Below, in pieces: positions 1 through 64,000 of a DNA stretch of 64,000 bases (positions are counted from its first letter, which is position 1; every line of letters starts with the position of its first letter). The position numbers were made by a program, and so were the translations under genes. The stretch lies in contig JAEFAB010000040.1 of the NCBI GenBank assembly GCA_016292095.1, positions 54,542-118,541 on the forward strand. Reading direction: 5' to 3'. Source of the stretch: Eubacterium sp. GTDB taxonomy: Bacteria; Bacillota; Clostridia; Lachnospirales; Lachnospiraceae. The notes below the pieces were generated by a model. That model searched no databases. It saw nothing but the letters and a program-made list of their open reading frames with translations, and was not told where the DNA came from.

Positions 1-3000
1 TTCCTGAACAATCTTCATATCACCCAAAGAGGCTTCATCTTTTGGCGACGCGGTATTGTCCGCTTTCTTACGCTTCAGTTCTCCCATAAAATACTCTAAT
101 TTATCTCTTCCCTGGCACATGGTTTCATAGTCAAAGGCTTTGGAACGAATTCCAAAATAAGCCGCATAATAAGCCAGAGGCTTATATACTTTAAACCATG
201 CCACACGAAGAGCCATCATAACATAGGCTGCCGCATGAGCCTTCGGGAACATATATTTAATTTTCTTACAGGACCAGATGTACCAATCCGGAACACCATG
301 GTCAATCATTACCTGTTCTTCATTGATTTCATTTCCCTGCTTGTCGGTATACTCCTGCAATCCTTTTCCCTTACGAACATGTTCCATAATCTGGAAACTA
401 ACCTGCGGATCTATTCCTTTTCCCATAAGGTATACCATGATGTCGTCTCGAGTACAGATTGCGGAAGAAATAGTGCACTGCCCTTCCTGAATCAGCGTCT
501 GGGCATTTCCAAGCCATACGTCAGTTCCGTGAGACAATCCGGCCAATCGCACCAGATCCGCAAACTTGGTAGGCTTTGTATCCACCAACATCTGAATAAC
601 GAAATCCGTTCCCAGTTCCGGCAATCCCAAAGAACCGGTTGGACATCCGTCAATATCATCGGATGTAATTCCCAAGGCTTCCGGGCTTAAGAACAGCGAC
701 ATTACGTTTTTATCATCAAAGGGAACTTCTTCTGCTACATGAACGCCTGTCAGACTTTCCAGTCTTCGGATCATGGTCGGATCGTCGTGTCCCAGAATAT
801 CCAATTTCAAAAGGTTTGCATCAATGGCATGATATTCAAAGTGAGTCGTAATAATATCCGTTGTCATATCGTTTGCCGGCTTTTGAATCGGTGTGAAATC
901 ATAGATTTCTTTGTCACGGGGAACGATAACAATTCCGCCGGGATGCTGACCGGTACTTCTTCGAATACCTTCACATCCTCTGGCAATACGTTCAATTTCC
1001 GCCGTTCGTTTATTGATATTATGTTCTTCAAAATAATTCTTTACATATCCAAAAGCTGTTTTTTCAGCCACACCGGTAATAGTTCCGGCTCTGAAAGTAT
1101 GTCCCTTTCCGAACATTACTTCTGTATATGCATGGGCATTTGCCTGATATTCTCCGGAGAAGTTCAAGTCGATATCCGGCTCCTTTGTTCCACCGAAACC
1201 AAGGAAGGTTTCAAAAGGAATTTCCAGTCCGTCTTTCTTCATCTTTTCTCCACAACATGGGCAGATTCCGTCAGGAAGGTCAAATCCCACACCACACTCT
1301 GCACGGACTTCACGAATATCTTCCTGCATTTTCTTTATCATTTCCATGTCAGCCCCGTCTTTTGCCATAGAATATTCATCCTGGAAAACGGAACTCTTAC
1401 AGTGTTCACAATAGTAATGCGGCTGTAACGGATTACACTCCGTAATACCGGACATGGTTGCAGCAAAGGAGGAACCAACGGAACCTCGGGAACCTACCAG
1501 ATATCCGTCTTCGTTGGACTTCCACACCAGACGCTGGGCCATAATGTACATTACCGCATATCCGTTACCGATAATAGAATCCAGCTCGATTTCCAAACGT
1601 TCTTCTACAATCTTCGGAATATTTTCCCCGTACATATCATGGGCTTTATCAAAACAGATTTTTCTTAAGTTTTCTTCAGAGTTCTCCAATACCGGTGGAC
1701 ATTTATCCGGATGGATTGGAGAAATATCATCAATCATATCGGCAATCTTCTGAGGATTTTTAATAACAATTTCCTCTGCCAGATCTCCGTCTAAGTAATC
1801 AAATTCTTTCAGCATCTCATCCGTTGTACGAAGATACAACGGTGGCTGGTCATCGGCATCTTTATATCCCTGACCACACTGAATAATTCTTCGATATATT
1901 TCATCTTCCGGATCCAGGAAATGAACGTCACAGGTGGCAACGGTCATTTTATTGAATTTCTTTCCCAAATCAATAATCTTCTTGTTTACATTCTGCAGTT
2001 CTTCCACGGAGTCCACAAGATATTTCTTTCGGTCATCAATCTCCGGATTTCCGGTCCTTAACATAAAGGCATTGTTTCCTATCGGCTGTACCTCGAAGTA
2101 ATCATAAAACTCTGCCAGGCGAGCCACTTCCTGCTCCGGCTTTCCTTTCAAAATCGCCTGATACAGTTCTCCTGCTTCACAGGCACTACCAATCATCAAT
2201 CCTTCTTTATGCTTCAAATAATCACTCTTTAAAATTCTTGGTCGTTTGTTTGCAAAGGTATCAATATGAGAGATGGAAATCAGTTTATACAAATTGACAC
2301 GTCCAACCAAATCCTTACAGAGAATAATGGCATGATGTGCCGGCAACTTGCTTATTAAGTTGCTTGACTGTTTTCCTTCCGCATTCAATTCATCCAGATT
2401 TGTAATGCCTTTATTTTCCAGCATCTTACAAAGTTTTTGGAAAATCAACGCTGTACATTCCGCATCATCTACCGCTCTGTGGTGGTGTTCCAAAACAATT
2501 CCCAATGCCTTTGCCACATTGTTCAGTTTGTATTTGTTCAATCCAATTACAAGATAACGGGACATTGCCACCGTATCTACAATAGTAAAATCACAAGGCA
2601 AATCCTGTCGGATACAATTCTCTCGAATGAAGCTCATGTCAAATTCCGCATTGTGCGCCACCATAACGGCGCCTTCACAAAACTCCATAAACTTCGGCAA
2701 TACTTCTTCAATTTTCGGAGCATCAATGACCATACTGTCATTAATACTGGTGAGTTTCTCGATTTTAAACGGAATCGGTCTTTCCGGATTCACAAAGGTA
2801 CTGAACCGGTCCACGATTTCTCCGTTCACCACTTTTACAGCCCCGATTTCAATAATTCGATCTGCTCTGGCACTGAAGCCGGTAGTTTCCAAATCGAATA
2901 CTACATAGGTATCCTTAAGGCTTTGACCTTTCGGATTCACAATCATATCTTTCAAGTCATCTACCAGATAAGCTTCTACACCGTAGATTACTTTAAAGTC

Positions 3001-4245
3001 CATCTCTTTTCCGGCTTTTTTACATTCTTTCTTAATATCACAATACTCATGCCATGCATCCGGAAATGCCTGAACCACACCGTGGTCGGTAATGGCAATA
3101 GCTTTGTGTCCCCATTCGTAAGCACGACGTACAATATCGGCACACTTGCTCACACCGTCCATATCACTCATCTTTGTATGGCAGTGCAATTCTACTCGTT
3201 TTTCTACCGCAGCATCCTTACGCTTCTTCGTAGAAAATTTATCAATGAGTTTCATCCCGTCCACACGGCTGATTTCCACCTGTTTATCATAGGTGTCATA
3301 AAGTGCCCATCCTTTGATTCGTACAAAGCTGCCTTTGCGCACTTTTCCTTTAAAGTCTGCCAAAACGTTTTCGTTTGCCAGGAACATCTTAACGGCAATA
3401 CTATCTGTAAAGTCGGTAATATCCATGGAAACAATGAACTTTCCGGTTCTTGTTTCCCGCTCTTCCATGGTCATAATCTTTCCTTTGACCACACATTCTC
3501 CTGTTCCTTCAAACACGTCTGCCAATTTTGTTTCTTCGTCAAACTTAAAGTCTTTTCCGTAGACAACATCCGGATTATCCGAGCGGCTGGCTCTGGTCGG
3601 AGCCTGACGTTTTGGTTTCTGTTCTTCCTGCGCCTCCCCGTTCTTTTCTTCTTCCGGTTTTTCGCTCTGGTTCTTACTTAAGAGAACATCCACCTCATTT
3701 CGTAATCTCTTTGCATTAATTTCCGAGAAACGACGTGCTGTTTCCCGACGCTTTTTAATCTGCACTTCAATCGGAAGATCAAAGCGCTTTGCAAAGATTT
3801 CTTCTAAAGTTTCTTTTAAAATTTTCATTCGGGACTCGGAAATAATATTGGCTGCCAGATCAATGGTCAGCTTGTTTCCTTCCACAGTCATTGGAGCTTT
3901 CTTAAACATTGCCGCAACTATAGGACTTTGCATATTGAGTTCTAAAATCAAACTCTCCTTGTAAATATCCAAAAGGTTTTCTACCGTATACTGTTCAGAC
4001 AAATGATACTTCTCAATCAGTTCAATCTGAATTCGCTTTCCGGTCTTCAAGGTTTTCGCAATGTGATTTTGGACAGTCAAAATAGCAGACTTATCAATAA
4101 GCCTGCTACTTTCAATATAAATACGCATTTTATCATGTCTTGCATTTGAAGTAATCTTTCTTACTTCTACCGTTTCAAAAATATCTGCAATATCCCCATA
4201 CAGATTCAGCATAGGAAATACATCATAAAACTTTTTACTCTCCAA
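1..4245 (-). CDS. polC: DNA polymerase III alpha subunit, PolC type (C-terminus runs off the left edge)
   Basis: Continuous minus-strand frame absent from the ORF track because its stop is outside the window. Translated peptides include [20 protein letters not shown] (PHP domain, ~3061-3120) and [12 protein letters not shown] (DEDD exonuclease, ~2881-2912). Likely TTG start at 4245 ([19 protein letters not shown]...) overlapping the ispG stop; alternative ATG at 4212. Confidence 0.95.
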
Positions 4246-5305
4246 TTGATTTACCCCAGTTTTTTAATTCTTCTTCCAATACGTTCAATAATTGGTCTTC
4301 CGGAACTTTCTTAACGATTTCTCCTGCTTTAATCAAAAGTCCTTCGCCTTTTCCTCCGGCAATTCCAATATCAGCTTCTCTCGCTTCTCCCGGACCGTTT
4401 ACCACACAGCCCATTACTGCAACTTTAATATTCAAATGGTCATACTTTGTAACCATGTTTTCCACCCGATTTGCCAAATCAATCAAATCGATTTGGGTTC
4501 GTCCACAGGTTGGACAGGATACAACGGAAATTCCTCCCTGTCGTAATCCCAGTGTTTTTAAAATCAGTTTGGCACTCTTAATTTCTTCCACCGGATTTCC
4601 TGTTAAGGAAACACGGATGGTGTCACCGATTCCCTGATGTAAGATCAGTCCCAAACCTACTGCGGATTTAATGTTTCCGGAAGTAATGGTTCCGGATTCT
4701 GTAATTCCCACATGCAATGGGTACTTCGTCTTTTCCGCAATCAATTCGTGGGCTTTCACGCACATTAAAACATCCGAAGATTTAATGCTGATGACCAAAT
4801 TGTCATATCCCAAGTCCTCAATGATTTTCACCTTATCCAGAGCACTTTCCACAATTCCTTCAGCAGTCACCTTCCCATATTTTTCCAAAATATGTTTTTC
4901 CAAGGATCCACTGTTTACACCGACACGAATCGGAATATTCTTTTCCTTTGCCACATCCACAACCGCTTTCACACGGTCAATACTTCCGATGTTTCCCGGA
5001 TTGATACGGATTTTATCCGCTCCGTTTTCCATAGCTGCAATGGCGAGTTTGTAATCAAAATGAATATCCGCCACCAAAGGAATATGAATTCTCTTCTTAA
5101 TTTCTTTGAACGCTTCTGCTGCTTCCATCGTTGGTACCGCACAGCGGATAATGTCACAGCCTGCTGCTTCCAGTTCTAAAATCTGTGCAACGGTAGCTTC
5201 CACATCTTCCGTCTTTGTATTGGTCATCGACTGAATCATAATAGGATTTCCGCCACCGATTACTTTATTTCCAATTTTAATTTCTTTTGTATTGTCTCTA
5301 TACAT
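4235..5305 (-). CDS. ispG: 4-hydroxy-3-methylbut-2-enyl diphosphate synthase
   Basis: 356 aa ORF; GcpE/IspG sequence including [12 protein letters not shown] and [12 protein letters not shown]. Confidence 0.97.
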
Positions 5306-5328
5306 TTCGCACCTCTTGAAATTCCTTC

Positions 5329-6651
5329 CTACCAGAAGAATATTTTTCGAATGTCATTAAAGATTAAAAATACCATTAAGCCCATTAACAAAACAAATCC
5401 AACAAAATGAATCATACCTTCTTTATCTCTTGGAATCGGCTTTCTGAAAATCAATTCCACAATGTAAATAAGTAATCTTCCACCATCCAATGCCGGAATC
5501 GGAAGAAGGTTCATGATTCCTAAGTTTGCACTCAGCATAATTGCTAGACTCAATAATGAGAAAAATGTTACAGATGTTCCCATATCCTTAGTTTGAGAAT
5601 AAGTATCTCCAATCGTGTCCACAATTCCAACCGGACCTGAAATATCATTAGCTGAAACCTGACCGGTGATTAATTTGCCCAGACCTTTAATAACCATTTT
5701 GATTACATATTTGGTTTCTACATAACTGTATTTTACAACTCCTAAAGGAGACTGTTTTTCCGCATGAAGATTATAATAAAATCCCAAGTCATAAATCGTC
5801 TGAGTTTTTGGTCGAACCTTGACCTCAATGATTTTCTCTTTCCGTTTCAGTTTGATGTCAAACTCTGTATTTTTGAAATCTTTCCCCTTATATTGATTCA
5901 GTACCTTTTGGAAATCATCCGTGGAAGAAATAGTTTCTCCGTTTATCTCCACAATCTGATCCCCCATCATAGCACCGGCAGCTTCCATAGCGCCACCTTT
6001 GGTTACTTCCAATATTTCCATAACGGAATCGCTGTTTCCATATGTGATTCCAAGCAATGGCTTTGTTTCACTATCCGCAGTGTAACTGATTTCCTTTGTT
6101 TTACCGTTTCGCTTCACAGTGAGTTTTACTTCGTCTTCCTTCTCGGTCAACGGATTAATATATTCTTCCAAATAGATTTCTCTACCAATAGAAACACTTT
6201 CACCATTATACTTTATAATACGGTCTCCAACCTGAACTCCTGCTTTTTCTGCTGCACTTCCCTCAGTCACCTGTACGACGTAAGATGGATCTGTTCCTTT
6301 GAAACCAACAAAAATCAGTGCCATCAAAAATGCTAGGATAAAATTAAATAACGGACCTGCAAAAACAATTGCCATTCTGGCGCCCAAAGACTTTGAATTA
6401 AAAGCGCCTTCTTCATCATTGTCTTCGTCTTCTCCCAACATGGCACAGGAGCCACCAAAAGGAAGAGCCTTAATGGAATATCTTGTTCCACTTTTTGCCA
6501 CTCTGCTAAACAGTCTCGGTCCCATTCCAACAGAAAATTCATTCACCGTAACACCACATTTTCTAGCCACAATAAAATGACCGAATTCGTGGAAAACAAC
6601 TAAAATACTAAATATAATTAATGCAATTACAATACTAATAAAAGTCTGCAT
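5329..6651 (-). CDS. rseP: RIP zinc metalloprotease RseP/RasP (site-2 protease)
   Basis: HEFGHF zinc motif, PDZ-type domains, C-terminal [13 protein letters not shown]. Confidence 0.95.
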
Positions 6652-6685
6652 ACTTCACTCCATTTCACTTTCATCTCTTTTTTTC

Positions 6686-7828
6686 TTAATGCTTCTGTCC
6701 AATCAGTTCATAAACTGCTTGTTCCGTTTCCAGAATCTGCTCTACAGATGGATTTTCAATCATCTTATGAGCTTCCATACATTCTCTAATAATATCTATA
6801 ATTTCCAGATACTGGATTTTACGATTTAAAAACAGTGCAACTGCTTTTTCATTTGCGGCATTAAATACTGTCGGCATAGTTCCCCCAACCTTACCGGCTT
6901 CATAGGCCAAAGCAAGTCCCGGAAAGTTTTCCAAATCCGGTGCTTCAAAAGTAATCTGACCAATCTTTGCAAAGTCTACCCGTTCTCCCGGAAGAAATCT
7001 TCTCTCCGGATAATACAATGCATACTGAATCGGAAGCTTCATGTCCGGTGTTCCAAGCTGTGCGATAATGCCACCGTCCTTAAACTGCACCATGGAATGA
7101 ATCAAACTCTGTGGCTGAACAACAACCTGTATATCCTCCAGTGCTGTATCAAATAACCACTTTGCTTCAATCACTTCCAATCCCTTATTTACCATTGTAG
7201 AGGAATCGATGGTGATTTTTTGTCCCATCGCCCAATTGGGATGCTTTAATGCATCTTCCACCTGAACATTTTTCATCTGTTCTCTGGTCCATCCGCGGAA
7301 CGGTCCGCCGGATGCTGTCAGTAAAATCTTATCGATTTCTTTCGGATTTTCTCCGTTTAACGACTGAAAAATTGCACTATGCTCACTGTCTACCGGCAAG
7401 ATTTTAACGCCATACTCTTTTGCCGCCTTCATCACCAGATGTCCGGCAGTCACGAGGGTTTCTTTGTTTGCCAGAGCAATATCTTTTCCGGCTTTAATTG
7501 CCTCCAGTGTCGGACGAATTCCAATCATTCCGACAAAAGCAGTCACAACAATTTCTGCTTCCGCTACTGTTGCCGCTTCAATTAATCCCTCCATGCCGGA
7601 CACAATTTTCACGTCACAATCTGCAACCGCTACTTTTAACTGTGCTGCAGCTTTTTCATCAAAAACGCAAACCAGTTTCGGATGAAATTCCCGAATCTGT
7701 TCTTCTAACTTTATTATATTGGACCCAGCGGCAATGGATACCACATTCAGGTCACTGTTTCCACGGACAATTTCCAATGTCTGTGTTCCAATGGAACCCG
7801 TGGAACCTAAAATTGCTATATTTTTCAT
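6686..7828 (-). CDS. dxr: 1-deoxy-D-xylulose 5-phosphate reductoisomerase
   Basis: NIAILGSTGSIGTQTLEI Rossmann start; DSEHSAIFQ and MVNKGLEVIEA motifs. Confidence 0.97.
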   Translation of the reverse strand: MKNIAILGSTGSIGTQTLEIVRGNSDLNVVSIAAGSNIIKLEEQIREFHPKLVCVFDEKAAAQLKVAVADCDVKIVSGMEGLIEAATVAEAEIVVTAFVGMIGIRPTLEAIKAGKDIALANKETLVTAGHLVMKAAKEYGVKILPVDSEHSAIFQSLNGENPKEIDKILLTASGGPFRGWTREQMKNVQVEDALKHPNWAMGQKITIDSSTMVNKGLEVIEAKWLFDTALEDIQVVVQPQSLIHSMVQFKDGGIIAQLGTPDMKLPIQYALYYPERRFLPGERVDFAKIGQITFEAPDLENFPGLALAYEAGKVGGTMPTVFNAANEKAVALFLNRKIQYLEIIDIIRECMEAHKMIENPSVEQILETEQAVYELIGQKH

Positions 7829-7850
7829 TGTATCTCCATTTCACTATTCT

Positions 7851-8690
7851 CTAAAAAAAGAATTCCTGAACAAGTCCTAATAGCACCCAGATAACCGGTG
7901 CTACATAAATTACACTATCAAATCTATCCATAATCCCACCATGTCCCGGAATGAGATTACTGTAATCCTTAATCTCGTGGTCTCTCTTAATCGCTGATGC
8001 AGCCAAATCTCCTACCATGGAAACCAAAGCTCCGATGGCACAAATAACAGCAAAAGCAATCACTGGTGTTACAGGCAATGCAATCTTATCCGAAAATACT
8101 GCTCCGTAAATTGCTCGCAATGCGGCCGCGCCGATGACACCACCCACTGCTCCTTCAATGGATTTTTTCGGACTGAGAACCGGTGCCATTTTATGCTTTC
8201 CGAAAGCAACCCCTGCCACATAAGCACAGGTATCACTGCCCCAGGAACTCAGAAAAATGAGCCATACGAAATATTGACCGCTTATCTCATCACGAAGAAA
8301 GTAAATAAATGACAACAATACCCCTGCATAAATCATTCCCATGAAAGCGTTGGATATATCCTGTGTTTTAAAGTTTGGGAATGTAAACACATATTGTGCC
8401 AGTAAGCAGATTAAAAACAGGGCAAATAAAGGAAGGATTACGTCATTTGCCACGTTATAATAAATTGCCAGATAATACAACAGTGTAAACAGGTATCCGG
8501 TAAATCCGAGGCTTCGCTTTTCAATGCCCAGTACACGATATAATTCAAAGACACCAATTAAAGATACCAAAAAGCTGGCTGCCAGTAAAATACATCCACC
8601 CGGAATAATGGCTCCCAAAATCAGGGCAATCAGGCAGATGCCACTTCCCAATCTCAGGAAAAATGATTTATTTGCAAATTTACTTAACAT
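7851..8690 (-). CDS. cdsA: Phosphatidate cytidylyltransferase
   Basis: Multi-TM protein; C-terminal GDLAASAIKRDHEIKDYSNLIPGHGGIMDRFDS signature. Confidence 0.95.
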   Translation of the reverse strand: MLSKFANKSFFLRLGSGICLIALILGAIIPGGCILLAASFLVSLIGVFELYRVLGIEKRSLGFTGYLFTLLYYLAIYYNVANDVILPLFALFLICLLAQYVFTFPNFKTQDISNAFMGMIYAGVLLSFIYFLRDEISGQYFVWLIFLSSWGSDTCAYVAGVAFGKHKMAPVLSPKKSIEGAVGGVIGAAALRAIYGAVFSDKIALPVTPVIAFAVICAIGALVSMVGDLAASAIKRDHEIKDYSNLIPGHGGIMDRFDSVIYVAPVIWVLLGLVQEFFF

Positions 8691-9418
8691 TATTTAACTC
8701 CTCCGTATCTTCGGTCTCTGCGATTGTAGTGTTCAATGGCTTTCTTTAGTTCTTCCGCGTTAAAGTCCGGCCATAACACTTCTGTGAAGTAAAACTCCGT
8801 ATAAGCCAACTGCCACAACAGATAGTTGGACAGACGGATTTCTCCACTGGTTCGAATCAACAAATCCGGATCAGGAATTCCTGCCGTATCCAAATATTCA
8901 CTGATTGTTTTGTCGGAAATATCTTCCGGTGCCAATGTACCGGCTTTGACATCTTCGGAAATTTTCTTTACCGCACGGGTAATTTCATCCCTGCTTCCGT
9001 AATTTAATGCCAGCGTAAAATTGATTCCCGGATTGTCCTTGGACTTTTCTTCCAGTTCTTCAATTTTTTCCACAATATCAGCATCCAATCGACTTCTGTC
9101 ACCGATTACACGGACACGCATTTCATTTTTATTTGCCTGGTTAATACAATCCTTCAAGTAGTTTCGAAGCAATTTCATCAACGCTTTTACTTCTTCTTCC
9201 GGACGATTCCAGTTTTCAGTGGAGAAGGCATACATTGTCAGATACTTCACTCCCATATGGTGCGCATCTTCAATAATCTGCTCCACGGTTTTCGCTCCGG
9301 CACGGTGTCCGGCGTTTCTTGGAAGATGTCTCTTTTTCGCCCATCTTCCGTTTCCATCTAATATGATTGCAATATGGTTCGGAACATTGAGTCCTGTCAT
9401 ATCGATTTTCTTTGCCAT
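8690..9418 (-). CDS. uppS: Undecaprenyl diphosphate synthase
   Basis: HIAIILDGNGRWAKKR...GHRAGAKT and LIRTSGEIRLSNYLLWQLAYTEFYF motifs. Confidence 0.97.
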   Translation of the reverse strand: MAKKIDMTGLNVPNHIAIILDGNGRWAKKRHLPRNAGHRAGAKTVEQIIEDAHHMGVKYLTMYAFSTENWNRPEEEVKALMKLLRNYLKDCINQANKNEMRVRVIGDRSRLDADIVEKIEELEEKSKDNPGINFTLALNYGSRDEITRAVKKISEDVKAGTLAPEDISDKTISEYLDTAGIPDPDLLIRTSGEIRLSNYLLWQLAYTEFYFTEVLWPDFNAEELKKAIEHYNRRDRRYGGVK

Positions 9419-9494
9419 ATTTTCCTCCTGGGTTGTACAAATAGTAAAAAAGCGAAAATAGAGGAAACGAATTGTTTCCTCTTTTCCTTAGTAA

Positions 9495-10049
9495 TTATAC
9501 TGTCATAATTTCATCTGACTTATTTGCTACTGCGTCGTCAATCTTTTTAATGAAAGAATCGGTCTTCTTCTGAATATCATCCTGATATTCTTTGATTTCA
9601 TCTTCTGAAACGCCATCTTCTTTTCCTTTTTTCTTAATCGCATCATTGGCATCTCTACGGATGTTTCTGATTGCTACTTTAGCACTTTCGCCTCTCTTCT
9701 TAATATCCTTTACAAGTTCTTTTCTTCTTTCCTCTGTTAATTCAGGGAATACAAGACGAATTACTTTTCCGTCATTTGTAGGATTGATTCCAACATCGGA
9801 AAGATTGATTGCCTTTTCGATTTCTTTTAATAAAGAAGCATCCCAAGGCTGAATACAAATCATTCTTGCTTCAGGTACGGAAATGTTACCTACCTGCTGC
9901 AACGGTGTTGGGGAACCGTAATAATCTACTTTGATTTTATCAAGAACGTGAGGATTTGCTCTTCCTGCTCTGATTGTTGAAAACTCTTCATGTAAGTTAT
10001 TTAAAGACTTTTCCATTTTTTCTTCATAAGTCATCATTAATTCTTCCAT
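9495..10049 (-). CDS. frr: Ribosome recycling factor
   Basis: 184 aa; TIRAGRANPHVLDKIKVDYYGSPTPLQQVGNISVPEAR. Confidence 0.97.
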   Translation of the reverse strand: MEELMMTYEEKMEKSLNNLHEEFSTIRAGRANPHVLDKIKVDYYGSPTPLQQVGNISVPEARMICIQPWDASLLKEIEKAINLSDVGINPTNDGKVIRLVFPELTEERRKELVKDIKKRGESAKVAIRNIRRDANDAIKKKGKEDGVSEDEIKEYQDDIQKKTDSFIKKIDDAVANKSDEIMTV

Positions 10050-10074
10050 TGTCTTACTCCTTTTTATTCATTTA

Positions 10075-10773
10075 TTATTCTACGGTAATCTTTGTACCAA
10101 TCTGTTCTCCGCAAGCGGCACGTTCAATACTGTTCGGCTCATTTAATCCGAATAACAGCATTGGCATTTTGTTTTCCATCGCCAGTACACTGGCTGCCAA
10201 ATCAATTACCCCTAATCTTTCATCCACAATCTTTGAAATAGGAAGTTCATCATATTTCTTAGCATCCGGATTGACTGCCGGATCGCTGTCATAAACACCG
10301 TCTACAGCCTTTGCGCCAAGAATGCAATCTGCTTCAATTTCAATAGCGCGAAGCACCATGGACATATCTGTAGAAAAATACGGATGTCCTGTTCCTCCTG
10401 CAAAAAAGATTACTTTTCCTGCCTGTAAATCAGCCACTGCTTCATCCTTTGAGAAAAGCTTTGTCCATGTTCCACATAAGAACGGTGTGTAGATGTTGGT
10501 ATCCATTCCTTCTGTTCTGAAAATTTCAGATACATACATACAATTCATAATCGTAGCAAGCATTCCGATTCCGTCTGCTTTTGGACGATCTATTTTATTG
10601 CTGGTGCGTCCTCTCCAGAAGTTTCCACCTCCGATTACGATAGCAACCTGAACACCCTGGTCTACGATTTTCTTTACCTGTTTTGCCACAGCGACACAGG
10701 TTTCTTCATCAAAGCCGGTCTTCTTGTCTCCTGCAAGAGCCTCTCCACTCAGTTTCAACAAAACTCTGTTCAT
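10075..10773 (-). CDS. pyrH: UMP kinase
   Basis: RVLLKLSGEALAG; IVIGGGNFWRGR; AGGTGHPYFSTD. Confidence 0.97.
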   Translation of the reverse strand: MNRVLLKLSGEALAGDKKTGFDEETCVAVAKQVKKIVDQGVQVAIVIGGGNFWRGRTSNKIDRPKADGIGMLATIMNCMYVSEIFRTEGMDTNIYTPFLCGTWTKLFSKDEAVADLQAGKVIFFAGGTGHPYFSTDMSMVLRAIEIEADCILGAKAVDGVYDSDPAVNPDAKKYDELPISKIVDERLGVIDLAASVLAMENKMPMLLFGLNEPNSIERAACGEQIGTKITVE

Positions 10774-10968
10774 CTCATGTACCTTCTCTATAAAGAGCCT
10801 TTCAATTTGAAATTTTACACTAGGAATAGAATACCATATCTTGTCGGAAAAATAAAGACAGACTCTTTTCTGATTTTTTCATTTTTTGCTTGCTTTAATT
10901 TTATTTTGATGTAAGATGTAATAGGCGAAAATTTTTTAATTGCATGTTGTATGCAGAATGGAGAAAAT

Positions 10969-12381
10969 ATGAGAAAAACAAAAATTGTTTGTACTATCGG
11001 TCCAGCCAGCGGAAATGAAGAAACATTACGTCAAATGTGTCTGGCCGGAATGAATGTTGCACGACTCAACTTCTCCCATGGTACTCACGAAGAAAAACAG
11101 GAAAAAATTGATTTAATCAAAAAGGTCCGTTCAGAATTAGGCATCCCCATCTCAATTATGCTTGATACGAAGGGTCCGGAATACCGTATTAAAACTTTTA
11201 AGAACGGAAAGGTCGAACTGAAAGAAGGCGACACTTTCATCTTCAATACCGAAGATGTGGAAGGTGACGAAACACAGGTTTCCGTTTCTTATAAGAACTT
11301 ACATAAGGATTTAAAACCGGAAGACCGTATTTTACTGAACAACGGATTAATGGAATTTGTTGTTTTGAAGATTGACGGTTCCAAAGTTGTTACCGAAGTC
11401 ACTGTTGGTGGCGTATTATCTGATCGAAAGAGTATGAGTTTTCCAAATAAAGTTTTGAAACAGGAATATCTCAGTGAACAGGATAAAGCCGATTTGCTTT
11501 TCGGAATCAAAAATGACGTGGAATTCATTGCCTGCTCTTTTGTTTCCCAAAAACAGGATATGTTGGATGTAAAGAAATTCCTGAAGGAAAACGGTGCACA
11601 CAACATTGACTTGATTGCAAAAATTGAAAACCAGCCGGGTATCGACAACATTGAAGCAATCTGTGAAGAATCCGACGGAATTATGATTGGCCGTGGTGAC
11701 ATGGGTGTGGAAATTCCATTTGAACAGTTGCCGGCTATTCAGAAAAAGTTGATTACAAAATGTAGAATGTTAGGAAAGCGTGTCATTACCGCTACTGAAA
11801 TGTTAGAGTCTATGATTACAAACGTTCGTCCTACCAGAGCCGAAATTTCCGACGTTGCCAATGCGGTTTACGACGGAACCAGTGCCGTAATGCTTTCCGG
11901 CGAAACTGCCGCAGGAAAATATCCGGTAAAAGCTTTGGAAGTAATGTCAATGATCACAGAACAGACAGAAAAGAGTATTCACTACTCCAAGCGTTTCAGA
12001 AATGCTGCTTTTGAAATTCGAAATACCGTGGATGCAGTCTCTCACTCCACTTGTGGTATGGCAATCGATTTGGATGCAAAATGCATTGCCGTTTGTACCC
12101 TCTCCGGAATGACTGCACGAATGATTTCCCGTTTCAGAAGTCCTGCAGATATTTTAGGAATCACAACAGATGAAAAGACCTGGAGAAAACTTGCACTTTC
12201 TTGGGGCGTTACTCCTTTGATGTGTGAAAAGTTCAACTCTACAGACGTTCTTTTCTACAACGCAAAAATGTTAGCAAAAGATGCTTTGAACCTGAAAAAG
12301 GATGATAAGCTGGTTATTACCGGCGGCTTGACAAACGGAGTTTCCGGAAACACCAATATCATTAAAATCGAAACCATATAA
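10969..12381 (+). CDS. pyk: Pyruvate kinase
   Basis: MRKTKIVCTIGPAS...MLDTKGPEYRI...IMIGRGDMGVEIP. Start placed at 10969 behind GGAGA rather than the ORF-track ATG at 10951. Confidence 0.96.
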   Translation: MRKTKIVCTIGPASGNEETLRQMCLAGMNVARLNFSHGTHEEKQEKIDLIKKVRSELGIPISIMLDTKGPEYRIKTFKNGKVELKEGDTFIFNTEDVEGDETQVSVSYKNLHKDLKPEDRILLNNGLMEFVVLKIDGSKVVTEVTVGGVLSDRKSMSFPNKVLKQEYLSEQDKADLLFGIKNDVEFIACSFVSQKQDMLDVKKFLKENGAHNIDLIAKIENQPGIDNIEAICEESDGIMIGRGDMGVEIPFEQLPAIQKKLITKCRMLGKRVITATEMLESMITNVRPTRAEISDVANAVYDGTSAVMLSGETAAGKYPVKALEVMSMITEQTEKSIHYSKRFRNAAFEIRNTVDAVSHSTCGMAIDLDAKCIAVCTLSGMTARMISRFRSPADILGITTDEKTWRKLALSWGVTPLMCEKFNSTDVLFYNAKMLAKDALNLKKDDKLVITGGLTNGVSGNTNIIKIETI

Positions 12382-12383
12382 AG

Positions 12384-12419
12384 ACAAAAGGAACATCAAA
12401 CGATGTTCCTTTTTTTTCT
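12384..12419 (+). terminator. Rho-independent terminator of pyk
   Basis: GGAACATC (12390-12397) / GATGTTCC (12402-12409) stem followed by a T-tract. Confidence 0.85.
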
Positions 12420-13042
12420 TAATCTTCAATGAGTTCAAAATCCGAAGCCGGATGCTTACACAGCGGACAAGTGAAATCTGCCGGAAGTTCATCTCCTTCA
12501 TAAATATAACCACAAATTTTACAGCGCCATTGTTTCTTTCCGCTCTTTGGCTTTTCTGTTTTTTCCGGTTTTGGCTTAATATGTTCCTGATAGTATTCAT
12601 AAGTTGCCGAAGCATCCTCTGTCAGAACTTCCCCATCCGTTACTTCTGCCACAAAAAGAGTATGTGTTCCCAAATCAATAGTCTGAAGTACTGTAGCGGA
12701 AATATAGGCATTGGTTCCTGCAGTTACAACCATTGTTCCGTTTTCGCTTCTCTTGCAGTCTGTGAAATCAGCAAACTTATCCACTGTTCTTCCGGACTGA
12801 AATCCAAAATGTTTGAACAAATCAAAAGACGCTTTTTCACTGATTACCGATACGGTAAATTTCTTTGTGTTCATTACCATATCATGGGTGTAATTTGCTT
12901 TGTTAATTGCTACGGAAATGCAGTTCGGTTCTGATGTTACCTGAATTGCCGTGTTTGTAATACAACCATTGTCTTTGTCTCCTTCTTTTGCTGTAATCAC
13001 AAACAGTCCATACGATAATTTGTACATTGCTTTTTTGTCCAT
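12419..13042 (-). CDS. Flavin reductase-rubredoxin fusion (high-molecular-weight rubredoxin-like)
   Basis: N-terminal flavin reductase-like domain plus C-terminal WRCKICGYIYEGDELPADFTCPLCKHPASDFE rubredoxin (CxxC...CxxC). Confidence 0.9.
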   Translation of the reverse strand: MDKKAMYKLSYGLFVITAKEGDKDNGCITNTAIQVTSEPNCISVAINKANYTHDMVMNTKKFTVSVISEKASFDLFKHFGFQSGRTVDKFADFTDCKRSENGTMVVTAGTNAYISATVLQTIDLGTHTLFVAEVTDGEVLTEDASATYEYYQEHIKPKPEKTEKPKSGKKQWRCKICGYIYEGDELPADFTCPLCKHPASDFELIED

Positions 13043-13072
13043 ACTGTTCCTCCTTTATATAAGTCCTTTTCT

Positions 13073-14044
13073 TTAAACACCTGCCATAACATGCATTCCC
13101 CTCAGGTTTTCGTCCTGAATTCCTTCCATTACAGAAAACGCATGTGATTCCAGATAATCACTTTCCGCATTACTTAGTTTTTGTATTTTCAGTTCTTCCG
13201 CAATCTTTTCGGAAATCTGTTCCACCAAAGACAGTTTAATCCGAATATTTTCTTCGCTATCCGGAGCACACAACAATGCCTGAAATCCTTCCTTTAAGTC
13301 GCCCAGAATTTCCAACGTTCCCATGCCCCGAAACATCCACTTATAGTAGGGGCAATAACGATTGTTCAACAGGTATACCATATGAATTCCGTGTCTGACA
13401 AACTCATCCAACGCCAGTCTTGCCGCACCGTTCTCATCATGCATCAGACATCTGCGGTAATTGTACTGTCCGGACTGCGCCATCAAAGCAGCTCTGGCCG
13501 CTATTTTCTTTTTACGGACATCCTCCGGGTATCCTCTTTGCAGCTTTATTCTGATGGCTGAAAACTCATCATCTCCATCATAAAACACTTCCCCGTTTAC
13601 CGCCTCTGCCAGCGAATGCTCCGGAACAAAAAGCCAGTCCTGAAGTGTTTCCGGTCCCTGTGTTCCTCCGGTTCTGTTCCGATAAAACGACTCTCTCGTT
13701 AAAACCCCTCTCCTGTTTTTTCCGTAAGCACTGGAGTTCTTTAAGAGTTCTTCTTCCTCTTTTTGTAATTCCAGGTAAAAATCCTGAAGTTCTTCCCCGT
13801 GTTCATTATAATCCCGTTGGCTGAGCCATATACAAAAAGACACTTCAAAGTCATGATCTTTGGACAAATCGTCATCATATCCAAAACATTCCGACCCTTC
13901 TCCCACTAAGCCGATTGCCATATGGGGATACAGGCTCGGAAACCGTTTTTCCAGAGCATCTTTATTTTTTTCGTAAAAATCCCTTGCTAATTCCATTCCG
14001 TTCATACATTTTTCTCCCAACATCCGTTCCTCACTATAAGACAA
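13073..14044 (-). CDS. DUF4037-type protein (nucleotidyltransferase-like)
   Basis: MNGMELARDFYEKN...MAIGLVGEGSECFGYDDDLSKDHDFE; true start probably the internal Met of MNGMELARDF. Confidence 0.7.
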   Translation of the reverse strand: MSYSEERMLGEKCMNGMELARDFYEKNKDALEKRFPSLYPHMAIGLVGEGSECFGYDDDLSKDHDFEVSFCIWLSQRDYNEHGEELQDFYLELQKEEEELLKNSSAYGKNRRGVLTRESFYRNRTGGTQGPETLQDWLFVPEHSLAEAVNGEVFYDGDDEFSAIRIKLQRGYPEDVRKKKIAARAALMAQSGQYNYRRCLMHDENGAARLALDEFVRHGIHMVYLLNNRYCPYYKWMFRGMGTLEILGDLKEGFQALLCAPDSEENIRIKLSLVEQISEKIAEELKIQKLSNAESDYLESHAFSVMEGIQDENLRGMHVMAGV

Positions 14045-14164
14045 TTATATCTATGAGGGAAAGGGATGTAAATGTTTTTCAACCATTCCTTTGTTCTTTT
14101 CATTTTTTTCTTAATTTGTTAAAATATTATTAATTGATACACTTTTCAGAAAGGAGATTTTCCT

Positions 14165-14527
14165 ATGCGCAGACGAATTGAAAATTATATGAGTTATGTG
14201 GAATCCATGTTGGAAAAAGAGCTGTCTTCTGAAGAAAAAGAACAATTTGTCAGACAGTTCCTGATTCAGTTGGACTTTTATCAACACGAACGACTGATTC
14301 ATTTGCTGGTTACCCTTGCCTTTGCGGTTTTGGGAATCACTTCGTTAATGTTTAACTATGTATTATTGAGCATTCCCCTGACTGTTTTTTCCTTCGGGGT
14401 ACTGATTTTTTTATTCTTCTATGTACGCCATTATTTCTTTTTGGAACGAAGCGTTCAGAAGATGTACACTTATTACGACAGGCTGATGGAGCCGAAAATA
14501 TTTACGGATAACGTTATTAATCCATAA
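14165..14527 (+). CDS. Small membrane protein of unknown function
   Basis: AAGGAG SD just upstream; two predicted TM segments. Confidence 0.7.
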   Translation: MRRRIENYMSYVESMLEKELSSEEKEQFVRQFLIQLDFYQHERLIHLLVTLAFAVLGITSLMFNYVLLSIPLTVFSFGVLIFLFFYVRHYFFLERSVQKMYTYYDRLMEPKIFTDNVINP

Positions 14528-14531
14528 AAAC

Positions 14532-14570
14532 AAAAAAACCTTTTACACAAAATCGTGTAAAAGGTTTTTT
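14532..14570. terminator. Bidirectional intrinsic terminator
   Basis: AAAAAACCTTTTACAC / GTGTAAAAGGTTTTTT stem between the + strand gene and the - strand pilin gene. Confidence 0.85.
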
Positions 14571-14582
14571 TCATATTTTTTA

Positions 14583-14747
14583 TCATCCACCAATTTCGTC
14601 ACTACTTGACTGGAATAAATCTCTTACTCTTCCACCAAATACTACTACTGAAGCAATCAATGCAACAGCAATCAATGCAATGATTAATGCGTACTCAACC
14701 ATACCCTGGCCGGACTCATCTATCCAAAAATCTTTCATTATTTTCAT
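14583..14747 (-). CDS. flp: Flp/Fap family type IVb pilin (54 aa, orphan)
   Basis: Not in the ORF track (too short). Translation: MKIMKDFWIDESGQGMVEYALIIALIAVALIASVVVFGGRVRDLFQSSSDEIGG*; GQGMVEYALI Flp motif plus single hydrophobic helix; GGAGG SD upstream. Confidence 0.9.
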   Translation of the reverse strand: MKIMKDFWIDESGQGMVEYALIIALIAVALIASVVVFGGRVRDLFQSSSDEIGG

Positions 14748-14914
14748 AATAATATCCTCCTCCGTACATTCCGTATCCTTCTATTACTAATATATACTAT
14801 TTTTTAAAAACAAGCAATCTTTTTTAAAAAAAAATTAACTTTTTGTTAACATTTACCACAATTGCTTTTTTTAAAATCCTTTTCATTCTATACAGAGGTA
14901 ATATTTACTAAATC

Positions 14915-15442
14915 TTATCTTTTTCTTAATACTGAAAACGCTCCCACAACAGTAAAAACATATCCCAATACCAAATCTTTAATATATTCTCCGTGCACTT
15001 CCGGAAGACTTGTTAACTCACCTAATCTGGAAAATGCTTCTCCAAAAGTGAAATCCGGAAGAGTCTTCTGCATTTCAAGATAAAATTCCATGCTCCATGA
15101 CAAATAGTTGGCTGCGTATACTAAAATTGCAGAAATAACAATACAGGTAATTAATCCCTTTGTTCCAATCTCTTTTCCAAGGAATTTATAGCCACCGATG
15201 GTTCCTGCCATAATTGCCATTCCACCGATGACAGCAATGTAACCAAGATGGAAGATTAACATCCACACACCTACACCTAACAAACCACCGACAATAGCAC
15301 CGACTGTTCCGAGAACAAGGTCTCCTTCATCACTTGTTGTTGGCTGCATCGCTTCTTTTTCAGTCTGAGGAATTACATATCTGTCGATATCTCCTGTTCC
15401 CATTCCTGCACCATTCATTTCATTTGTATTAAATTCATCCAT
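14915..15442 (-). CDS. Multi-pass membrane protein of unknown function
   Basis: 175 aa with several TM segments. Confidence 0.65.
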   Translation of the reverse strand: MDEFNTNEMNGAGMGTGDIDRYVIPQTEKEAMQPTTSDEGDLVLGTVGAIVGGLLGVGVWMLIFHLGYIAVIGGMAIMAGTIGGYKFLGKEIGTKGLITCIVISAILVYAANYLSWSMEFYLEMQKTLPDFTFGEAFSRLGELTSLPEVHGEYIKDLVLGYVFTVVGAFSVLRKR

Positions 15443-15473
15443 CGCTTTATCCTCTTCTCCTTTTGTGTAAAAA

Positions 15474-15505
15474 AGAAAGAGTCATTGCTGACTCTTTCTC
15501 TGTTT
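15474..15505 (-). terminator. Intrinsic terminator after tsf
   Basis: AGAAAGAGTCA-GCAA-TGACTCTTTCT stem with T-tract on the minus strand. Confidence 0.85.
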
Positions 15506-15520
15506 TATTATTAATAATAA

Positions 15521-16621
15521 TTACATTCCAGCCTGAGCAGCTACTTCTGCAGCGAAATCGTCTTCCTTCTTTTCAAGACCTTCACCTGTTTCGAAACGAA
15601 CAAACTTCTTAAGTGCAACTGTAGCACCTGCTTCCTTAGAAACTTCTTCTAAGTACTTAGCTACTGACTGCTTTCCGTCTGCTGCCATAACATAAGTCTG
15701 ATCTAAAAGACAGATATCCTTTAACTGCTTAGAAATACGTCCTTCTACTAATCCGTTGAAGATTTTGTTTTCTAAGATTTCAGCTTTGTCATTTAAAGCA
15801 ATTTCAACTACTGCTGCTTTTGCTTCCTTAGAAAGGAAGTTGAATAAGTAGTTTAAGTTGCTCTTCTTTTCTTCGTAAATAGCGATATCTTCATCACTCC
15901 AAGCCTTTGTGTCTACAGCCTTTGTAAGTAAGTTCATTAATACCGGCTTAGGAAGTGTTTCAGGTTCATTTAAAGCACTGTCAATTGTAATTTCTTTAAT
16001 CTTTGCAAGTTCGTCAGCAGAGATATCGTTTCTTGAAACATACTGTGGGTTCATAGCTGCGATCTGCATTGCGATTGTCTTAATTGCTGCATTTACATCA
16101 TCTGTGTTTGGAGCATCAGCTTCAACTAATACACCAATCTTTCCACCTGCGTGGATGTAAGAAGCAATAACTCCGTCAGATTCGATCTTTTCAAATCTTC
16201 TGATGTTCATGTTTTCTCCGATTACTGCGATCTGAGAAACTAATTCATCTTTAACAGTCTTTGTTGTATCTAATGCCCAGCTTTCAGCTAAGAATGCATC
16301 GATATCTGTAGCACTTGTTGTTAAAATCTGATCAGCAACCTGTCCAACGAATGTCTGGAACTTTTCGTTCTTTGCAACGAAGTCAGTTTCTGAGTTTACT
16401 TCTACGATGGCAGCCTTACCATCTTTTACTGCTGTATATACAATACCTTCAGCGGCGATTCTTCCGGATTTCTTTACAGCTGTAGCTTCACCTTTTTTTC
16501 TTAAGATTTCAATCGCTTCTTCCTGATTTCCATCTGTTTCAACTAAGGCTTTCTTACAAGCCATAACGCCGGCACCTGTTAATTCTCTTAACTCTTTTAC
16601 CATTGCTGCTGTAATCTGCAT
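15521..16621 (-). CDS. tsf: Translation elongation factor Ts (long form, 366 aa)
   Basis: MQITAAMVKELRELTGAGVMACKKALVETDGNQEEAIEILRKKG. Confidence 0.96.
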   Translation of the reverse strand: MQITAAMVKELRELTGAGVMACKKALVETDGNQEEAIEILRKKGEATAVKKSGRIAAEGIVYTAVKDGKAAIVEVNSETDFVAKNEKFQTFVGQVADQILTTSATDIDAFLAESWALDTTKTVKDELVSQIAVIGENMNIRRFEKIESDGVIASYIHAGGKIGVLVEADAPNTDDVNAAIKTIAMQIAAMNPQYVSRNDISADELAKIKEITIDSALNEPETLPKPVLMNLLTKAVDTKAWSDEDIAIYEEKKSNLNYLFNFLSKEAKAAVVEIALNDKAEILENKIFNGLVEGRISKQLKDICLLDQTYVMAADGKQSVAKYLEEVSKEAGATVALKKFVRFETGEGLEKKEDDFAAEVAAQAGM

Positions 16622-16665
16622 AATTTATTTCCTCCTAAAATCTATGTTTCCTAAATTAATTCAAA

Positions 16666-17403
16666 TTATTCTTCAACTGCTTCTGCTGTTTCAGCAACAG
16701 CTTCTTCAGCTACGAATTCTTCACCCTGGTTTGCTTCGATTACTGCGTCAGCCATCTTAGATACGATTAACTTAACAGCTCTGATAGCATCATCGTTACC
16801 TGGGATAACGTAATCTAATTCTTCCGGATCACAGTTTGTATCAGCGATACCGATTAATTTAATTCCTAAAGCATGTGCTTCCTGAACACAGATTTTCTCC
16901 TTCTTAGGATCTACTACGAAAATAGCATCAGGGATTCTCTTCATGTCCTTGATACCACCAAGGTTCTTTTCAAGCTTATCCCATTCTTTCTTAATGTTTA
17001 CAACTTCTTTCTTAGGAAGAACATCAAATGTTCCATCTTCAGCCATCTTTTCGATGTCTTTTAATCTCTTAATTCTAGACTGAATTGTCTTGAAGTTTGT
17101 AAGCATACCACCTAACCATCTTTCGTTTACGTAGTACATTCCACATCTTTCAGCTTCTGTCTGAACAGCTTCCTGAGCCTGCTTCTTTGTACCAACGAAA
17201 AGAATAGTACCGCCTTCTGCTGCAATATCAGATACTGCCTTGTAAGCTTCATCAACTTTACCTACAGACTTCTGTAAGTCGATGATGTAGATACCATTTC
17301 TTTCTGTGTAGATGTACTCTGCCATTTTAGGGTTCCATCTTCTTGTCTGATGTCCGAAATGAACACCTGCTTCTAATAACTGTTTCATTGAAATAACGCT
17401 CAT
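16666..17403 (-). CDS. rpsB: 30S ribosomal protein S2
   Basis: [27 protein letters not shown]; start at 17403 behind AGGAGG (the ORF-track extension to 17448 reads through the SD). Confidence 0.96.
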
Positions 17404-17545
17404 TTTTCTACCTCCTGGTTTTTTATAATTTTCTTCACACCGATACATTGCTGTCAGCGTGTGTTTCCTTCCACCTGCTTCACTGCTTTAGGAAACCCCG
17501 AGCAAGGGCACCATCCCAAAACTCCACAGATGTGCTTAGTGCAAC
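17404..17545 (-). promoter_or_regulatory. Candidate structured 5' leader of rpsB
   Basis: About 140 nt between the predicted TSS and rpsB; complementary arms GTTTCC...GGAAAC and CACAC...GTGTG, plus GCCC/GGGG pairing. Confidence 0.5.
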
Positions 17546-17551
17546 TTAGAT

Positions 17552-17580
17552 ATCATAACATAGAACGATTTATTCTGCAA
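17552..17580 (-). promoter_or_regulatory. Sigma-A-like promoter of rpsB-tsf
   Basis: TTGCAG (17580-17575), 17-nt spacer, TATGAT (17557-17552). Confidence 0.7.
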
Positions 17581-17585
17581 GACTT

Positions 17586-19664
17586 TTATTTCGTCTCTGT
17601 TGCCTTCGGCAATTCACATACATATCCGCAGTTCTGATCGGCACATACCAGCTTACTTCCTTTTTCAACCATATAGCCGCCACACTGTGGACACTTTTCA
17701 ACAGACGGTTTCTGCCATGACATAAAGTCACAGTCAGGACTGTTCATACATCCGTAATATCTTCTTCCCTTTCTGGTCATACGATATACCACTTCTCCGC
17801 CACACTTCGGACAAGGTACGCCGACCTTTTCCAGATATGGTTTTGTATTGCGGCATTCAGGGAATCCCGGACAAGCCAGAAATCTTCCGTGAGGACCGTA
17901 CTTGATTACCATACGTCTTCCACATTCTTCACAGATTTCATCGGATTCTTCGTCTGCAATATGAATCTTTTCAAGTTTCTGTTCTGCTTCCTTAACGGAT
18001 TCTTCCAAATCCGGATAGAAGTTTCGAATAACTGTTTTCCATTCAATGCTTCCTTCTTCCACCGCATCCAAAAGAGATTCCATATTGGCAGTAAATGCAG
18101 TATCAACAATTACACTGAATGCTGTTTTCATAACATTGTTTACAGCCTCACCTAATTCCGTTACATAAAGATTTTTCTTTTCCTTTGTCACGTATCTTCT
18201 ACCGATGATGGTGGTAATGGTTGGGGCGTAAGTACTTGGTCTTCCGATTCCCTGTTCTTCCATTGCCTTAACCAATGCTGCTTCGGTGAAGTGTGCAGGT
18301 GGCTGTGTGAAGTGCTGGTTTTCTTCAAACTTTACGAAATCCAGCGTTTCGCCTTTTTCCAATTTTGTTACGGTATTGTTTGTAACAACTTTTTCATTGT
18401 CGGCTTCTGTATAAACTTTCATAAAACCGTCGAATTCCAACTTGGATGTTGATGCATTAAATAAATACTTTCCTGCTGAAACCTTTACGGTTGTTGTTTC
18501 ATACACTGCAGTTCCCATTCTGCTGGCAACAAATCGTTTCCAGATTAACTGGTACAATCGGAACAGATCTCTTGGGAGCTGGTCTTTGATTTTGTCCGGT
18601 GTCAGAGATACATCTGTCGGACGGATTGCTTCATGGGCATCCTGGATTTTTTTATCCGATTTCTTTGTATTTACGGAAGTGGTGTAATAATTGTTTCCGT
18701 ATGCTTCTTCAATATATTCTTTTACCTGTGCTTCCGCTGTATCAGATACACGAGTGGAATCTGTTCTCAGGTAAGTAATCAAACCGATACTTCCACGTCC
18801 CTTAATTTCCACACCTTCGTATAACTGCTGCGCAACACGCATAGTTTTCTGAGTTGAGAAATTCAATGCCTTGGAAGCTTCCTGCTGCATAGTACTGGTG
18901 GTAAAAGGAATCGGTGCTTTTCTGCTACGGCTTCCCTTCTTCACACTGTCAACCATAAAGCTGCTGTCTTTGATTTCTTTAATGATGTCATCTAACTGCT
19001 GCTTTCCGTTAATTTCAATTTTACCGTTCTTGTCTCCGTAGAAGCTTACCGTAAAATCTTTATTTTTATGTTTCAATACAGCATCCATATCCCAATATTC
19101 TTTTGGAATAAATGCATCAATCTCTTCTTCTCTGTCACAAAGCATACGCAGTGCTACGGACTGAACTCGTCCCGCACTTAAGCCTCTCTTGATTTTCATC
19201 CAAAGCAACGGACTGATACTGTATCCCACCATTCGGTCCAAAACTCTTCGTGCCTGCTGGGCATCAACCAATCCCATATCAATTTTACGTGGATTCTTTA
19301 ATGCTTCCTTCACTGCCGGCTTTGTAATTTCGTTAAAACTGATTCTCATTGTTTTCTTCGGATCCAGTTTTAAGGAAAATACCAAATGCCATGAAATCGC
19401 TTCTCCTTCACGGTCCGGGTCAGTAGCCAGATACACCTTGTCAGCGTTCTTCACATAGCGGCGAAGCTCTGCAAGTTTTTCTCCTTTTCCACGGATAGTA
19501 ATATATTTCGGTTCATAGTCATTTTCAAAATCAATCCCCATGGTACTTTTTGGAAGATCTCTTACATGACCATTTGATGCAACCACTTCATAGTTCGCCC
19601 CTAAGAATTTTTTAATTGTTTTAACCTTTGCGGGGGACTCCACAATTACAAGATATTTTGCCAT
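17586..19664 (-). CDS. topA: DNA topoisomerase I
   Basis: KYLVIVESPAKVKTIKKFLG; YLRTDSTRVS catalytic region; C-terminal Cys4 zinc modules. Confidence 0.97.
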   Translation of the reverse strand: MAKYLVIVESPAKVKTIKKFLGANYEVVASNGHVRDLPKSTMGIDFENDYEPKYITIRGKGEKLAELRRYVKNADKVYLATDPDREGEAISWHLVFSLKLDPKKTMRISFNEITKPAVKEALKNPRKIDMGLVDAQQARRVLDRMVGYSISPLLWMKIKRGLSAGRVQSVALRMLCDREEEIDAFIPKEYWDMDAVLKHKNKDFTVSFYGDKNGKIEINGKQQLDDIIKEIKDSSFMVDSVKKGSRSRKAPIPFTTSTMQQEASKALNFSTQKTMRVAQQLYEGVEIKGRGSIGLITYLRTDSTRVSDTAEAQVKEYIEEAYGNNYYTTSVNTKKSDKKIQDAHEAIRPTDVSLTPDKIKDQLPRDLFRLYQLIWKRFVASRMGTAVYETTTVKVSAGKYLFNASTSKLEFDGFMKVYTEADNEKVVTNNTVTKLEKGETLDFVKFEENQHFTQPPAHFTEAALVKAMEEQGIGRPSTYAPTITTIIGRRYVTKEKKNLYVTELGEAVNNVMKTAFSVIVDTAFTANMESLLDAVEEGSIEWKTVIRNFYPDLEESVKEAEQKLEKIHIADEESDEICEECGRRMVIKYGPHGRFLACPGFPECRNTKPYLEKVGVPCPKCGGEVVYRMTRKGRRYYGCMNSPDCDFMSWQKPSVEKCPQCGGYMVEKGSKLVCADQNCGYVCELPKATETK

Positions 19665-19831
19665 GAAACTCTCCTTAAAATGTATTCAAATTTTCCGTAT
19701 ATAGTAGAAACAGAAAAAATTCTTTTCAAACACACCACACTATACACCAAGAAAAAAGCTTTTTCAAGAGAATTTTATACATTCATTTTTCCATCATATT
19801 CTTTATATACGTAGTATATAACTCCCGAAAA

Positions 19832-20695
19832 TTATTTTTTCACATAATAATGCTCCAGCGGCTGTTCAATCATGCCTTTAATTTGCAACTGTAACAATCC
19901 TGTCAGGACACTTTCGTAATCCAGTTTTGTCACCGCCACAATTTCCTCCAGAGTTTTCATTTCATCTCCCAAAGCAGAAAAAATAACAGCCTGTTCCGGT
20001 TGCAGTTTCAGCACCGCACTTTTTCCTTCCTTCCATTCCCATTCCAATAGTTCAATAATATCTTTTGCCTCTGTCACAATTCCCGCGCCGTTTTTGATGA
20101 GACGGTTGCAGCCTTCGCTCAGAGGGTCTTCCATTCGTCCCGGGAATGCCATCACGTCCTTTCCCTGTTCCAGCGCCCACTCCACAGTAATCAAGCTTCC
20201 GCTTTTTTGCTTTGCTTCCACAATGACAATCAAATCGGCCAATCCACTGATAATTCGATTTCTTTGCGGAAAATGCCAGGAAACCGGTTGTTCCCCCGGC
20301 GGATATTCCGAGAGAATTCCTCCTCCCCTCTCCAGAATTTGTTCGTACAATTCTATATTTTCTTCCGGATAACAGACATCCACTCCACTGCCTAATACCG
20401 CAAAGGTTGGCGTTCCACCTTCCAAGGCACCTCTGTGACTTTGCGTATCAACGCCCCGTGCCATACCACTGATTACCTGAACGCCGGATTCCGACAATTG
20501 CCGTGCAACCGTGCCTGCACTTCTCCTTCCATGAGCAGAACATGCTCGGGCACCAACCATTGCCACCGCAGGTAACTCTTCCTTCGGCAAAGCTCCCAGG
20601 TAATAAATTGCCTCCGGCACTTTCCCGATTCTTAAAAGTTTTTGAGGGAAATCCCGATCCCCCGGTCTTGTCACTTTAATGGTTCTGTCTTTCAC
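19832..20695 (-). CDS. dprA: DNA-processing protein DprA
   Basis: MVGARACSAHGRRSAGTVARQLSESGVQVISGMARGVDTQSHRGAL...TFAVLGSGVDVCYPEEN. Confidence 0.93.
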   Translation of the reverse strand: MKDRTIKVTRPGDRDFPQKLLRIGKVPEAIYYLGALPKEELPAVAMVGARACSAHGRRSAGTVARQLSESGVQVISGMARGVDTQSHRGALEGGTPTFAVLGSGVDVCYPEENIELYEQILERGGGILSEYPPGEQPVSWHFPQRNRIISGLADLIVIVEAKQKSGSLITVEWALEQGKDVMAFPGRMEDPLSEGCNRLIKNGAGIVTEAKDIIELLEWEWKEGKSAVLKLQPEQAVIFSALGDEMKTLEEIVAVTKLDYESVLTGLLQLQIKGMIEQPLEHYYVKK

Positions 20696-20704
20696 TTCTC
20701 CCCC

Positions 20705-22195
20705 TTAATTTGCCGTTTTAAACGCCAACGCTTTCATAATTTCCCGACTGCCGATTTGTTCTTTTCCGTCCAAATCAGCAATGGTTCTTGCCACCTTGAT
20801 TATTTTTTCATATCCTCGCACACTCAATTCCATACTTCCATAGATATCTTCCATAAGCTGTTGTTCTTTTTCCGTCAAAGGACAATACTTTTTGATTTTT
20901 TCTCCGGCAAGCTGACTGTTATATCGGATGTTTTCCTTTCGGTAACGTCTTCGCTGAATTTCCAATGCTTTATTAACTCTTTCCCGAACCATTTCCGAGG
21001 ATTCTTCTTCCTCGGACTGCAATTCCCAAAAAGAGACCGGATTCATATGAATGCATAAATCGATCCGATCCAAAATCGGTCCGCTGATTTTTTCCAGATA
21101 TTTCTTCACATCTCTTTCCGTACAGTTACACCGCTTCCGATCCGGGTAATAACCACATCGACAAGGATTCATGGAAGCCACCAGCATGAACGCTGCCGGA
21201 AACTGATAAATGCCGCTGCTCCGCGCAATTCGCACAACTCCTTCTTCCAAGGGTTGTCGCAGCGTTTCAATGACATTTCTGGAAAACTCCGGAAACTCGT
21301 CCAGATACAAAATCCCCAGATTTGCAAGGGACACCTCTCCCGGTTTGGGATAATTGCTTCCTCCAATCAAAGCAGATACTGTGGAGGTATGATGTGGGCT
21401 GCGAAAGGGTCGCTCCTGAGCCAGTCTTCCATCCAACACTCCGGCAATACTCTGGATTCTCGATATTTCAATTTGTTCTTCCTCACTCAAATCCGGCATA
21501 ATGCCGGCAATGGACTTGGCAAGCACGGTTTTCCCGGTTCCCGGCGGTCCCACCAGCAACAAATTGTGCATTCCCGCCGCTGCAATTTCAGCTGCCTTCT
21601 TTGCCATCTGCTGCCCCCGTATAAACTTAAAATCATATGCTTCCCCTTTAATTTCTTCAACCTGTTCCGCAGTCCTCTGCTCCGGCGTTCCTCCCAATAA
21701 AATCCGCACCACATCATTCAGATTACGCACGCCAATGACCTGAATCTGCTTTATAAAATCGCATTCTCCCAGGTTGTCCCAAGGGATAAAGCACTGCTTT
21801 TGTCCTCGTCTGGCAGCCTCCAGAACAATAGGCAATGCACCATTCACTTTTACCACATCACCGTTTAAACTCAGTTCCCCAAGAAATAATTTATCGTCCA
21901 AATCCCCTTCAACAATTTCCAACGAATGAAGAATGGAAATCGCCACCGCCAAATCAAAATAAGTTCCGTTCTTATGAAGGTTTCCCGGTGCAAAGTTGAT
22001 AGTAATCTTTTTAGGCGGAATTACGTACCCAGAATTTTTCAATGCAGTTCGCACCCGCTGCCTGGCTTCTTTAATGTCAGACGCCAAAAGGCCCACCATA
22101 TCAAAGGTAGGCAATCCATTTCCAATATCCGTTTCGACCACTACCGGAACCACATCCATTCCGGTAATGGTCATACAATTAATTTTACTAACCAA
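20705..22195 (-). CDS. comM: YifB/ComM family Mg-chelatase-like AAA ATPase
   Basis: GMDVVPVVVETDIGNGLPTFDMVGL; Walker A VGPPGTGKT; RPFRSPHHTSTVSALIGGSNYPKPGEVSLA. Confidence 0.95.
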   Translation of the reverse strand: MVSKINCMTITGMDVVPVVVETDIGNGLPTFDMVGLLASDIKEARQRVRTALKNSGYVIPPKKITINFAPGNLHKNGTYFDLAVAISILHSLEIVEGDLDDKLFLGELSLNGDVVKVNGALPIVLEAARRGQKQCFIPWDNLGECDFIKQIQVIGVRNLNDVVRILLGGTPEQRTAEQVEEIKGEAYDFKFIRGQQMAKKAAEIAAAGMHNLLLVGPPGTGKTVLAKSIAGIMPDLSEEEQIEISRIQSIAGVLDGRLAQERPFRSPHHTSTVSALIGGSNYPKPGEVSLANLGILYLDEFPEFSRNVIETLRQPLEEGVVRIARSSGIYQFPAAFMLVASMNPCRCGYYPDRKRCNCTERDVKKYLEKISGPILDRIDLCIHMNPVSFWELQSEEEESSEMVRERVNKALEIQRRRYRKENIRYNSQLAGEKIKKYCPLTEKEQQLMEDIYGSMELSVRGYEKIIKVARTIADLDGKEQIGSREIMKALAFKTAN

Positions 22196-22272
22196 TCCTT
22201 TCCCTCTAAATATTTCCGTTCATTATTCTCATAATTTATATATCACTTTTTGTTTGTATTGTCAAAGGCTGT

Positions 22273-22902
22273 TTATTTTTGTTTTTCAAAGGCACGTTTC
22301 AATTTTTCCAAGGCACCCTTCTCAATTCTACTGACATAGCTTCTGGAAATCCCCATTTCTTTCCCGACTTTCATCTGCGTCATTGGCTTTCGCCCCTGCA
22401 AACCAAACCGGCAAAGAATAACCTCTTTTTCCCGACCGCTTAATTCACTTTCCACATACCGTGTGACCCGCATTAAATCCTCTTCTTTTTCCAGGCGGGC
22501 CGGTACATCCATTTCATCGGTTACAATCACATCAATCAGGCTAATGCTGTTACCCTCTTTATCCGTTCCGATCGGCTCTTCCAGATACACATCCCTGCTT
22601 CGCTTCTTTTCTCCCCGCAACATCATCAACAATTCGTTTTCAATGCATTTTGACGCATAGGTAACTAAACGGTTTCCCTTTTCCGGATTATAGCTTTGGA
22701 CCGCTTTAATCAATCCTACGGTTCCTATGGAAATTAAATCTTCATGGTCCCTGTTCTCGCTGTAATATTTTTTGGCAATGTGTGCAACCAACCTTTGATT
22801 TCGTTCAATCAGCATATCTCTTGCAGCTTTGTCTCCTGAGTTCATTTTCTGAAGATAATATTTTTCTTCCTCTGCTGTAAGAGGCTTCGGAAAACTTTTC
22901 AT
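22273..22902 (-). CDS. sigK: RNA polymerase sigma factor, SigK-like (sporulation)
   Basis: LTAEEEKYYLQKMNSGDKAARDMLIERNQRLVAHIAKKYY...GTDKEGNSISLIDVI matches the SigK/SigE family; intact single ORF. Confidence 0.85.
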   Translation of the reverse strand: MKSFPKPLTAEEEKYYLQKMNSGDKAARDMLIERNQRLVAHIAKKYYSENRDHEDLISIGTVGLIKAVQSYNPEKGNRLVTYASKCIENELLMMLRGEKKRSRDVYLEEPIGTDKEGNSISLIDVIVTDEMDVPARLEKEEDLMRVTRYVESELSGREKEVILCRFGLQGRKPMTQMKVGKEMGISRSYVSRIEKGALEKLKRAFEKQK

Positions 22903-22908
22903 GAAAAC

Positions 22909-22957
22909 ACCCCATTACCTGCTTATCACATTTTATGCGAAAGCAGGCAACAGGGTG
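22909..22957 (-). promoter_or_regulatory. Hairpin overlapping the sigK ribosome-binding site
   Basis: 15-nt arms CACCCCATTACCTGC (22909-22923) and GCAGGCAACAGGGTG (22943-22957) pair with G.U wobbles; the GGGGTG upstream of the sigK ATG lies in one arm. Confidence 0.5.
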
Positions 22958-22975
22958 CCTGTCTATAGTTCTTTT

Positions 22976-24205
22976 TTAATTTTCACTTTTTACCCGGAGC
23001 AAATCACCGTTTTGCGCCACGTCACTTAATGTCACGTAAATCATCTGCTTTGGATGCGGACAACTTTCCATTTCATTTCCGTCCTCATCCCGGATGGCAA
23101 GAACTTTTGTTTTCACATCGTTGCCATCTTTTTTCATGATTTCAATTTCATCACCAACACAGAATTTATTTTTCTGTTCCAACAGATAAACGCCTTCTTC
23201 CGGTGTTTCTTCCACAATTCCCAGATACGTGTAATCTCTCTCATACACATTGCTGTCGTAAATCTGAGCAGTTTCATCCGGCTTTCCGAAGAAGAATCCG
23301 GTGGTGTACTGACGATAAGTACACTGGGAAATCAACTCTCTGTATTTTGGCAAATTCTCCTGATACTTTTGAGGACTTTCGAAGAAGTCATCAATCGCCA
23401 TCCGATAAGTTCTTGCAACCGTTGCCACATAAAGAGCGGTTTTCATTCTACCTTCAATCTTGAAGCTGTCAATTCCTGCATCCACCAACTCCGGAATATG
23501 TTCAATCATACACAAATCCTTGGAGTTAAAAATGTAGGTACCGCGTTCATTTTCTTCAATCGGCATATATTCACCCGGTCGTGATTCTTCCATAACCGCA
23601 TACTTCCAACGGCATGGATGGGTACAAGCTCCTTTATTGGCATCACGTCCTGCCATAAAACTACTCAAAAGACATCTTCCGGAATAAGAAATACACATAG
23701 CACCGTGAATAAAGGTTTCAATTTCCATATCATCCGGAATATTCTTTCTGATTTCTTTGATTTCAGCCATGGAAAGTTCTCTTGCCGAAACCACTCTCTT
23801 TGCTCCCAACTGATACCAGAAGTTGTACGTTCCGTAATTGGTATTGTTTGCCTGGGTACTGATATGTAATTCCATTTCCGGCAACATTTCCTTCGCAATG
23901 GTGAAAATTGCCGGGTCGGAAATAATCAGCGCATCCGGCTTTACTTCCATCAGGTCGCGGAAATATGCCTTCACCGGTTCAATATCCGCATTATGAGCCA
24001 AAATATTCGCTGTAACGTATACTTTTACGTTATGTTCATGGGCATACTGCACCCCTTCTTTCATTTCTTCCAACGAAAAATTCTTTGCTTTCGCTCTCAG
24101 TCCAAAAACTTCACCACCGATATACACCGCATCCGCGCCATAGCGAACTGCCGTTTTTAAAACCTCCAGACTGCTTGCCGGAATTAACAATTCAGGTTTT
24201 CTCAT
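22976..24205 (-). CDS. Peptidase U32 family protein
   Basis: KPELLIPASSLEVLKTAVRYGADAVYIGGEVFGLRAKAKNFS; FIHGAMCISYSGRCLLSSFMAGRDANKGACTHPCRWKY. Confidence 0.93.
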   Translation of the reverse strand: MRKPELLIPASSLEVLKTAVRYGADAVYIGGEVFGLRAKAKNFSLEEMKEGVQYAHEHNVKVYVTANILAHNADIEPVKAYFRDLMEVKPDALIISDPAIFTIAKEMLPEMELHISTQANNTNYGTYNFWYQLGAKRVVSARELSMAEIKEIRKNIPDDMEIETFIHGAMCISYSGRCLLSSFMAGRDANKGACTHPCRWKYAVMEESRPGEYMPIEENERGTYIFNSKDLCMIEHIPELVDAGIDSFKIEGRMKTALYVATVARTYRMAIDDFFESPQKYQENLPKYRELISQCTYRQYTTGFFFGKPDETAQIYDSNVYERDYTYLGIVEETPEEGVYLLEQKNKFCVGDEIEIMKKDGNDVKTKVLAIRDEDGNEMESCPHPKQMIYVTLSDVAQNGDLLRVKSEN

Positions 24206-24223
24206 TCTATTTCTCCTACCTAC

Positions 24224-24865
24224 TTATCTCTTGATACTCATGGTAATTCCATCTCCGATCGGAACAATGCTGGTTTCCAAATCCGGATGATTTTTTACCG
24301 CTTCCAAATATTCACGCATTCTCTTGTGAATTGTACGGTCTCTTCGCTTTACCGTAAAACGGGACTCAATCAAATCCCCTTCCTGCAAAATATTATCCGT
24401 CACCAAAACAGCGCCGGATTTCATCAGGCGTAACACTTCCGGAAGGAAATGGATATACTGTGCTTTTGCCGCATCCATAAAAACAAAATCAAACTGATCC
24501 GCTTCCAGCGTTGGCATAATCTCCATAGCATCACCCTCTAAAAGAGTAATCACCTCTTCCTTTCCTGCCTTTTTGAAATTCTCTTTTGCAATAGGAATTC
24601 GCTTCTCATAATTTTCAATTGTAATCAGTTCTTCCGGTTCCACGCATTCACTCATAAAAAGGGCTGAGTAACCGATTGCGGTCCCCAGCTCCAATATTTT
24701 CTTCGGCTTTTGCATCATAAGTATGACCTTAAGAAAGCTCTCCATTTCTTTTCTTATGATAGGTACCTTATCGATATGTGCCTGTTCTTCTATTGCCTCC
24801 AGTAACGAACTGTTAGGCTTTTCCAATGAGCGAATGTACGTAGCGATTCGTTCATCTACGATCAT
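24224..24865 (-). CDS. SAM-dependent O-methyltransferase (TrmR/YrrM-like)
   Basis: KILELGTAIGYSALFM; FDFVFMDAAKAQY; VLVTDNIL. Confidence 0.88.
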   Translation of the reverse strand: MIVDERIATYIRSLEKPNSSLLEAIEEQAHIDKVPIIRKEMESFLKVILMMQKPKKILELGTAIGYSALFMSECVEPEELITIENYEKRIPIAKENFKKAGKEEVITLLEGDAMEIMPTLEADQFDFVFMDAAKAQYIHFLPEVLRLMKSGAVLVTDNILQEGDLIESRFTVKRRDRTIHKRMREYLEAVKNHPDLETSIVPIGDGITMSIKR

Positions 24866-25269
24866 TCCTCTGACTCCTCCGTGGTCGTTGCTTCTTCTTT
24901 GTCCTCATTCGGACCTTCACTGATAATTCTGAATATTTCTTCTGCTCCGTATGAAGTATTAAAGTTGTATGTTCCCGGTTTTACAGAATGAACATCATAC
25001 AGGTAGGACTGGACTTTAAAAACATTTCCACTGTTAATAATTCCCAGTTCTTCCAGTTCATCCCCTAATTCATTAATGGTGGTTCCTTTACTCACCGTAT
25101 AAGTCATATCGGTTCCCGGTGCTCTTTCCACGCCTTCATCACTGAAAATCTGTTTTCCAAAGCGGTAAGACGTTGTAGCACAGATAATCGCAATGGTAGC
25201 CAGAATTACATACTTTAAAATTTTTAAGGATACTTTCGCAAAACTGCGGGAAGATTTATTCTGCTCCAT
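24862..25269 (-). CDS. Truncated MltG/YceG-like membrane protein
   Basis: One TM plus YTVSKGTTINELGDELEELGIINSGNVFKVQSYL...VKPGTYNF; ends before a catalytic domain. Confidence 0.65.
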   Translation of the reverse strand: MEQNKSSRSFAKVSLKILKYVILATIAIICATTSYRFGKQIFSDEGVERAPGTDMTYTVSKGTTINELGDELEELGIINSGNVFKVQSYLYDVHSVKPGTYNFNTSYGAEEIFRIISEGPNEDKEEATTTEESEE

Positions 25270-25274
25270 GGGTT

Positions 25275-26936
25275 TTAGTCAACCTCCATAATAATCGGTA
25301 AAATCATCGGGCTTCTTCTCATCTTCTTCCAAAGATATTCGCCCAGGCTGTCTTTGACAACCATCTTAATTTTGCCCCAGTCTGCAGAGCCCTGTCTAAA
25401 GCAATCATCTAGAGCAGTAGCAACTACATCTCTGGCATCATCAATCAGATTTTCAGCTTCACGAACATATACAAAACCTCTTGTAACAATGTCCGGACCG
25501 GCTAATACCTGATTGGTATATTTTTCCAATGTCAATACGACAATAATAATTCCGTTTTCTGCCAAATTCTGACGGTCTCTTAATACGATATTTCCGACAT
25601 CGCCGACACCTAAACCATCGACAAGAACGGAACCTGCCGGAACTTTTCCGACAATCTTCGCATCTTCAGCGCCAATTCCCAATACATCTCCGGATTCCAT
25701 CAGGAATACATTTTCCTTTGGAACGCCCATGCTCATGGCAAGTTCTCCCTGCGCTTTCAAATGTCTGTATTCACCGTGAACAGGAATGGAATATTTCGGC
25801 TTAACCAAAGAATAGATCAATTTGATTTCTTCCTGGCAGGCATGTCCTGATACATGCGTTTCGTGCATAATAACTTCTGCACCTTTCATGTACAGTTCAT
25901 TAATAACCTTGGATACCGCTTTTTCATTTCCCGGAATCGGTGTTGAACTGAACACAATGGTATCGCTTGGCTGAATGGTAACCTTACGATGTAAGGACGC
26001 TGCCATTCTGGAAAGGGCTGCCATGGATTCTCCCTGGCTACCTGTTGTAATCAATACCAGCTGTTCATCGGTATAATTCTTCATTTCTTCAACAGAGATT
26101 AACGTGTTATCCGGGATATTCAAATATTCCATTTCTCTGGCTACGGAAATGATGTTTACCATACTTCTACCTTCTACAACAACCTTTCGGTTATACTTGC
26201 AGGCTGTATTAATAATCTGCTGAACTCTGTCCACATTGGAAGCAAAGGTCGCAATAATAATTCTGTTCTTCATATGAGAAGCAAAAATATTATCAAAGGT
26301 CGCACCTACGGTACTTTCAGACGGTGTAAATCCCGGTCTTAAAACGTTGGTACTGTCACACATCAGTGCTAAAACACCTTTTTTTCCTAATTCACTGAAT
26401 CTTGTCAAGTTGATTGCATCACCGAATACCGGTGTGTAATCCACCTTAAAGTCACCGGTGTGAACAATGATTCCCAGCGGTGTGTGAATTGCCAAAGCTG
26501 CTGCATCGGCAATACTGTGGTTTGTTCTGATAAATTCAATTCTGAAGTCACCCAAATGAATGCTCTGTCCAAACTTCATTACTTTTCGTTTTACTACGCC
26601 CAGTAATTCATGTTCTTCCAGTTTTCCTTCAATGATACCGATGGTCAGTTTTGTTCCGTAGACCGGCACATTGATTTCCTGAAGTACATACGGTAATGCT
26701 CCGATATGATCTTCATGACCGTGGGTAATTACAAAACCTTTAATTTTTTCTTTATTTTCTCTTAAAAAAGTAATATCAGGAATTACGCAGTCAATTCCCA
26801 ACATATCATCATCCGGGAATGATAAACCACAGTCAACGATTACAATGCTGTCATTGTATTCGAAGGCTGTCATGTTCATTCCAATCTGTTCCAATCCACC
26901 TAATGGAATAATTTTTATTCTAGAATTATCATCCAT
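25275..26936 (-). CDS. rnj: Ribonuclease J
   Basis: VITHGHEDHIGALPYVL metallo-beta-lactamase motif; ATFASNVDRVQQI; 553 aa. Confidence 0.95.
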   Translation of the reverse strand: MDDNSRIKIIPLGGLEQIGMNMTAFEYNDSIVIVDCGLSFPDDDMLGIDCVIPDITFLRENKEKIKGFVITHGHEDHIGALPYVLQEINVPVYGTKLTIGIIEGKLEEHELLGVVKRKVMKFGQSIHLGDFRIEFIRTNHSIADAAALAIHTPLGIIVHTGDFKVDYTPVFGDAINLTRFSELGKKGVLALMCDSTNVLRPGFTPSESTVGATFDNIFASHMKNRIIIATFASNVDRVQQIINTACKYNRKVVVEGRSMVNIISVAREMEYLNIPDNTLISVEEMKNYTDEQLVLITTGSQGESMAALSRMAASLHRKVTIQPSDTIVFSSTPIPGNEKAVSKVINELYMKGAEVIMHETHVSGHACQEEIKLIYSLVKPKYSIPVHGEYRHLKAQGELAMSMGVPKENVFLMESGDVLGIGAEDAKIVGKVPAGSVLVDGLGVGDVGNIVLRDRQNLAENGIIIVVLTLEKYTNQVLAGPDIVTRGFVYVREAENLIDDARDVVATALDDCFRQGSADWGKIKMVVKDSLGEYLWKKMRRSPMILPIIMEVD

Positions 26937-27011
26937 AAAATCTTGCTCCTCCTTTTTACCTTATTTCCGAACATCATAAAACTTATGTACTAACGCCCAA
27001 AAATAAAGCTA

Positions 27012-27269
27012 CTAAATTACATCTGTGTCTTCTAACAATTCAGAAAAAATCTTCCCGATATAACTGATTTCCTCATCGTCTTCTACAGGTTCATAAATAG
27101 CATCTTCATCTTTGTCATCAGATACATCTTTAAATATATAAGCCTCAGCTTCTTCACTATCATCCTCTGTTACGAGAATGTAATTTACGTTGTTAATTCT
27201 TGTTTCTTCCACAATGAACATTTCGATTTCATTGCCTGCATCATCCTGTAATATTATTTTTTCTTCCAT
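27012..27269 (-). CDS. DUF1292 (YrzB-like) acidic protein
   Basis: MEEKIILQDDAGNEIEMFIVEE...; synteny with ruvX and ireB. Confidence 0.85.
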   Translation of the reverse strand: MEEKIILQDDAGNEIEMFIVEETRINNVNYILVTEDDSEEAEAYIFKDVSDDKDEDAIYEPVEDDEEISYIGKIFSELLEDTDVI

Positions 27270-27288
27270 GTTTTCTCCCAAATAAACC

Positions 27289-27711
27289 CTATACTCCTCT
27301 TTGATTCATATAGTCCTCCAAAATGATGGTTGCGGCAATTTGATCCACATATTTATAGCGGTCTTCTTTTTTGATTCCCACTTCGTCCATTATTTCGTAG
27401 GCTTCCACAGTCGTCAGTCTTTCATCCTGAAGAATGATTTCCTTACCGGTTCTCTTTTTCAACAACTCTGCGAACTCTTTCGTTTTCTCAACACGCTCAC
27501 CTTCTGTGCCACTAAGCATCACCGGATAGCCCAATACGATTTTCTCCACCTCATACTGTTCCACCAGTTCCTGAATGCGAGCAAGCGTTCTCCGAAGTTT
27601 CTTCGGCGAGTCTCTTCGAATGATTTCAACCCCCTGGGCAGTCAGTCCAAGTTCATCGGTCACTGCTACCCCAACTGTTTTCGAGCCATAATCTAAACCT
27701 AAAATTCTCAT
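27289..27711 (-). CDS. ruvX: Holliday junction resolvase-like RuvX/YqgF
   Basis: MRILGLDYGSKTVGVAVTD...VLGYPVMLSGTEGER...LQDERLTTVEA. Confidence 0.94.
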   Translation of the reverse strand: MRILGLDYGSKTVGVAVTDELGLTAQGVEIIRRDSPKKLRRTLARIQELVEQYEVEKIVLGYPVMLSGTEGERVEKTKEFAELLKKRTGKEIILQDERLTTVEAYEIMDEVGIKKEDRYKYVDQIAATIILEDYMNQRGV

Positions 27712-27730
27712 TTTACCTCTATGCACGTCG

Positions 27731-27757
27731 AAAAAAGGTCCTAAGACCTTTTTTTCT
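27731..27757 (-). terminator. Intrinsic terminator after ireB
   Basis: AAAAAAGGTC-CTAA-GACCTTTTTTT. Confidence 0.75.
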
Positions 27758-27773
27758 GATAAAATAACAGAAC

Positions 27774-28034
27774 TTATCTAAGCTTGTTATTGATATAGTA
27801 TTTTACTGTTTCTTCAATCAGTTCGTCACGTTCCACTTTCATAATCAGACTTCTGGCATTATTGTGACTTGTAATGTATGTCGGATCTCCGGACATAACA
27901 TATCCCACAATCTGGTTTACAGGATTATATCCTTTTTCTGCCAAAGCAGCATAAACCTTTTCTAAAATCTCTTCAACTCCAATTGTCTGTTCCTCCGGAA
28001 CCTTAAAAAACTGTGTACTACGTAAATCGCTCAT
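27774..28034 (-). CDS. IreB family regulatory phosphoprotein (DUF965)
   Basis: [58 protein letters not shown]. Confidence 0.92.
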
Positions 28035-28095
28035 CTTATCACGTCCTTTATTTTAACCTTACATGGCAATATGTGTTCTTAGTTTAATATAAATC

Positions 28096-29394
28096 TTAAA
28101 GTGTTGCAAGCATTATTTCGCGGTTTAACCCATCAATAATCTTTGTTTGTCGGATTTTGCCGGTCAAATCTTCCTGAGATTCTACCGCAATTTTCACATA
28201 ATCCTTGGTATGCCCCACGTAATACGCTTTTCCTTCGATTTCAACCGCTTCTTCGAAAAGAACTTCCTCTTCTTTCCCTTTCTTTTGCTGATGAAATGCT
28301 TCCGTCAACGCTCTTCCCGCTTCAATCAGATCTTCACTGCGGAGATTTTTGATTTGCTCATCCACCTGACCGGTCATCTTTGCAGCAACGGTTCCATCTC
28401 TTCTGGAATATTTGAATACATGCAATTCCGCAAACTGCACCTTCTGAATAAACGCCTTGGTTGTTTCGTAATCTTCCTGCGTCTCCTGAGGGAAGCCAAC
28501 GATTACATCCGTTGTCAGTGCCGGCTCATGGAAATATGTTCTCAGTCGTTCACAGATTTCATAGAACTCCTCAGCGGTATAGTGGCGGTTCATTGCCTTC
28601 AGGGTCTTGTCACATCCACTTTGCATAGATAGATGGAAATGCGGACAAATCTTTTCGACCTTTGCCAGTCTCCGGGCAAACTCTTCCGTTACCACTTCCG
28701 GATCCAAAGACCCCAAACGGATTCTGGAAATTCCTTCTATGTTATCAATTGCCTCAATTACATCAATCAGAGATTGTTCTCCGTCCTGATAGCAACTGAG
28801 ATTGATTCCTGTTAGTACCACTTCCCGGAACCCTTTCTCAGAAAGACGAACCACTTCTTCTATAATATTGGAAACTTTTCTGCTTCGAATTCGTCCTCTG
28901 GCATATGGAATAATACAATAGGTACAAAAACTGTTGCATCCATCCTGAATTTTCAAATGCGCTCTGGTGTGTTCCGTTACCGTGGAAATTTCCAATTCTT
29001 CATATTCATCTGTATGATTAATATCGATGACATAGGCCTTTTCCGCCTTTTCATCAAAATAGTCCTGCAAGACGGATACAATATCTTTCTTTTTATTATT
29101 TCCCACAATCAGGTCAATTGATGCATCCTCTGCAATTTTTTCCGTTGCCGTCTGTGCGTAACATCCTGTAGCTACAACGACTGCGTCTGGATTCAGTTTT
29201 CTTGCCCGGTGAAGCATCTGTCTTGATTTTCTGTCGGCAATGTTTGTTACGGAGCAGGTATTTACAATATAGACATCTGCTTTTTCAGAGAACGGAACGA
29301 TTTCGTACCCCGCTTCTGCAAGCAACTGTGTCATTGCTTCTGTCTCATATGCGTTAACTTTACATCCCAGATTATGCAGTGCTGCTTTTCTCAT
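28096..29394 (-). CDS. mtaB: tRNA (N6-L-threonylcarbamoyladenosine(37)-C2)-methylthiotransferase
   Basis: ALHNLGCKVNAYETEAM; radical-SAM CNSFCTYCIIPYARGRIRSR. Confidence 0.93.
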   Translation of the reverse strand: MRKAALHNLGCKVNAYETEAMTQLLAEAGYEIVPFSEKADVYIVNTCSVTNIADRKSRQMLHRARKLNPDAVVVATGCYAQTATEKIAEDASIDLIVGNNKKKDIVSVLQDYFDEKAEKAYVIDINHTDEYEELEISTVTEHTRAHLKIQDGCNSFCTYCIIPYARGRIRSRKVSNIIEEVVRLSEKGFREVVLTGINLSCYQDGEQSLIDVIEAIDNIEGISRIRLGSLDPEVVTEEFARRLAKVEKICPHFHLSMQSGCDKTLKAMNRHYTAEEFYEICERLRTYFHEPALTTDVIVGFPQETQEDYETTKAFIQKVQFAELHVFKYSRRDGTVAAKMTGQVDEQIKNLRSEDLIEAGRALTEAFHQQKKGKEEEVLFEEAVEIEGKAYYVGHTKDYVKIAVESQEDLTGKIRQTKIIDGLNREIMLATL

Positions 29395-29496
29395 TAAACT
29401 CTCCTTATGTTTTTCCAAATTTTACTGTTCTTACCTTGAAGAAACCTCTTTTCCGTGCTATCATTATACCATCAAGAAAAGAGAGGTGTTGACAGA

Positions 29497-29727
29497 ATGA
29501 AAACAGTTACAATTAATTTAAGTTCCATTGACAAAGTAAAGTCATTCGTTAATGACATTACAAAATTTGACAGTGATTTCGATTTAGTTTCAGGACGTTA
29601 TGTAATCGATGCAAAATCTATTATGGGTATCTTCAGCTTAGATCTTTCTAAGCCAATCGACTTAAACATCCATGGTGAAAAAGAACTCGATTCGATTCTT
29701 GAAGTATTAAAGAAATACGAAGTATAA
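29497..29727 (+). CDS. HPr-family protein lacking the phosphocarrier histidine (Crh-like)
   Basis: MKTVTINLSSIDKVKSFVNDITKFDSDFDLVSGRYVIDAKSIMGIFSLDLSKPIDLNIHG: retains AKSIMGIFSL (Ser46 region), no GLHARPA motif. Confidence 0.85.
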   Translation: MKTVTINLSSIDKVKSFVNDITKFDSDFDLVSGRYVIDAKSIMGIFSLDLSKPIDLNIHGEKELDSILEVLKKYEV

Positions 29728-29739
29728 TCACTATAAACA

Positions 29740-29773
29740 AAAACCACTGCTATCTGGGCAGTGGTTTTTTTAT
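29740..29773. terminator. Intrinsic terminator between the convergent HPr-like gene and thiI
   Basis: AAACCACTGC (29741-29750) / GCAGTGGTTT (29758-29767) plus T-tract. Confidence 0.8.
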
Positions 29774-30952
29774 TTACCCAATTTCAATAATTTCAACAGA
29801 GTCAATGGCTTCCTTCATCATCTCGTCAATCTTTTCTGCAAGATGTGTTTCGGAACCTTTAATTACATTAATATTCGGCTTTGTAACCGGATGTTTTGCA
29901 ACAAAGGTTGTACAACAGTCTTCGTACGGCAAAATAGATGTTTCATATGTGTTAATCTTTAATGAAATATCTACAATTTCCTGCTTGTCAAAAGCAATGA
30001 CCGGTCTGAACACCGGAATCGTACAAACTTCATTGGTTGCTGCAAGACTCTGCATGGTCTGACTTGCCACCTGTCCAATGGATTCTCCTGTAATCAATGC
30101 CTGAGCATTTTCCTGTTTTGCAAAATGCTCAGCGATACGCATCATATATCTTCTCATAATAATTGTCAACTCATCATGTGGACACTGATCATAAATATAC
30201 ATCTGAATGTCCGTAAAGTTCACAACATGTAATTTCATCGGTCCGGAATATTTCGCCACCAGTTTTGCCAAATCCACAACCTTCTGTTTTGCTCTTTCTG
30301 AAGTATATGGTGGTGCATGGAAATACACGGCATCCACTACAACACCTCTCTTTGCAGTCATCCATCCTGCAACCGGGCTGTCAATTCCACCGGATAATAA
30401 CAGCATTGCCTTTCCGGCAGTTCCTACCGGCATTCCTCCCGGTCCCGGAAGAATCTTGGAATAAATATTAATATGATTTCTGATTTCCACATTCAGAATT
30501 ACATCCGGATGATGTACATCAACGCTGGTTTCCGGAAACGCATCTAAAATTCTTCCACCCAGCTCACGATTCAATTCCATGGAATCCAGTGGATAGTTCT
30601 TTCTGGCACGTCTTGCCATCACTTTGAATGTGAAATTCTTGTCTTCGTAGTTTTCCTCCACGTACTTCACAACCTGTTCTGCCAAATCTTCAAAACCGTT
30701 GTCTTCAATCTGAACCATTGGACAAACCCCTACAATACCAAATACATGCTGTAATGCATCCACTGCTTCATCGAAATCGTATTCTTCTTCCGGTGTTGCA
30801 TAAATACGTCCGTATTCTTTTGTTACAACAAATTTTCCATCTACCTTGTCCAGTGCATTCTGAGCATTGTTTACCAATGCATCTTCAAACAAAAATCTGT
30901 TTTTTCCTTTGACACCGATTTCAGCATATTTAATCAAAAATGAACTCTTCAT
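29774..30952 (-). CDS. thiI: tRNA 4-thiouridine synthase
   Basis: KYAEIGVKGKNR; LLSGGIDSPVAGWMTAKRG PP-loop. Confidence 0.95.
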   Translation of the reverse strand: MKSSFLIKYAEIGVKGKNRFLFEDALVNNAQNALDKVDGKFVVTKEYGRIYATPEEEYDFDEAVDALQHVFGIVGVCPMVQIEDNGFEDLAEQVVKYVEENYEDKNFTFKVMARRARKNYPLDSMELNRELGGRILDAFPETSVDVHHPDVILNVEIRNHINIYSKILPGPGGMPVGTAGKAMLLLSGGIDSPVAGWMTAKRGVVVDAVYFHAPPYTSERAKQKVVDLAKLVAKYSGPMKLHVVNFTDIQMYIYDQCPHDELTIIMRRYMMRIAEHFAKQENAQALITGESIGQVASQTMQSLAATNEVCTIPVFRPVIAFDKQEIVDISLKINTYETSILPYEDCCTTFVAKHPVTKPNINVIKGSETHLAEKIDEMMKEAIDSVEIIEIG

Positions 30953-30961
30953 CCTTTTCTC

Positions 30962-32116
30962 CTATCTTCTTCTATATTTTCTAAGAACCGGCAGCAACAC
31001 GTTTAACTGTTCTACCGTGTAGTCAATCTCTTCTTTGGTATTCCACTCACAGAAACTGAAGCGTACCGTGGAATCCAGCAATTCCTTATCCACGCCCATT
31101 GCCTGCAATGTTGCACTGATTGTCGGCTTGTTGGAGGAACATGCACTTCCTGCGGAAATGTAAATTCCTTTGTCTTCCAAAGCGTGAAGCAACACTTCGC
31201 TTCGCACGCCTTCAAAACCGGCACTGACAATGTGCGGAGCACCTTCTGCTCCTTTTCTGCTGTTGACGGTTACCCCTTCGATTGCTTCTAAGGCATCAAT
31301 GAGATAATCCTTCAATGCAGTGACATGATTCATATGTTCTTCCAGATGATTGTAGCAGTCTTTTGCAGCCTGACCGATTCCGGCAATTCCGGGAACATTT
31401 TCCGTTCCGGAACGAAATCCCATCTGCTGACCGCCTCCGAAAATAATCGGAAGAATCTTTGTGTTCTTTTTTATATAAATAAATCCACTGCCCTTTGGTC
31501 CGTGAATCTTATGACCACTGACAGACAGCAAATCAATTTTACAGTTTTTCGGGCGAATTTCCATCTTTCCATAAGACTGAATCGCATCCACATGGAAAAT
31601 CACTTTTGGCTGAACCTTCTTAATATAATTTCCCACTTCTTCAATTGGCTGGATTGCTCCCACCTCATTGTTTACATGAATCATGGAAACAAGAATCGTA
31701 TCCTCAGTCATAGCCTCCTGAAGCGCTTCCATTTTTACGACTCCGTAACGATCCACCGGAAGGTAAACTACTTCAAAACCTTCTTCTTCCAGATACTTCA
31801 TAGTCGCCGCTACCGAAGAATGTTCCACCGCCGTTGTAATCACACGGTTTCCGTTTCTTTTGTTGGCACGGGCACTTCCGATAATTGCCATGTTATTAGA
31901 CTCTGTCCCGCCGGAAGTAAAATAGATTTCCTTCGGATCCACTTTCAATGTTTTTGCAATATTTTCCTGTGCTTCTTTGATGTACTTTTCTGCATGAACT
32001 CCAACCATATGCATGGAGGAGGGATTCCCAAAATCCTCTGTCATTACTTTCACAACCAGTTCCTGTACGGAAGGGCTTACCTTGGTTGTGGCAGAATTAT
32101 CAAAATATACTTCCAT
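30962..32116 (-). CDS. Cysteine desulfurase (NifS/IscS-like)
   Basis: VYFDNSATTKVSPSV; SVSGHKIHGPKGSGFIYI PLP-Lys motif; SAGSACSS. Confidence 0.95.
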   Translation of the reverse strand: MEVYFDNSATTKVSPSVQELVVKVMTEDFGNPSSMHMVGVHAEKYIKEAQENIAKTLKVDPKEIYFTSGGTESNNMAIIGSARANKRNGNRVITTAVEHSSVAATMKYLEEEGFEVVYLPVDRYGVVKMEALQEAMTEDTILVSMIHVNNEVGAIQPIEEVGNYIKKVQPKVIFHVDAIQSYGKMEIRPKNCKIDLLSVSGHKIHGPKGSGFIYIKKNTKILPIIFGGGQQMGFRSGTENVPGIAGIGQAAKDCYNHLEEHMNHVTALKDYLIDALEAIEGVTVNSRKGAEGAPHIVSAGFEGVRSEVLLHALEDKGIYISAGSACSSNKPTISATLQAMGVDKELLDSTVRFSFCEWNTKEEIDYTVEQLNVLLPVLRKYRRR

Positions 32117-32130
32117 CTTTTTATCCTCTT

Positions 32131-32868
32131 CTATTCTTCATTAAGAAACATAATGGCAGACATTAAAGCCATTCCCGCTGTTTCCGTCCGAAGAATTCTT
32201 CTACCTAATGTAATTTCTTTTGCACCGGCATCTGTCGCTGCTTCTACTTCCTCCGGAGCAAAGCCTCCTTCCGGTCCGATGAACACGCCGACAGACATTC
32301 CCGGTTTAATCTCCCGAATAATCTCACGGGTGTACTCCATATTTTCTGCGTTTTCATATGGAATCAAAATCAAATCCAGGTTCTTTGCCTGCTCTAAGGC
32401 CGTTTTAAAAGAAACCGGTTCGGTCACTTTAGGAACAATTCCTCTTTTGGACTGTTTTGCCGCACTTAAGGAAATTGCATTCCAACGCTCTGTCTTTTTC
32501 CCGGCTTTCTTATCATCCAGTTTCACCACGCATCGTTTGGTACGAACAGGAACAATTTCATAAGCTCCCAGTTCCACCATTTTCTGAATAATGGTTTCCA
32601 TCTTATCCGATTTCGGCAAGGCCTGAAACAACGTCACCTGCACAGACAGTTCTCGTTCCGGTCCATTTACATCTTCAATTTTTGCTATCACTTCTTCATC
32701 AGACAGTTCTGAAATACTACAGGTATATTCCCTGTCCTGTCCATCACTAATGAGTACGGTTTCGCCAACTCTCATTCGCAGTACATTCTTAATATGGTTC
32801 ACATCCGCACCGGTAATGGAAATGTTCTCTTCTCCAATCTGACTGCTTTCCACAAAAAATCTATACAT
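32131..32868 (-). CDS. rsmE: 16S rRNA m3U1498 methyltransferase
   Basis: MYRFFVESSQIGEENISITGADVNHIKNVLRMRVGE; IGPEGGFAPEEVEAA; LGRRILRTETA. Confidence 0.95.
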   Translation of the reverse strand: MYRFFVESSQIGEENISITGADVNHIKNVLRMRVGETVLISDGQDREYTCSISELSDEEVIAKIEDVNGPERELSVQVTLFQALPKSDKMETIIQKMVELGAYEIVPVRTKRCVVKLDDKKAGKKTERWNAISLSAAKQSKRGIVPKVTEPVSFKTALEQAKNLDLILIPYENAENMEYTREIIREIKPGMSVGVFIGPEGGFAPEEVEAATDAGAKEITLGRRILRTETAGMALMSAIMFLNEE

Positions 32869-32879
32869 TACTTTTCCTT

Positions 32880-33836
32880 CTATTTCTTTACCGCCATAAT
32901 AGCACGCCAATCTCCCTGCTTTTCAATGGCAGAAAGGGTTAGTCCCTGATTGTCCTCAATTGCCCGGACAACATCATCTTCTTTCATATATATAATTCCG
33001 GATGAAATAAAGATTCCGCCCGGTTTTAAAAAGCGGTCTACAATTCCTGCAATTGGAATAATAACGTCTGCCAGAATATTTGCTACAACCACGTCAAACT
33101 GCTTTTCTTCAAAATGCTTCTGCATTTCTTCATCTTCCAACACATTGCCGTCCATCATTTCCACATCCTCTGTTGGAATATGATTCACTTCAAAATTCTC
33201 TTTGGAAGCTACCATCGCTGCAGGATCAATGTCGGTCATGGATACTGCACCGGCACCTAATTTCTTTGCCACAATAGAAAGAATTCCGCTACCGCATCCT
33301 AAATCCAAAACCGTATCTCCGGCTTTCATATATTTAATCAATTGCTTAATACAAAGCTGAGTCGTATCATGTTTCCCTGTCCCAAAGGCAGTTCCCGGAT
33401 CAATTTCAATCATCTGCATATCCTTATGTGCTTCATCCGGTTCTTCCCAGGTCGGTTTAATAAAGAAGTTATCCACCGTAAAGGATTTAAAATACTGCTT
33501 CCAGTTATTTACCCAATCCACATCTTCCGTGATACTCTTTTCGATACTTCCTTCTCCCACATCCAAGAATGAGTTTGCTTCCTTCAGTTTTTCTCTTAAC
33601 TGCTCCAACAACTCTTGTGCATCTTCATTTTCTTCCGTATAAAAATTAATGTATGCAGTTCCGTCGTCTTCCGGCAAATCTGCAAGATAGTCAATAAACT
33701 GTATTTTCTTTTCTTCCTCGGACAGTTGAACGTTATCTTCTACTTCCATTCCACTAATCCCTAATTCAATCAATAAGCCACAAACAAAATCCGTTGCCTG
33801 TGTTGTTGTCTTTAATCGGTATTTATTCCACTTCAT
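32880..33836 (-). CDS. prmA: Ribosomal protein L11 methyltransferase
   Basis: IEIDPGTAFGTGKHDTTQLCI; VLDLGCGSGILSIVAKKLGA. Confidence 0.96.
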   Translation of the reverse strand: MKWNKYRLKTTTQATDFVCGLLIELGISGMEVEDNVQLSEEEKKIQFIDYLADLPEDDGTAYINFYTEENEDAQELLEQLREKLKEANSFLDVGEGSIEKSITEDVDWVNNWKQYFKSFTVDNFFIKPTWEEPDEAHKDMQMIEIDPGTAFGTGKHDTTQLCIKQLIKYMKAGDTVLDLGCGSGILSIVAKKLGAGAVSMTDIDPAAMVASKENFEVNHIPTEDVEMMDGNVLEDEEMQKHFEEKQFDVVVANILADVIIPIAGIVDRFLKPGGIFISSGIIYMKEDDVVRAIEDNQGLTLSAIEKQGDWRAIMAVKK

Positions 33837-33890
33837 AGTTTATTCCTTTTCATAATTGCATATCAATTTACAATCATAGCATATTCACGG

Positions 33891-34140
33891 TTTGTTTTGC
33901 AACATCCCAATCGCTTCGCGACCTCTCCCTTTGTTTTTGCAACTCATCAATCGCTCCGCGATTATTTTCAGTTGTTTTTGCAACTCATCAATCGCTTCGC
34001 GATTGATGCTGCCATACAGTGTCGGGAAATGCTCTGCATTTTCCGACACTGTATGGCAGTCGGCACATAAAAAGAACGAGAATTTTTTCCATAAATGCAA
34101 AAAATTCTCGTTCTTTTTATGTGCCTCGTTGCAAAAACAA
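33891..34140. repeat. Nested palindromic repeat element (REP/MITE-like, non-coding)
   Basis: Three ~33-nt units (33891-33923, 33931-33963, 33972-34004) of TTGTTTTTGCAACTCATCAATCGCTTCGCGATT; 23-bp hairpin 34010-34032/34036-34058; perfect 27-bp inverted repeat 34062-34088/34099-34125; inverted GTTGCAAAAACAA at 34128-34140 matching the unit starts. Confidence 0.85.
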
Positions 34141-34310
34141 AAGCCATCCCATATCTGGAATGCCTTTCTACCAACACGTCGTAGCGGACAACGCTATAGC
34201 TGCCTTACATCCTCATGCACTTTCAAAACGAATTACTTGGTACTTTTAATATATCACTTAATTTTGGCAGTGTCAAACTTCTGCTTTGATTCTTTTGTTA
34301 TCTTTTTTAA

Positions 34311-34338
34311 AATGCCGCCAACTTTTGTTGACGGCATT
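34311..34338 (-). terminator. Terminator hairpin downstream of the STT3 gene
   Basis: AATGCCGCCAAC (34311-34322) / GTTGACGGCATT (34327-34338), T-rich tail on the minus strand. Confidence 0.75.
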
Positions 34339-34341
34339 CTT

Positions 34342-36828
34342 TTACTTGATTTGGTATACTCCTGCAGAACCAAGATAAGTTCTTAGTCCCGGACAGCATA
34401 TTCTATGTTGTATCATACTGTGGTCACCAAAGATATCGTTTGATATTTCTGTGGTAAATACTTTCTCGTAGGTTTTCTGTTCTGCCGCATCTGTGTAGAA
34501 CAACCTGAACATCACACTGTCGCAGAAATCCGAGTTACAGCAAATGGATGAATAGGAATCATTTTCTTTAAAAACAACAATGGCGCTTTTCGCATTTTTT
34601 GCTTTTTTATCCTTTACAACCTTTCCGTTTTCAATCAGAATATATCGGTCCATACGGATTTCCTTATCATCCCTACTGTAAACATGAGGCGTTACTATTC
34701 CTTCACTGTCAATGGCATAGGCCACTTTACCAATGTTTGTTCCGTTCCCCATCACATTTACCGGAGCTGTTTCCCCTGCTTCCACATGACGGGATATTGT
34801 TGAAGTCACGTAATAGTATCCCTCACTATTTCCTTTGAAATCCCAGGTTCCATAATATGCGATCACTTGCATTTTCGCAAACATATCCTGAGTTATAGCC
34901 AAATAAATTGGTTTTCCATCAGAAGGATGTGTCTTACTTACGACTTCCTCAGCTCGTTCTTTTGGAATATTGTACTGGTCTATCAGAATCCTTTTTGCTT
35001 CTTCTTTGGAAACCGGAAGTATTTTTCCTAATGCTTCACATTCTTTTTCCGGATTATTGATGACTTCCGTCAAAATACTTTGTGCTGTCAATCCACCATT
35101 TCCAAGCATACGGAAAATTCCAGCAGACAATTTATAATCTGATGTTAACAAGCCGCGGCCCAACCAATAGAAATACTGTCCATCAAACACACCACCATGG
35201 CCAATGGTTGCTCGTTCTCCATAGCATTGATAAAAATAACCATAATCCCACCAGCTTGCAATCAACGCATCTTTCGGTGTGTTCTTTTTTATCCAATCGG
35301 CCGTATCATAATAAATGGAAGTAATTCCCGGCTGGTAAGATTTGCTTAATTTATACGCCCCATTTACCGGTGTAACAATCAATGCTCCTGCCAGAAGAAA
35401 TATCAGTATCCCTTTGTACTTGTTTCTTCCAATTCCGGCACATAAAAGAATGACTACAAAAGAACTTACTCCCAGAATCAATTCTGAAGACAGAAAAGTT
35501 CCCACCACAACAATCAAACACATTCCATAAATGATTATAGAAGAAACAAAATTTAGTTCATTCTTTCGAATGTAATTGACAAGGTATCCCAAACCAAATC
35601 CCACTAAGACTGATAATGGCATTAAGATATATTCCAAAAATCTTCTTCCCTGAAACAACATGACAACCGTTGCAATAAGCCATGGAATAAAAATCATTGC
35701 CTGTAGTCCCATAGTGCGAAACTTTTCTTCTTCTGTCTTGCGATTTCTAAAACAAATTATGATCAGAACTATAGCGGTAAATAGTCCAAGAAGAATTACC
35801 GCCGCTCCTCCTAACATATTTATGTTTGTTCCAACCGTTGTATCAAAAATCTGTTCTATCTCAGTGGACACCCAAGACAGTTTTAACAGTTCTCCAATGT
35901 ATTTTGAAGCAGAGGGATACCCCTCCGCACCATTTCCTATTCCATCGGAAGTGGATATGAATAGATTAAGCAATCCCTGGACAAATCTTTTCCCGTCTAT
36001 AATCAAACTGAATAATGTGTTTACCAATAACTGTATTAAAATGACCGGTCGAATTCCTTTCGGGAATACGCCTTTAAAAATCAGTGTACCGAAAAGTGTT
36101 GCACATGCAACACCAAGAAATAAAATATAGTAAACATTATAAGAAGTCCAAGAAAAGCAAATCATCGCATAGGACAAACAGGAGACAGCACTCCAAAGTA
36201 CTCGCCCTTTTCGATTTTCTTCTTCCAAACTTTTATAGAAAGAAAATATCATTGCAAGTGGTAATAAGATGAGAATTCCATCTGTATCACAATGTCCCCA
36301 GTTTGTATTTGCAAGTACCGGAGTTCCACAGGAAAGTAGCACCGCTGCCACCACGCCACCAAACCGATTCGTCCGATTCTTGACAAAAAGGTATAGGATC
36401 ACTGATGAAACCCCTATGAGAAATGACACATATATCGTACCAATCAAAAGTAAATCAGTTATTCCAAAAATTCCAAACACTTTTGCAAAAAATGCTCCGA
36501 TGATTGGGAAAAGATTTCTTGTCCACGACTCATCTCTTTGTTTGCTTAATGTAATCATTTTAGAATCAGCACCGGCCTTACTTAATGGCTGTGGAGCATT
36601 TTTCCCCTCTGCAAAATCCTGTATTCTTCTTGCATAATAATAAGAGTCTCCCGGGTCATTGGTATAGGGAACATAATTTGCATCCGCAAATACCTTATTA
36701 TAACTTTGGGAATAGTCTTTCAATACAAGAGGACTAAATCGAATTCCAAAGGTTAATAACAGGATTAATACAATCCACAGGATATCCATTTTATATTTTT
36801 TGATGTTCAACATTTTCTTTTCTTTCAT
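34342..36828 (-). CDS. STT3/PglB/AglB-family oligosaccharyltransferase
   Basis: 828 aa, multi-TM N-terminal half; YTNDPGDSYYYARR (first acidic motif), NWGHCDTDGILILLPL (DxD in second loop), STEIEQIF (TxxE-like), SWWDYGYFYQCYGERATIGHGG (WWDYG encoded at 35239-35253). Confidence 0.9.
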   Translation of the reverse strand: MKEKKMLNIKKYKMDILWIVLILLLTFGIRFSPLVLKDYSQSYNKVFADANYVPYTNDPGDSYYYARRIQDFAEGKNAPQPLSKAGADSKMITLSKQRDESWTRNLFPIIGAFFAKVFGIFGITDLLLIGTIYVSFLIGVSSVILYLFVKNRTNRFGGVVAAVLLSCGTPVLANTNWGHCDTDGILILLPLAMIFSFYKSLEEENRKGRVLWSAVSCLSYAMICFSWTSYNVYYILFLGVACATLFGTLIFKGVFPKGIRPVILIQLLVNTLFSLIIDGKRFVQGLLNLFISTSDGIGNGAEGYPSASKYIGELLKLSWVSTEIEQIFDTTVGTNINMLGGAAVILLGLFTAIVLIIICFRNRKTEEEKFRTMGLQAMIFIPWLIATVVMLFQGRRFLEYILMPLSVLVGFGLGYLVNYIRKNELNFVSSIIIYGMCLIVVVGTFLSSELILGVSSFVVILLCAGIGRNKYKGILIFLLAGALIVTPVNGAYKLSKSYQPGITSIYYDTADWIKKNTPKDALIASWWDYGYFYQCYGERATIGHGGVFDGQYFYWLGRGLLTSDYKLSAGIFRMLGNGGLTAQSILTEVINNPEKECEALGKILPVSKEEAKRILIDQYNIPKERAEEVVSKTHPSDGKPIYLAITQDMFAKMQVIAYYGTWDFKGNSEGYYYVTSTISRHVEAGETAPVNVMGNGTNIGKVAYAIDSEGIVTPHVYSRDDKEIRMDRYILIENGKVVKDKKAKNAKSAIVVFKENDSYSSICCNSDFCDSVMFRLFYTDAAEQKTYEKVFTTEISNDIFGDHSMIQHRICCPGLRTYLGSAGVYQIK

Positions 36829-36843
36829 ATGAACCTCTATCCT

Positions 36844-37878
36844 TTACCACTTAATATCAATGTGCAGTCTCCGAATCATAAAGCGATACATTGCTAAAAA
36901 AAGCCGGAACAAATGGAGTTTGTCAAGGAGTCTTACCACAGCTATTTTCCTATTGAAACCATGTTTTAATGTATAGGATAACTTTAAATAGTTACTGTTT
37001 TTCCACAACGGAAAATTTTGTTCCAAAAATTCTCGATTCTTTTTCAGTGTTTCTTTAAAATCAGAATCCGTTGCCGAAACAAAATACATCAGGTTGATTC
37101 CTAGATGCAGAAAAGCCATTACATCCACTATTTCCATCCGGTCTTTTTTATCCTGTTCCTGATATAATTCCCGAATCCGAAGCATAGTTTCTTCCGCACT
37201 AGCTATTTTTTCCTTATCAATTGACATAATAATTCCACTTTGTCGGACAATATAAAAATACAAAATATCATCAACAAAGGAAATACTTTTTACGTTTCTG
37301 TACACTAACATTAACAGACTGAAATCGTCCATAATCTTCGGTTGAATATAATCAAATCCTTGAATCTCCTGTAATAATTCCGCTTTATATATTTTATTCC
37401 ACAACGCTGTATTTACAGATAATATTCCTTCCGGATTAGAGTCGAATTCGATTTCTTTTTTCCCATAATGATTCATTTCTCTGGAATATACTTTTCCTGT
37501 AATCTCGTCAATTCGTTCAAACCCACAGCAGACAATATCAGAATTACTTGTTTTGGCTTTTTGATACATTTTTTCAACAAAGTCTTCAGCCACATAATCA
37601 TCCGGGTCGACAAAACCAATATACTCTCCGGTGGCATGCTTGAGTCCATCTCCCCTTGCCCGATAAACTCCTTCATTTTCTTTATCAATCACTCGAATAC
37701 AATGATATGCTTCCTCGTACTTTCTTAACAGCGCAAGGCTTCCATCTTTGGAACCATCATTGACACATATAATTTCCACCTCTTGTAACGTCTGCCTTAC
37801 CAATGACTCCAAGCATCTGCCAAGATATTTTTCAACGTTATAGACCGGAAGAATCAAACTTACTTTTATTTTTTCCAT
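36844..37878 (-). CDS. Glycosyltransferase family 2
   Basis: KVSLILPVYNVEKYLGRCLESLVRQTLQEVEIICVNDGSKDGS; GFVDPDDYVAEDF. Confidence 0.93.
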   Translation of the reverse strand: MEKIKVSLILPVYNVEKYLGRCLESLVRQTLQEVEIICVNDGSKDGSLALLRKYEEAYHCIRVIDKENEGVYRARGDGLKHATGEYIGFVDPDDYVAEDFVEKMYQKAKTSNSDIVCCGFERIDEITGKVYSREMNHYGKKEIEFDSNPEGILSVNTALWNKIYKAELLQEIQGFDYIQPKIMDDFSLLMLVYRNVKSISFVDDILYFYIVRQSGIIMSIDKEKIASAEETMLRIRELYQEQDKKDRMEIVDVMAFLHLGINLMYFVSATDSDFKETLKKNREFLEQNFPLWKNSNYLKLSYTLKHGFNRKIAVVRLLDKLHLFRLFLAMYRFMIRRLHIDIKW

Positions 37879-38578
37879 CCCTCAGTTCACTTTCTATCTG
37901 CTTTCTTTTCGGCATTTTTAAAATTGTCACACAAATATCAATTACAAATCGAAATCCTTTGAATCCTTTTAAAAAGGACTCTCCGTACTTTCTTTTTTCA
38001 ACAATAATGGGAGTCTCATGAAATACATAGCCCTCCAACAACAATTTAGTCAGCATATCCGGTTCCGGTCTCTTGAATTCTCCCTGAAGATACCTGCGCA
38101 TAGCCTTCTCTCCAAAGATTCTCAATCCTGAAGTAGGATCCTTTAACTTCACCCCGGTCTTTAGGTATATACTGATTCGAATCAGTTTACTGCCTATTGC
38201 TCTTGGTGAAAATTTTTTTAATCCTTTTAAGTTTCTCACACCGATATAAACGTCTGGCTGCTCTTCCTCATAGAGTTTTGCCAATTTCAACAAATCCACA
38301 CACCGATGCTGTCCATCTGCATCGAACTGAGCAATTGCATGATACCCATGTTCCAAAGCATATAGAATCACTTCTCTGAAAACACATCCCAATCCTCTGT
38401 TTTCGTCAAAATGTATTGCCCGGTACTCGTTTTTTAAACATACCTGCCAGGTTTGATCAGTTGAGCCGTCATCAATAACCAGATAATCAAAATCCGTTTG
38501 TTCTTTTAGCCCTTCTACCGTTTCGGCAATTGATCTTTCCTCGTTGTATGCCGGTATTATTACTAATAAATCTCTCAT
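37838..38578 (-). CDS. GT2, DPM/DPG-synthase-like (polyprenyl-phosphate sugar synthase-like)
   Basis: LLVIIPAYNEERSIAETVEGLKEQTDFDYLVIDDGSTDQTW; AQFDADGQH; KLKDPTSGLRIF. Confidence 0.9.
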   Translation of the reverse strand: MRDLLVIIPAYNEERSIAETVEGLKEQTDFDYLVIDDGSTDQTWQVCLKNEYRAIHFDENRGLGCVFREVILYALEHGYHAIAQFDADGQHRCVDLLKLAKLYEEEQPDVYIGVRNLKGLKKFSPRAIGSKLIRISIYLKTGVKLKDPTSGLRIFGEKAMRRYLQGEFKRPEPDMLTKLLLEGYVFHETPIIVEKRKYGESFLKGFKGFRFVIDICVTILKMPKRKQIESELRDGKNKSKFDSSGL

Positions 38579-39417
38579 TTCTTTTCACCACAATTTCCAA
38601 AATCAATTTCATTGGTTCGATGATTATATCGTTCATTTTCCGGTGGCAGTTTCATATAATCCCCATAGAAATTTTTAAGCAATTGATCCGAATGATTCGG
38701 AATCTGCACCGTCATTCCTTCAAAAACGCCTTCCCTTCCCGGAATAAAATCTTCAATTTTCCAAACCGGTGGGGACGGCACTGTTGCCACGCAAAAACAT
38801 TCTCCGCTTTCCTTTGCATCATACTTTCCCAAAGCATTGATTGTTTTTCTTTTCAAAAACTCCTTTGAAAGATGCGTCCAACCAAACAGGGTGTGCAATA
38901 TATTCACCGGGATCTGTATTCTTTTGGGATATCCCTGAAACTTCAATGTTGCAATGGCAAGCATACGAGACAAAAATCTCGTTTTCAAAATATGCAGTTT
39001 TTGTCGAATACAATTCTCAGGCAAGCCATCTATAATAAAAATATCAATGAAGATTCCCGTTTCAAAGTGAACCTGTTCAGCCCACCATTCCTTAAACTTT
39101 GTGCCTCTCAGCATTAGCTTTGGAAAGTATAAAAAATAGTCTTTTTCATTTTGGGTAGAAACCAGATAGTACTGTTCTGATTTTTCCTCTTCCAATATTT
39201 TTTCAAGTCTCTCAAAATCTTTGCGAAACATTGCCACATCAATATCGTCGTCCCACGGAATAAATCCCTGATGACGGACAGTCCCAAGCAATGATCCACC
39301 AAACATATAATAAGTAATCTGATGTTTTTCACAAAGCTGAACAAAATAACGAAAAATTTCCCGTTCCGTTTTTTGTAATTTTTTCAACGTTTCCTTCTGA
39401 TAATCAGTATAATTCAT
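38575..39417 (-). CDS. LicD family protein
   Basis: ITYYMFGGSLLGTVRHQGFIPWDDDIDVAMFRKDFE is the LicD signature; overlaps both neighbours. Confidence 0.92.
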   Translation of the reverse strand: MNYTDYQKETLKKLQKTEREIFRYFVQLCEKHQITYYMFGGSLLGTVRHQGFIPWDDDIDVAMFRKDFERLEKILEEEKSEQYYLVSTQNEKDYFLYFPKLMLRGTKFKEWWAEQVHFETGIFIDIFIIDGLPENCIRQKLHILKTRFLSRMLAIATLKFQGYPKRIQIPVNILHTLFGWTHLSKEFLKRKTINALGKYDAKESGECFCVATVPSPPVWKIEDFIPGREGVFEGMTVQIPNHSDQLLKNFYGDYMKLPPENERYNHRTNEIDFGNCGEKK

Positions 39418-40856
39418 TGTTCCTCTTTTTCCTTATGTATCAAAAGTTTCAACAACGTACAATCCGTTTCGTCCACAAGTCGTAGTCCTATAAATAATGC
39501 TCCGTATACAAGTACTCCTACAAAGATGCCCACCCACAGCGATGTATGTAACACACATAGAACAAGAAACATTCCCATTGTTGCGATAGCAATTTTCACA
39601 ACATCCATCAACAAATGTATTCCCGGTTGGAACTCTGTTTTAGATATTTGCGTTAGTAAAATCAAAAAAATAAATGAACAGCTGGTCAAAGTCGCCACTG
39701 CCGATCCGTTATAGGAATAACCCGGAACCAATAATAGATTTATTAAAACATTTACTACCGCTCCAAGCAGGTAAATCATTGTCACCCGTCGTTCCATATT
39801 AATTGCGTTAAGTACAAGAATAGTTGCTCCATTGAGAAACAAAACTATAACCGTCCATATAGAAATCTTTAATGGCAAAATAGCTTCTCCATAAGATTGA
39901 TTATAAATCAACATAAGAATTTGTTTTGCATAAAAAAATATTCCCGCACAAATCGGTAAGATTACTGCCATTAAATACTTTACAGATTTCTCGTAGCTTT
40001 TCTGAATTAGTCCTTTTTGATTCACAAAAAAATTGCTTACTACAGGAAATAGCACAAGCTGATATACGGAAAATAATGTTGTAAATACCAGAAGAATATT
40101 AAAGACTGCTTTATAGATTCCTGCCTCGTAGTCTCCCTTCATTCCGGATAACATTACCGTATTAATTCCAAAATAAATTGTATTAAATAACGTAGTGATT
40201 CCAAAAGGCAACGATTTCTTGATAATTAAGAGGCTTTTCGAACAGTTTATTTTAGGGCTTGGCCACCCAAACTGTTTAACATACCTCCATGCCATAAATC
40301 CGAAAAATCCACTATACCCAACGACATAAGATAATGCGATTCCATAGATTCCCCAATCGCTAAGAATTGTAATCAGAATCCCACCAATGAGAAGTCCACA
40401 ATTAATCAACGCTCCGATTGACTGATATTTCAATTCCTCGTATGCTTGAAAAATTCCATTGATTAACTGCGTGAAAGTCATCAATATCATCTCGACCATA
40501 TAGATGAGTGTCACAACAATGGTCATTTTTCCACAGCCTGATACAATGAGAAAAAACAATCCGAGAAAAAAAACAGCAAACGATAAAATCAGCTTTAAGG
40601 GAAGTGTCAGATTAATATATTCATCCAAGCGCTTTCTGTTTCGCGCCACTTCTCTTGTTACATAAGTTGTAATTCCCAAATCAATCAATAGAATTGCAAT
40701 TCCAATGAATGAAGTGGAGAAAGAGATTATCCCATACTTTATCACTCCGAGATAATTAGCAATAACAATGGTCCAAAAAAACGCACAAATGCTGTTAATC
40801 ATCTGCGCAACTGCCAACCAACTTATGTTTTTAAAAACTACTCTGATTTTTGACAT
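39414..40856 (-). CDS. Wzx-type polysaccharide/oligosaccharide flippase
   Basis: 480 aa, ~12-14 hydrophobic segments; AVAQMINSICAFFWTIVIANYLGVIKYGIISFSTSF. Confidence 0.88.
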   Translation of the reverse strand: MSKIRVVFKNISWLAVAQMINSICAFFWTIVIANYLGVIKYGIISFSTSFIGIAILLIDLGITTYVTREVARNRKRLDEYINLTLPLKLILSFAVFFLGLFFLIVSGCGKMTIVVTLIYMVEMILMTFTQLINGIFQAYEELKYQSIGALINCGLLIGGILITILSDWGIYGIALSYVVGYSGFFGFMAWRYVKQFGWPSPKINCSKSLLIIKKSLPFGITTLFNTIYFGINTVMLSGMKGDYEAGIYKAVFNILLVFTTLFSVYQLVLFPVVSNFFVNQKGLIQKSYEKSVKYLMAVILPICAGIFFYAKQILMLIYNQSYGEAILPLKISIWTVIVLFLNGATILVLNAINMERRVTMIYLLGAVVNVLINLLLVPGYSYNGSAVATLTSCSFIFLILLTQISKTEFQPGIHLLMDVVKIAIATMGMFLVLCVLHTSLWVGIFVGVLVYGALFIGLRLVDETDCTLLKLLIHKEKEEQ

Positions 40857-40890
40857 TTTGCTGTTTCGTTCCTAACTCTCTCTATCAATA

Positions 40891-40924
40891 AGGGTTTTAC
40901 ATCACCTTTGAAATGTAAAACCCT
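40891..40924 (-). other. Intergenic hairpin between the sequon-rich gene and the flippase gene
   Basis: AGGGTTTTACAT (40891-40902) / ATGTAAAACCCT (40913-40924); weak T-tract, so possible attenuator or processing site. Confidence 0.6.
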
Positions 40925-40938
40925 CATAAATCTTAAAC

Positions 40939-43827
40939 CTATTTTACAGTAACCTTAACTTTTTTGCTAAAGCCATTCTGTACGTAAACATAGATATGAC
41001 ATGTTCCCTTCGCTTTTCCTCGAATAACACCTTTCTTCGTTACAGTTGCAATCTTTTTATTATCGCTTTCGTATCGAACTGTCCTATGTTCTTTAATACG
41101 TATCTTTTTAGATGCAGATATTGCTTTGCCTTTCAATTTGATTTTTTTGCCTTTCGTCAGGGTTACTTTATTCTTGTTCACAGTAACCTTGTTAGCATTT
41201 CCATTCTTTCCGCCTAATGTAGCAATATGCGCCATCTTTGAAATGGAAAGAACCTTTCCTTTCTTGTTCAGTGCTATAACAACAAACTTATAATAAGTTC
41301 CCTTTTTCAGTTTTTTAAGTGTATACGCAGTCTTCTTCGTTTCTGCCAACTTCTTGCATTTTCTAGTACGTCCACACTTACTATAATAAACTACGTACTT
41401 CTTAGCACCTTTCAGCTTCTTCCATCGGATTTTAATGGATTTCTTCCCAACTTTTTTCTGTTTTAACTGAAGAACATGATATTTTGAACCCTTGACATCT
41501 TTCTCATTGTCAATCACTTGAGCCGTTGATGTTTCAACGTTCTTCTGTGTGGTAGGTTCTTCTGTAACAGGCGTTGTTGTATTTTCTTCCGTAGTTGGTT
41601 CAGTAGAAGATTCCTCTCCACCTGTAACTGTGAAATTGGCCTGAACCACATTACTTTTTGTATACCGAGCATCTTCAATAAACTGAGCCTGAACCGTATA
41701 ATTGTCTGCCGACAAATTCTCCAATGGAATCTGCGCTAATCCTTCGACAGCCTCCACCGTTCTATTTTCACTAAAACTACCATTGTAATTGAATACTTCA
41801 ATTGCAATATTACCATTGATTAATTTGCCTCTCTTATCAGCTGCATCAATATTAACCAAAACAACATCTTCTTCCGGAATGTTTTCTGCCGTAATATTCA
41901 GTTCCGGTTTTGCTTTAACAATTGTTAAAGCATTTGAAACACTTGCATTGTGATTATATTTATTTCCTGAATAATCAACATCTAAGAAATAATTACCCAC
42001 AGGTAACTCCGATATTTCAACATATGCCCTTCCATCAATTGGACGTACACTCTGCTGAAATACTGTATCATTTGTAGTCACGTTTTTAATGTTCACTGCA
42101 ACACTGGCATTCCCATCGACATCATACATATAACCACCATAACTAACGTTTAGATTCGTTAAGTTGATCCCTATTGTTTGATTTTCTCCATACTCCAGAC
42201 ATTCTTTTGCATCAACAGCTAACCCTTTAAATATTTTCCGAATAATCTGCACCGGAAATTCTATGCTTGCCGAATTATAATTGTCATCCCCATCATATAT
42301 AATTGATGCATTATAAATTCCCTCTGGGAAACCAATAGCAGAAATCTCAGCCTTTCCATCCTTAATTCCAGGAGTACATATAACATCGCCCCCCATTTTA
42401 AATGTGAAGTTTCCGGTAGCATTTTCAGCAGTGGTTGCTATTATATTGAAACCATCTTCTTCTGTACCCAAACATCCATCCGGCTGATCAATAATGATTG
42501 TAGTATTGCCTTTATTAACAGTAAGATTTGTTACAAAATCACTACCCCAATGTAAATCATCTCCGAGATAAACAGCACGAATAAAATGGTCTCCAATAGA
42601 AAGTCCTTCGATTTCAACATGACTAACTCCATCGACCAACTCTCCTTCATAGGATTCTTCCATAGTACCATTATAAACCTTATGCCGCTCTTCATCATAG
42701 TAAAAATTGTCATCGTTATAAACTTCTATAGTGACGTTCCCGGTCACATTTTCTGAGTTCACAGTAACATTAATCACTCCCGGCTCACCATAATAAAAAT
42801 CCTCCATCTCCAGTGCGATATTTGTTTGATATTTCTCAATTTCCAAAAATGAAAAACTCTGTGACGGAGCATGGCTCTCATCCCCTGCGTAAGTAGCTAT
42901 CGCACAATAGTTTCCTCCTGATACTCTCGGAACCGTGACATTTCCTTTTCCATCTGTCAGTGGCACATTGTACCGTTCTATCAAACTATCGATTCCCATC
43001 TCTTCATAACTGAGGTTCCCCTCATACAATGAAATTGTTGGTATTTCATTGTACATTACGTTTGCAAGTGCTTCTTCCGCTAACATTTCTATTGTTTCTT
43101 CAAATAATACACTATCTTTTATAGAATAGATTTCCATATCGACACTGCCGGTCATATTACGATCATCCATTGTAATATTCAACACAACATCATCACCGGA
43201 GAAAAAGCTAGAATCGTGTTCCACAGAAAGAAATGTTGGTATTCTATGGTCTGTTACATTGCAGTAAAGAAAATCATCAGGATAATGATATTCAGAAACA
43301 TTAGAAATTCCCATTGGGACGGGAGCTAAAACGCGATTCTTTGATACGCTTTGAATTTCTTTTTTAGGGAGTTCAACAGTTTGAACTGTGTAATTTCCTT
43401 TAACCTGTTCGCCGTCGCCATCAAAGAATACACAATTCTTTAAAAAGATATCCACGGATTCGCTTTCTTCATTTACAATACATGGATTCGCGTAATTTAC
43501 AAACGGAATGTTTTCAAATGTAATTTGACCTTCTCCATATACGTGAATTCCATAGTTGGTGTAATCCATACTAATGATATCTTTTCCATCTGCTGAATAC
43601 ACTCTTACATTCTGCCCTTTTTTCAACGTCACTTCGATATCCGACGTTGCCACAATCGGCTCATCTTCGTCAAGGTATATTTCCGTCTCTCCGCTTTCCA
43701 AAGCTTCCTTCAACTGTTCCCAGGTAGAAATCCCCTCTGTCGTGGCATAAGTATTTACCGGAAATATTGATAATACCAATGCGAAGGTTAATATGTAAGA
43801 CAGCATAACCGAAATCGTCTTTTTCAT
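40939..43827 (-). CDS. Secreted Ig-like-repeat protein extremely rich in N-X-S/T sequons, basic C-terminal Fn3/Big2-like region
   Basis: Signal peptide MKKTISVMLSYILTFALVLSIFPVNTYA; GGAGGTG SD before ATG at 43827; repeated GNxTV / YSGDxxYN Ig-like motifs; 30 sequons counted by hand. Confidence 0.88.
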   Translation of the reverse strand: MKKTISVMLSYILTFALVLSIFPVNTYATTEGISTWEQLKEALESGETEIYLDEDEPIVATSDIEVTLKKGQNVRVYSADGKDIISMDYTNYGIHVYGEGQITFENIPFVNYANPCIVNEESESVDIFLKNCVFFDGDGEQVKGNYTVQTVELPKKEIQSVSKNRVLAPVPMGISNVSEYHYPDDFLYCNVTDHRIPTFLSVEHDSSFFSGDDVVLNITMDDRNMTGSVDMEIYSIKDSVLFEETIEMLAEEALANVMYNEIPTISLYEGNLSYEEMGIDSLIERYNVPLTDGKGNVTVPRVSGGNYCAIATYAGDESHAPSQSFSFLEIEKYQTNIALEMEDFYYGEPGVINVTVNSENVTGNVTIEVYNDDNFYYDEERHKVYNGTMEESYEGELVDGVSHVEIEGLSIGDHFIRAVYLGDDLHWGSDFVTNLTVNKGNTTIIIDQPDGCLGTEEDGFNIIATTAENATGNFTFKMGGDVICTPGIKDGKAEISAIGFPEGIYNASIIYDGDDNYNSASIEFPVQIIRKIFKGLAVDAKECLEYGENQTIGINLTNLNVSYGGYMYDVDGNASVAVNIKNVTTNDTVFQQSVRPIDGRAYVEISELPVGNYFLDVDYSGNKYNHNASVSNALTIVKAKPELNITAENIPEEDVVLVNIDAADKRGKLINGNIAIEVFNYNGSFSENRTVEAVEGLAQIPLENLSADNYTVQAQFIEDARYTKSNVVQANFTVTGGEESSTEPTTEENTTTPVTEEPTTQKNVETSTAQVIDNEKDVKGSKYHVLQLKQKKVGKKSIKIRWKKLKGAKKYVVYYSKCGRTRKCKKLAETKKTAYTLKKLKKGTYYKFVVIALNKKGKVLSISKMAHIATLGGKNGNANKVTVNKNKVTLTKGKKIKLKGKAISASKKIRIKEHRTVRYESDNKKIATVTKKGVIRGKAKGTCHIYVYVQNGFSKKVKVTVK

Positions 43828-43889
43828 TTTTTCACCTCCAAAAAATCTATAAATCACTTTGTTTTCTATTAAATCTCATACATACGTCT

Positions 43890-43919
43890 ATTGTAACGCG
43901 AAGGATAGCTAACCGTCAA
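43890..43919 (-). promoter_or_regulatory. Strong sigma-A-like promoter of the glycosylation locus
   Basis: TTGACG (43919-43914), 18-nt spacer, TACAAT (43895-43890). Confidence 0.75.
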
Positions 43920-43921
43920 TA

Positions 43922-43949
43922 AAAAACACTTCCCTTTCGAGAAGTGTTT
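43922..43949 (-). terminator. Terminator after the DUF3800 gene
   Basis: AAAACACTT...AAGTGTTTT stem followed by T-rich sequence on the minus strand. Confidence 0.75.
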
Positions 43950-43955
43950 TCCTTT

Positions 43956-44687
43956 TTACAAGAATAATTTCGTATCATATGTATTTGGGAACAGAAAAAT
44001 ATTTCCTCCAATCAGTTTATCTTTTAGCATAGCCACTGTTTCCCTACTGATTTCATCATGTTTTTCCAAATTTCTGTAAAAGGTATTCGCAATAAAATCC
44101 ACCAATTGAATCATGGAATGTTGTTTGGAATCCACATATTCTACATTAAAATGGTCACATAACGGATGGTACACAGTAAATTGCTGTTCCAAATAATCAT
44201 CTAAGGTATACCGGGTATCTGTTGCAATATTTTGCTCATCAATCATCAAATTCATCGCATTAACATTCACTGCATAAGCACTTTTATTACGAAAATAATT
44301 GTCTAAAAATAACTGAAGAACATAGTTAAAGGTTCTGGCATGATTTCTAATAAATTCATCCGTAGTATGATCATTATTAATCACAATAATTCCCAGTTCA
44401 AAATCCTCACCACAATTTCTTAGTATCCTGTCATAAATCGGTTTTTTTCGATTTTCGGAGACTTCAGAACCTTTAATTTCATTACTTTTATCCATTAGAT
44501 GCTGAAATTTAGGCTTCTTTAACAAAGAGGCAATTCCTTTACGAAACTGTCTCTTTATTTTCGTAGAATCTTTGGTAAATAACATTGCCATTACAAAATA
44601 TTGATTTTGGGATACTTTTGTTTTGGTAATGCTTCCCGATTCATCAATAAAAACATTCACATCTGTTTTATTCTGTGCTTCCTGCAT
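43956..44687 (-). CDS. DUF3800 domain protein
   Basis: VNVFIDESGSITKTKVSQNQYFVMAML N-terminal motif; C-terminal VDSKQHSMIQLVDFIANTFYRN. Confidence 0.82.
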   Translation of the reverse strand: MQEAQNKTDVNVFIDESGSITKTKVSQNQYFVMAMLFTKDSTKIKRQFRKGIASLLKKPKFQHLMDKSNEIKGSEVSENRKKPIYDRILRNCGEDFELGIIVINNDHTTDEFIRNHARTFNYVLQLFLDNYFRNKSAYAVNVNAMNLMIDEQNIATDTRYTLDDYLEQQFTVYHPLCDHFNVEYVDSKQHSMIQLVDFIANTFYRNLEKHDEISRETVAMLKDKLIGGNIFLFPNTYDTKLFL

Positions 44688-44720
44688 TCTGCCCCCTTAA
44701 GTATGTCTCATCCGATTCGC

Positions 44721-45872
44721 TTATTTCTTGAAGAATTTTTTCTTTTGTTTTTCCTGTGGTTCATCAGAGAATTCCTTTAAAGTATTTCCTGAAATCTCAT
44801 CAAATTTTCTGAGCAATTCTTTTTGCTCGCTGTTTAGGTGCGTTGGCACCTGAACTACCAATGTGGTGTACTGATTTCCCAATGCCTGCATGTTATGCAC
44901 ATGTGGCATTCCCTTGCCTTTCAGTCTAACACGGGTTCCTGTTTGTGTTCCCGGCTTGATAGTCGTTTTCACATCACCATAAACAGTATTCACACGGACA
45001 TCTCCACCTAAAGCAGCCTGCGCGAAAGAAATGTATGTTGTATTGTAAATATCCATTCCTTCACGCTTGAATTCTCTGCTTGGAATAACACGGACATCCA
45101 CTAATAAATCTCCACGTGGTCCACCGTTCTTTCCCGGTTCCCCTTCTCCGTTCACACGAATTCTGTTCATATCATCAATTCCTGCAGGAATATCTACCGG
45201 AATAGTCTTTCGAATCTGCTTATATCCCGCACCGTAACAATCGGTACATTTCTCTTTGACAATCTTTCCTTCTCCGTGACAGTTTGGACAAGTATCTACA
45301 GACTGCATCATTCCAAATAAAGTCTGACGCTTTGTTACATACTGTCCGGTACCATTACACTGCGTACAGGTTTCCGGTGATGTTCCCGGTTTTGCTCCGG
45401 TACCGTTACAAGTCTTACAGGTATCCTTAAAGTTTATAGAGACATTTTTCTGACATCCTGTAACAGATTCTTCAAAAGTAATGGTAACACCCACACGAAC
45501 ATCAGAACCACGCATTGGTCCATTATTGTTTCGTCTGCTTCTTCCTCCACCGAAGATATCGCCGAAGATATCACCAAAACCACCACCGAAAATATCACCA
45601 AAGTCAAAGCTGCTGAAATCAAAGCCACCGGCACCGCCTGCACCGCCTTCAAAGGCAGCATGACCAAATTGATCGTACTGGCGTCTCTTTTCTGCGTCAC
45701 TTAACACAGCATACGCTTCGGATGCTTCTTTAAATTTTGCAGCGGCTTCTTCTCCCGGGTTTGCATCCGGGTGATACTTCTTCGCCAACTGTCTATATGC
45801 TTTTTTAATTGTAGCGTCATCTGCGTTTCGATCAACACCTAACACTTCATAATAATCTCTTTTATCTGCCAT
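44721..45872 (-). CDS. dnaJ: Chaperone DnaJ
   Basis: [36 protein letters not shown]; four CxxCxGxG zinc repeats. Start corrected to 45872. Confidence 0.97.
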
Positions 45873-46006
45873 TTTTCTATCCTTTTTCATCCTGACCCCT
45901 GTACGGGGCTCTTTTCCTTTATTGCAGGAACACCCGTCAGACAAAAATCCGACGGGGTCCCTTTTTTATTATTCATTGTTCCCTGCATAACAGGGTTCTA
46001 TCTGTT

Positions 46007-47878
46007 TTATACTTCTGTGAATTCTCCATCCACTACATCATCATCAGGATTTGTATTTCCACCTGTGAATCCGCTCATATCAGGACCTGCACCCTGAGCG
46101 CCTGCTGCGCCCTGAGCCTGCTGATACATCTGAGCAAATAACTGCTGTGCAGAGTTCATTAATTTTTCTTTTCCAGCTTTTAACTCTTCTACCTGTGCGT
46201 CTGTAATTTCAGCACCTTCTGCACAACCTGCAATGGTAGCTTTTAAAGCATCAATGTCAGCCTGAACCGCCTGCTTGTCAGCATCAGAAAGTTTATCGCC
46301 TGCTTCATTCATAGCCTGTTCTGTCTGGTTTACGATAGAATCAGCTTCGTTCTTAGCATCAATTGCTTCCTTACGCTTCTTGTCAGCTGCTTCATATTCT
46401 GCAGCTTCCTTAACAGCCTTATCGATATCTTCATCAGACATGTTTGATCCTGCTGTAATTGTAATGTGCTGTTCCTTACCTGTTCCTAAATCCTTAGCAG
46501 ATACGTTTACGATACCGTTTGCATCAATATCAAAAGTAACTTCAATCTGTGGAACCCCTCTCTTTGCTGGTGGGATACCATCTAAACGGAACTGTCCAAG
46601 ACTCTTATTGTCTCTTGCAAACTGTCTTTCACCCTGTACTACATTGATGTCAACAGCAGTCTGATTATCTGCTGCTGTTGAGAAAATCTGGCTTTTCTTT
46701 GTAGGGATTGTTGTATTTCTTTCAATTAATCTTGTTGCAATTCCACCCATTGTTTCAATAGATAATGAAAGTGGAGTTACATCAAGAAGAAGGATTTCTC
46801 CTGCACCTTCGTCACCTGCAAGCTTACCACCCTGAATAGAAGCACCAACGGCTACACATTCATCAGGGTTCATCTTCTTAGAAGGTTCATGTCCTGTAAG
46901 CTGTTTTACTTTATCCTGTACAGCAGGAATTCTTGTAGAACCACCTACTAATAATACCTTTGAAAGTTCTGAAGCAGTGATTCCTGCATCCTTTAATGCA
47001 TTCTGAACAGGAATTGCTGTTCTTTCTACTAAATCTCTTGTTAATTCATCAAATTTAGCCTTTGTTAATGTCATATTTAAATGCTGTGGACCTTCTGCTG
47101 TAGCAGTGATGAACGGAATGCTGATTTCTACCTGTGTTGCTGTAGAAAGTTTCTTCTTTGCATCTTCTGCTTCTGCTTTTACTCGTTCCATTGCCATCTT
47201 ATCGCTAGAAAGGTCAACACCTGTCTGAGCCTTAAAATCTGCAACCATGTAGTCCATGATCTTCTTATCAAAGTCATCACCACCCAATTTGTTATCACCG
47301 GATGTTGCTAATACTTCGATAACGCCATCACCGATTTCGATAACGGATACGTCGAATGTACCACCACCTAAATCGTATACCATAATTTTCTGTTCGCCTT
47401 CATTATCAAGACCATAAGCCAAAGCTGCTGCAGTTGGTTCGTTGATAATTCTCTTAACTTCCAAACCTGCAATCTTACCTGCGTCTTTTGTAGCCTGTCT
47501 CTGAGCATCGTTGAAGTAAGCAGGAACTGTGATAACAGCTTCTGTTACTTTTTCACCAAGATAAGCTTCGGCGTCAGCTTTTAATTTCTGAAGAATCATT
47601 GCTGAAATAGCCTGTGGTGTATAGGTCTTATCATCAATTGTTACTTTATAGTCTGTTCCCATATGTCTCTTGATGGAAGAAATTGTTCTGTCAGCATTTG
47701 TAACTGCCTGACGCTTTGCCAAATCTCCTACAAGTCTTTCTCCATCTTTCTTAAATCCAACAACGGATGGGGTTGTTCTTCCACCGTCTGCATTCGTGAT
47801 AACAGTAGGTTCTCCACCTTCCATAACTGCTACACAAGAGTTTGTTGTTCCTAAATCAATACCAATAATCTTTCCCAT
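46007..47878 (-). CDS. dnaK: Chaperone DnaK
   Basis: [40 protein letters not shown]. Confidence 0.98.
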
Positions 47879-47955
47879 GATTTATTCCTCCTATAATCAA
47901 ATGATAATTCTTTTTAATTTATTTCAAACCGCTGGTTTTACCAATGCGATTATTT

Positions 47956-48561
47956 CTATTTTGTTACAACAGATACCATACTGTGGCGAATCACTGCACC
48001 TTTATAGGTGTATCCTTTCTGCAATTCCTGAGCAACGGTGTTTTCTTCCAGTTCCTCATTTTCCACCTGCATCACTGCATTGTGAAGTTCCGGATTAAAT
48101 TCCTTTCCTTCTGCCTCAATAGCTTCCACACCAATATCAACCAATGTTTTCGCCATCTGCTTGTAAATCATATCCATTCCCTGTCCTACCGGTGAAGCCA
48201 AGTCTTCTTCCGATAAAGAAGCAAGACCACGTTCAAAGTTATCCACCACCGGAAGAAACTTTTCAATTACGTTTCTGGCTCCCATATCAAACATGGAACT
48301 TTTTTCTTTTTCACTTCTGTTTCTGAAATTCTGAAATTCTGCAAAAAGTCTTTGATACTTATCATTCAGTTCATCGAACTTTACATCTTTTGGATCTTTG
48401 GAATCAGCTGCTTCTTCCTCTCCCTGTTCTTCTTCAGAACATTCTACAGCTTCTTCTGTTGCAGATTCTTCATTTACTTCAGTTGTTTCTTCAGTCGCTT
48501 CTGTTTCTACTGTCTCTTCCGCGTCCTGCAAAACATCTTTTTCCATCTTGTTTTCCTTCAT
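47956..48561 (-). CDS. grpE: Nucleotide exchange factor GrpE
   Basis: DKYQRLFAEFQNFRNRSEKEK; C-terminal ELQKGYTYKGAVIRHSMVSV. Confidence 0.95.
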   Translation of the reverse strand: MKENKMEKDVLQDAEETVETEATEETTEVNEESATEEAVECSEEEQGEEEAADSKDPKDVKFDELNDKYQRLFAEFQNFRNRSEKEKSSMFDMGARNVIEKFLPVVDNFERGLASLSEEDLASPVGQGMDMIYKQMAKTLVDIGVEAIEAEGKEFNPELHNAVMQVENEELEENTVAQELQKGYTYKGAVIRHSMVSVVTK

Positions 48562-48594
48562 TTCTAAAACCTTTCACACATTGCCTAAGCAATG

Positions 48595-49638
48595 CTAATC
48601 TTTCTTTTTATAGTTATCACTGAGCTGTTCTTTCACAGTTCTCAATGTTTCTACCACTTTGTCATAGTCCATACGCTTCGGACCGATAATACCAATGGTT
48701 CCTTTAAAGCCGTCTTCCAATTCATACGTTGCAGTTACCACACTGCAGTCTTTCATGGATTGTACCGGGCTTTCGCTTCCGATATATACCTGAATACCGG
48801 TTTCTTCATCCCCTTCGTTTAACAATTCTGTTAACTGGGATTTTTCTTCCAAGGTTGTCAATAACTGACTGGCTCTTTCCTTGTCACTCAACTCCGGATA
48901 TTTGAAAATGTTTGTAGCTCCGGAAGTATAAATCTTCAACTGCGACTCTGTTGCAATCGCCTCGGTTATTGCCTTTAACACATCATTGACTAAACCTTCT
49001 AACTCTCCCGCCTGAGAAGTCAATGCCGAGATTACTCCCAGATTAATCTCCTCTAATGCCAAGCCTGCCAATGCAGTATTCAGAGCAACATTCAATCGGA
49101 CAATCATTTCCTGATTAATATCCTGCTCTACTTTCAAAATTTTGTTTACCACATGGTTCTTATCAGAAACAACAGTACACAGAAGTTGCTTTTCTTCTAA
49201 CACGGAAAGCTGGATAAACTTGATTTTATTTCCCTGTGATTTTGGAGCAGAAACCATTGTAGCATAGTTGGTATTGTTTGCCAGTACTTTTGCCATATTC
49301 TGCAACAGGGTCTCCACCTTATCCACCTTCTCTAAAAGAAGGTCTTCCTTTTCTGTTACCCGTTTTTCTCTGTCATCCAGTTCTGACATCTTTTCTCTCA
49401 GCATGTTATCTACATAGAAACGATACCCTTTGTCTGTAGGAATACGACCAGCGGAAGTATGCGGCTGAACAATGTATCCCATTTCTTCCAAATCAGACAT
49501 TTCATTTCGAATGGTGGCAGAACTTAAATTCAAATCGGTAAACTTGGAAATAGTTCTGGAGCCAACCGGTTCACCGGTTTCTAAGTAGTTCTTTATCACT
49601 GCATTTAGAATTTTTTCTTTTCTTTCATTCAGTTCCAT
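48595..49638 (-). CDS. hrcA: Heat-inducible transcription repressor HrcA
   Basis: MELNERKEKILNAVIKNYLETGEPVGSRTISK; start at 49638 behind GGAGG. Confidence 0.95.
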   Translation of the reverse strand: MELNERKEKILNAVIKNYLETGEPVGSRTISKFTDLNLSSATIRNEMSDLEEMGYIVQPHTSAGRIPTDKGYRFYVDNMLREKMSELDDREKRVTEKEDLLLEKVDKVETLLQNMAKVLANNTNYATMVSAPKSQGNKIKFIQLSVLEEKQLLCTVVSDKNHVVNKILKVEQDINQEMIVRLNVALNTALAGLALEEINLGVISALTSQAGELEGLVNDVLKAITEAIATESQLKIYTSGATNIFKYPELSDKERASQLLTTLEEKSQLTELLNEGDEETGIQVYIGSESPVQSMKDCSVVTATYELEDGFKGTIGIIGPKRMDYDKVVETLRTVKEQLSDNYKKKD

Positions 49639-49658
49639 AACTACCTCCTTACATTTTA

Positions 49659-49685
49659 TTAGCACTCACTTTTTTCGAGTGCTAA
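49659..49685. promoter_or_regulatory. CIRCE operator (HrcA binding site)
   Basis: Exact TTAGCACTC-N9-GAGTGCTAA upstream of hrcA. Confidence 0.97.
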
Positions 49686-49889
49686 TCGTTGTGTAACCTT
49701 AATATAGCCCCCTTGGGATAAATTGTCAACAGTTATTTCTTTAATTTATGTGATTTTTTTCTAAGAAACGCGCCCAGTATAATTCTCTTTTCACTTTCAA
49801 TGCGACATTTTTTCTTCCCTGTTGAAATTACTAATAGATATGTTATTCTAATAGATACCTAAAACAAACTATAAAAATGGAGTTTTTCT

Positions 49890-51284
49890 ATGAACGCAAC
49901 GATAATTAGAAAAAAATATTTTGGAGATAAGGCATTTTACGGGAAGGTTTTAATGATTGCCCTTCCAATTGTAATACAGACATTAATGACAAATCTGGTA
50001 GGTCTATTGGACAATGTTATGGTGGGAAGACTCGGCACCAATCAGATGACCGGTGTCTCTGTAGTGAACCAACTGTTCTTTGTATTTTATCTGTTGGTCT
50101 TTGGTGGAATGTCTGCAGCCGGAATTTTCAGTGCTCAATACTATGGCCAGGAAAACCATCAAGGGGTGCGAAATATTTTCCGCGTTAAGATCATATTTGG
50201 TTTCTTCACAATTCTCTTAGCATCTGTTATCTTTGTAGCATTTCATTCCTCTCTGATTCACGCTTTTTTACACGAAGGTAGTCAGTCCGGTAATATTGAT
50301 GCAACATTCTCTTTTGCTAAAAGTTACCTGTTTATTATATTAGTTGGAATTCCTCCAATTGTGATTTCCAATGCGTATAGTACAACACTGAAAGAAGGTG
50401 GTGAAACCTTTATCCCAATGATTGCCAGCGTTTCATCTGTAATCATTGATTTAGTTTTTAACTACTTACTTATTTTTGGTAAGTTCGGCTTCCCTGAGCT
50501 TGGGGTCAGCGGTGCTGCTATAGCCACAGGCTTGTCCCGTTATGTGGAATTCATTATCGTTGTCCTATACACCCATACCCACAAGAAAATTTTTCCATTT
50601 ATTCAGGGGGCTTACCGTAGTTTCATGGTTCCACTTTCTCTAGTTCGGAATATTCTGCTGAAGGGTTCCCCTATCCTGGTAAATGAGTTTTTATGGTCTC
50701 TGGGACTTACATTTCAAGCACAAGCTCTTTCCACCCGGGGACTTGCAGCAATTGGTGCCATCAACATTAATAATACGGTTAGCAACGTATTTAATATTGT
50801 GTTTGTAACAATGGGTACGACCATCGCCATTATCGTAGGACAATTATTAGGTTCCGGAAATTTGGAAGAAGCCCGGGATGCAGATAGAAAACTCAGCGTT
50901 CTATCAGTGTTGATTGCAATTACAACTTCTATTGTACTGGCAATCCTCGCACCTTTCTTTCCATACATTTACAACACCACTGATGAAATTCGCCACTTGG
51001 CATCCCTATTTATTTTGGTTTTTGCATTGGTCACTCCATTTAATGCATATACCAATGCAGCGTACTTTACCTTACGAAGTGGTGGAAAAACAATTGTCAC
51101 CTTCCTATTTGATAGTTGTTTCATCTGGGTCGTTAATGTTCCTGTTTCTATGATTTTATGTCATTTTACAGGATTACCGATTATCACTGTTTTTTTGATT
51201 GTTAATGTATTAGAAGCGTGTAAAGCATTTGTTGGTGGTTACCTGGTTCATAAAGGAATATGGCTGAACACAATCGTAGAATAG
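49890..51284 (+). CDS. MATE family efflux transporter
   Basis: ALPIVIQTLMTNLVGLLDNVMVGRLGTNQMTGVSVVNQLFF. Confidence 0.92.
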   Translation: MNATIIRKKYFGDKAFYGKVLMIALPIVIQTLMTNLVGLLDNVMVGRLGTNQMTGVSVVNQLFFVFYLLVFGGMSAAGIFSAQYYGQENHQGVRNIFRVKIIFGFFTILLASVIFVAFHSSLIHAFLHEGSQSGNIDATFSFAKSYLFIILVGIPPIVISNAYSTTLKEGGETFIPMIASVSSVIIDLVFNYLLIFGKFGFPELGVSGAAIATGLSRYVEFIIVVLYTHTHKKIFPFIQGAYRSFMVPLSLVRNILLKGSPILVNEFLWSLGLTFQAQALSTRGLAAIGAININNTVSNVFNIVFVTMGTTIAIIVGQLLGSGNLEEARDADRKLSVLSVLIAITTSIVLAILAPFFPYIYNTTDEIRHLASLFILVFALVTPFNAYTNAAYFTLRSGGKTIVTFLFDSCFIWVVNVPVSMILCHFTGLPIITVFLIVNVLEACKAFVGGYLVHKGIWLNTIVE

Positions 51285-51292
51285 CATAAAAA

Positions 51293-51353
51293 CGGTGGTT
51301 TGATTCCTACTCTCGCTATCCGAAATAACGAAAGTAGGAAATCATAACCACCG
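51293..51353. terminator. Long imperfect hairpin between convergent MATE and GNAT genes
   Basis: CGGTGGTTTGATTCCTACTCTCG versus CGAAAGTAGGAAATCATAACCACCG. Confidence 0.65.
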
Positions 51354-51355
51354 CT

Positions 51356-52057
51356 TTATTTTATATAGAATTCCATCTCATGCCACTCTTCTCCGCCCCA
51401 ACTGGAATCGGCAATTCCTAAATCCTTAAATCCCATTTTCTCATAAAAATGTGTCAACCGATGTAAGTTGGTCAGAACCAGTTTTTCTTTACCCATACGC
51501 TTCATTCGTGCCTTGTAACCATTCATCATTAATCCAGCTAATCCCCGACCTTCGTATTGTGGCAACACATCCACTCCACAAATCATCACATTTTTTCCAC
51601 CCACATTATGTGTGGAAATATCAGTAAAAAACTCGTCTTTGAATTTATCTTCCATTGTACAAACACCATTAATGAACCCTGCAATTGTTTCATTTTTCAC
51701 ATCCACCAATAGTTGGAAAAACTCTGCAGCATTTTCTACTCTTTCTTTCATCTGTTTTGCAGAGCATGCTTCATTTGGCGGAAAACAAACCTGTTCTATA
51801 TGAATCACCTTATCAATATCTTCCTTTGAAACACTTCTAAAACAAAAACGCTTTTCTAACACTCCTTCTTCTGAAACCGAAACGATGTCATTCTCACCAA
51901 TCCCATTTTCATATAAATACGAATCATCCTGATTCTTCCATTTTTCACTGCCATGGCTTCCTTCCAGTAATACTGCCACTTGCGTTTTTTGATTTTCCGG
52001 TGTTCCTTCGCAACCATAATCCGCTTCTGTAATGGTTTTGATTCTATAATATTTCAT
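51356..52057 (-). CDS. GNAT family N-acetyltransferase
   Basis: ICGVDVLPQYEGRGLAGLMMNGYKARMKRMGKEKLVLTNLHRLTHFYEKMGFKDLG; start at MKYYRIKTI. Confidence 0.85.
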   Translation of the reverse strand: MKYYRIKTITEADYGCEGTPENQKTQVAVLLEGSHGSEKWKNQDDSYLYENGIGENDIVSVSEEGVLEKRFCFRSVSKEDIDKVIHIEQVCFPPNEACSAKQMKERVENAAEFFQLLVDVKNETIAGFINGVCTMEDKFKDEFFTDISTHNVGGKNVMICGVDVLPQYEGRGLAGLMMNGYKARMKRMGKEKLVLTNLHRLTHFYEKMGFKDLGIADSSWGGEEWHEMEFYIK

Positions 52058-52080
52058 TCTATCTCCTTCTTTCTGTTCCA

Positions 52081-52623
52081 TTATTTTACCGGTTCAATTT
52101 TCACTGTCATTTCCGTCAATTCTTCATTAGGAATCAACATAATTTTATAGTCTTTGAAGGTCATCTCCTGAAGATATTCTCCCATGCCTGCTCCAATCAC
52201 AACATTCTTATAAGCCTCGGAAAGTTCCGGAAGTTCCATCTGAATAAAGCTTCTACAAAAAGACATCGGATAGGTAGTATCTCCTAACACCTTCTTATAA
52301 TGGGCTGATACATATCCTAATTCTCTTTTCCCATCTTTTCCGGTTTCAAACGTATAAGTAACGCGATCCTCTTCTGTCACTGCGTCTTCATTAAGTGCAA
52401 TGTCATTTAACAAATGATATGTTGCACTATCCCTGTAATCAGCCAAATAGTCCGTTAATGTTCCTTCTGTGGCAGGAGCCTCTGTTTCCTGTTCCTCTGT
52501 CGACATTTCAACCGTCGTTTCTTTTTCTACTGCCTTTGTCACCTTATTCTCTGTTTCAGCATTTCCACATGCTGTGAAAAGCATTGCTGCTCCAATTACA
52601 CTTATAATCACTCTTTTTCTCAT
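52081..52623 (-). CDS. Putative lipoprotein of unknown function
   Basis: MRKRVIISVIGAAMLFTACGN lipobox. Confidence 0.7.
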   Translation of the reverse strand: MRKRVIISVIGAAMLFTACGNAETENKVTKAVEKETTVEMSTEEQETEAPATEGTLTDYLADYRDSATYHLLNDIALNEDAVTEEDRVTYTFETGKDGKRELGYVSAHYKKVLGDTTYPMSFCRSFIQMELPELSEAYKNVVIGAGMGEYLQEMTFKDYKIMLIPNEELTEMTVKIEPVK

Positions 52624-52635
52624 ACTAATTCTCCT

Positions 52636-52788
52636 CTATCCTCTTCTTTTCTTCCATAAAATACTGGCAGCTAAAGCAGCCGTTGTAGTTACCACCACGC
52701 TGCCAACCTGAACAGCCTTAGCTATTTTTTCTTCTTTTCTGTGAGCAGCTCTATTTAAACTTTTTCTTTTATATTGTTTTCGACTCAT
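52636..52788 (-). CDS. Small basic membrane protein
   Basis: MSRKQYKRKSLNRAAHRKEEKIAKAVQVGSVVVTTTAALAASILWKKRRG; overlaps the upstream gene end. Confidence 0.55.
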   Translation of the reverse strand: MSRKQYKRKSLNRAAHRKEEKIAKAVQVGSVVVTTTAALAASILWKKRRG

Positions 52789-53881
52789 TTTCCAGCACCT
52801 CCAATAACTGACTTCCATCCACTTCAATTAGAACGGTTTCATCATTTGTATTCTCTAACACTTCCTTCTCCTCAAGTTCCAGATATTCCACCGGTGCATT
52901 AAAGAACATATCCTCCGTTTCTTCCTTCTGATGAATTAATCGAATGGATTTTACATTATCAAAATCAATTCCTTTCATAAACCGCTTACTTTCCAATGCC
53001 ACCTGGCGTGCGGCTTCTTCTTCTCCGCTGTAAACATAAGAAGCTGTAATCAGTTTTGTTGCTTCTAAATAAAGATGATAGTAGTCCTGAATTTCTTCCA
53101 CCTCATCATCTTTTCCACCAAGATACTCAGAATCTCTCACCTGTTTTAAAAGCCGCTTCATTGGCTCCTTAGGCAGAGGTTCAAACTCCCGAACTCTTCG
53201 CTCCAAAGTCTTTCCAATCTGGTTCTTGGCTTCAATCATATCTCGCCTTCCCAGCCGAATCGCCTGCTTCTTTTCTTCTTCATCCTTCAGCGTCATGGCA
53301 AGTAAAATCTGTTCCCTGCCACTTTGCAGTTTTGCAATTCGGTCATCCATCTGACCGTGTTCAATCTGTTCCACCTGACGATATGTTTTCTCCACCGTAT
53401 TGGCGATATAAGTCAATTCTCTTTGGGTATAAATATTATGATAGGTTGCAGCCACCTCCTGCATTGGCTTTCCTGCTAATTGCAAATCATCCTTCATCGG
53501 CATATTTCCCACAAACTTCTTTCGCCCATCTTCTGCCATTTCCATCAGGGTCGGAAAAATATTTCCCGTCTTGGAACTTTCATTGAAAAACAGTTCTCCA
53601 GCACCAAACCGGTCTTTTAAAAGTCCCGGGATTTCCACTACATATTTCTTTTCCGGATCAATTCTCGTAAGAATATCCCCCATTTCTATATACTGAACCA
53701 ACTCTGCCATCAATCCAAAGGCTGTAGTATACTCCCGTTCATCAAATTCCGGTGTCACAGACGGAGCAACCTCTTTCGTGTTCCGAAGTACCAGTTCTGC
53801 TTTTTTCTTTGAGTCTACCCGCTTCTGATGTTTATGTAATTTCTGTTTTTTTCTTCGCATCAATTCTTTTTTATCGCCCAT
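52769..53881 (-). CDS. Uncharacterised charged protein
   Basis: 370 aa ORF, no family recognised by eye. Confidence 0.7.
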   Translation of the reverse strand: MGDKKELMRRKKQKLHKHQKRVDSKKKAELVLRNTKEVAPSVTPEFDEREYTTAFGLMAELVQYIEMGDILTRIDPEKKYVVEIPGLLKDRFGAGELFFNESSKTGNIFPTLMEMAEDGRKKFVGNMPMKDDLQLAGKPMQEVAATYHNIYTQRELTYIANTVEKTYRQVEQIEHGQMDDRIAKLQSGREQILLAMTLKDEEEKKQAIRLGRRDMIEAKNQIGKTLERRVREFEPLPKEPMKRLLKQVRDSEYLGGKDDEVEEIQDYYHLYLEATKLITASYVYSGEEEAARQVALESKRFMKGIDFDNVKSIRLIHQKEETEDMFFNAPVEYLELEEKEVLENTNDETVLIEVDGSQLLEVLENESKTI

Positions 53882-53892
53882 CTCTATTCCTT

Positions 53893-54414
53893 TTATAATA
53901 CAATTCTTGAATAATCCTCATGAGGATTTACTTTTGCCAAACCCAGTTCCACAACGGTTGCTTCCATCGGAACGAACATTTTCTGCATCACCTGAAATGC
54001 TTCCGCCATCTGCTCAGGTGTCAGTGTTTTCCCCAATGTAATATGCGGCAACCATGAATGAGGCTGATAATATTTACTGATTCGTGTTTCTTCGATACCG
54101 GAAAAAGCATTATACACTTCTCCGGACAGTACTTCCAGATACTGGTTTAACACCGGTGTGGCATAAAACACATATGGGAGTAATTGTCCCATAGAAACAA
54201 TCTTAATTTTTCCTGTCCAGATTTTCCCCTTTAGCATTTCAAATTCCGGAGCCAGCACCTCGATGTTTTTTGCTTCAATGGCGGAAATCGTCATATGTGG
54301 CGGAACCTTATTTTCCGTCATGAATGTATTTCCTGTTTCCTTTGCAATTGCCTTCATATAATTTTGCAGTTTCTTATTTGTTTCTTTATCAAAATACGCT
54401 GATACCAAATACAT
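53893..54414 (-). CDS. 2'-5' RNA ligase family protein (2H phosphoesterase)
   Basis: Two HxT motifs: PPHMTISAI and LPHITLGKTL. Confidence 0.85.
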   Translation of the reverse strand: MYLVSAYFDKETNKKLQNYMKAIAKETGNTFMTENKVPPHMTISAIEAKNIEVLAPEFEMLKGKIWTGKIKIVSMGQLLPYVFYATPVLNQYLEVLSGEVYNAFSGIEETRISKYYQPHSWLPHITLGKTLTPEQMAEAFQVMQKMFVPMEATVVELGLAKVNPHEDYSRIVL

Positions 54415-54418
54415 CCCG

Positions 54419-55582
54419 CTACCTCCCTGTCTTCTTTAATAACCGTTCATGCATGAGTACCATCATTACCAGAATCAAGAATAAATATACCGGTAACCAT
54501 GCCACTCCAATCCGTTCTGTAATCATTCCAAACAACGGTGGCATCAAGCTGGTTCCCACATAGGCACTTGCCATCTGTACGCCAATAATCGCCTGTGACC
54601 GTTCCGCCCCAAAGCGAAACGGTGTGGAATGAATTACCGATGGATAAATCGGCGCACATCCCAAACCAACCATAATCAGTCCAATCAACGTAACAGTCTT
54701 TTCCAACGGAAGAAGCAACATCGCAATTCCCAAAAGAATCACTCCTTGTCCCAATCGAATCATCGCGGTATCCTTTAGCTTCAGTGTCATGAATCCGCTC
54801 ACCGCTCTTCCTACGGTAATTCCTATAAAGAACATTCCCGCATATCTTGCAGCCACTTCCGCCGCAACGCCTTTATGAAGCACCATATAACTGCTGGCCC
54901 AAAGCATTGCTGTCTGTTCCAACGCACAGTAACAAAAGAACGTCACCATGACTTCTTTAACTCCCGGCAATTTCAAAATATGTTTCAGTGAAATCGGTGC
55001 TGTTCTTCCCACACGCTCCTGCGTTTGATTTCCCTTCCATAAAAACAATGTTGCTATCATAAGAAACGCCAGACCACACTGAGCAATCGCTACCACTTGA
55101 TAACCGTTATTCCATGTTTTTCCGGAAGCCAATACATACCCCATAACGTAAGGACCGATAATCGTTCCGACCCCCCACATACAATGTAGCCAACTCATGT
55201 GCCTGCTGGCATAATGGGTTGCCACATAATTATTCAGTGCCGCATCCACACCTCCGGCTCCCAACCCATACGGAATTGCCCATAAGATTAACAACAAGAA
55301 ATTATGGCTGATGGAAAACCCGAACAATGCTACTGCAGTCATCAGTACACTCATCGCAGTCACCATTCCGGTTCCCATTCTCCTTGTAATCCGGTCGCTC
55401 AACAGACTGGATACCACCGTTCCCACGGAAATAATCATAGAAAGAATCCCCGCATAAGAAACCGGAACTCCCATTTCCATATACATCGTCGGCCACGCAC
55501 TTCCAAGCATCGAATCCGGCAGTCCCAGACTGATAAATGCTAAATATATAATAATCAGTAAAAAAATAGCTTTCCGATTCAA
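54419..55582 (-). CDS. MFS transporter
   Basis: 387 aa with ~12 TM segments; SDRITRRMGTGMV loop. Confidence 0.88.
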   Translation of the reverse strand: MNRKAIFLLIIIYLAFISLGLPDSMLGSAWPTMYMEMGVPVSYAGILSMIISVGTVVSSLLSDRITRRMGTGMVTAMSVLMTAVALFGFSISHNFLLLILWAIPYGLGAGGVDAALNNYVATHYASRHMSWLHCMWGVGTIIGPYVMGYVLASGKTWNNGYQVVAIAQCGLAFLMIATLFLWKGNQTQERVGRTAPISLKHILKLPGVKEVMVTFFCYCALEQTAMLWASSYMVLHKGVAAEVAARYAGMFFIGITVGRAVSGFMTLKLKDTAMIRLGQGVILLGIAMLLLPLEKTVTLIGLIMVGLGCAPIYPSVIHSTPFRFGAERSQAIIGVQMASAYVGTSLMPPLFGMITERIGVAWLPVYLFLILVMMVLMHERLLKKTGR

Positions 55583-55780
55583 ATAATTTCTCCCTCTATG
55601 CGCTGGCTTTCTTCCTGTTTCATCGCTATGTTCATTTTATCACTTTCAAAGGCTCTTTTCTATTGAATCTTTCATCAACCTCCTCCCTTTTTTCACCTAT
55701 CTGAGCGTTTCCCGCTAATTAGGTGAAATTCCCCATAGATTCCTCAAAACTCCACCACGTATAAGAAAGAAAGCTTCATA

Positions 55781-55812
55781 TAAAAAAGGAAGAGCCACTC
55801 TGTGACTCTTCC
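55781..55812 (-). terminator. Terminator after the GH81 gene
   Basis: GGAAGAGCCAC...GTGACTCTTCC stem with T-tract on the minus strand. Confidence 0.8.
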
Positions 55813-55877
55813 CCAAAGTATGATTGTCATCAGCGGTCAAAAATCAAAAGGATTTTCGCTGTATAACGACTATTAAA

Positions 55878-58800
55878 TTATTCTCCGTAAACGCCGAATT
55901 CCCAAATAGAATATCCATATGGTAATGCACGTTCAACACCCTGCATTCTCACATATCTTGCATTTACTGAGTTGAATGTTACGGAATCTGTTCCACCGTC
56001 CTGATTTGTCAAGTTAGAAACGGTTGTCCAGTCACTTCCGTTTGTAGAAACCTGAATCTTATATGCTTTTCCGTAAGCTGCTTCCCAAAGGATTACAACT
56101 CTGTTGATGGAATAAGTCTGTCCAAGATCTACTGTCATCCAAGCATCATCTGTAAAGTTTGATGACCAACGTGTTCCGGACTGTCCATCGACTGCATTAG
56201 TTGCTGCCATTGCATCATTTTCTGATCCGGAAGCTGTTACTGTTTTATTGATTGCAACATTTGCTCCGTTTGTAGAACCGGAACCACTGCCGGATCCGTT
56301 ACCTGCACCGTAAACTTCCATTTCCCAAATAGAATATCCATATGGTAATGCACGTTCAACACCCTGCATTCTTACGTATCTTGCATCTGTAGCACTGAAT
56401 TCAATGGTATCTGTTCCACCATTCTGGTTTGTTAATGTTTTTACTGTTGTCCAGTTATTTCCGTTTGTAGAAACCTGAATCTTATAATCCTTACCATATG
56501 CAGCTTCCCAAGTTAAAACAACTTTGTTTACTGAGTAAGTCTGTCCAAGGTCTACATACATCCATGCATCATCTGCAAAGTTTGATGACCAACGTGTTCC
56601 AGAATTTCCGTCAACAGCATTTCCTGAAGCCATTGCTCCGTTTTCATCACCGGAAGAAACAGTTGTCTTATTCTTTGCAAGGTTTTCTGTTGTAGGAAGA
56701 CCCGGGTCCGGATCCGGATCAGGATCCGGATTTCCACTGCCTCCGTTAATGGTATATGTTGCAGTTGCTTCGGAGGAAGGAATCATACCCTTACGATATG
56801 CAATAGCTTTTAATGTTGTTGTGTTGCTAATCTTTACAGTTGGTACGTAAAGTTTAGAGTTTGCGTTTGGTGTAGAACCATCTGTTGTGTAACGGATTTC
56901 AACACCCTTTGTTGCACTGCTGATGGAAATATTTTGTGTTCCTGAATAAGTTCCGGAAGCCTTGCTGAAGGTTGGTGTTGCAACAGTTGCTGCTTCATAT
57001 ACACCTACTTCCCAGAGAGAATATCCATATGCTAATGCACGTTTAACACCCTGCATTCTTACGTATCTACATGTTGTTGCATCGAAGACGATTTCTTCAT
57101 CGCCACCCTTGCAGTTATTGTTTTCGTAAACAGTTGTCCAATTATTTCCGTTTGTGGAAACCTGAATCTTATATTCTTTCGCATAAGAAGCTTCCCAAGC
57201 GAGAGTTACTTTGTTAATTGTATAATTCTGACCTAAGTCAATTGTTGCATTTTCGTTGTCAGTGAATCCTGATGACCAACGTGTGGACTTATCATTATCT
57301 ACTAACTTATCTCCGCCAACAGTTGCATTTTCTGCAGAAGATACTGTTACATTCTTTCCTAATGCAATATTTATATCCTTAGAAACATTGCTTCCGTCTA
57401 CAGTAATTGTGCTGGATGCCATTGCTGATGTAATGTACTGATCTTTTACAGCGATTGCTTTAACAGTTGCTGTAGAAGAAACTGCAAATGTGCTTCCATC
57501 ATATACCTGTGAAGATGTGTTTGGCATTGAACCATCTGTTGTGTAGTAGATTGTTGCTCCAGGAGTTGTTGATGATAATGTTACGTACTGTGTATCATCA
57601 TATGTTCCTGAAGGAACTGAGATTTCCGGTGTTTCTGCCTGCTGAATATTAAAGTTTCTGTCTTTGTATACTTCAAAACTTACAAGTGCTTTTGCACCGA
57701 TTGTTGCTGTACCCTTCTGAGTACCGTTTACATTAAATCCTACAACCTTTGTTTCGTTTGTTGGATTCCAAACAGTTGCTGTATATTTGTTTGTATTCTT
57801 GTTATAGTAAACTGCTGCTGAGCAATCTCCTGTTGCAACGATTTCTGTAGTCTTAACTCCTAATTCTTTCATTGCACTGATGAACCAGTATGTATTTGCT
57901 GTATCAGTTCTCTGAACCTTTGTATCGTTTGCAAGGAATTTCTGCATTGCACGGTTTGGATCTGTCTGTGAAAGGAATGGCCATGTGATATGCTGCCAAC
58001 CTGTATCCTGATGTGGATATTCATTGACCATCTTATCAATTTCAGCCTGAGTCTTTCCTTCATTCTGTGCTGCCTGAATTGCTTTCGCCATTGCAACATC
58101 TGTATCATTTTCCAATCCTGCATAAATTTCTGCAGCTCTTGTCTGATTCATACCATAGTATGTTAAATATTCTGAAATTGGTAACCACTGGATTCCATAT
58201 ACGTAAAGTGGCTGTCCTCCGAAGAATGTTCCATAGAAGTTAATTCCACCGTATACCTGACCTACTACCTCATATGGCCATGCATCAATCCAGTTGTCTT
58301 TGTCATAATCGAACCAGTACTGTTCAACTGCTTCCATTTCGTTAGAGAATCCGAATACACCGGCATCACGATAAGTATCGTTTTCTGTAAGTACTCCCCA
58401 AAGATACATACTTACCCAGCTGAATAAGGATTCTGATGCAGATTCCTGGTTGTTTCCTGAATCATTATCTGCGTATCCACCTGCCCATGAATGTCCTTCA
58501 TACATGTCATACGCTCTGAATCTGCAGTATTCACTATCATTATCTGATGGGTTTGCATAATCACGAATCATTAATTCAATCATGCCCTTGTAGTCGTTGT
58601 AGAACTGTTCATCATAGGTTGCAAGAACAGTTGCTGCAAACATGAAATATCCGTATGTGAAGTGGTGGTCGCAAATTGCTGCGTTGGCACCAAATTCACT
58701 CTGTTCGTAGAATAATGTTCCCCAGTTCTGATTGTAAATGAAATAGCTGATATCATTTGCTCCATCATATGTGAACCAGTTTACAAGAATCTTTTTAATT

Positions 58801-61028
58801 CTCTTTAAGAATACATCTCTCAGTTCTGTTTCACCTAACTGATCTGCCATTAATGCACCCATTCCCAAAGGATGAAGGTTCTTTCCTTCCCAGTATGCAT
58901 CACCTGCAGGATTTAAGTTCTTTGTAGCATCTTCCAACTGACTTAAGTATCCAAGAATTGCTTCTCCATCGAAGTCTGATGTTCTAGGAAGTGCAAATGT
59001 TGGAAGAAGACCTGCAAAGTCTGAAACAGTGCTAAATGATTTTCCTTCAATTGTTTTCATATCACCACGTACTGATGTGTATGTGGTAAATGCATTGTTA
59101 TCATCTGTAGAATGTTTCCACTGATGAGGTAACATACACATAAATGTGTTTCCTGTAAATCCACCTCTTTTTACATTTGTTGTTACTGCGTAATTAGAAG
59201 TAATTTTACCCTGAGCGTCATTGTAGTTATATGTTACAGAAGTGTTTGTAACAAATGCATAACCATGACGATAGAATGTTTCAATCTGGCCCTTGTTTTT
59301 CATTGTACCGACTGACATATATCCGTCATTTCCCGGGAAAGTGATTCTGATATTCTTTCCGATTTTCTTAAATTCAGTATTTGCCGGCACTGATAAACAG
59401 TAATAGCTCTTTGATGTATTTGTTCTGTTTTTATTATCACTATCTGTTACTTCAATTCCAATGTGGTCTGCTGTCACTGAAGAAAGATTGTTTGTCAAAA
59501 TTTCGTTTCCGTTACCATCAAAAATTGATGTAATATTTGCTGATGTAATAGTCACTGCTCTGGTTGTTCCATATTCTGTGTAAATATATGGAGAACCTTT
59601 TACAAATGTACTTGTCATTGCCACATGATTGTCATCAGCTAACTGTGCTGTTACCGAGAAATCACTGTATCCGCTTACTTTATCACAAGCGGTTTCTGTT
59701 TCAAGGTTTTCAGGTAAAATATAAAAATCAATTTCTGTTTCGGTATTCACTGATACATTCACATCAGTTGGTCCCATATCAGGAAGCCATCCTTCTGTTG
59801 TAGTAAGGATTCCAAGTCCCTTTGTGGAATACTTTGTCTTAAATGGCAATGTACAAAGAGGATTACCAAACTTATTGATTAACATTGACTGCCACCAGTC
59901 ATTACTTGCGATTGGTGCATTTACGTTATCTGTTTTGTAAATTGGTAATTTTGCTTTTTCATTGTACATAGAGTTTGCCAGATAGGTTCCCTTTCCATCT
60001 GAAACAACTCTTGACTGTGGAAGATTAGGAATACTGTGAGTTACCTTTTGGTCACCATTCTTATATTCGTAAACCTTCATTTCATATATACTAAATCCGC
60101 TACCACTTTCAACTCTTGTATATCCATACATTCTTACATAACGTGCATTTGCATAAAGTTCAACATTTGCTACATGGAATCCGGAACCTTTTGTTTCGCG
60201 GAATAATGTAGTCCAGTTGTTTCCGTCTGTAGATGTCTGAATGTCATATATTTTTCCTGCGTCAGATGCCCAATCAATTACAACCCGACCAATTTCATAA
60301 TTTCTTCCAAGATCAACTGTTAACCACTGGTTATCTGCTTCTCCGGAAGTCCAAGATGTATTGTCCTTTCCATCTACTGCATTTGTAGCTAACACTCCGG
60401 TCTGATTGATTACACCATTTTCATCATACATCCACCAAATATCTCTCAGTGAAGATGCTGATACGTTTTTGCCCTGCGCAATATTTGTTCCATATTTTAC
60501 CGGTCTCTTTGTTACTCCGTCTAAACCGTACACTTCAAATTCATAGAGAGAGTAACCATATGCCGGTAACTGTTTTTCTGTCATATACAATCTTACATAT
60601 CTGGCATTCGCCTGAATATTCCGTTCTTCATTTCCTCCGTTGCAATTGTTATTTGCATCGATTGTTGTCCAGTTCTCTTCATCATTAGAAGTCTGAATCT
60701 GATACTTCTTTGCATAAGCCCCTTCCCAATAGAGTTTCACACCTGTAATCTGTGTTACTTTTCCTAAGTCAACGTAAATCCATTCCTCCTGATTCCCCCA
60801 GGCACTTTCCCAACGGGTTCCCAATGTGCCGTCGGCAACATATGCCGGATCGCTATTACCCACACTTGAGCTGGCGTATACTGCTCTTCCTTTTGAAATA
60901 ACATAAGGCGAGTTGTCATCCGCTTTAACTGTGAGATTCTGTGTTGGAAGCATTCCAACAACCATAGCAGTTGCTAAAAACGCTGCGAACGTTTTCTTCG
61001 CTTTGGTAATCACGTTACCTTTTCTCAT
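55878..61028 (-). CDS. Secreted multidomain endo-beta-1,3-glucanase: F5/8C x2 - GH81 - CHB_HEX - F5/8C - CHB_HEX - F5/8C x2
   Basis: Signal peptide; GH81-like FGNPLCTLPFKTKYSTKGLGI, ICDHHFTYGYFMFAATVLA, HSWAGGYADNDSGNNQESASESL; repeated VDLGQxYxINxVxxxWExxYxKxYKIQxSTNGNNWTT (F5/8C) and GATIYYTTDGSxPN (CHB_HEX_C). Start at 61028 behind GGAGGAG. Confidence 0.88.
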   Translation of the reverse strand: MRKGNVITKAKKTFAAFLATAMVVGMLPTQNLTVKADDNSPYVISKGRAVYASSSVGNSDPAYVADGTLGTRWESAWGNQEEWIYVDLGKVTQITGVKLYWEGAYAKKYQIQTSNDEENWTTIDANNNCNGGNEERNIQANARYVRLYMTEKQLPAYGYSLYEFEVYGLDGVTKRPVKYGTNIAQGKNVSASSLRDIWWMYDENGVINQTGVLATNAVDGKDNTSWTSGEADNQWLTVDLGRNYEIGRVVIDWASDAGKIYDIQTSTDGNNWTTLFRETKGSGFHVANVELYANARYVRMYGYTRVESGSGFSIYEMKVYEYKNGDQKVTHSIPNLPQSRVVSDGKGTYLANSMYNEKAKLPIYKTDNVNAPIASNDWWQSMLINKFGNPLCTLPFKTKYSTKGLGILTTTEGWLPDMGPTDVNVSVNTETEIDFYILPENLETETACDKVSGYSDFSVTAQLADDNHVAMTSTFVKGSPYIYTEYGTTRAVTITSANITSIFDGNGNEILTNNLSSVTADHIGIEVTDSDNKNRTNTSKSYYCLSVPANTEFKKIGKNIRITFPGNDGYMSVGTMKNKGQIETFYRHGYAFVTNTSVTYNYNDAQGKITSNYAVTTNVKRGGFTGNTFMCMLPHQWKHSTDDNNAFTTYTSVRGDMKTIEGKSFSTVSDFAGLLPTFALPRTSDFDGEAILGYLSQLEDATKNLNPAGDAYWEGKNLHPLGMGALMADQLGETELRDVFLKRIKKILVNWFTYDGANDISYFIYNQNWGTLFYEQSEFGANAAICDHHFTYGYFMFAATVLATYDEQFYNDYKGMIELMIRDYANPSDNDSEYCRFRAYDMYEGHSWAGGYADNDSGNNQESASESLFSWVSMYLWGVLTENDTYRDAGVFGFSNEMEAVEQYWFDYDKDNWIDAWPYEVVGQVYGGINFYGTFFGGQPLYVYGIQWLPISEYLTYYGMNQTRAAEIYAGLENDTDVAMAKAIQAAQNEGKTQAEIDKMVNEYPHQDTGWQHITWPFLSQTDPNRAMQKFLANDTKVQRTDTANTYWFISAMKELGVKTTEIVATGDCSAAVYYNKNTNKYTATVWNPTNETKVVGFNVNGTQKGTATIGAKALVSFEVYKDRNFNIQQAETPEISVPSGTYDDTQYVTLSSTTPGATIYYTTDGSMPNTSSQVYDGSTFAVSSTATVKAIAVKDQYITSAMASSTITVDGSNVSKDINIALGKNVTVSSAENATVGGDKLVDNDKSTRWSSGFTDNENATIDLGQNYTINKVTLAWEASYAKEYKIQVSTNGNNWTTVYENNNCKGGDEEIVFDATTCRYVRMQGVKRALAYGYSLWEVGVYEAATVATPTFSKASGTYSGTQNISISSATKGVEIRYTTDGSTPNANSKLYVPTVKISNTTTLKAIAYRKGMIPSSEATATYTINGGSGNPDPDPDPDPGLPTTENLAKNKTTVSSGDENGAMASGNAVDGNSGTRWSSNFADDAWMYVDLGQTYSVNKVVLTWEAAYGKDYKIQVSTNGNNWTTVKTLTNQNGGTDTIEFSATDARYVRMQGVERALPYGYSIWEMEVYGAGNGSGSGSGSTNGANVAINKTVTASGSENDAMAATNAVDGQSGTRWSSNFTDDAWMTVDLGQTYSINRVVILWEAAYGKAYKIQVSTNGSDWTTVSNLTNQDGGTDSVTFNSVNARYVRMQGVERALPYGYSIWEFGVYGE
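55901..56660 (-). repeat. Tandem near-identical F5/8C-encoding repeats
   Basis: Copies at 55901-~56230 and 56324-~56660 share an exact 49-nt run (cccaaatagaatatccatatggtaatgcacgttcaacaccctgcattct); third diverged copy from 57011. Confidence 0.85.
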
Positions 61029-61461
61029 TTTTTTCTCCTCCATTTTTAACTGCTTAATACTCTGTTCATTACAAAACAGTCAAAAAACGTAAAACACGTT
61101 TTGCATGCATTTTGACTTATTTCACAATGAATTATCCGAACCGTTTTGCATCTCGGACAAAATGCAAGAACATAATAAGATTAGAGAGAAAAAATGTTTT
61201 TTGCAATATATCAACAATTTTGAAACGTTTTTCTTTATTTTTTTGTGCATTTTGTATAATACCACTGCATTTCAAAGGGGTCATAAAACAATTTTTAGTA
61301 TATTTTTCTGTTTTTTTATTTTTCTTCACAGCCTTGGAACGTTTTTATTGACATAAAAGTGTTTTTATTTGATTTCTTCATTTTTTAAACTTTAGCACTT
61401 TAGCTCAACATATTGATATTTTTTTCTTCTTTTTTCATTTTTTATCCCCTAAAAAACAAAA

Positions 61462-61497
61462 AAAGAGGGCATCTTCAAAAAAGATTTTCCTCTTTTA
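61462..61497 (-). terminator. Terminator after the small coat-like genes
   Basis: AAAGAGG...ATCTT / AAGAT..CCTCTTT stem plus T-tract. Confidence 0.7.
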
Positions 61498-61557
61498 ATC
61501 TTTCACAAGTTTTGGAATAAAAATCCTTTTTGATTCGCCCCTCTTCTTTCCTATTTT

Positions 61558-61809
61558 CTAAAGTCCGGAAGTAAAGATTGCTCTCACTCGCGATACTTCC
61601 TGATCTGTTGCTTTTTCGGCCGGAATATAATAATTTTTCATTCTGGCAATCTCATATAATTCTTCCTGTGATGTTTCACAACTGTTTCTAAAATTCTTTA
61701 ATGTCTGTTTTAACTGCTTATTATCTGTCTGAGGAATCATTTCTCCAAACTTTCCCAATTCCGCATTAATGGATTCTAACGAATCTGTTACCATATATTT
61801 TTCCTGCAT
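61558..61809 (-). CDS. Small helical spore-coat-like (CotF-like) protein
   Basis: MQEKYMVTDSLESINAELGKFGEMIPQTDNKQLKQTLKNFRNSCETSQEELYEIARMKNYYIPAEKATDQEV; YYxPA-type ending seen in CotF-like proteins. Confidence 0.7.
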   Translation of the reverse strand: MQEKYMVTDSLESINAELGKFGEMIPQTDNKQLKQTLKNFRNSCETSQEELYEIARMKNYYIPAEKATDQEVSRVRAIFTSGL

Positions 61810-61822
61810 AATGCTCCCCTTT

Positions 61823-62008
61823 CTATCCTAAAAATCTCATCAGCTCATTCTTATTGTCTACCGCTGATTGAGCTGCCTTATTAAAGAACTGCTGTAAGTT
61901 TTTATCTACTGCCTTTTCGGCATACTCAGTCATTTTGTCATGGCTTGTTTCATAGCCGGTGATCAAATGTCTGATATTCTGCAATTCCAATTCTGTTAAA
62001 TCTGTCAT
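61823..62008 (-). CDS. Small helical spore-coat-like protein
   Basis: MTDLTELELQNIRHLITGYETSHDKMTEYAEKAVDKNLQQFFNKAAQSAVDNKNELMRFLG; adjacent to the gene above. Confidence 0.6.
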   Translation of the reverse strand: MTDLTELELQNIRHLITGYETSHDKMTEYAEKAVDKNLQQFFNKAAQSAVDNKNELMRFLG

Positions 62009-62085
62009 AACAAACCTCCTATTTTTTTACTACAGAAACAGTATTGCCGAATTTTTATTTTTTATTCATTTTTCGTATAAAAAGA

Positions 62086-62126
62086 AAGTGCCCACCATTC
62101 AGTATCAAACTGTTTGGTGAGCACTC
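62086..62126 (-). terminator. Terminator after the GH64-like gene
   Basis: AAGTGCCCACCA / TGGTGAGCACT stem with T-tract on the minus strand. Confidence 0.75.
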
Positions 62127-62158
62127 GCCCCTTTTGATTATTTATTATAATTTTCTGT

Positions 62159-64000
62159 TTACCACTTCAAATCAATAGTCCATCTGGATGCATTTCCGCA
62201 TTCTACCAGTGTACTCTGATCTGCTACGTCGTCATAGCAGAATCCATATGCTCTGCTTCCAACGGAATGTCTGTGGAAGAACGCTGCATATTCGTTATAG
62301 ATTTCTCCACTCTTATAGAATGTAGATGGTTTGCCCCACTTTTCAGGTTCCATTGCAATACCTCTGGTGAAGGCTGCACAAAGCTGTGCTTCAATTGCTA
62401 ATTCCTTACTACTTTCATATGCCTTGTATAAATTTTCAGGACTAATTCGATTGAATGCGCCTCTACCTTCCAATACATCCTGAGTCGTTGGCTTATCAAT
62501 GTAAAAGACACCTTTATCATTGGTAAAAATCATTCTGTTTCCGGATACACGTCCGGTGAAATCGCCGGCTTCGGAACTGATTGACAAATCATGACTTGAA
62601 TAATAATTCCAGAAACGATTGATATAATCATCATAATAATTTCCATACTGCTTTCCTTCACCGAAAGTCAGTTTAGCCGGACACATAATTCGTTCTTCTG
62701 TAATTAATGTACGGAATTTATCAGAAACTTCATTATAGTATGCACTAAAGATTTCTGCTCTTGTTCCAACGTCTCCCACACATCTGTCATATCCGCCGTA
62801 CTCATCTGTCAATCTTGTTACCATTGGGAAACTGAAGAAGTCTACACGGGTTGTATTTCCGTGGAATGTAATTCCACCGTTTACTGCTTCTGTTGTAAAT
62901 TCGATGTATTCAAATAATGTATGATAGTTTGCATCTCCCGGGTTATTAGTATCCGGACCTGCATATTCAATATTTCCTTCTGAACCATTAAAGGTAATAT
63001 AAACAGGTTCGCCATAACTGATATACATTCTTCCTGATTCTACAGCCGGAAGATGAACAGATTTGTTATCAGCTAAGTTATGAACAATTTTTTGTGAATA
63101 GCTTCTGCTTCCAATCATTCCATCATTATCTGAAAGATGTGCTTCAATCAGGTTTCCATTTGCATCAACATATGCAGTCTTATGTGTTACAGGATTTCTT
63201 CCAACAACTATCCAATAAATCTGATCATTTCTGTACTGTCCACCTGTTTTATTATTTAACTGAAGAATAATTTTTCCGTCCTGTTTCTGAATACTTTCAT
63301 CAATTACCGGCTTATTTTCTTCAGCAATTTCTGTTGTTTCTTCCGGTGCTGTTCCGTTTACGATTATTTCCATGCTAACACGATTTGATTCAGTATTTGC
63401 CTGTGGATTTACGTGCGCAACAGAAACCACGTGCTTTCCTGCTACCTGAACCGGAATTGAGTATCTTGCTGCTGTAACTTTTGTTTTCTTACGAACACCG
63501 TCCACATAAACGTTATAGCAGTTTGGTTCAGCTGCTCCCCAAACAACACTGATAATTCCCGCATCCGGATTTTCAACGACCATACCGAATGGTTCGGCAA
63601 TGGATGAATCGGTTGTGAAATTAATTGTTGTCTGTGGCTGTGTCGGCTGCTGAGTTGGCTGCTGTGTCGGCTGCTGAGTTGGCTGCTGTGTTGGTGCCTG
63701 TGTTGTAGGCTGTGTTGAACCACTTCCCTTTGCATTGTATACACGAAGAACTGCCTTCACCTGATTTGCATTGTTATAAACAATGACTGTATTATCTTTT
63801 TCTGTTAAATCATTTACATTAATAAATAGTCCGGCTCCTTCAACTTTTCCTGTTGATGTCTGTCCATTTACTGTAACATTCTTAATATCTGCATCATTAA
63901 AGATGTTATGGATTGCAACAATTCCCTGGAAGTTCTGAATGTTATTTGGTCTAACTTCCCCTTGTGTAACAACCACTTTATAAGTATTTGCTAACGCTCC
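62159..64000 (-). CDS. Secreted GH64-like (thaumatin-fold) beta-1,3-glucanase with CBM-like and Fn3-like N-terminal modules (5' partial)
   Basis: VESGRMYISYGEPVYITF, FEYIEFT, HGNTTRVDFFSFPM, AAFFHRHSVGSRAYGFCYDDV are GH64-like; frame stays open to the window edge (...GALANTYKVVVTQGEV). Confidence 0.78.
   Translation of the reverse strand, partial: GALANTYKVVVTQGEVRPNNIQNFQGIVAIHNIFNDADIKNVTVNGQTSTGKVEGAGLFINVNDLTEKDNTVIVYNNANQVKAVLRVYNAKGSGSTQPTTQAPTQQPTQQPTQQPTQQPTQPQTTINFTTDSSIAEPFGMVVENPDAGIISVVWGAAEPNCYNVYVDGVRKKTKVTAARYSIPVQVAGKHVVSVAHVNPQANTESNRVSMEIIVNGTAPEETTEIAEENKPVIDESIQKQDGKIILQLNNKTGGQYRNDQIYWIVVGRNPVTHKTAYVDANGNLIEAHLSDNDGMIGSRSYSQKIVHNLADNKSVHLPAVESGRMYISYGEPVYITFNGSEGNIEYAGPDTNNPGDANYHTLFEYIEFTTEAVNGGITFHGNTTRVDFFSFPMVTRLTDEYGGYDRCVGDVGTRAEIFSAYYNEVSDKFRTLITEERIMCPAKLTFGEGKQYGNYYDDYINRFWNYYSSHDLSISSEAGDFTGRVSGNRMIFTNDKGVFYIDKPTTQDVLEGRGAFNRISPENLYKAYESSKELAIEAQLCAAFTRGIAMEPEKWGKPSTFYKSGEIYNEYAAFFHRHSVGSRAYGFCYDDVADQSTLVECGNASRWTIDLKW
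63639..63700 (-). repeat. In-frame 24-nt tandem repeat encoding a (PTQQ)n linker
   Basis: tgtcggctgctgagttggctgctg unit repeated, encoding APTQQPTQQPTQQPTQQPTQPQ. Confidence 0.85.

Follow-up and report, generated by a model that had tools for sequence, protein, structure and literature searches.

The 64,000-nucleotide stretch of DNA analysed here (the window) comes from a Eubacterium sp. of the Lachnospiraceae (source genome, G000) and carries six consecutive genes on the minus strand in the order ACC, Wzx, LicD, GT2a, GT2b and OST. The first gene, ACC (40939–43827), encodes a secreted putative acceptor assigned from Pfam, sequon counts and a structure model; it starts at an ATG at 43827 that is preceded by a GGAGGTG site, giving a product of 962 aa. 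It is followed by the genes for a Wzx-type flippase (39414–40856), a LicD-family phosphotransferase (38575–39417), two GT2 glycosyltransferases, GT2a (37838–38578) and GT2b (36844–37878), and an 828-aa STT3/PglB/AglB-family oligosaccharyltransferase (OST, 34342–36828). Overlaps of 4 bp are found at both Wzx/LicD and LicD/GT2a and of 41 bp at GT2a/GT2b, and gaps of 82 bp and 15 bp separate ACC from Wzx and GT2b from OST. An earlier note, made from the sequence alone, had described six consecutive minus-strand genes with the flippase, LicD and GT2 genes overlapping in series, and both claims held, all six ORFs being confirmed at the positions given above.

The same note had placed a promoter upstream of these genes and a terminator after the STT3 gene. 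The promoter-like TTGACG-18-TACAAT is present in the intergenic gap (43890–43919, minus strand) with 10 of 12 consensus matches, and its support is positional only, because the region as a whole holds about as many promoter matches as background predicts (44 versus 42.7 expected). Past the OST stop, a terminator-like stem-loop can be read from the sequence (34309–34337, minus strand; ATGCCGTCAAC-AAAA-GTTGGCGGCAT at about 34337–34312), with a short run of only about four T, and the terminator scanner did not list it. The upstream DUF3800 and dnaJ genes and the downstream prmA gene lie outside the unit, as shown by the empty site in the sister genome G404 (PrmA 93% identical, rated 100% complete), where DUF3800 and prmA are adjacent, the cassette is absent and the sequence runs uninterrupted across the junction TAAAAAG/ATAACAAAAGA. 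The interval between OST and prmA (34276–34140, minus strand) also contains a strong promoter-like TTGACA-17-TATATT, downstream of which about 110 highly conserved nucleotides end in a hairpin and T run. This stretch is also present in G402 and in the G404 empty site and therefore predates the cassette; it could be a small RNA, and no Rfam family matched in the window, this stretch included.

By family and fold, the product of 34342–36828 is a full-length STT3/PglB-type oligosaccharyltransferase; its catalytic activity is inferred. The Pfam scores are 67.8 bits for the STT3 N-terminal domain (cut-off 24.5) and 34 bits for STT3-PglB_core (cut-off 23), and a profile built from 17 Lachnospiraceae relatives matched the solved structures of PglB (3RCE, E 8.7e-29), human STT3A (2e-28) and AglB (7.3e-11). 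The catalytic motifs D61, D181-T182-D183, E313 and WWDYG (526–530) are invariant or nearly so in these 17 relatives, which covers the acidic catalytic residues required in EL1 and in the DxD/TIxE region, and together with R396 they persist even where identity falls to about 20%. The AlphaFold model (mean pLDDT 78, pTM 0.80) gave PglB as its top Foldseek matches (5OGL/6GXC, E 2.7e-18, TM 0.63/0.72), followed by AglB and STT3 and then by DPY19 (6.1e-7), ArnT (2.7e-5) and Pmt4 (1.1e-3). This ranking and the WWDYG motif rule out a non-STT3 GT-C identity such as ArnT, PMT or DPY19. The identification of the 828-aa protein as STT3 thus held, and its placement in another GT-C family, which had been set beforehand as the refuting outcome, was looked for and not obtained. 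Near the +2 pocket, residues 649–656 read MFAKMQVI (MxxKxxxI), which is neither a clean MI motif (MxxIxxxI/V/W) nor a clean DK motif (DxxKxxxM/I); the counterpart in the STT3 of locus L010, MYAISQWF, is near MI.

GT2a (Pfam GT2, 76.3 bits) is a DPM1/AglJ/PpgS-like enzyme with a DADGQH motif that is presumed to transfer a sugar to polyprenyl phosphate. Its NCBIfam PpgS and AglJ matches are far under cut-off (AglJ TIGR04182, 45.4 versus 325 bits), and with the curated cut-off not met the likeness to AglJ is only a lead as to how the enzyme might work. GT2b (Pfam Glycos_transf_2, 131.9 bits) is presumed to extend the glycan, and the LicD protein (Pfam LicD, 149.9 bits) to add a phospho-substituent to it; in other proteins, LicD domains are responsible for attaching phosphocholine or similar groups. 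The flippase (Pfam Polysacc_synt, 114.6 bits) has 12 hydrophobic segments according to a topology count on relatives. Relatives of GT2a lie beside STT3 in loci L009, L010, L012 and L025, and a GT2b relative, 44.6% identical, adjoins STT3 in L025. No initiating phosphoglycosyltransferase was found in the cassette. Because three PF02397 enzymes and one PF00953 enzyme are encoded elsewhere in G000, the choice between a mono- and a diphosphate carrier remains undecided.

ACC consists of a signal peptide, an N-terminal domain, an Ig-like (Big_3_5) stalk spanning residues ~140–738 and a C-terminal anchor of fn3 and Big_2; Pfam finds four Big_3_5 domains together with fn3 and Big_2, and the structure model shows Ig-like β arrays. 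The protein contains 30 N-x-S/T sites versus 10.0 ± 2.8 expected from shuffles, and 29 of them lie in the stalk (residues 140–738, 6.7 expected, z 10), with none in the N-terminal domain and one in the C-terminal part. Counted by offset from N, S/T residues number 30 at +2 and 5–15 at the other offsets between −8 and +8. None of the sequons has proline at x, NxT and NxS number 22 and 8, respectively, and no acidic preference at −2 was found. The reverse motif S/T-x-N occurs 11 times, which is chance level, and not one of 2000 sequences drawn under local-composition or strand-alternation nulls reached 30 sequons. ACC is thus exported and has N-x(not P)-S/T above chance, as required of an acceptor, its G402 homologue meeting this weakly; the description of the first gene product as sequon-rich and secreted held, and the excess is not chance.

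The sequon excess is specific to the linked protein. Proteins that share the ACC anchor and are unlinked to the cassette (n = 24, nearly all from genomes of the genus without STT3, and two from G000 and G403) have z values of −1.6 to 1.8, and Big_3_5 proteins in STT3-lacking Lachnospiraceae (n = 4) have z values of −0.5 to 0.8. Secreted proteins of G000, sampled over ~670 kb (stretches plus the window, not the whole genome), contain 296 sequons versus 266.7 expected with the 30 of ACC included and ~266 versus ~257, chance level, without them, so that ACC is the outlier of this sample; the sample gives no sign of genome-wide selection for sequons. A high z cannot serve as proof by itself, since a secreted β-helix-like protein of the STT3-lacking genome G282 (L090:14160–16925) has 35 sequons versus 16.9 expected (z 5.0, owed in part to a low-complexity NKSDS run).

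The six-gene order is kept in four species, G000, G403, G402 and G405, and the OST of the last three is 92%, 75% and 59% identical to that of G000; STT3 is found in 4 of 23 genomes of the genus. The G405 cassette stands in a different genomic context, making two contexts overall, and the conserved order, the two contexts and the empty site support the claim that the six genes form one unit. No OST match was found in the plasmids searched, and plasmid carriage was rejected. Between G000 and G403 (window 38575–43827 versus L002), the DNA of ACC, Wzx and LicD is 96–99% identical, whereas identity in the flanking genes is 78–87%, DnaK excepted (93.4% in the compared part), a pattern that points to a recent exchange involving part of the cassette. 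A complete ACC, with its N-terminal domain and stalk, is seen only in the four cassette-bearing genomes, and the C-terminal anchor is a genus-wide module. In G402, most of the stalk has been lost from the linked acceptor, and enrichment is only mild (7 versus 3.2 in the central part, z 2.3). That of G405 is ~40–45% identical to ACC of G000 and has 34 sequons, and 10 of the 30 positions are common to both. Position-specific conservation of sequons was therefore not found, while their density persists, from which we infer that density and not position is under selection. In G402 only, two small membrane ORFs lie between DUF3800 and the acceptor gene (L062:6254–7134).

A second group of STT3 enzymes, found in other Lachnospiraceae at L009 (isolate Lachnospiraceae bacterium MC2017, with the 1267-aa protein below), L010 and L012, is deeply separate from the window OST (21–22% identical). 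The secreted proteins beside them, of 1267, 1208, 1246 and at least 995 aa, have 54, 41, 45 and 30 sequons, respectively (z 6–10), and show the same +2 peak as ACC. These L009-type acceptors are unrelated to ACC: they contain Chlam_PMP-type repeats, with Big_2 in addition at L009, and share their signal peptide with each other and with the protein adjoining the L025 STT3, the first domain of which is sequon-dense (7 versus 2.3). Homologues occur in 1 of 397 genomes of the family, an STT3-positive one. In the STT3 tree, built without archaeal reference sequences, well-supported branches split the ACC-linked and L009-type groups with non-linked STT3s on both sides, so the association with an acceptor either arose twice or was repeatedly lost. 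The L025 locus repeats the set of GT2a, DUF2304, GT2b, OST and a natural Wzx-LicD fusion (L025:5262–7616, minus strand, 784 aa) that directly adjoins the STT3 gene, which ties Wzx and LicD to OST. Many Lachnospiraceae STT3 loci, those of six long STT3s (L004–L008 and L028) and of several more among them, are without a sequon-rich neighbour, and no convincing sequon-rich protein was found farther out on other STT3 contigs; linkage of STT3 to sequon-rich secreted proteins thus recurs at L009, L010 and L012 and is absent at many loci. Restriction of the excess to the linked protein, and its recurrence with an independent STT3 clade, give strong indirect support to the claim that ACC is the main acceptor, though N-linkage is without biochemical proof.

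Among ~1,150 Bacillota genomes sampled, WWDYG-bearing STT3 occurs only in Lachnospiraceae (~2%); counting WWDYG or WWDFG, 7 of the 397 Lachnospiraceae genomes in the sample have it, and the remaining sampled Clostridia and Bacillota have none. Weak PF02516 matches without WWDYG elsewhere in Clostridia and Bacillota were excluded from this count. According to a 2011 review, no case of N-glycosylation had been observed in Gram-positives (PMC3068309), and a 2012 set of validated N-glycosites covered Archaea and Proteobacteria only (PMC3392279). The earlier note knew of no characterised example in the phylum, and we found no characterised Bacillota oligosaccharyltransferase in the open-access literature searched.

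Systems of this type are already known, and this one is set apart as a variant by its phylum, its LicD component, its mobility and the private acceptor. Campylobacter and Desulfovibrio PglB, the best fold match, are likewise single-subunit STT3-family enzymes in a glycan assembly cluster. The window cassette differs in its occurrence in Bacillota, in a Wzx-type flippase instead of the ABC-type PglK, in LicD and in a co-encoded, sequon-saturated acceptor without acidic −2 preference. It has no diNAcBac genes and, lacking a PglK-type ABC flippase, PglC and a bacillosamine gene, does not meet the criteria for a Campylobacter pgl system. The archaeal Agl system (AglB with an AglJ-type GT2) also pairs an STT3 enzyme with a DPM1/AglJ-like GT2 and has a heavily glycosylated surface protein, a feature only inferred for the window. 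Unlike Agl, the window system is bacterial, scores 45 versus 325 bits for AglJ and has a dedicated operon with LicD and Wzx, and ACC is not shown to be an S-layer protein. The serine-rich repeat protein/accessory Sec loci of Gram-positives resemble the cassette in that a large adhesin-like substrate is encoded along with the genes for its glycosylation; they perform cytosolic Ser/Thr O-glycosylation, whereas the window system is inferred to be of the lipid-linked, extracellular type.

We consider a portable N-linked glycosylation cassette with a dedicated acceptor the likely reading of the locus, with catalysis, linkage, glycan composition and lipid form all inferred. The first sugar would be placed on undecaprenyl (di)phosphate in the cytoplasm by GT2a or by a housekeeping phosphoglycosyltransferase encoded elsewhere. 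GT2b would extend the lipid-linked glycan, LicD would add a phospho-substituent (group unidentified) and Wzx would flip the product outward, where the STT3 enzyme would move the whole glycan in one step onto Asn of the N-x-S/T sites in exported ACC, which the same cassette encodes. With about thirty sites packed in the Ig-like stalk between the N-terminal domain and the cell-surface anchor, a heavily glycosylated surface stalk would be expected.

The alternative that survives best, and remains possible, is general N-glycosylation, in which ACC is merely one of many exported proteins that OST modifies. C. jejuni-type systems are general, and at many STT3 loci of Lachnospiraceae no sequon-rich protein is linked. 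Against it, the non-ACC secreted proteins of the G000 sample are at chance and no enrichment is seen in paralogues from the same genomes that share the anchor; it is not excluded, because general systems need not enrich sequons. We think it unlikely that the sequons are relics, the stalk deriving from a methanogen adhesin-like protein selected under archaeal AglB and the bacterial OST doing something else. The rumen setting favours this, as does the fact that methanogen adhesin-like proteins join right-handed β-helix and Ig-like domains (PMC11532034), a secreted surface architecture like that of L009-type acceptors. The maintenance of density in G405 through turnover of sites, however, requires continuing selection. 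ACC differs from the methanogen proteins, among which no homologue was compared, in having as its anchor a bacterial module that occurs across the genus. It is similarly improbable that an STT3-like GT-C enzyme glycosylates some other acceptor, such as a wall polymer or Ser/Thr. There are no OST activity data and MxxKxxxI is a variant of the MI motif, but conservation extends to WWDYG, the DxD pair and E313, and the sequon linkage recurs in a second STT3 clade. Finally, many ACC sites lie in predicted β-sandwich strands and turns, but the proposal that alternation in Ig-like strands favours N-x-T without glycosylation is very unlikely, strand periodicity being ruled out as the cause by a null retaining odd/even alternation (10.0 versus 30), the chance level of S/T-x-N and the Big_3_5 controls.

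The cassette reading can be extended to a bolder one, for which we see as much against as in favour: that rumen Lachnospiraceae have at least two independent, horizontally moving OST cassettes, each OST being dedicated to its own sequon-saturated surface protein, with density and not position selected and the glycan bearing a LicD-added phospho-substituent. If true, Gram-positive bacteria would have a first OST-type N-glycosylation system, working in a 'private acceptor' mode, which suggests that this modification can serve as a private and mobile trait of surface display instead of a general one. Because the cassette is compact and self-contained and brings a natural multi-site acceptor, the question can be put to the test in a heterologous host; the cassette would also supply a new class of single-subunit OST for glycoengineering.

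Two further observations concern neighbouring proteins. The window also encodes a 1721-aa secreted protein (55878–61043, minus strand) with repeated discoidin-like modules (F5/8-type by eye) and 36 sequons versus 24.2 expected (z 2.9), without a sharp +2 peak. DUF2304, which is absent from the window cassette, is found by Pfam in small membrane proteins near a DPM1-like GT2 and STT3 at L009:9454–9867 and L025:11129–11548; small membrane ORFs at L010:8922–9278 and L012:5097–5459 are similarly placed, and proteins of this type may be partners of the lipid-sugar GT2.
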